Shown: piece by piece, positions 1 to 37,388 of the stretch | How the letters are laid out: the number at the start of each line of letters is the position of its first letter | Numbering within the stretch: position 1 is the first letter of the stretch | Assembly (NCBI GenBank): GCA_025054715.1 | Contig: JANWYH010000012.1 | Span: 1-37,388 of the forward strand | Reading direction: 5' to 3' | Origin: Pyrinomonadaceae bacterium | GTDB taxonomy: Bacteria; Acidobacteriota; Blastocatellia; Pyrinomonadales; Pyrinomonadaceae | DNA length: 37,388 nt | Made by a program: the position numbers and the translations under genes | The notes under the pieces: generated by a model | The model's database searches: none | Seen by the model: only the letters and a program-made list of their open reading frames with translations | Told to the model about the DNA's origin: nothing

Positions 1-674
1 TCCCCGATTGAATCAACGCTCGGATATGCTTGAATAGTTAGATTTGAACCTCGATCTGTTATGTCGGCACCATCGATCGTAAAGGTGTTTTGGCTTGCGC
101 GCGCGCCGTTTACAGAAATTTGAACCGTGTTTGCCTGCCCTTCAGGATTTGTTGTTCCTACATACACCTGATCGGCAAGATTTGATGAAACGCCTGGAGC
201 AAGTGTTACTAACTGAACGAAATTACGGTTATTAATCGAAAGCTCTCTGATCTGATTGCCTGTAATAATAGTTCCACTGGTGGAAGACTGAAGATCAACA
301 GCTATAGGGTCTGCTTCAACTGTAACAACTTCTTCTACAGAGCCTGCTTCTAGCGTTATATCAACCGTTCGGCGTTGTCCAATATCAATTTTCACGTCCG
401 TTTTTACCGTTCGCTTGAAGCCTTTTGCCTCAACGCTTATTTCATATACTCCGACAAGAATATTCGGAGCATTATATTCACCTTCTGCGTCGGTTGTTAC
501 AACACGGACCACTGCTTTACCCTTCTGCTGATCTCTAACTGTTATGGTCGCTCCGGGAATGACTGCGCCGGTTGTGTCGCGCACTGTTCCTACGATCGTT
601 CCCGTAAGCTCCTGACCGATTGCGGCTACGGACAAACAAGTCACTACTAAGATCAACCAAATAAGGGACTTCAT
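1..674 (-). CDS. TonB-dependent receptor, Oar-like, N-terminal part (cut by window edge)
   Basis: Partial gene: the frame is open from an ATG at 674 to the left edge, giving 224 codons of what is normally a protein of about 1000 residues. The start is set by a purine-rich GGAAAGGAG ribosome site just upstream. Residues 1-21 form a signal peptide (MKSLIWLILVVTCLSVAAIG then QE). Residues about 22-105 are a carboxypeptidase-regulatory-like Ig-type domain (GTVRDTTGAVIPGATITV, then YEISVEAKGF). The region from about 115 on is the plug domain start (VTVEADPI, then RNFVQLVTLAPGV and SVNGARASQNTFTIDGADI). This domain order is the hallmark of Oar-like outer-membrane receptors that are greatly expanded in Acidobacteriota. 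The substrate cannot be told from this part. It has its own promoter candidate and is not part of the neighbouring hydrolase operon as far as can be seen. Confidence 0.88.
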   Translation of the reverse strand, partial: MKSLIWLILVVTCLSVAAIGQELTGTIVGTVRDTTGAVIPGATITVRDQQKGKAVVRVVTTDAEGEYNAPNILVGVYEISVEAKGFKRTVKTDVKIDIGQRRTVDITLEAGSVEEVVTVEADPIAVDLQSSTSGTIITGNQIRELSINNRNFVQLVTLAPGVSSNLADQVYVGTTNPEGQANTVQISVNGARASQNTFTIDGADITDRGSNLTIQAYPSVDSIG

Positions 675-719
675 CTTTCCTTTCTCCTTTCCAAAATTTC
701 GTATTTCAATTATTAGAAT

Positions 720-746
720 TGCTTAGATTTTTGTAAATTTTGTCAA
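720..746 (-). promoter_or_regulatory. candidate promoter of the TonB-dependent receptor gene
   Basis: Read on the minus strand, a perfect -35 TTGACA (741-746) is followed 15 bases later by TAAGCA (720-725). The predicted start would lie near 713, leaving a leader of about 39 bases that includes the ribosome site. The 15-base spacer is short and the -10 is imperfect, so this is moderate evidence only. The 675-861 gap otherwise holds AT-rich short inverted repeats and no gene. Confidence 0.35.
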
Positions 747-861
747 TTTTTCCTTATAACTAATAGCACAAAAACTTAAATGAGAAAAGCTAAAAAGCCT
801 TTTCTGCCGAAATTTTTGTAAAAATTCTTGATGGAAATAGCAAAGAGTAAGCAGCTTTTTC

Positions 862-3339
862 TTATTTGTATAGCAAGTACTGTGCCCTAATTTTTTTGAA
901 CTCTTCGAGTTTCTTTTCCCACTGAGATTCTATTGTTTCTGGTTGATTTGCGTTGCGTATGCTTTCAAAAGTTTCTTCATTTGCTAAAAGGCGGTTATAG
1001 TTGTCAATTTTCCAATATTCTGGAAATAGCCTTCTTAAGGCAACGGCGATTTCGATCCCGACTCTTAAGGGTCGGAAGGAATTGCGGTCTGTTATGATTA
1101 TGTTAATTCCGTTGCACTTTTCGCCTTTGAAAACGGAGGCTTTTGGAATAAATTGCACTGGAACGAAGCGAACACCCGGAAGATTCTGTTTGTTTAAATA
1201 GGAAGCCAACTTTTGAGCATCAATCCAAGGAGCACCAATAACTTCAAAAGGTGTATCGGTGCCACGTCCTACGGAAATGTTAGTTGTTTCAAGTAATCCT
1301 ATGCCAGGATAAAGTGTTGCTTGCGTTAGGCTTCTCATGTTTGGTGAAGGGTTTATCCAGATTTGGGAAGTTTCGTCGAACCACATTGAACGTCGCCAGC
1401 CTTGCATTTTTATTACTTTAAGTTCTGCACCTATTTTTTTTTCTGCATTAAAAAGTTGTGCAATTTCGCCTACAGTCATGCCATGACGAACGGGTAGGGC
1501 GTAGGGAACAACAAAGGAAAATTTGTCAAAATCGGCTATTGGTCCTTCAACGTCAAGTCCGTTGATGGGGTTGGGTCTATCTAGCACAAAAACTTTTTTG
1601 CCGGTTTTCGCTGCTTCTTCCATTACGTAAAGAAGCGTGGAAATATAGGTGTAAAACCGAGTTCCTATGTCTTGAATGTCGAAAACCAAGGCGTCTAAAT
1701 TACTTAGTTGCTCTGGTTTAGGTCTGCGTGTTTCTCCATAAAGCGAGTAAATGGGTAAGCCTGTTTTTTCGTCAATCGTGTCGGCGATTTTTTCCTCGTC
1801 AAGTTCACCGCGAATACCATGTTCAGGTGAAAATAACGCAGCCAATTTGAGATTTTTTGCTGCAAAAAGGATGTCAATAGTTGATTTACCTGAAAGATTT
1901 CGCCCCGTATGATTAGTAACTAGTCCTATTCGCAAGCCTTCCAGGGGCTTGAAATTGTCTTTTTCGAGAACGTCAATTCCGTTGAGAACGACTGTTGTTT
2001 GTGGTGCTTCTGCTTGTTTTCTTCTGTGGGTCGGGTTTCGAAAGGCTTTTATCTGTGCATTTACGATGGCGGAGTAGTTACTTTCAAATTGATTTCTGCT
2101 TTCAATTGATAAGTCCTCAATTGCTGAAGCAACTATGGTTGAAATTTTTGCACGAAGCGCAGTAACGTCTCCTTTTCCGTCAGGATGCACTCGGTTTGAG
2201 AGAAAGATGACAAATGTTTTGCTTAAGGGGTCAATCCAGATGCTAGTTCCTGTAAATCCAGTGTGTCCGAAAGAGCCGAGCGGGAAGAGCTCTCCGCGAT
2301 TTGCTGAATATGATGTGTTCATATCCCAGCCAAGCGCTCGTGTCAAGCCATTTTCGGAGACTACGACAGGTGCTATCCATCGTGCAACAGTTGCTGGACT
2401 TAAAATTCTATTTCCATCGAGGCTACCTTCATTTAGGATCATCTGACAAAATCGGGCTAAGTCAACGGCTGTAGAGAAAAGCCCTGCGTGTCCTGCAACG
2501 CCGCCCATTCGCCATGCAGTCGGATCATGCACCTCGCCTCGAAGTATTCTGCTTCCTGTGGTCTCGTCTAGATCAAACTTTGAGCCTAAATAGCTTTGCT
2601 GTCCCTTGAAGGTTTCGGTTGGTGCAATTCGAGCGATCGGCTTTTGCTGATCTGTGTTCTTGAAAAACTTGGAATCTTTCATTCCTAGCGGTTTGAAAAT
2701 GTTGTCATAGACGAAGTTTTCAAAGCAGTTAGAACGACAGCCTTCCTTTTGAAGAACTCGATTGATAATTTCACCAAGCACTATAAAGCCAATATCGGAA
2801 TATATGAAGCTGGTCCCTGGCAAATTACGCAACTTTTCTCGATAAAGCTCGTTAAGCATCTGGTCGTAGCCTATCCACTTACGAGACAGATCAAAATCAG
2901 GTGCATAGCCAGAAGTATGAGTTAGAAGCTGTTGTATGGTTACTTGGCGAGCTTGCTCATCATTTATTTCGGGAATGAATTTGCCGATCGTGTCGCTTAA
3001 ACGGAGTTTTCCACGTTCGACGAGAATCATTATTGCTGTTGACGTGGCTACAGGTTTGGTCAAGGAAGCAACATCAAAAATCGTGTCAGCAGTCATTGGT
3101 TCAATAGAAGGAACTAGAGAGCGGTTTCCGAAGGCTTTAAGATATACGATTTTTCCATTTCTGCCGACTAGAACTACGGCACCGGGGAGCTTTTTGGCAG
3201 CTATTTCTTGTTTTATCAATTCTTCAATTAGATCTAGTTTCTCGCCTGAAACTCCGACCTTTTTCGGAGAAACAAACTCTAACGAAGGCTGGGCAAAAGC
3301 AGTAAACGCTATGCAAGCTAATAGAAGCAGTGCTTTCAT
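862..3339 (-). CDS. Secreted AmiE-like serine hydrolase fused to NamZ-type (DUF1343) exo-N-acetylmuramidase
   Basis: An 825-residue two-domain protein. Residues 1-16 are a signal peptide. Residues about 25-400 form a class C beta-lactamase/penicillin-binding fold with the nucleophile motif SLTK (S92, K95), a YSD in the place of the usual YxN, and HTG in FGHTGFTGTS in the place of KTG. Residues about 450-825 are DUF1343, starting at LRIGLVTNHTGRN and including SPEHGIRGELDEE, FDIQDIGTRFYTYIS, LDRPNPING and the PSPNMRSLTQATLYPG region. In Bacillus subtilis the separate proteins AmiE (beta-lactamase family amidase on MurNAc-peptides) and NamZ (YbbC, DUF1343, exo-N-acetylmuramidase) are encoded next to each other with MurQ. 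Here both activities seem to be on one chain. The start codon overlaps the stop of the upstream LysR gene as ATGA, so translation is coupled. That the N-terminal domain is an amidase rather than an esterase or D-peptidase is inference from context. Confidence 0.85.
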   Translation of the reverse strand: MKALLLLACIAFTAFAQPSLEFVSPKKVGVSGEKLDLIEELIKQEIAAKKLPGAVVLVGRNGKIVYLKAFGNRSLVPSIEPMTADTIFDVASLTKPVATSTAIMILVERGKLRLSDTIGKFIPEINDEQARQVTIQQLLTHTSGYAPDFDLSRKWIGYDQMLNELYREKLRNLPGTSFIYSDIGFIVLGEIINRVLQKEGCRSNCFENFVYDNIFKPLGMKDSKFFKNTDQQKPIARIAPTETFKGQQSYLGSKFDLDETTGSRILRGEVHDPTAWRMGGVAGHAGLFSTAVDLARFCQMILNEGSLDGNRILSPATVARWIAPVVVSENGLTRALGWDMNTSYSANRGELFPLGSFGHTGFTGTSIWIDPLSKTFVIFLSNRVHPDGKGDVTALRAKISTIVASAIEDLSIESRNQFESNYSAIVNAQIKAFRNPTHRRKQAEAPQTTVVLNGIDVLEKDNFKPLEGLRIGLVTNHTGRNLSGKSTIDILFAAKNLKLAALFSPEHGIRGELDEEKIADTIDEKTGLPIYSLYGETRRPKPEQLSNLDALVFDIQDIGTRFYTYISTLLYVMEEAAKTGKKVFVLDRPNPINGLDVEGPIADFDKFSFVVPYALPVRHGMTVGEIAQLFNAEKKIGAELKVIKMQGWRRSMWFDETSQIWINPSPNMRSLTQATLYPGIGLLETTNISVGRGTDTPFEVIGAPWIDAQKLASYLNKQNLPGVRFVPVQFIPKASVFKGEKCNGINIIITDRNSFRPLRVGIEIAVALRRLFPEYWKIDNYNRLLANEETFESIRNANQPETIESQWEKKLEEFKKIRAQYLLYK

Positions 3340-4271
3340 AAAATTAGAGATTTTTTCTGAAAGACAGCGTATTCTTTTTCCTTTTCCTTAAAGCTTTCCT
3401 TGCAGAGCTTCTTAAACTCGTTTAATATTGGTGAAGAGTAACTTCCACGAACTTGGGCTAATCCTAGTTCTCGATTCATTGTTGCTCCTTCGATCCACCA
3501 TGTGACTAATTTTCCTTCTGCTACTTCCTTGGCTACACTTTTTGCACCAGCTATTCCCACACCCATATTTTTTTCGACCATTCGGTTAATTGCTGATTGT
3601 CTTGAAAGCTCCATTATAATGTTTGGCTTAACGCCAACTTGAGCGAAAAACTCGTCAAGTAGACGCCTCGTATTGCCACCTTTTTCGCCTAGAATTAATG
3701 GTTCGTTTGCTAGTTCTGCAGCCGTTATGACTTTCCTTTTTGTTAGTGGATGGGATGGATGTGCAATTGCCACTATTTCATCTGAATAGAGAAGCTCGGT
3801 CTGGATATTGTTGTTTTCTATTGGCAGCGAAACGAAGGCTATGTCTATTTCTCCATTTAGGAGTTTTTCAGTTAAAACCTCACTAGTGGCGGAGAATACG
3901 GTTATCTCAGCTTTAGGGAACTTCTTTCTAAGTTTTTGCAAAATTTCAGGAAGTTGTTCGGTTGCAAAAGAAGAAGATGAAGAGCCAATTCTAAGCCTTC
4001 CGTGTTCAGCTCCACGAAGTTCAGCAAGTTCTTCTATCGCCATGTCATGCTCTCTGAGTATTTTACGAGCTCTTTCTAGAAGCTTTTCGCCAGCTTCCGT
4101 TAAAATTACTCGACGCGGCGTGCGTGTGAAAAGAGGTATTCCAACTTCTTCTTCAAGCTGGCGAATTTGCATCGAAATCGCTGCTTGCGTGACGTTAACG
4201 CGCTTGGCTCCTGCCGTAAAAGTTCTAGCTTCGGCTATCGCAACAAATGCTCTTAACTGTTTTATTTCCAT
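3336..4271 (-). CDS. LysR-family transcriptional regulator, probable regulator of the MurNAc salvage locus
   Basis: A 311-residue LysR protein of usual family length. Residues 1-60 are the winged helix-turn-helix (MEIKQLRAFVAIAEARTFT, then AAISMQIRQLEEEVG and TEAGEKLLERA); residues about 90-295 are the periplasmic-binding-like effector domain. The C-terminal tail is highly charged (KESFKEKEKEY). It is the first gene of a minus-strand pair and its stop overlaps the start of the AmiE-NamZ fusion by four bases. It is divergent from the kinase-murQ operon across a 144-base gap that holds its own promoter and a TTGA-N6-TCAA inverted repeat. That arrangement is typical of LysR proteins that control the divergent operon and themselves. 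The effector is unknown; a MurNAc derivative is an inference. Confidence 0.9.
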   Translation of the reverse strand: MEIKQLRAFVAIAEARTFTAGAKRVNVTQAAISMQIRQLEEEVGIPLFTRTPRRVILTEAGEKLLERARKILREHDMAIEELAELRGAEHGRLRIGSSSSSFATEQLPEILQKLRKKFPKAEITVFSATSEVLTEKLLNGEIDIAFVSLPIENNNIQTELLYSDEIVAIAHPSHPLTKRKVITAAELANEPLILGEKGGNTRRLLDEFFAQVGVKPNIIMELSRQSAINRMVEKNMGVGIAGAKSVAKEVAEGKLVTWWIEGATMNRELGLAQVRGSYSSPILNEFKKLCKESFKEKEKEYAVFQKKSLIL

Positions 4272-4289
4272 ACTGTCTTAGCTTTTTCT

Positions 4290-4318
4290 TGCTTAACCAA
4301 TTATTTGAAAATTGTCAA
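4290..4318 (-). promoter_or_regulatory. promoter of the LysR gene with overlapping LysR-type operator candidate
   Basis: On the minus strand TTGACA (4313-4318) and TAAGCA (4290-4295) are spaced by exactly 17 bases; the transcript would begin about 12 bases before the ATG at 4271. The inverted repeat TTGAAAATTGTCAA (4305-4318) covers the -35 box and fits the T-N11-A LysR pattern, suggesting autorepression. No comparably good promoter was found for the divergent kinase gene. Confidence 0.5.
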
Positions 4319-4415
4319 GAGATGTTTTTACGAAAATATAAGAAAAACCTATTGTTTCAATAAAATCTTTTAGTTTTCATTATAAGTTAAAGTTCGATAG
4401 AATGGAATTTGGGAG

Positions 4416-5417
4416 ATGAGAGAAGAGAAAAAAATTCCAAAAAAACGCTTGAAAAGTTCTCGGAATCTTTATATTGGCATTGACGGTGGAGGGACAAAGA
4501 CACAGGCAGTAGTGATAGACAATAGTAGAGAAATCTTAGGGGAGGGTTTTGCGGAAGCTTCAAATCCTTTGCGTGTAGGTGTTGATAGGGCTTTGAAAAA
4601 CATTTTTACTGCTGTTGAGAGAGCCTGTGATAGAGCAGGTAGAAGTTCTAGCGATATAGTGTCTATTGAATGTGGATTGGCAGGGGTTAGAAGGGAAGAT
4701 TTGAGGTTACTTATTCGCAAGCTTATAATCCAGAAGTTACGGATAAAGAATGTAGATGTTTTGACGGACGCAGAGATAGCTCTTTATGGAACAACTTTGG
4801 GAAAGCAGGGCTTGGTTGTGATAGCTGGGACGGGTTCTGTTTGCATAGGTAGGAACAGTGAAGGCAAGCAATTTTCGGCTGGGGGCTGGGGACCACTTGC
4901 TGGTGATGAGGGTGGTGGAGCTGGTATTGCAAGAAGGGCTTTACAGGCTATAGCTAAGGCTTCAGATGGTCGCGGAAAAGCTACGGCGCTCAGTCGGGTT
5001 GCCGTTGATTATTTTCGTGCTGGAAAGCTTGAAGATTTGTCGGTAGCGATTTATGCGCCACAAGTTGACAACGTGAAGATTGCAGGTTTTGCCCGGTGCG
5101 TTATCGAAACTGCAAAGGCAGGCGATGAGGTTGCGGTTGAAATTTTGCATGAGGCTGGCAGAGAGCTAGGACTTGCGGCTGTGGCTGTTATTCGCAAGCT
5201 AAAAATGCAGCGGCGAAAGTTCCCTATTGGCATTGTAGGAGGCATTTTCAATGCTGGTGAGTTAATAATAGAGCCTTTCTTTGAGTTTGTTCAATCGGTT
5301 GCTCCTAAGGCTTATCTCGTTAAGCCTAAGCTTCAACCCGCTCATGCAGCGGCAGTAATGGCTTTTGAGAATTTTAGGAAAAATGGTTATACCAATAACG
5401 GAACAGGAAAATCCTAG
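4416..5417 (+). CDS. GlcNAc/MurNAc kinase of the BadF/BadG/BcrA/BcrD ATPase family (MurK-like)
   Basis: A 333-residue cytoplasmic sugar kinase of the ASKHA fold. The phosphate-1 motif is at residues 19-29 (YIGIDGGGTKT), the adenosine/phosphate-2 region around GLVVIAGTGSVCIGRN, followed by the family's glycine-rich GGWGPLAGDEGGGAGIARRA segment, and the C-terminal GIVGGIFNAGE adenosine motif. The first ~16 residues (rich in Lys/Arg) are an extension over the normal N-terminus; the ATG at 4416 has GGGAG directly against it, which is too close for a good ribosome site, so the exact start is uncertain. The family includes human-type GlcNAc kinase and bacterial MurK, which phosphorylates MurNAc and GlcNAc at O6. 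Its overlap with murQ, which uses MurNAc-6-P, makes MurNAc the likely substrate; this is contextual inference. Confidence 0.82.
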   Translation: MREEKKIPKKRLKSSRNLYIGIDGGGTKTQAVVIDNSREILGEGFAEASNPLRVGVDRALKNIFTAVERACDRAGRSSSDIVSIECGLAGVRREDLRLLIRKLIIQKLRIKNVDVLTDAEIALYGTTLGKQGLVVIAGTGSVCIGRNSEGKQFSAGGWGPLAGDEGGGAGIARRALQAIAKASDGRGKATALSRVAVDYFRAGKLEDLSVAIYAPQVDNVKIAGFARCVIETAKAGDEVAVEILHEAGRELGLAAVAVIRKLKMQRRKFPIGIVGGIFNAGELIIEPFFEFVQSVAPKAYLVKPKLQPAHAAAVMAFENFRKNGYTNNGTGKS

Positions 5418-6276
5418 AACTAGGAACATAGACAGGGTGTCAACGCTTGAGGCTGTTCGGCTTATCAATCAAGAGGATAAGCTCGTAGCTGAGGCGGTTG
5501 AGAAAGTCTTACCGCAGGTTGCCGAAGCGATTGACCAGATTGTGGATAGGCTGAAAAGAGACGGTCGGCTCTTTTATGTCGGGACTGGAACAAGCGGTCG
5601 GCTAGGTGTTCTGGATGCCAGTGAAATGCCGCCTACATTTGGCGTTTCTTCGGACTTGATTCAGGGCGTAATAGCCGGTGGATACGAAGCTCTTTACAAA
5701 GCTACAGAAGCTTCCGAAGATGACTTTCAATCGGGAAAGAAAGATTTAATCGAACGTGGCGTGTCTTCTAGAGATGCAGTCATCGGACTTGCGGCATCCG
5801 GCCGGACGCCTTACACAATCGGTGCTGTAGAGTATGCGAAAAGTATAGGCTGTTTTACTGCATGCATTACTTGTGTGCCTGATTCTCCGATTACAAAATC
5901 GGTGGATGTCTCGATCGTGCCTGTAGTAGGTCCAGAAGTTATTGCAGGTTCAACTAGGATGAAGGCAGGAACTGCTCAGAAAATGATTTTGAATATGATC
6001 TCGACTGTTTCAATGATTAGACTGGGATATGTTAAAGGAAACCGAATGACGAATGTTCAGCCGAGGAATAAAAAGTTAAAGGAGCGCTCTTTAAGAATTC
6101 TGATGGCTGAAACTGGTATCGGTGAAGAGGAAGCTAGGGCATTGCTTACTCAGGTTGGGGATTTACGGGTAGCTATTGTGATGAAAAGAGCTGAAGTAGC
6201 CGAAGAACAAGCTATTGCTGCTTTGCAAAGATCAAATTTCGTGATAGAAAAGGCTTTGCAATTTCTCGAAAAATGA
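5383..6276 (+). CDS. murQ: N-acetylmuramic acid 6-phosphate etherase MurQ
   Basis: Cleaves the lactyl ether of MurNAc-6-phosphate to give GlcNAc-6-phosphate and D-lactate in the cytoplasm. The 297-residue protein has the N-terminal TEQENPRTRNIDRVSTLEAV signature, the SIS-domain motif VGTGTSGRLGVLDASEMPPT (residues 66-85, with the catalytic-type Glu at 81), a second conserved acidic stretch TEASEDD, and the GSTRMKAGTAQKMILNMIST substrate loop. The ATG at 5383 gives the standard family length; a TTG at 5365 would add six residues without family support. It overlaps the upstream kinase by 35 bases and the downstream glycosyltransferase by ATGA, so the three genes form one operon. All the family's hallmark motifs are present, so it should be active. 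Confidence 0.95.
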   Translation: MVIPITEQENPRTRNIDRVSTLEAVRLINQEDKLVAEAVEKVLPQVAEAIDQIVDRLKRDGRLFYVGTGTSGRLGVLDASEMPPTFGVSSDLIQGVIAGGYEALYKATEASEDDFQSGKKDLIERGVSSRDAVIGLAASGRTPYTIGAVEYAKSIGCFTACITCVPDSPITKSVDVSIVPVVGPEVIAGSTRMKAGTAQKMILNMISTVSMIRLGYVKGNRMTNVQPRNKKLKERSLRILMAETGIGEEEARALLTQVGDLRVAIVMKRAEVAEEQAIAALQRSNFVIEKALQFLEK

Positions 6277-7049
6277 AAATCTCAGCTTGCATTATAACTT
6301 TTAACGAAGAGAAGAACATTTCTAGGGCGATTAACTCCGTAAAATGGGCGGACGAAATAGTAGTAGTTGATTCAGAAAGCACAGATAGTACAAGGCAGAT
6401 TGCTGCTCAGCTAGGCGCAAAAGTAATAAAGCAGAAATGGCTTGGGTTTGCACTTCAGAAACAGCTTGCCGTTAATCTTGCTGAAAATGATTGGATTTTT
6501 AGTCTAGATGCTGACGAGGAAGTTTCCGAAGAACTAAAAAACGAGATTTTAAGGCTGAAAACGGAAGAAAATTTAGCTGATGCCTATAAGATACCTCGTC
6601 TCCCGATTTACATGAACCGCAAGATTCTTCACGGCGGATGGTATCCGGATTGGCAAATTAGACTTTTCAATCGAAAGAAAGGCAGATGGAGAGAGGTTTT
6701 AATACATGAATCTGTGCAGATGGATTCAGATGCAAGAGTTTCTAAACTCAAAGGAGAGATTTTTCATTACAGCGTTGAAAACTTTTCACATCATAATCAG
6801 ATGATTGCCGAGCGTTACGCTCCTCTTGCTGCTAGACAAATGTTTGAAGAGGGAAAGAGAACGTCCTTTTTGAAAATAGTTTTTTCTGGTTGTTTTGCCT
6901 TTATTCGGTCATATTTTTTGAAGTTAGGTTTTCTTGATGGTTTTCCGGGGTTTTGCATTGCATATTTTGCTGCTCACCATGCGACGATGAAACATCTTTT
7001 GCTTTGGGAGATTCAAAACGGGCTTTACGGTCGAGATTCAAGCAAATAA
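6273..7049 (+). CDS. Family 2 glycosyltransferase, WaaE/KdtX-like
   Basis: A 258-residue GT-A fold transferase. Residues 1-20 hold the nucleotide-sugar start motif (ISACIITFNEEKNISRAI), then VVVDSESTDSTRQIA, and the metal-binding DAD motif in FSLDADEEVSEELKN; the acceptor half includes LHGGWYPDWQIRLFNR. These features match the LPS-core/WaaE-type GT2 group that adds a hexose or heptose to envelope glycans. A hydrophobic stretch near residues 205-240 may sit against the membrane. It starts inside the murQ stop (ATGA) and its end overlaps the convergent cutA gene by 25 bases. The donor and acceptor cannot be read from sequence; the link to cell-wall sugar recycling is by operon position only. 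Confidence 0.85.
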   Translation: MKISACIITFNEEKNISRAINSVKWADEIVVVDSESTDSTRQIAAQLGAKVIKQKWLGFALQKQLAVNLAENDWIFSLDADEEVSEELKNEILRLKTEENLADAYKIPRLPIYMNRKILHGGWYPDWQIRLFNRKKGRWREVLIHESVQMDSDARVSKLKGEIFHYSVENFSHHNQMIAERYAPLAARQMFEEGKRTSFLKIVFSGCFAFIRSYFLKLGFLDGFPGFCIAYFAAHHATMKHLLLWEIQNGLYGRDSSK

Positions 7050-7345
7050 TCTTTTGCCCAAATGAGATAGCTATCTGAGACTCTTTCAGCTTGAAAAGCT
7101 ATGATCTCGGGAACGGTGTAACTATGATTTTCTTTGATGAATTTTTCAAGATCATCATATTTTTCTTGTAAGGTTTTAATCAAAATTAGATGCTCCTGCT
7201 CTTTTTGAATCTCTCCCTGCCAAAAATAAAAGGACATCATCTGTGGCAATACTTGGACGCAGGCGGCAAGTTTTGCTTGGACTATTTTTTCAGCAAGCTT
7301 TTCAGCTTCTTCTCGATTCGGAGTTGTTGTTAAAACCATTAGCAT
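7025..7345 (-). CDS. cutA: Divalent-cation tolerance protein CutA
   Basis: A 106-residue protein of normal CutA1 length. Typical segments are LTTTPNREEAEKLAEKIV at the start, LAACVQVLPQM, the SFYFWQGEIQKEQEHLILIK strand-loop, and the C-terminal HSYTVPEIIAF followed by SDSYLIWAKDYL. CutA forms a very stable trimer linked to copper and divalent metal tolerance, though its biochemical job is unsettled. ATG at 7345 is used; a second ATG two codons later is equally possible and neither has a clear ribosome site. It is the last gene of the uvrB-permease-cutA run, 21 bases after the permease, and overlaps the convergent glycosyltransferase. Confidence 0.93.
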   Translation of the reverse strand: MLMVLTTTPNREEAEKLAEKIVQAKLAACVQVLPQMMSFYFWQGEIQKEQEHLILIKTLQEKYDDLEKFIKENHSYTVPEIIAFQAERVSDSYLIWAKDYLLESRP

Positions 7346-7366
7346 AAGCGTTATTTTACTTTTGAT

Positions 7367-8482
7367 TCACTCATAGCTCAAAGCTTCAACCGGGTCTAGG
7401 CTTGCTGCTTTGATGGCTGGGTAAAGTGCCCCAATGGCTCCGCCGACTAAACCAACGATTCCAGTTATTGCAAGTAGCTGCGGAGTTATTTCAACTTCGA
7501 GTGTGGTTATTCTTGTGAGTATAAATCTGAGTGCATGGGACAAAAAGATACCAGATACGACGCCCAGAGAGCTTATTAGAAGAGATTCTTTGGTGATAGT
7601 CATGGCGATTTGAAACTTTGACATTCCTAAGGCTTTCAATATACCGATTTGCCGGGTTCTTTCGCTTACGGTTGTATGCATAGTAAGAAGAATGACAAGG
7701 GTTGAAACTATGCCTGCAATTGCGATTACTACATTCAGGAACACATTCAATTGTGGGATGCTTGACATGTAAAGCTCTTCTAAGTCTTTTGCAAGGATTA
7801 TTTGGTTATCAGGGAATTTTTCATGTATTCTATCTGCGACTTCTTCGGGTGTAAGTCCTTGCTTTATTGAAATCAGAAAGGTTGTGCATTTTCCTTCTCC
7901 GCCGAGTTGTGCTTGCATTGTTTCTAGCGGGATTTTAACTCTTGCTCCGGTAGCCGGTTCATAGGTGCCTACGATTCTAAATGGACGTTCCCAAATTTTC
8001 AAGGAGTCGCCAACTTTCAATTTTTTCTGTATTTGAAAGCCTGTATCTATGATTGCTTCGTCACCGCTTTTTATGGGACGTCCTTCAATTATTTCAAGTC
8101 CGGACATTTCGGCATAATCGTTAAAATTGACACCATCAATGAGTCGGCTTCCGACATTACTATCTTCGGCAGATACTGAAATTTGTCCGATTGGGATTGC
8201 CTTTTGCACGCCTTCGATTTGTTCAAGTTTATCAGCGAGTGAAATGTCGAGTCGGAATGATTCCGAACCACTTAGTCCAAGCGTGCCTGATGCGCGAAAG
8301 ATGATTTCTGCTCCGGTGTTTGCCTCTCTTTTTGCACGCTCACGAAGCGTTCCATTTGAAAGTCCGATCGTGAAAACAATTAAAAGGATACCAACAGCGA
8401 TTCCGCAAACGCTGACAAGCGTTCTTGTAGGGCGATGTAAAATGTTGGAAAAAACTAGATTGTTTGCTATATCGAACTTCAT
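7367..8482 (-). CDS. FtsX/MacB-type ABC transporter permease
   Basis: A 371-residue inner-membrane protein with one membrane span near residues 18-42 (LVSVCGIAVGILLIVFTIGL), a large extracytoplasmic MacB periplasmic-core-like domain (about 45-235), and three C-terminal spans of the FtsX domain, with the characteristic RTRQIGILKALGMSKFQI cytoplasmic loop and a final PAIKAASLDPVEALSYE tail. ATG at 8482 sits one base after the uvrB stop and has TGGAG about ten bases upstream; a TTG at 8491 in the same frame is less likely. Such permeases normally work with a LolD/MacB-type ATPase, but none is encoded next to it, so the partner must lie elsewhere. Substrate unknown; lipoprotein release or peptide/antibiotic export are family possibilities. 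Confidence 0.85.
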   Translation of the reverse strand: MKFDIANNLVFSNILHRPTRTLVSVCGIAVGILLIVFTIGLSNGTLRERAKREANTGAEIIFRASGTLGLSGSESFRLDISLADKLEQIEGVQKAIPIGQISVSAEDSNVGSRLIDGVNFNDYAEMSGLEIIEGRPIKSGDEAIIDTGFQIQKKLKVGDSLKIWERPFRIVGTYEPATGARVKIPLETMQAQLGGEGKCTTFLISIKQGLTPEEVADRIHEKFPDNQIILAKDLEELYMSSIPQLNVFLNVVIAIAGIVSTLVILLTMHTTVSERTRQIGILKALGMSKFQIAMTITKESLLISSLGVVSGIFLSHALRFILTRITTLEVEITPQLLAITGIVGLVGGAIGALYPAIKAASLDPVEALSYE

Positions 8483-8483
8483 T

Positions 8484-10472
8484 TCATACAAGCTCCAGAA
8501 GTTTACTTTTTAGATATTTTATTCGATCTCTGAGCTCGGCTGCCTTTTCAAATTTCATTTCTCTAGCAGATTGTTTCATTTCTTCTTCAAGCTTCTTGAT
8601 TGTTTTTTCTAAATTTTCCGGGCGATAATCTTCTATTTCGTCAAGAGAAGTGGGAATTTTGAAATAGTCAGCCTCATAGGCAGTAATGAGAGTGGATTCG
8701 ATAGCCTTAACAATCGTGGTTGGCGTGATGTTATGTTTTCGATTGTATTCTTCTTGTAAATGCCTGCGGCGTTTTGTTTCTTCGATTGCGCGGCGCATCG
8801 AATCTGTAATTGTGTCGGCATAAAGAATTACTTTTCCGTTTACGTTTCTTGCAGCGCGACCGATTGTTTGAATCAGCGATCGTTCAGAGCGCAAGAAACC
8901 TTCTTTATCGGCGTCTAGAATCGCAACTAAAGAGACTTCAGGCAAATCCAAGCCTTCACGCAAAAGGTTTATACCAACTAGCACGTCGTATTCGCCACGT
9001 CTCAAGTCGCGCAAGATTTTTACTCTTTCGAGCGTGTCTATGTCTGAATGAAGATAAGTAACCTTAAGACCGACTTCTGCGAAGTATTCGGCAAGGTTTT
9101 CAGCCATTTTTTTCGTTAGTGTCGTAACTAAGGTTCTTTCATTTCGGCGGACTCTTATTTGTATTTCGTTTAACAGATCATCAACTTGACCGTGGACAGG
9201 GCGAACTTCGACCTCTGGGTCAAGTAGACCCGTAGGACGAATAATCTGTTCTACGACGATGCCACCGGTCAGCTTCAATTCATAATCGCCGGGGGTTGCT
9301 GAAACGAAGATCGTCTGTCCACGTCTAGCTTCAAATTCTTCAAAACTCAAAGGACGGTTATCTTTTGCGCTTGGTAATCTGAAGCCGTAGTCAATCAAGG
9401 TTTGTTTTCGAGACTGATCGCCTCTATACATCGCGCCGAGTTGTGGAACTGTTTGGTGTGATTCGTCAATTATAATCAATGCATCCTTAGGCAAATAGTC
9501 AAGCAAAGTTGGCGGTGGCTCGCCTGGTTTTTTGCCAGTCAGATGCCTTGAGTAATTTTCAATTCCTCGACAAAAACCCATTTCTTTTATCATTTCTAGA
9601 TCATAAAGCGTTCTTTGTTTAAGTCTTTGAGCTTCTACTATTTTACCTTGCTTTATAAGCTCGCCTTCCCACCATTGGAGTTCTTCTTTGATGGATTTTA
9701 TTGCGCGTTGAATCGTTCTTCGGGACATGACATAGTGAGTTTTGGGATAGATGGGCAATCTCGAGTCGTGGCGTTTTTTAGCTTCTCCTAGGAGTGGATC
9801 GATCGTGTAAATGGCGTCAATCTCGTCGCCCCAGAATTCGATTCTGTAGGCATCGTCTTGGTAAGATGGAAAAATTTCTACTACATCGCCTCGAACGCGG
9901 AAAGTCCCCCGCACGAAATCTGTATTAGTTCTTTCATATTGAAGTTCAACTAGCCGTTTTAGTAACTCCTCGCGCTCTATTTTTTGACCTGGTTCTACAA
10001 ATATGATCATTCCAAAATAGGCGTCCGGATCGCCAAGACCATAAATGCAAGAAACTGAAGCGACAACGATGCAATCACGTCTTTCAAAAAGTGCTCTTGT
10101 TGCGGAAAGTCTCAGGCGATCAATCTCATCATTTATAGTCGCTTCCTTTTCGATGTAAGTATCCGTAGAAGGTATGTAAGCTTCGGGCTGGTAATAGTCA
10201 TAATAGGAAACGAAGTATTCGACGGCATTGTTCGGAAAAAAGCTTTTGAATTCTTGATAAAGCTGTGCCGCAAGAGTTTTGTTGTGGGCTATTACGAGCG
10301 TAGGTCTTTGAACTGCCGCAATTACGTGCGCAACTGTAAAGGTTTTACCAGAACCGGTAATACCTAGCAGAACTTGATCTCTAACTCCGCGTCTTAATCC
10401 TTCTACTAGCTGCTTAATGGCTTTAGGCTGATCGCCTGCAGGTTTGTTTTCAGAAACTAAGGAGAACTTCAT
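8484..10472 (-). CDS. uvrB: UvrABC nucleotide excision repair subunit B
   Basis: DNA-damage verification helicase of excision repair. The 662-residue length matches the family. Key parts: [19 protein letters not shown] start; Walker [14 protein letters not shown]; the beta-hairpin [20 protein letters not shown] that inserts into [21 protein letters not shown] (motif II); helicase motifs [14 protein letters not shown] and [24 protein letters not shown]; and a C-terminal UVR motif ([20 protein letters not shown]) for UvrC contact. The frame stays open for another 69 codons upstream to 10679 but that stretch has no UvrB similarity and would overlap the divergent gene, so the ATG at 10472 is used. 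No clear ribosome site. First gene of a minus-strand run with the permease and cutA. Confidence 0.97.
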
Positions 10473-10492
10473 CTTGAAAGCTTCAAACTTAC

Positions 10493-10522
10493 ATTGTATT
10501 TCAATGCACGGGTGTTGCTCAA
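10493..10522 (-). promoter_or_regulatory. candidate uvrB promoter
   Basis: On the minus strand TTGAGC (10517-10522) and TACAAT (10493-10498) are spaced by 18 bases, placing the transcript start about 14 bases before the uvrB ATG. No LexA-like operator was recognised around it. The rest of the 157-base divergent gap contains an isolated TTGACA (10584-10589, plus strand) without a matching -10. Confidence 0.4.
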
Positions 10523-10629
10523 AGGCAGAGTTTGTTCTTGAGAAATTAAGCGGTTTTGAAGAATTTGCTTTTTGAGTTTCAATTTGACATCTTTGTTTTT
10601 TGGAATTTCTTTGTAAGGAGTTAAAAAAG

Positions 10630-11481
10630 ATGAGTGAAATCGTAGGTGTAGTTGGTGCAGGAACGATGGGCAGCGGCATTGCTCAAGTTTGTGCTTCTTC
10701 GGGTTTTCAGGTGGTTATGTGCGACGTTAGTGATGAACAGCTAAAAAAAGGTATTGATGCGGTGAGCAAAAGTCTCGATCGTTTCGTAAAAAAAGGTGTA
10801 GTTAACGAGACTGAAAAAAGCGAAATTTTAGATCGTATTAGAACATCAAGGAACCTTAAAGACATGAAGCAAGCTTTTATAGTGATCGAAGCTGCGACAG
10901 AAGATTTACAAGTTAAGAAGCAAATCTTTGAAGGGCTTGATTCAATAGTTTCCGACGATTGTATTTTTGCATCGAACACATCTTCCATTTCAATTACAAA
11001 GCTAGCCGCCGCAACTAAAAGACCAGAAAAATTTATCGGAATGCATTTTTTTAATCCGGTTCCTGTGATGAAATTAGTAGAAGTGATACGCGGAGTTGCT
11101 ACCTCTGACGAGACTTTTGCGAGGGTGAAGAACTTGTCAGAAAAGCTCGGGAAAGTTCCTATCGAGTGCAATGATTCACCCGGCTTTGTTTCGAATCGAA
11201 TTCTAATGCCAATGATTAACGAAGCTATCTACGCACTTTACGAAGGTGTGGCAACACGCGAAGCCATTGACGAGATAATGAAACTAGGAATGAATCATCC
11301 GATGGGACCATTGACGCTTGCTGATTTTATCGGTCTTGATGTTTGCTTGGCTATTTTGAATGTCCTTTATGAAGGACTTGGCGATCCGAAATATCGTCCT
11401 TGTCCTCTATTGAAAAAATATGTTGATGCGGGTTGGCTTGGAAGAAAAACGGGTAGAGGGTTTTATGAATATCAAAACTAA
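10630..11481 (+). CDS. 3-hydroxybutyryl-CoA / 3-hydroxyacyl-CoA dehydrogenase
   Basis: NAD(P)-dependent oxidoreductase that interconverts 3-hydroxyacyl-CoA and 3-oxoacyl-CoA in fatty acid or butyryl/hydroxybutyryl-CoA metabolism. The 283-residue length is that of single-domain Hbd proteins. The N-terminal Rossmann motif is [20 protein letters not shown]; catalytic-region motifs are [26 protein letters not shown] (with the catalytic His), and [19 protein letters not shown]; the C-terminal helical domain has [15 protein letters not shown] and [14 protein letters not shown] at 10630 is chosen because AAGGAG lies nine bases upstream (10615-10620) and the protein starts like its family; an in-frame TTG at 10600 is rejected. 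Followed after 15 bases by an M16 peptidase gene in the same direction. Confidence 0.94.
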
Positions 11482-11496
11482 AAAGGGCAAAAATTT

Positions 11497-12828
11497 ATGA
11501 GAGGTTTTCTTTTTTCTGGTTTTCTTTTTCTGATTCTTTTTTCATTTTCTAATTCCCAAAGAGTTGAGCCAATGAAGATAAAGCAGAGAACTTTGCCGAA
11601 TGGCTTGCAGGTTGTATCGCTTCAAGATAACTCGACTGCTACGGTTGCAATTCGCGTTCTTTACAAGGTCGGCTCTAAGGATGATCCAGAAGGGCGTTCC
11701 GGCTTTGCTCATCTTTTTGAGCATTTGATGTTTAAGTCAACAAAGAACATGAAAAGTGAAATGATTGATCGATTAACTGAAGATGTTGGCGGATACAACA
11801 ACGCCTCTACGTGGGATGACTTTACGAATTATTACGAAGTTGTTCCGTCAAATTATCTTGAGACGCTTTTATGGGCTGAAGCCGAAAGAATGGTTAATCT
11901 CAATGTCGATGAAGCAAATTTCTTGTCTGAACGCGATGTCGTAAAGGAAGAATTCAGGCAGAGGATACTTGCTCAACCTTACGGAATGCTCTTTGGTCAA
12001 TACATTGAGAAGCTTTCATTTACGGTTCATCCTTACCGCCGACCAGGCATAGGGAATTTGGAAGAGCTGGAAGCTGCAACGCTTGAGGATGTTCAAAAAT
12101 TCTACAAAACCTTTTACCGCCCAGATAATGCAGTTTTGATCGTTGTGGGAGATTTTCGTCAAGAGGATTTGGATTTTTGGGTGAACAAGTATTTCGGGCG
12201 GATACCTAAACCTGAAAGTGAGATTCCTCGAGTAAGAGTTATCGAGCCAGAAAGAACCGAAGAAAAGCGTTTTGTTAAGACTGCTCCGAACGTTCCATTT
12301 CCGGCTGTAGCAATAACCTATTTAGCACCGCCTTCAGACAGCAAAGATGTGCCCGCTTTAAGGATTGCCGAAATTATACTTTCTGAAGGTGAAAGCTCTA
12401 GACTTTATCAATCTTTGGTTTATCGGCAAAGGCTCGCTCAAGAAGCTGCTTTTGACGCCGATATTAGAGTAGATAAAGGGCTTTTGATTTTCTACTCGAT
12501 TGCATCCGAAGGAAAAACGCCTGAACAGCTTGAAAAGGCTTTGATGGATGAGCTGAAGAGAATACAGCAAGCAGGCGTTACTCAAAGAGAGCTTCAGAAG
12601 GCAAAAAATCAGCTGATTACGCAGGTGTTGAAGGAGCGCGAAACTAATGACGGTAAAGCAAGCGCGATTGAAAGAGCTATTGCTTTTCGAGGTAATGCAG
12701 AGGCAGTTAACCTAGAAATACAAGAAATTAAGTCCGTCACTGCTCTCGATGTGCAGAACGTTATGAAGAAGTATTTTGCCGATAACAAGAGAGTTGTAAT
12801 TTATTATGTGCAGGAGCGAAAGGAGTAA
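11497..12828 (+). CDS. Secreted M16 zinc metallopeptidase, catalytic subunit
   Basis: A 443-residue pitrilysin-family (M16B) protease. Residues 1-20 are a signal peptide, so the product is likely periplasmic. The inverted zinc motif HxxEH is present as HLFEH (H72, E75, H76), with the third zinc ligand Glu in VVKEEFRQR about 76 residues later (E152). The second half is the structurally similar C-terminal M16 domain (from about residue 200), with VGDFRQEDLDFWVNKYFG before it. It overlaps the next M16 gene by one base (TAATG, with AGGAG just before), and that partner lacks the zinc motif. Such pairs in other bacteria form heterodimers in which this chain gives the zinc site. Probable role: degradation of small periplasmic peptides; substrate unknown. 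Confidence 0.92.
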   Translation: MRGFLFSGFLFLILFSFSNSQRVEPMKIKQRTLPNGLQVVSLQDNSTATVAIRVLYKVGSKDDPEGRSGFAHLFEHLMFKSTKNMKSEMIDRLTEDVGGYNNASTWDDFTNYYEVVPSNYLETLLWAEAERMVNLNVDEANFLSERDVVKEEFRQRILAQPYGMLFGQYIEKLSFTVHPYRRPGIGNLEELEAATLEDVQKFYKTFYRPDNAVLIVVGDFRQEDLDFWVNKYFGRIPKPESEIPRVRVIEPERTEEKRFVKTAPNVPFPAVAITYLAPPSDSKDVPALRIAEIILSEGESSRLYQSLVYRQRLAQEAAFDADIRVDKGLLIFYSIASEGKTPEQLEKALMDELKRIQQAGVTQRELQKAKNQLITQVLKERETNDGKASAIERAIAFRGNAEAVNLEIQEIKSVTALDVQNVMKKYFADNKRVVIYYVQERKE

Positions 12829-14264
12829 TGAACAGGGTTTTATTGTCTATTTTTCTAATCGTTCTTATGTGTTCGAGTTTTTCTCAAGAGCTACCACCGT
12901 TGCCGTCTAAGCCAAAGCCAATAAAAATTCCGCCATTTAGAGAAGCAAAGCTTGACAACGGACTTAGAGTCGCTGTCATTGAAAAACGAGGCGTTCCGCT
13001 TGTAAGCCTATGTTTAGTTGTGCGCGGTGGGGCATCTATGGAGAGTTCGGAAAAAGCAGGGCTTGCAAGAATGACCGCTGAACTGCTGACAAGAGGCACT
13101 ACAACCAGAACAGCAGAGCAAATAGCCGAAGAAGTCGAGTTTTTAGGCGGCGAGCTTAGTTCTTGGGCTGACTGGAATGCTTCTTACCTTTTACTGGAGA
13201 TTTCCAGCGATAAGCTTGACAGAGCAATGCCAGTTTTTTCGGATGTTGTCTTAAATCCTTCCTTCCGTCAGAAAGAAATTGAGATATTGCGTTCTCAGCT
13301 ACAGGATTCTTTATCTTACAATCTAAAGCAGCCTGGCTTTCTGGCAAGCTATGTAGCAAGCGTTTTTGCCTATGGAGAGCATCCTGTCGGGGGAACGCCA
13401 GAAAGTCTTAAAAGCATAACTAGACAAGATATAGTTTCTTTTTACAAATCCAGCTTTCTACCACAAAATTCTGTTTTGGTAATATCGGGCGACATTTCCT
13501 ATGTAAAAGCTACTACGCTGGCAAAAAGATTTTTCGATCGCTGGAGTAGCAGAAAAACACTTGAGAAAAGTGAAAAAACCATTTCTCATGACGCTCGTGG
13601 AGGCGAAAATAACTTTTTGATAGTGGATTTACCTGGATCTGGTCAAGCTGCGGTATTTTACGCAAAGGGAGTTGGAGTTGAAAGAAAGCAGCAAGATAAG
13701 TTTTTTGAAGCTCAAGTTGCGAACTCAGTTTTGGGCGGTGGTTATTCTTCTCGACTCAATCAGGAGATCCGCATCAAACGCGGTTTAAGTTACGGTGCAG
13801 GAAGCTCTTTTGCTTGGCGCGCGAACAGAGCAAATTTTGCCGCAAGGGCGCAGACAAAAAATGAATCTGCTGCAGAAGTTGCAGAGCTTATTTTGAGCGA
13901 AATCAAAAGGTTATCAACTGAAGATGTACCCGAAGACGAGGTGAAGCCGAGAAAAGCAGCTCTAATAGGAAACTTTGCTCGACAAATAGAAACCAATCAA
14001 GGGTTAGCGCGATATTTTGCTGAACTCCACGCTTTACAAGTGGAGCCACAACAAATTCAAAGCTTCGTTCAATCAGTTGAGAGTGTAAAACAAGCTGATC
14101 TGAAAAAGTTTGCTTCAGTTTACCTCAATGATGGCTTTTTTGTCATCGTAGGCGATTACTCGAAGATAAGAGGCGAACTGGAGAAAAGATTTCCGCAAGT
14201 AAAACCTTTGGTAATTCAAGCAGATAAACTTTCGCTCGAGACAATTCTAGGCGTAAATAGATAA
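12828..14264 (+). CDS. Secreted M16 family protein, non-catalytic partner subunit
   Basis: A 478-residue M16-fold protein with a signal peptide (residues 1-20) and a proline-rich linker (LPPLPSKPKP). The N-terminal domain starts at REAKLDNGLRVAVIEKRG, but where the zinc motif would be it reads AGLARMTAELL, so no HxxEH exists and it cannot bind zinc in the usual way. The C-terminal domain keeps the Arg/Tyr type motif in RIKRGLSYGAGSSF, which in heterodimeric M16B proteases binds the peptide C-terminus. This division of labour (zinc in the upstream protein, R/Y in this one) matches known two-gene M16B systems. Translation is coupled to the upstream gene by a one-base overlap. Confidence 0.9.
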   Translation: MNRVLLSIFLIVLMCSSFSQELPPLPSKPKPIKIPPFREAKLDNGLRVAVIEKRGVPLVSLCLVVRGGASMESSEKAGLARMTAELLTRGTTTRTAEQIAEEVEFLGGELSSWADWNASYLLLEISSDKLDRAMPVFSDVVLNPSFRQKEIEILRSQLQDSLSYNLKQPGFLASYVASVFAYGEHPVGGTPESLKSITRQDIVSFYKSSFLPQNSVLVISGDISYVKATTLAKRFFDRWSSRKTLEKSEKTISHDARGGENNFLIVDLPGSGQAAVFYAKGVGVERKQQDKFFEAQVANSVLGGGYSSRLNQEIRIKRGLSYGAGSSFAWRANRANFAARAQTKNESAAEVAELILSEIKRLSTEDVPEDEVKPRKAALIGNFARQIETNQGLARYFAELHALQVEPQQIQSFVQSVESVKQADLKKFASVYLNDGFFVIVGDYSKIRGELEKRFPQVKPLVIQADKLSLETILGVNR

Positions 14265-14268
14265 CTTT

Positions 14269-16032
14269 ATGCACCGAGATTTACGATCTTTTCTCAAGCT
14301 TTTGCGCCAAGAAGGCGAGATAACTGAAATTGAGGCCGAAGTTGATCCTTACCTAGAGATTGCAGAAATTCATCGCAGAGTTATTTCTGACGGTGGAAAA
14401 GCTCTTTTTTTTAGGCGAGTTAAAGGATCTAGTTTTCCCGTAGTTACAAATCTTTTTGGGACGGTAAAGAGAATAGAGCTTGCTTTTGGGAAAAAGCCTG
14501 AAAATTTTGTGCAGCGCGCCGTTGAACTAGTTAAAGAAGCTTTACCACCGAAGCCGTCGGTTTTATGGGAGTATAGAGATGTGCTCTTATCGGCACTTAA
14601 GTTTGGTCTTAAAAAGGTTGGGAGGCGCAAGGCGCCGATTCTTGAAGTTTGTCAAAATCCGGTTGATCTTGAGGCTTTACCGCTTCTTCAGCTATGGCAT
14701 GAAGATGGTGGGCATTTTATAACATTGCCGCTGGTTTATACGGAAAGCCCCTTAAACGGGAAACACAATCTCGGTATGTATCGAATTCAGAGATATGATA
14801 AACGCACTACGGGCATGCATTGGCAGATCGGTAAAGGTGGCGGGTTCCATTACTTTGAAGCTGAACAAATGAGCCAGTCACTGCCGGTTACAATTTTCAT
14901 AGGAGGTCCACCAGCATTGATTCTGTCTGCGATTGCTCCACTACCTGAAAATGTTCCCGAACTGATGCTTGCTTCTCTTCTTGCGGATGGTCGTATAAAG
15001 ATAGTGGAAAATCCTATCAAAGGGCATCATCGTTTGATTGCTGAAGCTGAATTTGCAATATGTGGGCAAGTTCCGCCGCATAAACGTCTTCCTGAAGGAC
15101 CTTTTGGCGATCATTACGGATATTACTCACTGAAACATGACTATCCGGTTTTTCAAGTTGAAGCAATTTTTCATCGTAGAGACGCAATTTACCCTGCAAC
15201 CGTAGTGGGTAAGCCTCGTCAAGAGGACTTCTTCATAGGAAATTATCTACAAGAACTGCTTTCGCCGCTTTTTCCGCTCGTAATGCCTGCGGTTTTGGAC
15301 CTATGGAGTTATGGAGAAACAGGATTTCATAGTCTTGCTGCTGCGGTTGTTCGCGAAAGATACGCACGCGAGGCTATATCGGCTGGATTTCGCATTCTTG
15401 GAGAAGGACAGCTTTCACTTACTAAATTTTTGCTTTTGACTGATAAGCCTCAGAACTTGCGCAATTTTAAGTCTGTTTTCGAGTATATTTTAGAGCGCGT
15501 GAACTGGGAAAGTGACTTTTTTATTTTTGATAGAACTTCTTTTGACACTCTAGATTACGCTTCAGGAACGATTAACTTAGGTTCAAAGGCAATGTTAATA
15601 GGAGTAGGTGAGAAGCGTCGTGAGCTTAAGAGGGATTTTCATTCGGATAGGCTTCCACTAGGTATCAAGTCAGCGCAGGTTTTTTGTGGGGGCTGTCTAG
15701 TTCTTGAGGCTGAAAGCTATGAAAAGGACAAGGAGTTGCCGACAAGAGTAGCAAAAGCGAGTGAGTTCGATGGTTTCGAGGTTATCGTTTTGCATGACAA
15801 GATCGAATATGCTAGTTCGACAGAAAAGTTTTTATGGGCAACATGGACAAGATTTAACCCATCAACCGATGTGTACGCTAGGAGTGTAGAGGTTAGAAAT
15901 AATCATATCTGTTACACATCTCCCATCGTAATAGATTCTAGAATGAAGCCTTGGTATCCAAAAGAAGTTGAAGTCAGGGAAGACATTGCTAAATTGGTTG
16001 ATCGTCGTTGGAAGGAGTATTTTCCCGAGTGA
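14269..16032 (+). CDS. UbiD-family prenylated-FMN decarboxylase, possibly for menaquinone synthesis
   Basis: A 587-residue decarboxylase. Family signatures: N-terminal RDLRSFLKLLRQEGEITEI; the prFMN/metal region NLGMYRIQRYDKRTTGMHWQ; FIGGPPALILSAIAPLP; and RLPEGPFGDHYGYYS, containing the conserved acidic catalytic loop; plus ATVVGKPRQEDFFIGNYLQE. The length (longer than E. coli UbiD, about 490) and the GMYRIQ..TTGMHW pattern fit the subgroup often annotated as menaquinone biosynthesis decarboxylase in futalosine-pathway organisms. No other mqn genes are nearby, so the quinone role is inference; aromatic acid decarboxylation is the alternative. ATG at 14269 follows the M16 stop by four bases with no clear ribosome site. 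It needs a UbiX flavin prenyltransferase, not seen here. Confidence 0.87.
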   Translation: MHRDLRSFLKLLRQEGEITEIEAEVDPYLEIAEIHRRVISDGGKALFFRRVKGSSFPVVTNLFGTVKRIELAFGKKPENFVQRAVELVKEALPPKPSVLWEYRDVLLSALKFGLKKVGRRKAPILEVCQNPVDLEALPLLQLWHEDGGHFITLPLVYTESPLNGKHNLGMYRIQRYDKRTTGMHWQIGKGGGFHYFEAEQMSQSLPVTIFIGGPPALILSAIAPLPENVPELMLASLLADGRIKIVENPIKGHHRLIAEAEFAICGQVPPHKRLPEGPFGDHYGYYSLKHDYPVFQVEAIFHRRDAIYPATVVGKPRQEDFFIGNYLQELLSPLFPLVMPAVLDLWSYGETGFHSLAAAVVRERYAREAISAGFRILGEGQLSLTKFLLLTDKPQNLRNFKSVFEYILERVNWESDFFIFDRTSFDTLDYASGTINLGSKAMLIGVGEKRRELKRDFHSDRLPLGIKSAQVFCGGCLVLEAESYEKDKELPTRVAKASEFDGFEVIVLHDKIEYASSTEKFLWATWTRFNPSTDVYARSVEVRNNHICYTSPIVIDSRMKPWYPKEVEVREDIAKLVDRRWKEYFPE

Positions 16033-16907
16033 AGAGATGGTTGTTTTTTATTTTGAGTGGAGTCGGTTTAATAATCTCCTGTCTTTTCTACGCTTATTTT
16101 ATTGAGCCTCGCCGATTAGTTATTCGTCACAAGGAAATTAAGGTCAAAAACTGGAATGAGCGGTTAAATGGTCTAAGGATAACTATCTTGAGTGACATTC
16201 ATGCAGGGTCAAATTACGTTACCGAAGAGCGTCTTCAGCAGATAGTAAAGGCAGTAAATTCGACAGAGCCAGATATAGTGGTTCTTCTCGGGGATTTCGT
16301 ATCTCCCAGCAAGAGAGAATTCCAAATTGTTGAAATGCCTGAAAGCAAGATAGCCGAAAACTTGAAGGGGTTTCGGGCAAACATAGGTGTATATGCAGTT
16401 TTTGGGAATTGGGACCTTTGGTCAGAGAGGATTTTGAAAAGGGAATTTGAAAAGGTCGGAATAAAGGTGCTTGAGAACGAGGTGGTAATCCTAGAAAAAG
16501 ATGGCGTTAGATTTAGATTGTTTGGGCTAGAAGATCACACAAAGTTTGGTAATTGGAATAAAAAGGTTGAAAAGTGGAGACAGATATTAGCTCCGACAGA
16601 GGAAGCGGGTGATTTGATTGTGCTTGAACATAGTCCTGATGTATTGCCTATAATTACGGGTGATAGGCTTATTTCACCGAATCTTCGTCTAATACTTGCC
16701 GGGCATACTCACGGAGGGCAATTCTGGTTGCCTCTAATAGGTTCGCCGATAATTCCTTCAAGTTATGGGCAAAAATATGCTTACGGACACATAAGAGAAA
16801 ATGAAGTTGATATGTATGTTACGACTGGCATTGGAACAAGTATCCTGCCTTTTCGTTTTTTGGTTCCTCCTGAGATCGTAGCTTTAAGAATCTTCGCTGA
16901 AAACTAA
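16029..16907 (+). CDS. Membrane-anchored metallophosphoesterase (YkuE/YaeI-like)
   Basis: A 292-residue calcineurin-like phosphoesterase with one N-terminal membrane span (residues about 4-24) and all metal-binding motifs: SDIHAG (D56, H58), LLGDF (D89), FGNWD (N127), EHSPD and GHTHGGQF. The chosen start is GTG at 16029, overlapping the UbiD stop as GTGA and preceded by GAAGGAG; the frame can be extended seven codons to a TTG at 16008 but without benefit. Relatives include phosphodiesterases and UDP-2,3-diacylglucosamine hydrolases of the LpxG type, so a lipid A or phospholipid role is possible but not shown. Its 3' end overlaps the convergent transporter gene by 24 bases. Confidence 0.88.
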   Translation: MKRWLFFILSGVGLIISCLFYAYFIEPRRLVIRHKEIKVKNWNERLNGLRITILSDIHAGSNYVTEERLQQIVKAVNSTEPDIVVLLGDFVSPSKREFQIVEMPESKIAENLKGFRANIGVYAVFGNWDLWSERILKREFEKVGIKVLENEVVILEKDGVRFRLFGLEDHTKFGNWNKKVEKWRQILAPTEEAGDLIVLEHSPDVLPIITGDRLISPNLRLILAGHTHGGQFWLPLIGSPIIPSSYGQKYAYGHIRENEVDMYVTTGIGTSILPFRFLVPPEIVALRIFAEN

Positions 16908-18275
16908 ATCTTGACTAGAGAATGTCTCTACTTTTTCAGCTTCTTCTATGCCCTTCGAGACGTTAGTGAAAAGGAGAATTAAACCGCCAGTGAAAAAGAA
17001 AAATATGAGTGCTAGAATTGCTTGTCGGTATGATCCGGTAAGGTTTACGACCAAAGCGAAAATGAGCTGTCCAAGCCAAGAAGTGCCCTTTTCAGAAATT
17101 TCGTATAAGCCGAAAAATGACGATTCTTTTCCAGCAGGAATCATCTGAGAATAGAGCGATCGAGACAATGCCTGCGTGCTTCCAAGAACAAGGCCTATGA
17201 ATATGCTCATTATCCATGCTTGATAGGTTGTGGTCAGAAAACCGTAGGCATAAGCTACTATTGCGCACCATATCGAAAGGCAGATGAGAATGGTTCTCTT
17301 TGTTCCTAAAATTCTTGAAACACGTTCAAAAAGTAGCGATCCAACAAGAGCTGCAACTTGTGCTACGAAGAAGATACCCAACAGAAAAGATTGATTTGTT
17401 TTTCTTCCTTCTTCATCAAATAACTCCTGTGACAAGAATACAGATGAATTTAGAATAACGGTTTGAATACCGTCGTTGTAGAAAAGATAAGCTAAAAGAA
17501 AGAGACTCGTATATTTGAGATTTTTAAGTTCTTTGATTGTTTTCCAAAGCTCTGTAAAACCTATTATCAAAAGATGCTTGTTTTTCGGCTTTTTTTGAAC
17601 AGTTTTACGGGGTTTTATGAGTGCGAAGGTTATCAAGGCGAAAATGCCCCACCAAAGTGAAGCCATAAGCATGGAAAGTCTTACGGCAAAGCCTTTCGTC
17701 ATTCCAAGATTTTCGGCGTATTCTATCATTGCTAGGTTAGCAATTAACATTAAAATTCCGCCAGTATAACCTGCTGCGAATCCGTAGCTTGAGATTTTGT
17801 CTCGATTTTCTTCTGTAGTTATGTCAACAAGAAAGGCATTATAGAATACGTTTGCTGCGGCAAAGCTCATATTGGCGATAATCATCAAAAAGCAGCCCCA
17901 GAGATAGTCGTGTCCGCCTGAAACGAAAAATAGAAGGCTGCTTGTCGTAACGCCCAGATAACAGAAAAAAGCCATCATGGGTTTTTTAAGATGCGTGTAA
18001 TCAGCAATCGAGCCTAAAACAGGAAGTAGGAACACCTGAGCCGCTACAGATACGCCAAGAGCAGCTGGTACAAGAGCTTCTGCTGTTATATCGCCTATTA
18101 CAAATAACCTTAGAACTACGCCTCTTTCACCTACATCTGCCTGAGCAAGCGAAGTTAAGTAAGGACCTAGTAGAACGCTTATTACGGTCGTGTAAAACGC
18201 AGAATTTGCCCAATCATACATCAGCCAGCCAAAAATTTCTTTGCGATCGTTTTTCTTTACTTCTTCCGTCGTCAT
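16884..18275 (-). CDS. MFS transporter, UMF1/Atg22-like family
   Basis: A 463-residue integral membrane protein with about 12 hydrophobic segments. The N-terminal EIFGWLMYDWANSAFYTTVI is the signature of the UMF1 (Atg22-related) branch of the major facilitator superfamily. Further conserved features are VAAQVFLLPVLGSIADYTH, NVFYNAFLVDIT and FFGLYEISEKGTSWLGQLIF. Yeast Atg22 exports amino acids from the vacuole; bacterial members are of unknown substrate. The start overlaps the stop of the upstream phosphatase-like gene by ATGA. It is the last gene of a three-gene minus-strand operon. Confidence 0.9.
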   Translation of the reverse strand: MTTEEVKKNDRKEIFGWLMYDWANSAFYTTVISVLLGPYLTSLAQADVGERGVVLRLFVIGDITAEALVPAALGVSVAAQVFLLPVLGSIADYTHLKKPMMAFFCYLGVTTSSLLFFVSGGHDYLWGCFLMIIANMSFAAANVFYNAFLVDITTEENRDKISSYGFAAGYTGGILMLIANLAMIEYAENLGMTKGFAVRLSMLMASLWWGIFALITFALIKPRKTVQKKPKNKHLLIIGFTELWKTIKELKNLKYTSLFLLAYLFYNDGIQTVILNSSVFLSQELFDEEGRKTNQSFLLGIFFVAQVAALVGSLLFERVSRILGTKRTILICLSIWCAIVAYAYGFLTTTYQAWIMSIFIGLVLGSTQALSRSLYSQMIPAGKESSFFGLYEISEKGTSWLGQLIFALVVNLTGSYRQAILALIFFFFTGGLILLFTNVSKGIEEAEKVETFSSQDLVFSEDS

Positions 18276-19165
18276 ATTTCTAAGATTTTAAGAATTGTCG
18301 GAGTAATATCGGTTAAGCTTTTTATCATATTTACTGCAAAATCTTTTTCTCTGCCCCAGATGACAGTTGGAACTTTGTTTGTTGTATGGTTACGAGTTGA
18401 AAGGTCTTCGATGTTGCCGTGATCGCTTGTTAGGATAACGGTTGTTTCTTCGAGATTGACTTTTTTAAGGAGCTCCCGTAAAAGTTCTGCTAGCTTTTCT
18501 AGATGCTTGGTTGCGAGAGCAAAATCCTGTGCGTGTCCGATTTTATCAGTTATGAAGTGTTCATAAAGAACGAAGTCGTAAGATCTCGTAAGCCTTGCAA
18601 GTATTTCAGCAGCTTGCGATGTTGTAAACAATGGAATATCAAAACCTTTGTTTCTTAGTGTCTGATTTGTAAAGTCGTGATAAAGGGCTTTGCCTGCTAG
18701 TAGGTCCTGTAATTTTCGAAACTCAATACCTGCGGCTTCAACGGCAAGTGTGGTAGCAGACTTCCATCGAGGTTTAGTCGTGAAGAATTGCGGCGTGTAG
18801 GCGTTTGCAAATGTAGCCTTTCCTAGATTTGCTTTCTTTATTTGCAGGAATACGGAGTTTTCATCAATGATTTTCTTTAAGGCTTCGTTGGGGAAGCCGT
18901 TTTTGTGGTAGCCGATCTTTTGTGGAGCATTTATACCCGTCAAAATAGTTGTTTGTCCTGAAGCGCTTTGTGGGCGTCCCTCTACACCTAGACAGGCATC
19001 GGTTGGAACCATTACGCCGTTTTCGATTGTTTCAGTTATGTAATCTCTGAAGTAGGCAAGCGGACAAGCCTTCTTGTTAAGGTAAGCAAGTGGATTTGAA
19101 TCTTTTTGTTCGCCTATTCCGAGACCATCAACGAAAAAAAGTAAGATTGATTTCTTTCCTTTCAT
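18272..19165 (-). CDS. Alkaline phosphatase / iPGM superfamily metalloenzyme
   Basis: A 297-residue protein of the alkaline phosphatase superfamily. Visible metal-site elements: FFVDGLGIG (D13) at the N-terminus, a Ser-containing nucleophile region SASGQTTILTGINAPQKIG, the LYEHFITDKIGHAQDF segment carrying Asp and His ligands, and the near C-terminal TSDHGNIED. The same pattern is found in cofactor-independent phosphoglycerate mutase, but at 297 residues it is much shorter than iPGM (about 510) and so seems to lack a full cap domain. No signal peptide, hence cytoplasmic. It sits between a HemD-like gene and an MFS transporter with 4-base overlaps on both sides. Substrate unknown: a phosphohydrolase or phosphomutase on a small molecule is likely. 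Confidence 0.8.
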   Translation of the reverse strand: MKGKKSILLFFVDGLGIGEQKDSNPLAYLNKKACPLAYFRDYITETIENGVMVPTDACLGVEGRPQSASGQTTILTGINAPQKIGYHKNGFPNEALKKIIDENSVFLQIKKANLGKATFANAYTPQFFTTKPRWKSATTLAVEAAGIEFRKLQDLLAGKALYHDFTNQTLRNKGFDIPLFTTSQAAEILARLTRSYDFVLYEHFITDKIGHAQDFALATKHLEKLAELLRELLKKVNLEETTVILTSDHGNIEDLSTRNHTTNKVPTVIWGREKDFAVNMIKSLTDITPTILKILEI

Positions 19166-19875
19166 TTCCTAGACACCAAAGTTTCAAGATATCTTGCTCT
19201 AAGCTTTTTTTCTATCAAAGCCTGAAAAGTCATCTCATCGGCTGCAAAAATTTCCATTTGGCTTAATAAGTCCGATAAGTCTTCTCTGAAAAGTAGCTCC
19301 AAAATAAGCGTTTCTTCAGGTGAAGCAAAAACAATGGCATCTATGGCACCGCCTTTTACGAGAGTTTTTAATCTCAGAAGTTCCTTCCGATTTTCTAGTT
19401 TAAGCTCGTAAAGTGAAATTTCTGTAACTTTTGCTCTTTCTTTCTCAAGAAGCTCCGCTATCTGTAGTTTTTGGTTTTTTTCCTTAAAAACGGCAACGTT
19501 CAGACCGCCGAATTGTCTATCAACGTAGTCGGTTAGGGCATTAAAAATGCTCTGCACTGTTCCATCCGTTGCCACAAGATCAGAATGAATCTGGTGAAGT
19601 CTCAACAGATCAAAGACGCTTTCTGTGCCGGCGCAAATTTTAATTTCGTCTAGATTAAACAAGTCATAATTATCAAGCTTGAGCTTTTCAAGAAAAATTT
19701 TGGTCGAGAGATAATCGTTCAAAATGAGCCAGTCAAATCGGGATGGTTCAAAAGGCTTGAAAAAATCCTCAGTTTTGGCTATTTGTGCCTCGGGTAGTGG
19801 GATGACCTTAAATCTTTCCGATAGAAGATTCAAAATCCATCTGTTTTCTAGGAAAATAGCTACACTCTTATCCAT
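19162..19875 (-). CDS. Divergent uroporphyrinogen-III synthase (HemD)-like protein
   Basis: A 237-residue cytoplasmic protein that resembles HemD by pattern: two alternating alpha/beta halves, FDWLILNDYLSTKIFLEKL in place of the usual D-x-hydrophobic-FTSxNxV motif, and DEIKICAGTESVFDLLRLHQIHSDLVA (split here in two: KICAGTESVFDLL and LHQIHSDLV) as in the KIAAVGPxTAxxLxxxGIxxD segment of HemD. The second half has VKGGAIDAIVFASPEETLIL, matching the typical GxxDxVxFTSP stretch. HemD proteins are known for very low sequence conservation. No other heme genes are nearby; it heads an operon with a phosphatase-like protein and a transporter. It may be the true HemD or a paralogue with a new role; this is moderately sure. 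Confidence 0.6.
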   Translation of the reverse strand: MDKSVAIFLENRWILNLLSERFKVIPLPEAQIAKTEDFFKPFEPSRFDWLILNDYLSTKIFLEKLKLDNYDLFNLDEIKICAGTESVFDLLRLHQIHSDLVATDGTVQSIFNALTDYVDRQFGGLNVAVFKEKNQKLQIAELLEKERAKVTEISLYELKLENRKELLRLKTLVKGGAIDAIVFASPEETLILELLFREDLSDLLSQMEIFAADEMTFQALIEKKLRARYLETLVSRK

Positions 19876-19884
19876 TAAGCTTAA

Positions 19885-19913
19885 ATTTTATCCTTCAAAA
19901 TCTTTTGTGTAAA
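19885..19913 (-). promoter_or_regulatory. promoter of the HemD-like operon, nearly leaderless
   Basis: On the minus strand TTTACA (19908-19913) and TAAAAT (19885-19890) are separated by 17 bases, each one mismatch from the sigma70 consensus. The expected transcript start lies only two to four bases before the ATG at 19875, so the message would be almost leaderless, in line with the lack of a usable ribosome site there. Confidence 0.5.
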
Positions 19914-19970
19914 TTTGCGTTTTCGCCATCAAACTAGTAATTTTTATGATTACTGCTATTGGAAAAACTT

Positions 19971-20993
19971 ATGAAAGTAATGATTTTAGCGGCCGGGTTT
20001 GGAACACGACTTTTCCCATTAACTATAGACAGGACCAAGCCTGCAATTCCATTTTTGGGAAAACCTTTGATTCGCTACGTAGTTGAATATGTCACAAGTT
20101 TCGGTTTCAAGGAGATAGTTATAAATCTTCATCATCAACCTAAATCGGTTATTGAAGCTTTGGGTGACGGTAGCGATTTTGGAGTAAATATTCACTATAC
20201 GCTTGAAGAGCCAAATATTTTAGGTACGGCGGGCGCGCTTGACAATGCAAGGCATCTTTTGGGCGATGAAACTTTCGTGGTCGTAAACGGTAAGATAATA
20301 ACTAAAATTAACATCCTTGAAGCCATAAAGAGACACCGAGAATCTGGCGCAATAGCTACGATGGTTTTAAGGCATAACATAAAGCGGGAAAGGTTTACGG
20401 AAGTCTATGTTGAGGATGGGTTTTTGAAAGGTTTTGGGGATTTTGCGAAGCCGCTTACTGCGGAAGAGCTAAAAGACACAACGCGCGATCTTTCTGCACC
20501 ATTAATGTTTACAGGTATTCAGATACTAGAACCGAAGGTCTTTGATTACATACCAAGAGGACGCTATTCGGATATAGTTCCTACCTTTTACAACCCAGCT
20601 TTGAAGAAAGGGGAGCCGATAGCGGTTCATATTACAGAAGAAATGTGGTATGAGCTTTCAACGATTCAACGCTATCTTGATGTTTCTTTGGAACTGATGG
20701 ATGGGGCTAACATTCAAGCAGGTCGTAATTGCACGATTTCGGGCATGGCCTTTGTAAAGGACACGATAATGTGGGACAACGTGACTGTTAGCGAAGGTGC
20801 ACATCTTTATCGAACGGTTATAGCTGATAATGTGGTCATTCAGCCAGGAGAGCATTTTGAGAATGCTGCGATTGTTCGTGCCGACATGGTTAGAAATTGC
20901 AAGGAGATACCAGGGAAAGCACCGGCAGGTTACGTTCAAGGAGAAAACTATGTCGTTCCGTTGATTGATTATGTTGACGGGGTTATAAGATAA
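19971..20993 (+). CDS. Sugar-nucleotide pyrophosphorylase-like protein (NTP-transferase family)
   Basis: A 340-residue protein. The N-terminal Rossmann-like nucleotidyltransferase domain starts with MKVMILAAGFGTRLFPLT and KPAIPFLGKPLI, followed by NILGTAGALDNAR. The C-terminal ~90 residues look like a short left-handed beta helix (AGRNCTISGMAFVKDTIMWD). The family makes GDP-mannose, dTDP-/UDP-glucose or UDP-MurNAc (MurU). Odd: where relatives have NGD..TDID, this protein reads VVNGKIITKINI (about residues 104-115), so the Asp that holds the catalytic magnesium is Lys108. It may be inactive, regulatory, or use another metal ligand. ATG at 19971 is chosen because GGAAA lies upstream and the family starts with MKxxILAAG; an in-frame TTG at 19959 is rejected. 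A -10-like TATGAT at 19945-19950 has no good -35. Confidence 0.82.
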   Translation: MKVMILAAGFGTRLFPLTIDRTKPAIPFLGKPLIRYVVEYVTSFGFKEIVINLHHQPKSVIEALGDGSDFGVNIHYTLEEPNILGTAGALDNARHLLGDETFVVVNGKIITKINILEAIKRHRESGAIATMVLRHNIKRERFTEVYVEDGFLKGFGDFAKPLTAEELKDTTRDLSAPLMFTGIQILEPKVFDYIPRGRYSDIVPTFYNPALKKGEPIAVHITEEMWYELSTIQRYLDVSLELMDGANIQAGRNCTISGMAFVKDTIMWDNVTVSEGAHLYRTVIADNVVIQPGEHFENAAIVRADMVRNCKEIPGKAPAGYVQGENYVVPLIDYVDGVIR

Positions 20994-21071
20994 GATTGCT
21001 GTTTTTAACTACTCAAACTTATATTCCGTCTCCTGCTGAATCTTCTGGGTTGTAAGGTAAGGCTGTCCTCC

Positions 21072-21100
21072 TTGACTATGCTTAAGGCATAGCTTAGGAT
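21072..21100 (+). promoter_or_regulatory. nuo operon promoter with inverted repeat in the spacer
   Basis: TTGACT (21072-21077) and TAGGAT (21095-21100) are spaced by 17 bases, 44 bases upstream of the nuoA start. Between them, overlapping the end of the -35, lies the inverted repeat CTATGC-TTAAG-GCATAG (21076-21092), well placed for a repressor or other regulator. The 20994-21071 part of the gap shows nothing recognisable. Confidence 0.55.
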
Positions 21101-21143
21101 CATAGTTTGTGATAGATTTCTCAAGAACTTGGAGTTTATCTGA

Positions 21144-21635
21144 ATGTTTCATTTGAGCGATTACCTGCCGATTTTGATAATGTTCTTTGTTGCTGCCGGT
21201 TTTGCGGCAAGTCAGATAATTGCGACTCAACTTTTCGGACCTAAGAAGAAAACTCCAACTAAGCTGATGCCCTACGAGTGTGGTAAGGACCCGATCGGTT
21301 CAGCACGGGAGCGTTTCTCGGTAAAGTTTTACAATGTTGCAGTTGATTTTCTGTTGTTTGACATAGAAGTGCTTTTTTTAGTGCCTTTTGCGGTTGCATT
21401 CAAGAGTCTTTTGGTTGAGGAGGCAGCAACTGGGATAGCATTCGGAACGACGGCTTTCATTGCGGCACTCATTTTTGTTTTAATGGTTATTGCAGGCCTT
21501 GTTTATACCCTCAAGAAAGGGGTCTTGGATTGGAGCAAGCAAGCTAGAATTGAAGCGCGTGCTGAAGCAAAAGCTTTAAGTTTAGCAGAAAGAAAGGCCC
21601 GTGCTAGAGCGATAGCAGAGAGGATTGGAGTTTAG
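21144..21635 (+). CDS. nuoA: NADH-quinone oxidoreductase subunit A
   Basis: Membrane-arm subunit of proton-pumping complex I, near the quinone site. Three membrane spans (about residues 8-28, 66-90, 97-120). Conserved motifs: [22 protein letters not shown] loop (shown as YECGKDPIG and [10 protein letters not shown]) and [15 protein letters not shown]. At 163 residues it is longer than the usual 115-135: after [10 protein letters not shown] there is an Ala/Arg/Glu-rich helical tail of about 38 residues in the cytoplasm. TTGGAG nine bases upstream sets the ATG at 21144. First gene of the operon. Confidence 0.96.
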
Positions 21636-21648
21636 AGAGGAGGAAAAG

Positions 21649-22296
21649 ATGGGATTAGAAAATAAAATAATCGAGGCGCTTCCAGACGTTTTAACGGTAA
21701 AATTGGATGCTTTAATAAATTGGGCGCGCAAGTCTTCGTTGTGGCCGGCTACATTTGGTTTAGCTTGTTGTGCCATAGAAATGATGAACAGCGTTTCGTC
21801 TAGAAATGATCTTTCACGTTTCGGAGCTGAGACATTCCGTGCAAGTCCTCGTCAGGCGGACGTTATGATAGTTTCGGGTAGAGTTTCAAGAAAGATGGCT
21901 CCTGTGCTTCGTAGAATTTACGATCAAATGCCAGAACCAAAGTGGGTTATCTCGATGGGTGCTTGTGCGACCTCTGGTGGCGTCTTCGATAATTATGCAA
22001 TCGTGCAAGGTGTTGATAAGATAGTTCCGGTTGATGTTTACATCCCAGGTTGTCCGCCGCGTCCTGAGATGTTGGTTCATGCGATAATGATGCTTCAAGA
22101 GAAAATTGAAAGAGACTCTGTAAAATATAGAAAAGATACTTTTGAAGAAGAATCACGCAAAGCGGTTTTACCAGGAACGTTGCCTGTAACTCAAGGGACT
22201 TCCTTAGAAGAAGAAATCGAGTTAGAAGTGGCTCAACAAAAGCTTCCTCGGCCATACACGGTTCCGTCTAGGCACGAGAAAAGAAGAACATCCTAA
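21649..22296 (+). CDS. nuoB: NADH-quinone oxidoreductase subunit B
   Basis: Peripheral subunit that carries cluster N2, the last [4Fe-4S] centre before the quinone. All four ligands are visible: the CC pair in [11 protein letters not shown] (C40, C41), C106 in [10 protein letters not shown], and C135 in [10 protein letters not shown]. The ATG at 21649 is set by a strong AGGAGG (21638-21643) five bases upstream; a longer frame to 21625 is rejected. Length is 215 residues, with an acidic then basic C-terminal tail of about 45 residues ([17 protein letters not shown]) beyond the conserved core. It starts 13 bases after nuoA. Confidence 0.97.
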
Positions 22297-22301
22297 AAAT
22301 T

Positions 22302-22787
22302 ATGTCTAACACAGAAGTCTTACTTGAATTTGCGCAAAAGTTGAAATCAGAAAAGCCCGAATGTGTAACAGAGATAGTAGAAGCTTTTGGCGAAGTTACG
22401 ATTTTTGTTCCTCGTGAGCGAATCGTCGAAGCTTGCCGATTCATGAAAGAGGAACAAGGTTTTGACATGTTAGCCGATCTTTGTGGCGTTGATAGAGGGC
22501 CAGAAGAAGACCCTAGATTTGAGGTAAATTATCATCTTTTTTCCACGAGGCATCACAAGAGAATTAGGTTGAAAGTGCTTTTAAGTGAAGACGACCCGCA
22601 TGTCTCAACTGTAACTATGGTGTGGAAGACAGCGAATTGGCATGAACGGGAAACCTACGACATGTTTGGAATAATTTTCGACGGACATCCGGATTTAAGA
22701 AGAATTTTATTGCCTTCTGATTTCGACGGGCATCCACTTAGAAAGGACTATCCTTTGCGTGGATATGAGCCTTATAGTTTGACCTGA
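22302..22787 (+). CDS. nuoC: NADH-quinone oxidoreductase subunit C
   Basis: A 161-residue 30-kDa-type subunit of the hydrophilic arm that packs against NuoD. Family signatures: DMLADLCGVDRG, FEVNYHLFSTRHHKRIRLKV, and the very conserved C-terminal ANWHERETYDMFGIIFDGHP, RRILLPSDFDGHPLRKDYPL. It is separate from nuoD, unlike the NuoCD fusion of E. coli. It begins five bases after nuoB; no strong ribosome site, so coupling with nuoB is probable. Confidence 0.96.
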   Translation: MSNTEVLLEFAQKLKSEKPECVTEIVEAFGEVTIFVPRERIVEACRFMKEEQGFDMLADLCGVDRGPEEDPRFEVNYHLFSTRHHKRIRLKVLLSEDDPHVSTVTMVWKTANWHERETYDMFGIIFDGHPDLRRILLPSDFDGHPLRKDYPLRGYEPYSLT

Positions 22788-22828
22788 TATTTTAGAGTGG
22801 CTGAACTTAGTAAAAGGGAATTAAAGCT

Positions 22829-24028
22829 ATGGAAGTAGAAAAGGTGGCGCTTGATAAACCACTCGAGTCGCACATGACCATCTCGATGGGGCCGCAGCAT
22901 CCTTCGACTCACGGAGTTTTGCGGCTTGAGCTGGTTTTGGATGGGGAAATGATTGTTAAGGCCGTGCCCGATATTGGTTATTTGCATACGGGCATGGAAA
23001 AGCTTTTCGAGTATAAGAAATATCAGCAGGGAATAGTTATTACCGACAGAATGGATTATCTAAATCCTTTGGGAAATAACCTTGCTTATGTGATGGCTGT
23101 CGAAAAGTTACTTCAGTTAGAAATTCCTGAAAGAGCGCAGGTTATTCGTGTGATGATGTGCGAGCTACAGCGAATTGCCTCACACATGGTTTGGCTTGGA
23201 ACTCATGCGCTTGATATAGGTGCGATGAGTGTTTTCTTTTATGCGTTCAGGGAGAGAGAAAAGATTCTTAATTTAATTGAAGCAGCTTCCGGCGGGCGAA
23301 TGACTCCGAGTTATTTTCGTATTGGCGGATTGATGATGGACTTACCTGCCGGATTTGAGCATCGCGTGAGGCAGTTTTTAGATGAGTTTCCTGAGGCTTT
23401 AAGAAGATTTGAAACGCTTGTTAGCGAAAACACTCTTTTTCAGGCAAGAACTCAAGGAATAGGATACATTTCACGCGAAGATGCGATAGATTGGGGGCTA
23501 ACGGGTCCGTGCCTTCGTGGAAGTGGCGTTGATCTAGATTTGCGGCGTGATAATCCTTATTCGGGATATGAAACTTACGATTTTGAAGTACCTGTAGAAA
23601 CAGGTGGAGACGTTTGGGCACGTTTTCGGGTTCGCATGCGCGAGCTTTACGAATCTTACAAAATTGTAAGGCAAGCTTTAGAACGATTAAAGCCAGGACC
23701 CATAAAAGCGGATGCTCCGAAAGTGGTTTTACCAGATCGTAACGACATGAGAAAGCACATGGATGCACTGATTCATCACTTTTTGATAGTCGCTGAAGGT
23801 TTCAATGTTCCGCCCGGTGAGGTTTATCACGCTATTGAGGCTTCGAAGGGTGAACTCGGTGTTTATGTTAAGTCAAATGGCGGTCCAAAACCAGAAAGAG
23901 TTCATTTTCGCGGACCAAGCTTTGTTAATCTTTCGGCTTTGCCAGTAATGGCTGAAGGTGAAATGGTAGCAGATGTTGTAGCCATCATTGGCTCGATTGA
24001 TATTGTTTTAGGTGAGGTTGATAGATAA
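22829..24028 (+). CDS. nuoD: NADH-quinone oxidoreductase subunit D
   Basis: The 49-kDa subunit that, with NuoB, forms the quinone-binding cavity. It descends from the large subunit of NiFe hydrogenase but lacks the NiFe cysteines. Length 399 residues as usual. Visible motifs: SMGPQHPSTHGVLRLEL with the quinone-site His, PDIGYLHTGMEKLFEYK, YLNPLGNNLAYVMAVEKLL, GPCLRGSGVDLDLRRDNPY, and the C-terminal VAIIGSIDIVLGEVDR. It is 41 bases after nuoC. Confidence 0.97.
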   Translation: MEVEKVALDKPLESHMTISMGPQHPSTHGVLRLELVLDGEMIVKAVPDIGYLHTGMEKLFEYKKYQQGIVITDRMDYLNPLGNNLAYVMAVEKLLQLEIPERAQVIRVMMCELQRIASHMVWLGTHALDIGAMSVFFYAFREREKILNLIEAASGGRMTPSYFRIGGLMMDLPAGFEHRVRQFLDEFPEALRRFETLVSENTLFQARTQGIGYISREDAIDWGLTGPCLRGSGVDLDLRRDNPYSGYETYDFEVPVETGGDVWARFRVRMRELYESYKIVRQALERLKPGPIKADAPKVVLPDRNDMRKHMDALIHHFLIVAEGFNVPPGEVYHAIEASKGELGVYVKSNGGPKPERVHFRGPSFVNLSALPVMAEGEMVADVVAIIGSIDIVLGEVDR

Positions 24029-24031
24029 ATT

Positions 24032-24562
24032 ATGGCGACAGCACTTCCTACGGATTTTACTAATCAAGTAAACTATACGGACGAGGTGGCAGAGTTTCCT
24101 CCCGAAGTAATTGAAGAAATGAAATCGCATCTTAAGAAGTATCCTCCTGAAAGGAAAAGATCGGCGCTGATTCCGATACTTTTTATTGTTCAACGCGAAA
24201 GAGGTTATATTGACCCGCCTGGAGTTAATTTCGTAGCTAAATTTTTAGATTTAACAGTTACGGATGTTTGGGAAACTGCTACCTTTTACACGATGTTTCA
24301 TTTTCGACCGATAGGCAAGTATCATATTCAGATTTGCCGAACTCTTTCATGCAAAATAATGGGTGAGCCTGAAATTACTGAGCATATTTGTCGAAAACTT
24401 GGTATTCGTCCAGGTGAGACAACGCCTGATGGTAAATTTACCGTTTCGATGGTTGAATGTTTGGGTAGTTGCGGAACCGCTCCGATGATGCAGATAAATT
24501 TCGATTATTACGAAAATCTAACGCCTGAAAAGGTCGATCAAATTTTAGATTCTCTACAGTAG
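24032..24562 (+). CDS. nuoE: NADH-quinone oxidoreductase subunit E (24-kDa, [2Fe-2S] N1a)
   Basis: A 176-residue thioredoxin-fold subunit of the NADH dehydrogenase module. The four ligands of the N1a [2Fe-2S] cluster are C102 and C107 in [11 protein letters not shown], and C143 and C147 in [13 protein letters not shown]. The N-terminal helical bundle includes [16 protein letters not shown] and [15 protein letters not shown]. It begins three bases after the nuoD stop and ends ten bases before nuoF. Confidence 0.97.
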
Positions 24563-24572
24563 AGAGGTTTTT

Positions 24573-25892
24573 ATGGAAATCAGAGCCATAGGATGCGAGC
24601 CTTTGCAACTAAAGCGAATGCACATAAAAGATTCGCACACGTTAAAGGTTTATTTAGAAACCGGAGGATACAAGGCGCTTCGCAAGGCTTTGGAAATGTC
24701 GCCAGAAGCAGTGATTGAGGAGGTTAAGAAGTCGGCGCTTCGAGGTCGAGGTGGGGCAGGTTTCCCGACAGGCATAAAATGGGGTTTTGTTCCTCGTTCG
24801 TCGCCTAAACCGAAATATATTGTCTGTAATGCTGACGAGTCTGAACCGGGAACTTTCAAAGATAGATACCTTCTTGAAAGGGACCCACACGCCGTAATCG
24901 AAGGAATGCTCATAGCGGCTTATGCGCTTGGTGCAAAGACAGGATACATCTATTTTCGAGGCGAGTATCGTTATTTGATAGAGATAATGGACAAGGCACT
25001 TGAAGAAGCGCGAGCAGCTAATTATCTTGGTGAAAATATCTTAGGAAGCGATTTTTCTTGTGAAATATACACTCATACAGGCGCTGGGGCTTATATCTGC
25101 GGAGAAGAAACGGCGCTTCTTTCTTCGCTTGAAGGTTATCGAGGGCATCCTAGAATGAAACCACCTTTTCCAGCGGTCGAAGGGCTTTATGGTTGTCCAA
25201 CGGTTGTCAATAATGTTGAAACCCTAACAGCTGTTCCACAGATTATCGAAATGGGTGGCGAAGAATGGCGAAATTTAGGAACGGAAAAGAGCGGTGGAAC
25301 AAAGTTATGGTCCGTAAGCGGGCATGTAAAGAAACCGGGAGTTTATGAGTTGCCTATGGGCTACCGTGACATGGAAAAGTTTATAATGGAAGATTGTGGT
25401 GGCATGCTTCGACCCGACAAGAAGCTGAAAGCCGTAATTCCTGGTGGCTCTTCCGTTTACATAATGAATGCTGATCAGATCATCGGTAAAGGCGTAACGA
25501 TGGATTATGAAGGTCTTGTTGCAGCTGGTTCGGCAGTCGGTTCAGGTGGGTTTATCGTGATGGATGAAACGGTTGACATAATGGAGTCAACGAAAAATCT
25601 TACAGAGTTTTACAAGCACGAATCGTGCGGCTGGTGCACGCCTTGCCGTGAAGGAACAGATTGGCTAGTTAAAATTTTTAATCGAATAGCTGAAGGTAGA
25701 GGAAGACCTGAAGACGCTCAGCTTCTTCTAGACATTTGCGATAATATCGAAGGTAAATCGTTTTGTCCATTGGGCGATGCTGCCGCTTGGCCAATTCAAA
25801 GTGCGATTAAAAGGTTTCCGGAAGATTTCAAAAAATGGCTTTTTAAGAATGTAAACAAAGACGAGATCGTTGCTAATGTCTATGCTGAATAG
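24573..25892 (+). CDS. nuoF: NADH-quinone oxidoreductase subunit F (NADH/FMN-binding)
   Basis: The 51-kDa subunit that oxidises NADH with FMN and passes electrons to the N3 cluster. Length 439 residues. NADH/FMN site: [14 protein letters not shown] (residues 58-70) and [18 protein letters not shown]; the SLBB-like part includes [16 protein letters not shown]3 [4Fe-4S] ligands are C352, C355, C358 in [16 protein letters not shown] and C398 in [14 protein letters not shown]. Starts after a GAGAGG ribosome site. Downstream lies the small thx gene rather than nuoG directly. Confidence 0.97.
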
Positions 25893-25912
25893 ATGTTTGT
25901 TTTGAGTTTTTC

Positions 25913-25938
25913 TTGAAAAGCTGGTAAAAAACTATAAT
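25913..25938 (+). promoter_or_regulatory. candidate internal promoter for thx
   Basis: A perfect -10 TATAAT (25933-25938) stands 28 bases before the thx start. The only good -35, TTGAAA (25913-25918), is spaced by 14 bases, which is short. The site would give the ribosomal protein gene a transcript separate from the nuo message, and could also feed nuoG-N. Confidence 0.4.
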
Positions 25939-25966
25939 TTTAGCTTGCTTGCAGGGAGAATAAACT

Positions 25967-26086
25967 ATGGGAAAAGGTGATTTAAGAACGCGTAGAGGGA
26001 AAATCTTCAGAGGGACTTTTGGTAAAACCAGACCACGTAAGAAGAAAAAGAAGCAACAGGCTCAACAGGAAGAAAAACTTCAATAG
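25967..26086 (+). CDS. Small ribosomal subunit protein bTHX
   Basis: A 39-codon gene in the gap between nuoF and nuoG. The product begins [19 protein letters not shown], followed by [10 protein letters not shown], which matches the bTHX (Thx) family (MGKGDxxTRRGKIxxGxxGxxRPxK). This tiny, very basic protein sits in a cavity at the top of the 30S head and was first found in Thermus thermophilus; it also occurs in Bacteroidota and some other phyla. After the conserved ~29 residues there is a Gln/Glu tail ([10 protein letters not shown]). A GGGAG ribosome site lies seven to eleven bases upstream (GCAGGGAGAATAAACT before ATG) and a TATAAT box farther up. Its presence inside a complex I operon is unusual. 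Confidence 0.9.
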
Positions 26087-26099
26087 GGTTTAGACAAAA

Positions 26100-28364
26100 A
26101 TGACTCAAGAGATGATTAAAATCACGATTAACGGGCAGGAATTTGAAGTTCCGAAAGGAGCGAGGCTTATTGATGTATGCCGCGAAAAAGGTTTTGGAGT
26201 TCCGTCCTTCTGCTACTACAGTGATCTAGCCTTGCAGGCTTCGTGTAGGATGTGTCTAGTTCGGATTGAAAAAATGCCGAAGCTTCAGACTGCCTGCACA
26301 ATCATTTGCTCGGATGGAATGGTAGTTACAACCAAGAGCGAAGAGATTGAGAAGGCTCAACGGGCGATGGGTGAATTCTTACTTGCAAACCATCCACTTG
26401 ATTGCCCCGTTTGTGATAGAGGCGGTGAGTGTGAGCTTCAAGAAATGATTTTCGATTGGGGCGATCTCGAAGAGCGTTTTACAGAAAGAAAAAATGCTCA
26501 GCCTGAAAAGTATTTATCGCCCATGATTGCGAATGACCCGCAACGCTGTATCCTCTGCAAAAGATGCACTCGGGTTTGTGAAGAATGGATGGGTGAAGAA
26601 GCAATCGAAGCTGGTAATCGCGGCGTTAATACCGTAATAGGCACTTACGGTGGATGGCTTAATTGCTCGCAATGTGGAAACTGCGTTGAGGTTTGTCCGA
26701 CAGGGACTCTACTTGATGGAGTTTATCGTCACGAAACGCGTCCATGGGAGCTTGATCAAACTGTCTCAACAGATATTTATGGCTCCGATGGAATGCAAAT
26801 TTCAATTGGCTCTCGTGGTGGAAAAGTTCATCGAATAGTTGCGCGCGATCGGTACGTCAATGGTCTAAATGGAGAATTTCTAGATGTTAAGGCTCGCTTT
26901 GGTCATGGGTTTATAAATCATGAAGATCGCCTTAAAACTCCTTTGATAAGATACAAAAAAGGTGGACGACTGATTCCGGCAACTTGGGATGAGGCAGTTT
27001 CTTTTGTTGCTGAGAAGTTAAAAACTTATGGTAGGAGCGCAGGTGTAATAGCTTCTTGTCGCCTAACAAATGAATCTATTTACACGTTAAAGCGATTTGC
27101 TACGGATGTTTTGAAAACAGACCTTTATGCCGTTTCTGACAAATATGATCTTGCGCCGTTCTTTGATAACTTAAGTGCTCCGCTTTGCACGCACAAACAG
27201 ATTCGCTATGCTTCGACCATAATTTTAATAGGTGGTGAGCCTGAAGAAGAACAAACCTTTACGGCAAAGCAAATACGTCAAGCCGTTCGTAATGGCGGTG
27301 CGAAATTAGTAATAATAAATGACACTCCAATTCGTTTGAAGTCGTATGCTTCAAGGTTTATTCACATAAATCCGAAGTCTTATGATGCCTTTGTTCTTGG
27401 ATTGATAGACCCTACGAGCCGAAGGGAAGCATCGGCGAAACTTGGTATTGATGAAAAAGAATTCGATGCTTTGGAACGCATTTTACGGGAAACAAAAGGT
27501 GACTTGATAATAATGTTTGGTGGCGACCTGTCGGCTGAAGCGCAAGCGATACTGGCGAATTCAGCTCATATTTTTGCCAGTGAAGATTGCCAAGTTCTGT
27601 TTCATCCGTTGCCGCTTTACAACAATTCAGTTGGTGCAAACGATATAATGCAGGGTAAAAAGCCACTTATTGAAGTCCTACAAAAGGCAAGTGCGCTTTT
27701 AATTGGCGGTAGCTTACATGAAGAAAACACGAGATACCTTGAAAGTAAGGAGTTCATAGTCGTTCAGGAACTTTTCGAGACTGAAACGACAAGGTATGCT
27801 GATGTTGTCTTCCCTGCATCTTCTTTTGCGGAGGTTGATGGAACATATACGAATAACACTGGATTTGTGCAAAGAGTCAGGCAGGCGATAGAGCCGTTGC
27901 ATCAGTCGAAACCAGATTGGATGATAACATTTTTGATTGCTCGTGAAATGGGAGTTGATTTTGGATATGATTTTTCCGCTTCATCAGTGTTCAGGCAATT
28001 AGCTGATTCCATCGATCCCTATAATGGAATTCGTTATCCTCATCTGAAGGACGAGTCGAAACCGGTTCAAGTCAAACATAAGATTTGGCCAAAAAGAGAC
28101 CTTTCTAGTGAAATTAACGTTTTGCGCGAGAGAATGTCTAAAATGACTGAAAACACGCAGAAAATTAGTGAAACTCCTCGCGTCGGACATAAGCTTCATA
28201 GATTGACGACCCTGACGAGTAAAACACCAGAGTTCCACCTTTTGGCACACGGTAATCCAAAACCAGATAATGTCTTTGTTTCGCCGCTTTTGCAGTTCAA
28301 CCTTGACGGAACTCCGAGGAAAGAAGAATGGGTAAAAGCGGTCAATGTTGGTGATAGAGAATAA
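26100..28364 (+). CDS. nuoG: NADH-quinone oxidoreductase subunit G, with 8-Cys ferredoxin-type segment
   Basis: The 75-kDa-type subunit, 754 residues. Residues 1-80: [2Fe-2S] ferredoxin domain (C38, C49, C52, C66). Residues 80-120: N5 site HPLDCPVCDRGGECELQ (H98, C102, C105, C111). Residues 145-205: two complete CxxCxxCxxxC motifs, CILCKRCTRVC (C150, 153, 156, 160) and CSQCGNCVEVCPTGTL (C189, 192, 195, 199). Most complex I NuoG have only four Cys here (cluster N4); eight would allow two [4Fe-4S] clusters, as in [FeFe]-hydrogenase or formate dehydrogenase-type subunits. Residues about 215-650 are the molybdopterin-oxidoreductase-like fold (no metal cofactor expected), with a ~100-residue C-terminal extension. 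Starts 13 bases after thx. Confidence 0.93.
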   Translation: MTQEMIKITINGQEFEVPKGARLIDVCREKGFGVPSFCYYSDLALQASCRMCLVRIEKMPKLQTACTIICSDGMVVTTKSEEIEKAQRAMGEFLLANHPLDCPVCDRGGECELQEMIFDWGDLEERFTERKNAQPEKYLSPMIANDPQRCILCKRCTRVCEEWMGEEAIEAGNRGVNTVIGTYGGWLNCSQCGNCVEVCPTGTLLDGVYRHETRPWELDQTVSTDIYGSDGMQISIGSRGGKVHRIVARDRYVNGLNGEFLDVKARFGHGFINHEDRLKTPLIRYKKGGRLIPATWDEAVSFVAEKLKTYGRSAGVIASCRLTNESIYTLKRFATDVLKTDLYAVSDKYDLAPFFDNLSAPLCTHKQIRYASTIILIGGEPEEEQTFTAKQIRQAVRNGGAKLVIINDTPIRLKSYASRFIHINPKSYDAFVLGLIDPTSRREASAKLGIDEKEFDALERILRETKGDLIIMFGGDLSAEAQAILANSAHIFASEDCQVLFHPLPLYNNSVGANDIMQGKKPLIEVLQKASALLIGGSLHEENTRYLESKEFIVVQELFETETTRYADVVFPASSFAEVDGTYTNNTGFVQRVRQAIEPLHQSKPDWMITFLIAREMGVDFGYDFSASSVFRQLADSIDPYNGIRYPHLKDESKPVQVKHKIWPKRDLSSEINVLRERMSKMTENTQKISETPRVGHKLHRLTTLTSKTPEFHLLAHGNPKPDNVFVSPLLQFNLDGTPRKEEWVKAVNVGDRE

Positions 28365-28404
28365 TTTTGCAGTTTTCTTGTTTTTTGCTAAAGTTTAAGA
28401 TTTT

Positions 28405-29493
28405 ATGGAAGAAATTATAAGGGCGATCTTTCCTGTAATTGTTTACTTCGGAGCTATTTTTCTTGCCTTCAACGGTGTTTTAATAATCGTTGCCTATACT
28501 GTTTTAGCAGAGCGAAAAGTTTTAGGCTGGATTCAAGGGCGTATAGGTCCAAATCGCGTTGGACCTTGGGGATTGCTTCAACCATTTGCAGACCTTTTGA
28601 AGTTTATCTTCAAAGAAGAAATAGCGCCTGATAAATCCACAAAATTTGTTTACTACCTTGCGCCGTTAGTTGCGTTGATATGCGCTTTGATGCCAATAGT
28701 TGTTTATCCGTTTGGTCCGCCAATCAAAACGATTGATTGGAGTTTTTTACCTTATGGGCTTGGCGAAGGTATCAGAGAATTGCCCCTTAGAATAGCAGAT
28801 TTCGATGTGGCACTCCTTTATGTGCTTTCGATTACTTCAGTTGGCGTTTATGGAATTGCGCTTGCCGGCTGGGCTTCTAATTCAAAGTATTCGTTGATGG
28901 GTGGACTTCGTTCATCGGCTCAGATGATTTCATACGAGCTGGCAATGGGAGCATCTATTTTGGGTGTAGTAATGATGGCAGGAAGCCTTAGCATCGGTAA
29001 AATAATCGAGGCGCAGACACAGTATCCGACAAAATGGTTTATTATCCCGCAGTTTGTAGGTTTTATTGTATTTCTAACAGCGGCTTTTGCTGAGACGAAT
29101 CGTGTTCCGTTTGATTTGCCAGAAGCAGAAACAGAGCTAGTTGCAGGATTTCACACGGAGTATTCAGCGCTTAAGTTTGCGCTTTTCTTCATGGCTGAAT
29201 ATGTCAACATGTTTACAGTTTCCGTAATGTGCTCGACACTTTTCCTTGGTGGCTGGTATGTACCTGGTCTTAGCCATGTTTTTGAAGTTGGGTCTATTCC
29301 TTACGCGATAGTAAGTCACGTAGCTTTCTTAATGAAGGTATTTTTCTTTTTATTTCTCTATATATGGGTTCGCGGGACTTTGCCGAGATTTCGATTCGAT
29401 CAACTAATGAGTTTCGGTTGGAAGTTTTTGCTTCCTGTAGCAATCGGTAATCTAGTTTTCACGATGATAATGGTTTATTTTGGAATCTTTTAA
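28405..29493 (+). CDS. nuoH: NADH-quinone oxidoreductase subunit H
   Basis: Membrane subunit at the junction of the two arms; it forms the mouth of the quinone channel. 362 residues with about eight to nine membrane spans. Signatures: LAERKVLGWIQGRIGPNRVG, GLLQPFADLLKFIFKEE, and the AFAETNRVPFDLPEAETELV loop followed by GFHTEYSALKFALFF, all with the conserved acidic residues of the E-channel. It starts 40 bases after nuoG. The AT-rich gap has a weak promoter-like pair that is not convincing. Confidence 0.97.
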   Translation: MEEIIRAIFPVIVYFGAIFLAFNGVLIIVAYTVLAERKVLGWIQGRIGPNRVGPWGLLQPFADLLKFIFKEEIAPDKSTKFVYYLAPLVALICALMPIVVYPFGPPIKTIDWSFLPYGLGEGIRELPLRIADFDVALLYVLSITSVGVYGIALAGWASNSKYSLMGGLRSSAQMISYELAMGASILGVVMMAGSLSIGKIIEAQTQYPTKWFIIPQFVGFIVFLTAAFAETNRVPFDLPEAETELVAGFHTEYSALKFALFFMAEYVNMFTVSVMCSTLFLGGWYVPGLSHVFEVGSIPYAIVSHVAFLMKVFFFLFLYIWVRGTLPRFRFDQLMSFGWKFLLPVAIGNLVFTMIMVYFGIF

Positions 29494-29500
29494 GGTGTTT

Positions 29501-30025
29501 ATGGTGTCTTTGCTTTTCTTTGTGTTGGCAGGTTTGGCGATTGCTTGTTCGATTTTGATGGTATATCACAAGAATCCTCTTTACAGCGCTATATCGCTCA
29601 TAGGTGTTTTCATTGCGCTTGCTTGTATTTACCTTTTGCTTGCTGCGCCTTTTATTGCAGTAACTCAGGTTTTAGTCTATGCAGGCGCGATAATGGTGCT
29701 TGTTATTTTCGTGATAATGCTTTTAAATCTTGAAGAAGACAAACCGCTTACAAGGCTTCGTTATCTTTATCTAGTCGGTATTGTATTGGGACTAGCACTT
29801 TTTTTGCAGACACTTTTTATTTATCAAGCTGTCAAGAGTGTAAGTCGGTCGGCGCCGGCAGAGGCGACGGCGGGGCTTACCATGAATATCGGGCGAGCAA
29901 TGTTTACCGAATACCTTTTGCCCGTGGAAATAGTCGGTGTGTTACTTTTGATGGCTATAGTCGGTGCGATGATTTTATCTCGCAAAAATGGTCAATTTCA
30001 ATCTGAAGAGAAAAAGGAAGATTAA
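29501..30025 (+). CDS. nuoJ: NADH-quinone oxidoreductase subunit J
   Basis: Membrane subunit of 174 residues with five spans; it carries the TM3 pi-bulge region (VTQVLVYAGAIMVLVIFVIM) that changes shape during turnover. The last span is EIVGVLLLMAIVGAMIL. The ATG at 29501 is preceded by TAAGGTG that overlaps the nuoH stop; an in-frame TTG at 29480 would overlap nuoH and is less likely. Only seven bases separate it from nuoH, so there is no room for nuoI, which usually lies here. Confidence 0.95.
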   Translation: MVSLLFFVLAGLAIACSILMVYHKNPLYSAISLIGVFIALACIYLLLAAPFIAVTQVLVYAGAIMVLVIFVIMLLNLEEDKPLTRLRYLYLVGIVLGLALFLQTLFIYQAVKSVSRSAPAEATAGLTMNIGRAMFTEYLLPVEIVGVLLLMAIVGAMILSRKNGQFQSEEKKED

Positions 30026-30030
30026 GGCTT

Positions 30031-30336
30031 ATGGAACCTAGTCTTGAGAGTTACCTGGCTTTATCGGGAATTTTGTTTACTATAGGGGTAGTTGGATTAA
30101 TTGTCAAACGCAATGCTATAGGAATGTTTATGTGCATTGAGCTTATGCTCAACGCAGTCAATCTGACTTTCGTTGGGTTTTCCCGATTTTATAATGACAC
30201 TACGGGGCAGCTCTTCGTTTTTATGGTGATGAGCGTTGCAGCGGCGGAAGCTGCAATCGGACTAGGGATTATAATAGCCTTTTTTAGAAACAGGATTTCG
30301 GTTGATGTTGATGATGCAAGTATCTTGAAAAATTAG
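30031..30336 (+). CDS. nuoK: NADH-quinone oxidoreductase subunit K
   Basis: Small MrpC-like membrane subunit of 101 residues and three spans. Motifs: LFTIGVVGLIVKRNAIGMFM, then CIELMLNAVNLTFVGFSR with the conserved Glu (E36-type) of the proton path, and VMSVAAAEAAIGLGIIIAFF with the second Glu. Exactly the family length. It follows nuoJ after five bases. Confidence 0.97.
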   Translation: MEPSLESYLALSGILFTIGVVGLIVKRNAIGMFMCIELMLNAVNLTFVGFSRFYNDTTGQLFVFMVMSVAAAEAAIGLGIIIAFFRNRISVDVDDASILKN

Positions 30337-30406
30337 TTTGAAGTGATGAAAGCTCTCGTTTGAGGAATTTTAAAGCAAAAGGGAAGTCTAAATTTTCGGG
30401 GTGAAA

Positions 30407-32518
30407 ATGATAGAGAATAATTTTCTAAGCCTTATAATTTTTGCGCCTCTTTTAGGAGCCATAATCAACTGGTTGATAGGAAGGCGTCTAAGAAGCGAAG
30501 CTTTTAGTGGGACGGTTGCCTGCTTGGCAATCGGTGTTTCCACCGTGGTTGCCTTTATGATTGCCTTCGGGATAGGAACACCGCACGAAGGCGCTCTTTT
30601 TATGCCTGAAGGTAAGCCCGTTTTCGATCATATCTGGACATGGATCGAGGTTGGGCGTTTTAGAGCAGATTTCGGGCTTGCTATGGACCGGCTTTCTGGT
30701 ATTTACTCTCTTTTTGTTACTTTTGTAGGCTTGTTGATACATATTTTTGCGACCGGCTACATGCATGGCGACGGCGGTTATTATCGCTTTTTTGCCTACA
30801 TGAATCTTTTCATGTTCTCAATGCTTACGCTTATTCTCGCCGATAATTTCCTGCTGATGTTTGTAGGCTGGGAAGGAGTAGGGCTTTGTTCATATCTTCT
30901 AATTGGCTACTACATCAAATGGGACACGGCACGCCGTGCTGCTAAAAAAGCTTTCGTAATGAATCGAATCGGGGATTGGGGCGTGATAATGGGGGTTTTG
31001 CTGGTTTTTACGCTTACAGGTTCTATTTCCTTTTTTGATAAGGCGATTGGCGAAGATAAGATAGAAAGCGCATTAAGAATAATAAGCGAGATGCCAGCAG
31101 AGCCTTTTACCTTTGCTGCAATCTTTGCTGGAGGAGTCACTTCAGCTGCTATTTTGCTTTTTATTGGTGCTACTGGAAAGTCGGCTCAAATCCCTTTATT
31201 TACTTGGCTTCCGGACGCTATGGCTGGACCAACGCCAGTATCAGCTTTAATTCATGCAGCTACAATGGTGACGGCGGGTGTTTACATGGTTGTTCGTTGT
31301 AATGCGATTTATTTGAATGCGCCTTCGGCGATGCTAGTTGTTGCGATAATTGGCTGTGCAACGGCTGTTTTCGCTGCAAGTATCGGTCTAGCTCAAAACG
31401 ACATAAAGAAAGTATTAGCATACTCAACCGTGTCTCAACTTGGATACATGTTCTTGGCTTGCGGTGTTGGTGCCTTTATCGCTGCTATATTTCATGTGCT
31501 GACTCATGCGTTTTTCAAAGCACTGTTGTTTTTAGGTGCTGGTTCTGTGATTCACGGGATGCATCATGAACAAGACATGCGACGGATGGGCGGGCTAAGA
31601 AAATACATGCCCATAACCTTTGCAACTATGGTAACGGGCTGGCTAGCAATCGCCGGGATACCTATTTTTGCAGGATTCTTTTCAAAGGATGAAATTCTTT
31701 ATAAAACCTTCATAGCCAAAAATTTGCCAGCAAACTTAAACTACATACTCTGGGCTGTAGGGCTTATAACTGCCGTTTTAACTGCCGTTTACATGACCAG
31801 AATGATGGTGATGACTTTCTGGGGTAGAGAAAGATTTGACCTTGAGCTCCCTGAAAGGCCGGATACTCCTTTCGAAGAGGAGCACCATGAAACTCATCAT
31901 AAACCTCACGAATCTCCTTGGGTTATGACTGTTCCTTTGATTGTTCTTGCATTTCTTTCAACTTTTGGCGGGCTAATTGGAGTTCCTTATGCTCTGAGTT
32001 CCCTTGTTGGCTTAAAAGATGTAAACGTTTTTGAGCATACACTTGAACCTGTAATAGTAAAGGAGAACAAGCATCAGACAGTCTCTAGTGAGGAGAAAAC
32101 AGCCGTAGAGCATTTAACTCAGAAACATCATTCACCTGAAGAAATTCAGACAGAGAGGCTTTTGGCAGGACTTTCCGTAATTTTGGCGGTTATAGGCATT
32201 GGAGTAGGCTGGGCGGTGTTTAGTAAGAATCCGTTGCTTAAGATGCCAAAGGTTCTTGAGCGTAAATGGTATGTTGATGAAATTTATAATGGTTTGATAG
32301 TTGATCCATTAACGAATCTTGCGAGACGTGCTCTTTGGAAGGGATTTGATCTAGGTTTTGTTGATGGTGTTGTAAATGGCGTAGGTGCTTTTATTGTGGC
32401 CATGGGTGGGCTAATTCGTAGGATACAAGTTGGGTTTGTTAGATTCTATGCTGCGGTTATCTTACTTGGTGCGTTGCTGATAGTCGGATATTTTCTTTAC
32501 TATGCGTTAAAGTTATGA
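30407..32518 (+). CDS. nuoL: NADH-quinone oxidoreductase subunit L (antiporter-like)
   Basis: Distal proton-pumping subunit related to MrpA antiporters; 703 residues, longer than E. coli NuoL (613). Antiporter core motifs: FVGWEGVGLCSYLLIGYY (with the essential Glu), GKSAQIPLFTWLPDAMAGPT (Lys), VSALIHAATMVTAGVYM, and KKVLAYSTVSQLGYMFLACG. The last ~60 residues hold the long lateral helix and last span (KWYVDEIYNGLIVDPL onward). Between them is a His/Glu-rich insert: EEEHHETHHKPHE around 31879-31912 and EHLTQKHHSPEE farther on. ATG at 30407 has GGGG five bases upstream; GTG at 30401 is the alternative. It follows nuoK by 70 bases and its stop touches the next open frame. Confidence 0.96.
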   Translation: MIENNFLSLIIFAPLLGAIINWLIGRRLRSEAFSGTVACLAIGVSTVVAFMIAFGIGTPHEGALFMPEGKPVFDHIWTWIEVGRFRADFGLAMDRLSGIYSLFVTFVGLLIHIFATGYMHGDGGYYRFFAYMNLFMFSMLTLILADNFLLMFVGWEGVGLCSYLLIGYYIKWDTARRAAKKAFVMNRIGDWGVIMGVLLVFTLTGSISFFDKAIGEDKIESALRIISEMPAEPFTFAAIFAGGVTSAAILLFIGATGKSAQIPLFTWLPDAMAGPTPVSALIHAATMVTAGVYMVVRCNAIYLNAPSAMLVVAIIGCATAVFAASIGLAQNDIKKVLAYSTVSQLGYMFLACGVGAFIAAIFHVLTHAFFKALLFLGAGSVIHGMHHEQDMRRMGGLRKYMPITFATMVTGWLAIAGIPIFAGFFSKDEILYKTFIAKNLPANLNYILWAVGLITAVLTAVYMTRMMVMTFWGRERFDLELPERPDTPFEEEHHETHHKPHESPWVMTVPLIVLAFLSTFGGLIGVPYALSSLVGLKDVNVFEHTLEPVIVKENKHQTVSSEEKTAVEHLTQKHHSPEEIQTERLLAGLSVILAVIGIGVGWAVFSKNPLLKMPKVLERKWYVDEIYNGLIVDPLTNLARRALWKGFDLGFVDGVVNGVGAFIVAMGGLIRRIQVGFVRFYAAVILLGALLIVGYFLYYALKL

Positions 32519-32541
32519 TGATGGTAACTGGGAGGTCAAAC

Positions 32542-33087
32542 ATGACAGTTCGTACCAGAGTTTATCGCGTTCCTATAGTTTCTGAATCGGAGTGGAGATT
32601 TGATACTTCAGCAGGGGTTGATATTTCAATTGGTCTTTCTTCTTTTTTGTTTTTGGCAGGTACCATAGGTGGTCTTTGGGTAAAGAGGGACTCAGATCGA
32701 GATCCTGTTCGACTGACTTATGGGGGATTAGGTGGCGGATTAGGGTTGAGTTTAGTTCCGTCTCCAGTAAATATCTCATTTTCATTACCACAAATGCCAA
32801 GTGAGGGCAGGATTTACAAAACAATACATGCTCGTGAAACGCTCGACCTAAATGAAATAAGGGGGCCTTTTTTGCTAATACAAGGTTCGGCAGACGCTGG
32901 ACCAGGGTATAGTGGATCACTTATGTTTCTTGGAGGAAGCAAACCTGATCCTTTGCTTCTTTTACAAAGATCCAATATAGTGGGTTTCATTTTAACATGC
33001 TATGGATGTGTAAGGTTTGGTGGTATGACAGCGACTCTGCTACCTTTTAATCTGAATCTCTCGGTGTATGGCGGTCTATTACTTTGA
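32542..33087 (+). CDS. Unrecognised glycine-rich protein between nuoL and nuoM
   Basis: A 181-residue protein of no family I can name. The ATG at 32542 is preferred because GGGAGG lies six bases upstream; an ATG at 32515, overlapping the nuoL stop as ATGA, would add nine residues. After a polar start (MTVRTRVYRVPIVSESEW) comes a hydrophobic stretch (ISIGLSSFLFLAGTIGGLWV), a Gly-rich LTYGGLGGGLGLSLVP segment, and then alternating beta-like pattern with ASADAGPGYSG-like turns (QGSADAGPGYSGSLMFLGG) and a hydrophobic C-terminus. Two cysteines lie near the end (LTCYGCVRFGG). No clear signal peptide. It overlaps the next small membrane protein gene by 20 bases, so the three genes form a block translated together within the nuo operon. 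Confidence 0.7.
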   Translation: MTVRTRVYRVPIVSESEWRFDTSAGVDISIGLSSFLFLAGTIGGLWVKRDSDRDPVRLTYGGLGGGLGLSLVPSPVNISFSLPQMPSEGRIYKTIHARETLDLNEIRGPFLLIQGSADAGPGYSGSLMFLGGSKPDPLLLLQRSNIVGFILTCYGCVRFGGMTATLLPFNLNLSVYGGLLL

Positions 33088-33448
33088 AGTAGGATTACAT
33101 GAGATAGTCATTTTTTTGATGATTTTCAATCTTTTTGCTTTAGTGGTGTTGGGAATATTGACCTATAAGTGGCAGCACGAAAAAGCTGAGTTTATGCTCG
33201 AAAAGTGGGCTAAGATGAATAAGTACGAAATCCTAATGAAATCATACGCTAATCCTATAGGAACAGGTCCAGGGGTTGGTTCTAGAAATCCACAAATCAT
33301 GTACAGAGTTGTGGTTAAGGATAGTAAGGGTGAAAGAAGATCTGGAGTAATTAAAGTAGGAAGTAGATGGCTTGGTGTTTTTGAAGAAAAGATTACAGTG
33401 GATTGGGATGGTGATCAAGAAAATGCTTTCTACCGAAAGAGTAACTGA
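33068..33448 (+). CDS. Small single-span membrane protein, paralogue 1 (unknown function)
   Basis: A 126-residue protein. One membrane span at residues about 10-32 (HEIVIFLMIFNLFALVVLGI), then a helical KAEFMLEKWAKMNKYEIL segment and a compact C-terminal domain with YRVVVKDSKGERRSGVIKVG, SRWLGVFEEKITVDWD. The last part looks like a small beta domain facing the cytoplasm or the periplasm. The next gene encodes a clear relative: W-x3-N-x-YEIL and (V/L)(I/V)KVGSxxLGxF are shared. No ribosome site is seen; it overlaps the gene before by 20 bases and the gene after by 26. I do not recognise a named family; function unknown. Confidence 0.72.
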   Translation: MAVYYFEVGLHEIVIFLMIFNLFALVVLGILTYKWQHEKAEFMLEKWAKMNKYEILMKSYANPIGTGPGVGSRNPQIMYRVVVKDSKGERRSGVIKVGSRWLGVFEEKITVDWDGDQENAFYRKSN

Positions 33449-33746
33449 CTTTTTTTTATTGGTTCCATTGGTTGGTTTTCAGATACTGTTTTCTACCTTA
33501 CAATTCCTCTGGCTATACTACTTAAATAGAAAGAAGGCAGATCTGTTGTTGGAGAGATGGGCGTTGATGAATGACTACGAAATTTTGGAGAAAAGAAAGA
33601 TATGCTCGCTAAGAGAAGGTTTTATGCAAACTAAGTATTTGGTTTGCTTCTTAGATTCAGAAAAGAGAAAGAAAAGAGGATTAGTAAAAGTCGGGAGTAA
33701 ATATCTGGGAGCTTTTTCTAAAAGAGTAGTTTATGCTGAGTGTTAG
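33423..33746 (+). CDS. Small single-span membrane protein, paralogue 2 (unknown function)
   Basis: A 107-residue protein from ATG 33423 (the frame stays open to 33372, but the extra residues are unlike the paralogue). One membrane span (VTDFFLLVPLVGFQILFSTL, residues about 7-30), then KADLLLERWALMNDYEILEK and the C-terminal LVKVGSKYLGAFSKRVV. It lines up with the protein encoded just before: KADLLLERWALMNDYEIL against KAEFMLEKWAKMNKYEIL. It has lost the long Gly-rich linker and the acidic tail, and is more basic. The pair looks like a tandem duplication that diverged. Followed after 58 AT-rich bases by nuoM. Confidence 0.68.
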   Translation: MLSTERVTDFFLLVPLVGFQILFSTLQFLWLYYLNRKKADLLLERWALMNDYEILEKRKICSLREGFMQTKYLVCFLDSEKRKKRGLVKVGSKYLGAFSKRVVYAEC

Positions 33747-33804
33747 AGATTCAGAATATTTTTTTGTATAGCAAGAATAAAGTTAGAATTAGGAAATTTA
33801 GTCT

Positions 33805-35385
33805 ATGAGTTTTCTTACGAATAAGTTGCTTACGATTTTAATATTGTTTCCTATCTTGGGTGCAGTCTCACTCATTGTATACCAGCTTTTTTCGAAGAGA
33901 AAAAACCACCTGAAGTGGTTGGCATTAGGTTTCGTAACGATAGAGTTTTTAATTTCACTTTTGCTACTGACGTATACGGGAAAGTCAGCAGGAGGATTTT
34001 ATTTTGAGGAGAATGTTTCCTGGATTGCCACGATTGGTGCAAATTACCATATCGGAGTTGATGGTTTAAGTCTTTGGCTCGTGCTTCTTACGACCTTTAT
34101 AATGCCGATAACGGTGCTTTCTACATGGCATGCAGTTGAAAAGCGTCCGACGGCGTTTTATGTGTTTTTGTTGCTTTTAGAGACGACTATGATTGGAACG
34201 TTCGTCTCGCTTGATCTTCTGCTTTTCTACCTATTTTTTGAAGCTTCGCTCGTTCCGATGCTGTTTTTAATTGGAATTTGGGGAAGCGACAATAGAATTT
34301 ACTCGGCTATAAAATTCTTTATTTATACTGCTGTGGGTAGCCTATTAATGCTGGCAGCGATTTTGGCGCTTTATTTTATTCATCAAGACGCAACCGGCAT
34401 CGGCACTTTCGACTATGTTACGATTCTAAATTCAATGCGTGTTGGAAATTTAGTTATTGCGGGGCAAACGGCGGCTTTATTGTTTTGGGCATTTGCTATT
34501 GCTTTCTCGATTAAGGTTCCGCTGTTTCCTTTTCATACATGGCTTCCTGATGCACATACGGACGCTCCGACGGCTGGTTCAGTCATACTTGCTGCGATTT
34601 TGCTTAAGATGGGAACATATGGTTTGATGCGTTTTAATTTCATGCTTTTTCCTGAAGCATCTAGAGAATACGCCTACATATTCATTTTGCTTGCTATTAT
34701 TGGGATAACTTACGGTGCTCTAGTAGCGATGGTTCAGCCCGATATGAAGCGGCTTGTAGCATATTCGTCGGTGGCTCACATGGGATTTGTTGTTCTAGGC
34801 ATGTTTTCATTTACGGAAGCCGGTATGCAAGGAGCCTTGTATCAGATGCTAAATCATGGAGTTTCAACCGGGGCACTCTTTTTGTTGGTAGGATTTATTT
34901 ATGAAAGACGTCATACTCGGTTGATTGAAGAGTTTGGTGGGCTGGCAAATGTGATGCCGATTTATGCTACCATTTTCGTCATTACGGCAATGTCTTCGAT
35001 AGGACTGCCTTTTCTAAATGGATTTGTGGGTGAATTTTTGATATTGCTTGGTATGTGGACTTCTGTAGCGGTATCTCATCCGTGGATTATAACTATGATT
35101 GCAGGCACAGGTGTAATCCTAGCCGCTGTCTATCTACTTTGGATGATTCAACGCGTGTTTTTCGGGAAGGTTACAAATGAAAAGAATAAAATTTTAGCGG
35201 ATTTGAGTTTGAGAGAGATTGGACTAATAGCTCCGCTTGTATTTTTGATGGTTTTTATGGGTGTTTATCCTTCGCCTTTCTTAAGTCGCTCGAAAGATAC
35301 GATTGTTTCAATTCAACAACGCGTGATCAGCGGTGAAAAAGGCGGCAGCTTCACTGCTAAACAAGAAGATAAAAAATTTGATTGA
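33805..35385 (+). CDS. nuoM: NADH-quinone oxidoreductase subunit M (antiporter-like)
   Basis: Proton-pumping membrane subunit, 526 residues and about 14 spans. Conserved: FYLFFEASLVPMLFLIGIWG with the essential Glu, KVPLFPFHTWLPDAHTDAPT with the Lys/His path, GSVILAAILLKMGTYGLMRF, and DMKRLVAYSSVAHMGFVVLG. The C-terminus has a charged tail (KGGSFTAKQEDKKFD). It follows the three unknown genes after a gap of 58 bases that holds no clear promoter, and is 13 bases before nuoN. Confidence 0.97.
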   Translation: MSFLTNKLLTILILFPILGAVSLIVYQLFSKRKNHLKWLALGFVTIEFLISLLLLTYTGKSAGGFYFEENVSWIATIGANYHIGVDGLSLWLVLLTTFIMPITVLSTWHAVEKRPTAFYVFLLLLETTMIGTFVSLDLLLFYLFFEASLVPMLFLIGIWGSDNRIYSAIKFFIYTAVGSLLMLAAILALYFIHQDATGIGTFDYVTILNSMRVGNLVIAGQTAALLFWAFAIAFSIKVPLFPFHTWLPDAHTDAPTAGSVILAAILLKMGTYGLMRFNFMLFPEASREYAYIFILLAIIGITYGALVAMVQPDMKRLVAYSSVAHMGFVVLGMFSFTEAGMQGALYQMLNHGVSTGALFLLVGFIYERRHTRLIEEFGGLANVMPIYATIFVITAMSSIGLPFLNGFVGEFLILLGMWTSVAVSHPWIITMIAGTGVILAAVYLLWMIQRVFFGKVTNEKNKILADLSLREIGLIAPLVFLMVFMGVYPSPFLSRSKDTIVSIQQRVISGEKGGSFTAKQEDKKFD

Positions 35386-35398
35386 ACTTTGTTAGCCT

Positions 35399-36934
35399 AT
35401 GATTCTGAGTTTAATGAATCCTGATGTTAATTTGTGGGTAATATTGCCTGAAACAATACTGGCAGTTTTTGCAACGGTTGTGATGCTTTATGACTGTTTT
35501 GCTCCAGGGAACAGAAAGGTTACTGGTGTAGTTTCAATAGTTGGTATAAGCTTGGCAACGCTTGCTCTAATTTGGTTATGGTTTTTTGCTGGAGTTCCCG
35601 TTTCTGCATGGAACGGGATGATTGTAACTGATACTTTACGATTTAGCTTTTCAATATCTTTTCTCATAACGGCTTTTATCACTATTTTAGTTTCAAGCGT
35701 TTGGATTGAAAGAGAGGATGTTCCAGCAGGCGAATACTATTCGCTAGTTTTATTTGCAACGCTTGGGATGCTTTTGATGGCTTCTGGAAATGACCTTGTG
35801 GTTATTTTCTTAGGACTTGAAACCTTGTCGCTTGCAAGCTATGTAATGGTTGGCTTAAGAAAGGCAGATTTACGTTCGAATGAGGCTTCTATAAAGTATT
35901 TTGTGCTTGGTTCGTTTGCATCGGCATTTTTGCTTTATGGCATAGCCTTGATTTATGGTGCTACTGGTTCGACGAATGTTTCTGAAATTGCATTAAAAGT
36001 AGCAAATGCGAATTTTCCAGGGCTTCTTTTCGTTGGTGCTGCAATGATGACGGTTGGGTTTGGATTCAAGATTGCAAGTGTTCCATTTCATATTTGGACG
36101 CCAGATGTTTACGAAGGTGCGCCAACGCCAGTAACTGCTTTTATGGCTTCTGGGTCGAAAGCAGCAGCTTTTGCCTCTTTTTCAAGAGTTTTTATAATGG
36201 GACTCCCACTTGTTGCAGGTGTTCAAGCATCGGAGCTATTGCACAATTCATGGATTACAGTTGTCAGCTTGATGGCGATTTTGACGATGACTTTTGGGAA
36301 TGTAGCTGCGATTTTACAAAATAACATAAAACGCATGTTGGCTTATTCTTCAATAGCACATGCGGGCTATGCCCTTGTGGGATTTGCCGGTGCTGGAATG
36401 GCGAAAACAGCGGGGGAAAGAAATGAGGCAATTGCGGCCATAGCGTTTTACATGCTCGTCTATTCGATAACCACGCTTGGTGCATTTGCTGTGATTAACT
36501 TACTTGCTCAGAAAAATGATCGCAGAGCTGATTTTGAAGACTACAACGGAATAGGTTTCGAATCGCCTGTGCTTAGCTTTTCGCTTGCTGTTTTTATGTT
36601 ATCACTTCTTGGACTTCCTTTGACAGGCGGATTTATAGGCAAGGTGTTGGTCTTCCGTTCAGCACTTCAAGCTGATACTCCTCTTTTAACTCTTCTCGTG
36701 GTGATTGCCGTTATAAACACTGCTATCTCTGCTTACTATTACTTAAGGCTTATAGTTGTAATGTTTTTCAAACAAAAGACTGTGGCTTTACCGCTACCAA
36801 AGATTTCGTCCGCTATGTCGGCAGTTTTAATTTTTACGATTTTAGGTGTTTTCTATCTCGGTTTATTCAGTGATAGAGTCATAAGGTTATTTAAAGAAGG
36901 TGTTTCTGTGGAAACTTTGAAAGTTAATAAATGA
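35399..36934 (+). CDS. nuoN: NADH-quinone oxidoreductase subunit N (antiporter-like)
   Basis: The third antiporter-like proton-pumping subunit, 511 residues and about 14 spans. Motifs: FLGLETLSLASYVMVGLRK, FGFKIASVPFHIWTPDVYEG, APTPVTAFMASGSKAAAFAS, and NNIKRMLAYSSIAHAGYALV. ATG at 35399 is used; a second ATG five codons later is possible. It is the last gene of the operon: its stop is followed after one base by a terminator hairpin. Confidence 0.97.
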   Translation: MILSLMNPDVNLWVILPETILAVFATVVMLYDCFAPGNRKVTGVVSIVGISLATLALIWLWFFAGVPVSAWNGMIVTDTLRFSFSISFLITAFITILVSSVWIEREDVPAGEYYSLVLFATLGMLLMASGNDLVVIFLGLETLSLASYVMVGLRKADLRSNEASIKYFVLGSFASAFLLYGIALIYGATGSTNVSEIALKVANANFPGLLFVGAAMMTVGFGFKIASVPFHIWTPDVYEGAPTPVTAFMASGSKAAAFASFSRVFIMGLPLVAGVQASELLHNSWITVVSLMAILTMTFGNVAAILQNNIKRMLAYSSIAHAGYALVGFAGAGMAKTAGERNEAIAAIAFYMLVYSITTLGAFAVINLLAQKNDRRADFEDYNGIGFESPVLSFSLAVFMLSLLGLPLTGGFIGKVLVFRSALQADTPLLTLLVVIAVINTAISAYYYLRLIVVMFFKQKTVALPLPKISSAMSAVLIFTILGVFYLGLFSDRVIRLFKEGVSVETLKVNK

Positions 36935-36935
36935 G

Positions 36936-36967
36936 CTTGCCGCTTTACAAAAGCTAGGTAAGTTTTT
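36936..36967 (+). terminator. intrinsic terminator of the nuo operon
   Basis: Right after the nuoN stop, CTTGCC (36936-36941) pairs with GGTAAG (36957-36962, one G-T pair) and the inner GCTTT (36942-36946) pairs with AAAGC (36950-36954) around an ACA loop, with a two-base bulge. The stem is followed directly by TTTTT (36963-36967). This is a textbook rho-independent layout on the plus strand. Confidence 0.75.
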
Positions 36968-37388
36968 CGTTTGCAGAGCGAAGTTTTTGACGAGTTTGAT
37001 GATAAGAATTTCAAAATCCTGCCTTTTTTCGGTCTGCGAGTTTCTCTAAAGCTCATAGTCTTTAATTTCCTTCGTATAGTATTTGGTCACTAGCATTCGA
37101 TACTACGGTCATAACTTGACGAATAAAGATGTTTGTTCACAACTCTTATCATGAAACTTTCAGATTGAGCAATAAACTATCGTATGGCAAAAAAGAGAAC
37201 TAAGAAAAGAGGGCAGTGATGAAGAAATCGGGAGATTAATAGAAGAAGACAAAGCAAAGCGTTTAGAGGCAGAAAGGTTTGAAAAATTATAGATAACCTT
37301 AAGCAAGATCTCAGGAAATGAGGTATTATCTGCATATCAAATTGAAGGATTTAGCTCGTTAGTAAAGTTCCTAACTGGTGGCTATATC
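36968..37388. other. Gene-free tail; scraps of open frame, possibly a decayed gene
   Basis: No intact gene is seen in these 421 bases. A short frame from ATG 37184 reads MAKKRTKKRGQ and stops at 37219. In the next frame an open stretch from 37176 to 37289 reads, near its end, GSDEEIGRLIEEDKAKRLEA, with no start codon and a TAG at 37287-37289; the same frame then stays open to the right edge (ISGNEVLSAYQIEGFSSLVK). This pattern (charged helix, stop, further open frame) could be a pseudogene or chance. It could also be the start of something that goes on outside the window. Confidence 0.3.

What the first reader, a model, noticed from the sequence alone, without database searches (positions are those of the whole stretch)
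32515..33746. Three unknown genes wedged between nuoL and nuoM
A block of about 1.2 kb breaks the very conserved nuoL-M-N order. The genes overlap each other (20 and 26 bases) and the first has a strong ribosome site, so they are probably expressed with complex I. Two encode single-span membrane proteins, the other a Gly-rich protein with a hydrophobic stretch. They could be accessory or assembly factors of the membrane arm, or a passenger insertion.
Basis: partly seen in the sequence, partly recalled or inferred. Interest (0 to 1): 0.6.

Follow-up and report, generated by a model that had tools for sequence, protein, structure and literature searches.

The report
Passenger gene pair in respiratory operon
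Three small unknown genes really do interrupt the respiratory complex I genes of this acidobacterium; they look like a hitchhiking cassette, possibly an antibacterial protein plus two membrane-bound protectors, that settled in an operon which in this bacterial family often takes in passengers such as toxin-antitoxin genes.

Summary
In detail: three co-directional open genes (32542-33746) lie between nuoL and nuoM. None matches Pfam, NCBIfam, PHROGs or PADLOC. ORF2 and ORF3 are diverged paralogues (34%), each with one N-terminal membrane helix. ORF1 is glycine-rich and predicted all-beta.

They are not a fixed part of complex I. The same-genus relative has 26 bases between nuoL and nuoM. An ORF1-ORF2 pair occurs in only 4 of 162 genomes of the class, in three lineages: here (L-M junction), in two species of another genus (K-L junction of nuo), and in one genome outside nuo. 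In this family the nuo operon is a landing site: 30 of 172 gene junctions hold an extra gene against 0 of 430 in the ribosomal operon; several extras are toxin-antitoxin genes.

Distant ORF1 relatives lie in a type VI secretion cluster near hcp, or beside cell-wall hydrolases. The low-confidence ORF1 model best resembles Rhodococcus Vap barrels (Z about 8).

Most likely this is a passenger cassette (about 0.75), more specifically effector-immunity-like (about 0.4). A complex I accessory role (about 0.15) is not excluded, because the pair entered nuo at two junctions. Function is untested.

The parts
30407..32518 (+). nuoL; ends ...YYALKL, two residues (IG) shorter than nuoL of G001, G105 and G107, so the insert begins at the nuoL stop codon
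32530..32536 (+). GGGAGGT ribosome-binding site of ORF1, 5-base spacer
   Evidence: read directly from the sequence
32542..33087 (+). ORF1: 181 aa, glycine-rich, predicted all-beta; proposed cargo or effector-like protein
33068..33448 (+). ORF2: 126 aa, one N-terminal membrane helix plus small alpha+beta domain; proposed membrane-anchored partner or immunity protein; overlaps ORF1 by 20 nt
33423..33746 (+). ORF3: 107 aa, diverged paralogue of ORF2; overlaps ORF2 by 26 nt
33805..35385 (+). nuoM, intact, begins 58 bases after ORF3

Best explanation
ORF1-ORF2-ORF3 is a passenger cassette that settled at the nuoL stop codon and is read out with the nuo operon. Shown: ORF1 and ORF2 form a conserved pair that moves as a unit; ORF2 is duplicated here as ORF3; the pair is patchy and sits at different sites; the nuo operon of this family takes in many unrelated genes, several of them toxin-antitoxin pairs. 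Inferred: ORF1 is a small membrane-active, effector-like beta-barrel (possibly loaded by the genome's type VI secretion system), and ORF2 and ORF3 are membrane-anchored immunity proteins that protect the producer and its kin. Docking in a steadily expressed, important operon would keep the protective genes expressed and make the cassette hard to lose. The passenger part is about 0.75 likely; the effector-immunity part about 0.4.
For: Absent from the same-genus genome, which has 26 bases at that junction. All four genomes with a close ORF1 carry ORF2 just downstream: window, G105, G107, G073. Two positions in nuo (L-M here, K-L in G105 and G107) and one outside. 30 of 172 nuo junctions hold an extra ORF of at least 100 aa versus 0 of 430 ribosomal-operon junctions. 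Extra genes include HicA/HicB, PIN_3 with CopG, PemK, AbiEii, Uma2, DUF4160/DUF2442. An ORF1 relative in G024 lies in a T6SS cluster, after tssC, hcp and one small membrane-protein gene, and before a DUF3592-like membrane protein (hhalign probability 95). Other ORF1 relatives lie beside M23 or CHAP hydrolases, and one is fused to an OmpA-like domain. The window genome encodes TssC, Hcp and neighbouring T6SS genes. Tandem paralogous immunity genes are a known pattern (PMC3482391). The ORF1 model's four best structural matches are all Rhodococcus Vap barrels, Z 7.9-8.1 over 100-110 of about 110 residues, next best 5.7; VapA permeabilises membranes for protons (PMC10100859).
Against: No toxicity, protection or secretion data exist. 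Neither protein matches a known toxin or immunity family. The ORF1 model has mean pLDDT 58 and only one of five models is usable; Foldseek itself finds nothing significant, and Z near 8 can be a common arrangement. The Pfam Vap model does not hit any ORF1 locus. T6SS is near-universal in the family genomes tested, so its presence says little. No transposase, integrase or clear target duplication marks an insertion, and base composition is close to the neighbours'. Most distant ORF1 relatives have no ORF2 partner, and the G024 partner is not detectably related to ORF2.
Confidence: 0.42

Rival explanations
1. A passenger cassette with another job: ORF1 is an envelope or secreted beta-barrel and ORF2/ORF3 its membrane partners, with no toxin activity.
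For: All mobility and hotspot evidence applies equally. Not all nuo passengers are toxins: GNAT, TlpA-like, SIMPL and unknown secreted proteins also occur. One ORF1 relative is fused to an OmpA-like domain.
Against: The tight two-gene pairing with a duplicated membrane partner, the T6SS neighbour and the hydrolase neighbours lean towards a conflict function.
Confidence: 0.35
2. Accessory or assembly factors of complex I, acting on the membrane arm.
For: In two of three lineages the pair lies inside nuo, near nuoK, nuoL and nuoM; if sites were uniform over about 2,400 junctions, two of three in 12 nuo junctions would be about 1 in 10,000 (rough inference). ORF2 and ORF3 are membrane proteins encoded in the same direction within the operon.
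Against: Absent from nearly all relatives with a complete nuo operon, including the same genus; different junctions; G073 has the pair outside nuo; distant ORF1 relatives are not near nuo. The nuo operon accepts many unrelated genes, so co-location is weak evidence.
Confidence: 0.15
3. A classical intracellular toxin-antitoxin module like the HicBA, PIN-CopG and PemK pairs in sister operons.
For: Same kind of site as known toxin-antitoxin pairs, e.g. PIN-CopG at nuoL-nuoM in G036.
Against: No match to any toxin-antitoxin family; the partner is membrane-anchored rather than DNA-binding, and ORF1 shows no nuclease-like or kinase-like features.
Confidence: 0.06
4. Chance or decaying reading frames.
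For: No family match in curated libraries.
Against: Homologous pairs with intact frames in other genera, purifying selection on ORF2 (dN/dS 0.11), a strong ribosome site.
Confidence: 0.02

Closest known systems
Effector-immunity cassettes of polymorphic toxin and type VI secretion systems
   Same: Small cargo-like gene followed by membrane partner genes; tandem diverged paralogues of the partner; patchy distribution; one relative in a T6SS cluster near hcp
   Different: No known toxin or immunity domain, no delivery marker fused to ORF1, located in nuo, activity untested
Toxin-antitoxin passengers (HicBA, PIN-CopG, PemK, AbiEii) in the nuo operons of relatives
   Same: Same operon, same kind of lineage-specific docking between nuo genes
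   Different: Unrelated protein families; the partner is membrane-anchored
Rhodococcus Vap beta-barrel family (Pfam PF05526, R_equi_Vir)
   Same: Predicted order of four strands, short helix, further strands; glycine-rich; best structural matches of the ORF1 model (Z about 8)
   Different: No sequence match to the Pfam model; model confidence low; no link with virulence shown or claimed here

Membership tests
Passenger gene in the nuo operon | Absent from close relatives at that site | tested here: met
   G001 (same genus) has 26 bases between nuoL stop and nuoM start
Passenger gene in the nuo operon | Homologues at other sites | tested here: met
   nuoK-nuoL in G105 and G107; outside nuo in G073
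Effector-immunity pair | Two genes conserved together | tested here: met
   4 of 4 genomes with close ORF1 also have ORF2 directly downstream
Effector-immunity pair | Match to a known toxin or immunity family | tested here: not met
   Pfam, NCBIfam, PHROGs and PADLOC give none
Effector-immunity pair | ORF1 toxic, ORF2 or ORF3 protective | not testable with these tools
   Needs expression experiments
T6SS effector | Genetic link to T6SS genes | tested here: inconclusive
   Only the distant G024 relative is in a T6SS cluster near hcp; the window copy is not, though its genome has a T6SS
Rhodococcus Vap family (PF05526) | Sequence match to the Pfam model | tested here: not met
   No hit over cut-off in 162 genomes and none at an ORF1 locus
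Rhodococcus Vap family (PF05526) | Eight-stranded glycine-rich barrel with crossed topology | tested here: inconclusive
   Z 7.9-8.1 to four Vap structures, but model pLDDT 58
Complex I accessory subunit | Conserved with nuo across relatives | tested here: not met
   ORF2 in 5 of 162 genomes of the class; most of the nuo operons examined lack it

The most novel reading that the evidence does not exclude
ORF1 is the founder of an uncharacterised family of membrane-active, Vap-like glycine-rich beta-barrels used between bacteria, with ORF2/ORF3 as a new membrane-anchored immunity family, and the complex I operon of this acidobacterial family acts as a standing dock for such conflict cassettes.
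Probability: 0.2. Interest if true: 0.7.

Novelty: new variant of a known kind. Interest (0 to 1): 0.42.

Why it matters
If right, two undescribed protein families would gain a testable role, and a core respiratory operon usually thought of as fixed would turn out to be a recurrent docking site for selfish or defensive genes in one bacterial family. A proton-leak effector would also fit the energetics of the operon it sits in, though that is speculation.

Tried and rejected
Curated families (Pfam, NCBIfam, PHROGs, PADLOC): no match. Plasmid and phage records and viral contigs: no relatives. Foldseek against PDB and viral models: nothing significant. Fungal lectins appeared at E 0.3-0.8 with one profile but vanished with a larger one; dropped. 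A DUF3592 kinship of ORF2 was suggested by neighbourhood only and not supported by profile comparison. No clear direct repeats at the insert ends; no terminator-like site on the operon strand. Literature searches found no report of this insertion.

Full report
Observation. Three + strand reading frames lie between nuoL and nuoM. With the ribosome site GGGAGGT at 32530-32536, ORF1 most likely starts at 32542 (181 aa). ORF2 runs 33068-33448 (126 aa) and ORF3 33423-33746 (107 aa). The overlaps of 20 and 26 bases are as reported. The nuoL protein ends two residues earlier than in G001, G105 and G107, so the insert begins at its stop codon.

Distribution. The same-genus genome G001 has no copy and 26 bases at that junction. 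Over 162 genomes of the class, ORF2 is found in five genomes and a close ORF1 in four. In G105 and G107, members of another genus, the pair lies between nuoK and nuoL; in G073 it lies outside nuo. Three of these are named records: acidobacterial MAGs ACE_ACI6, ACE_ACI3 and SZAS-13. A more sensitive profile finds 18 ORF1-like stretches in 13 genomes.

Are the genes real? Between G105 and G107, ORF2 has dN/dS 0.11. ORF1 differs very little (dS 0.06 against 0.33-0.92 for nuo genes) because a tract covering the end of nuoK and most of ORF1 is nearly identical in the two species while its flanks are 76-93% identical. That is the mark of recent homologous exchange at this locus. ORF2 and ORF3 are paralogues at 34% identity.

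The operon as a dock. In 21 nuo loci of the family, 30 of 172 gene junctions hold an extra frame of at least 100 aa; in the S10-spc ribosomal operon of 20 genomes, 0 of 430 do (the loci came). The junctions are not independent by descent, nine of the 30 are at nuoM-nuoN (many a conserved TlpA-like gene), and the ribosomal operon is an extreme control, so the p-value (7e-18) overstates the case; the direction is clear. Pfam confirms HicB and HicA in G105 (G-H junction) and HicA in G002 (F-G), PemK in G006, AbiEii at nuoK-nuoL, Uma2, GNAT and DUF4160/DUF2442; G036, outside the family, has PIN_3 with a CopG-like partner at nuoL-nuoM.

What ORF1 may be. It matches no curated family. Its distant relative in G024 sits in a T6SS cluster after tssC, hcp and one small membrane-protein gene, and before a DUF3592-like membrane protein. 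Others lie near M23 or CHAP hydrolases, and one is fused to an OmpA-like domain. The window genome has a T6SS, but so do nearly all family genomes tested. AlphaFold gives four strands, a short helix and further strands at low confidence. The four best structural matches are Rhodococcus Vap barrels, Z 7.9-8.1, next 5.7, but the Pfam Vap model does not detect the family. VapD is described as a glycine-rich eight-stranded barrel with relatives of unknown function in diverse bacteria (PMC4118825), and VapA makes membranes leak protons (PMC10100859). This is a lead, not a classification.

What ORF2 and ORF3 may be. Each has an N-terminal membrane helix; the ORF2 model adds a small four-stranded domain (pLDDT 75) that resembles common cystatin- or NTF2-like arrangements only weakly (Z up to 6.1). 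Duplicated, diverged, overlapping partner genes are typical of immunity genes (PMC3482391), but not proof.

Verdict. The insertion is real and is best read as a passenger cassette. Effector-immunity is the most specific mechanism that fits, at modest confidence. A complex I role cannot be dismissed because the pair entered nuo at two different junctions.

Noticed in passing
28405-30025 (nuoH-nuoJ): No nuoI between nuoH and nuoJ in the window or in the relatives' operons examined; whether nuoI lies elsewhere in the genome was not checked.
   Followed up: no
L060 and L061, nuo operons of G105 and G107: A tract of roughly 500 bases over the end of nuoK and most of ORF1 is nearly identical between two species whose flanks are 76-93% identical, implying recent homologous recombination; a shorter tract lies in nuoL.
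   Followed up: partly
L060 nuoG-nuoH, L112 nuoF-nuoG, L100 nuoG-nuoH, L115 nuoL-nuoM: HicB/HicA, HicA, PemK-like and PIN_3/CopG-like toxin-antitoxin genes sit inside nuo operons.
   Followed up: partly
L099, L101 and L103, nuoK-nuoL: AbiEii-like genes of about 208 aa recur at this junction in several genera (Pfam tested on the L099 copy); the L103 copy looks frame-broken, and L100 seems to hold a shortened remnant.
   Followed up: no
L105-L111 and L113, nuoM-nuoN: A TlpA-like thioredoxin gene is common here (Pfam tested on the L111 copy) and may be a native member of the operon in part of the family.
   Followed up: no
L060 and L061, nuoL-nuoM: A conserved 210-aa gene with no clear Pfam match occupies this junction in both genomes.
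   Followed up: no
L090 11205-11825: A lipase-like gene (weak Mbeg1-like match) lies between tssE-like and tssF-like genes of the T6SS cluster of G115.
   Followed up: no
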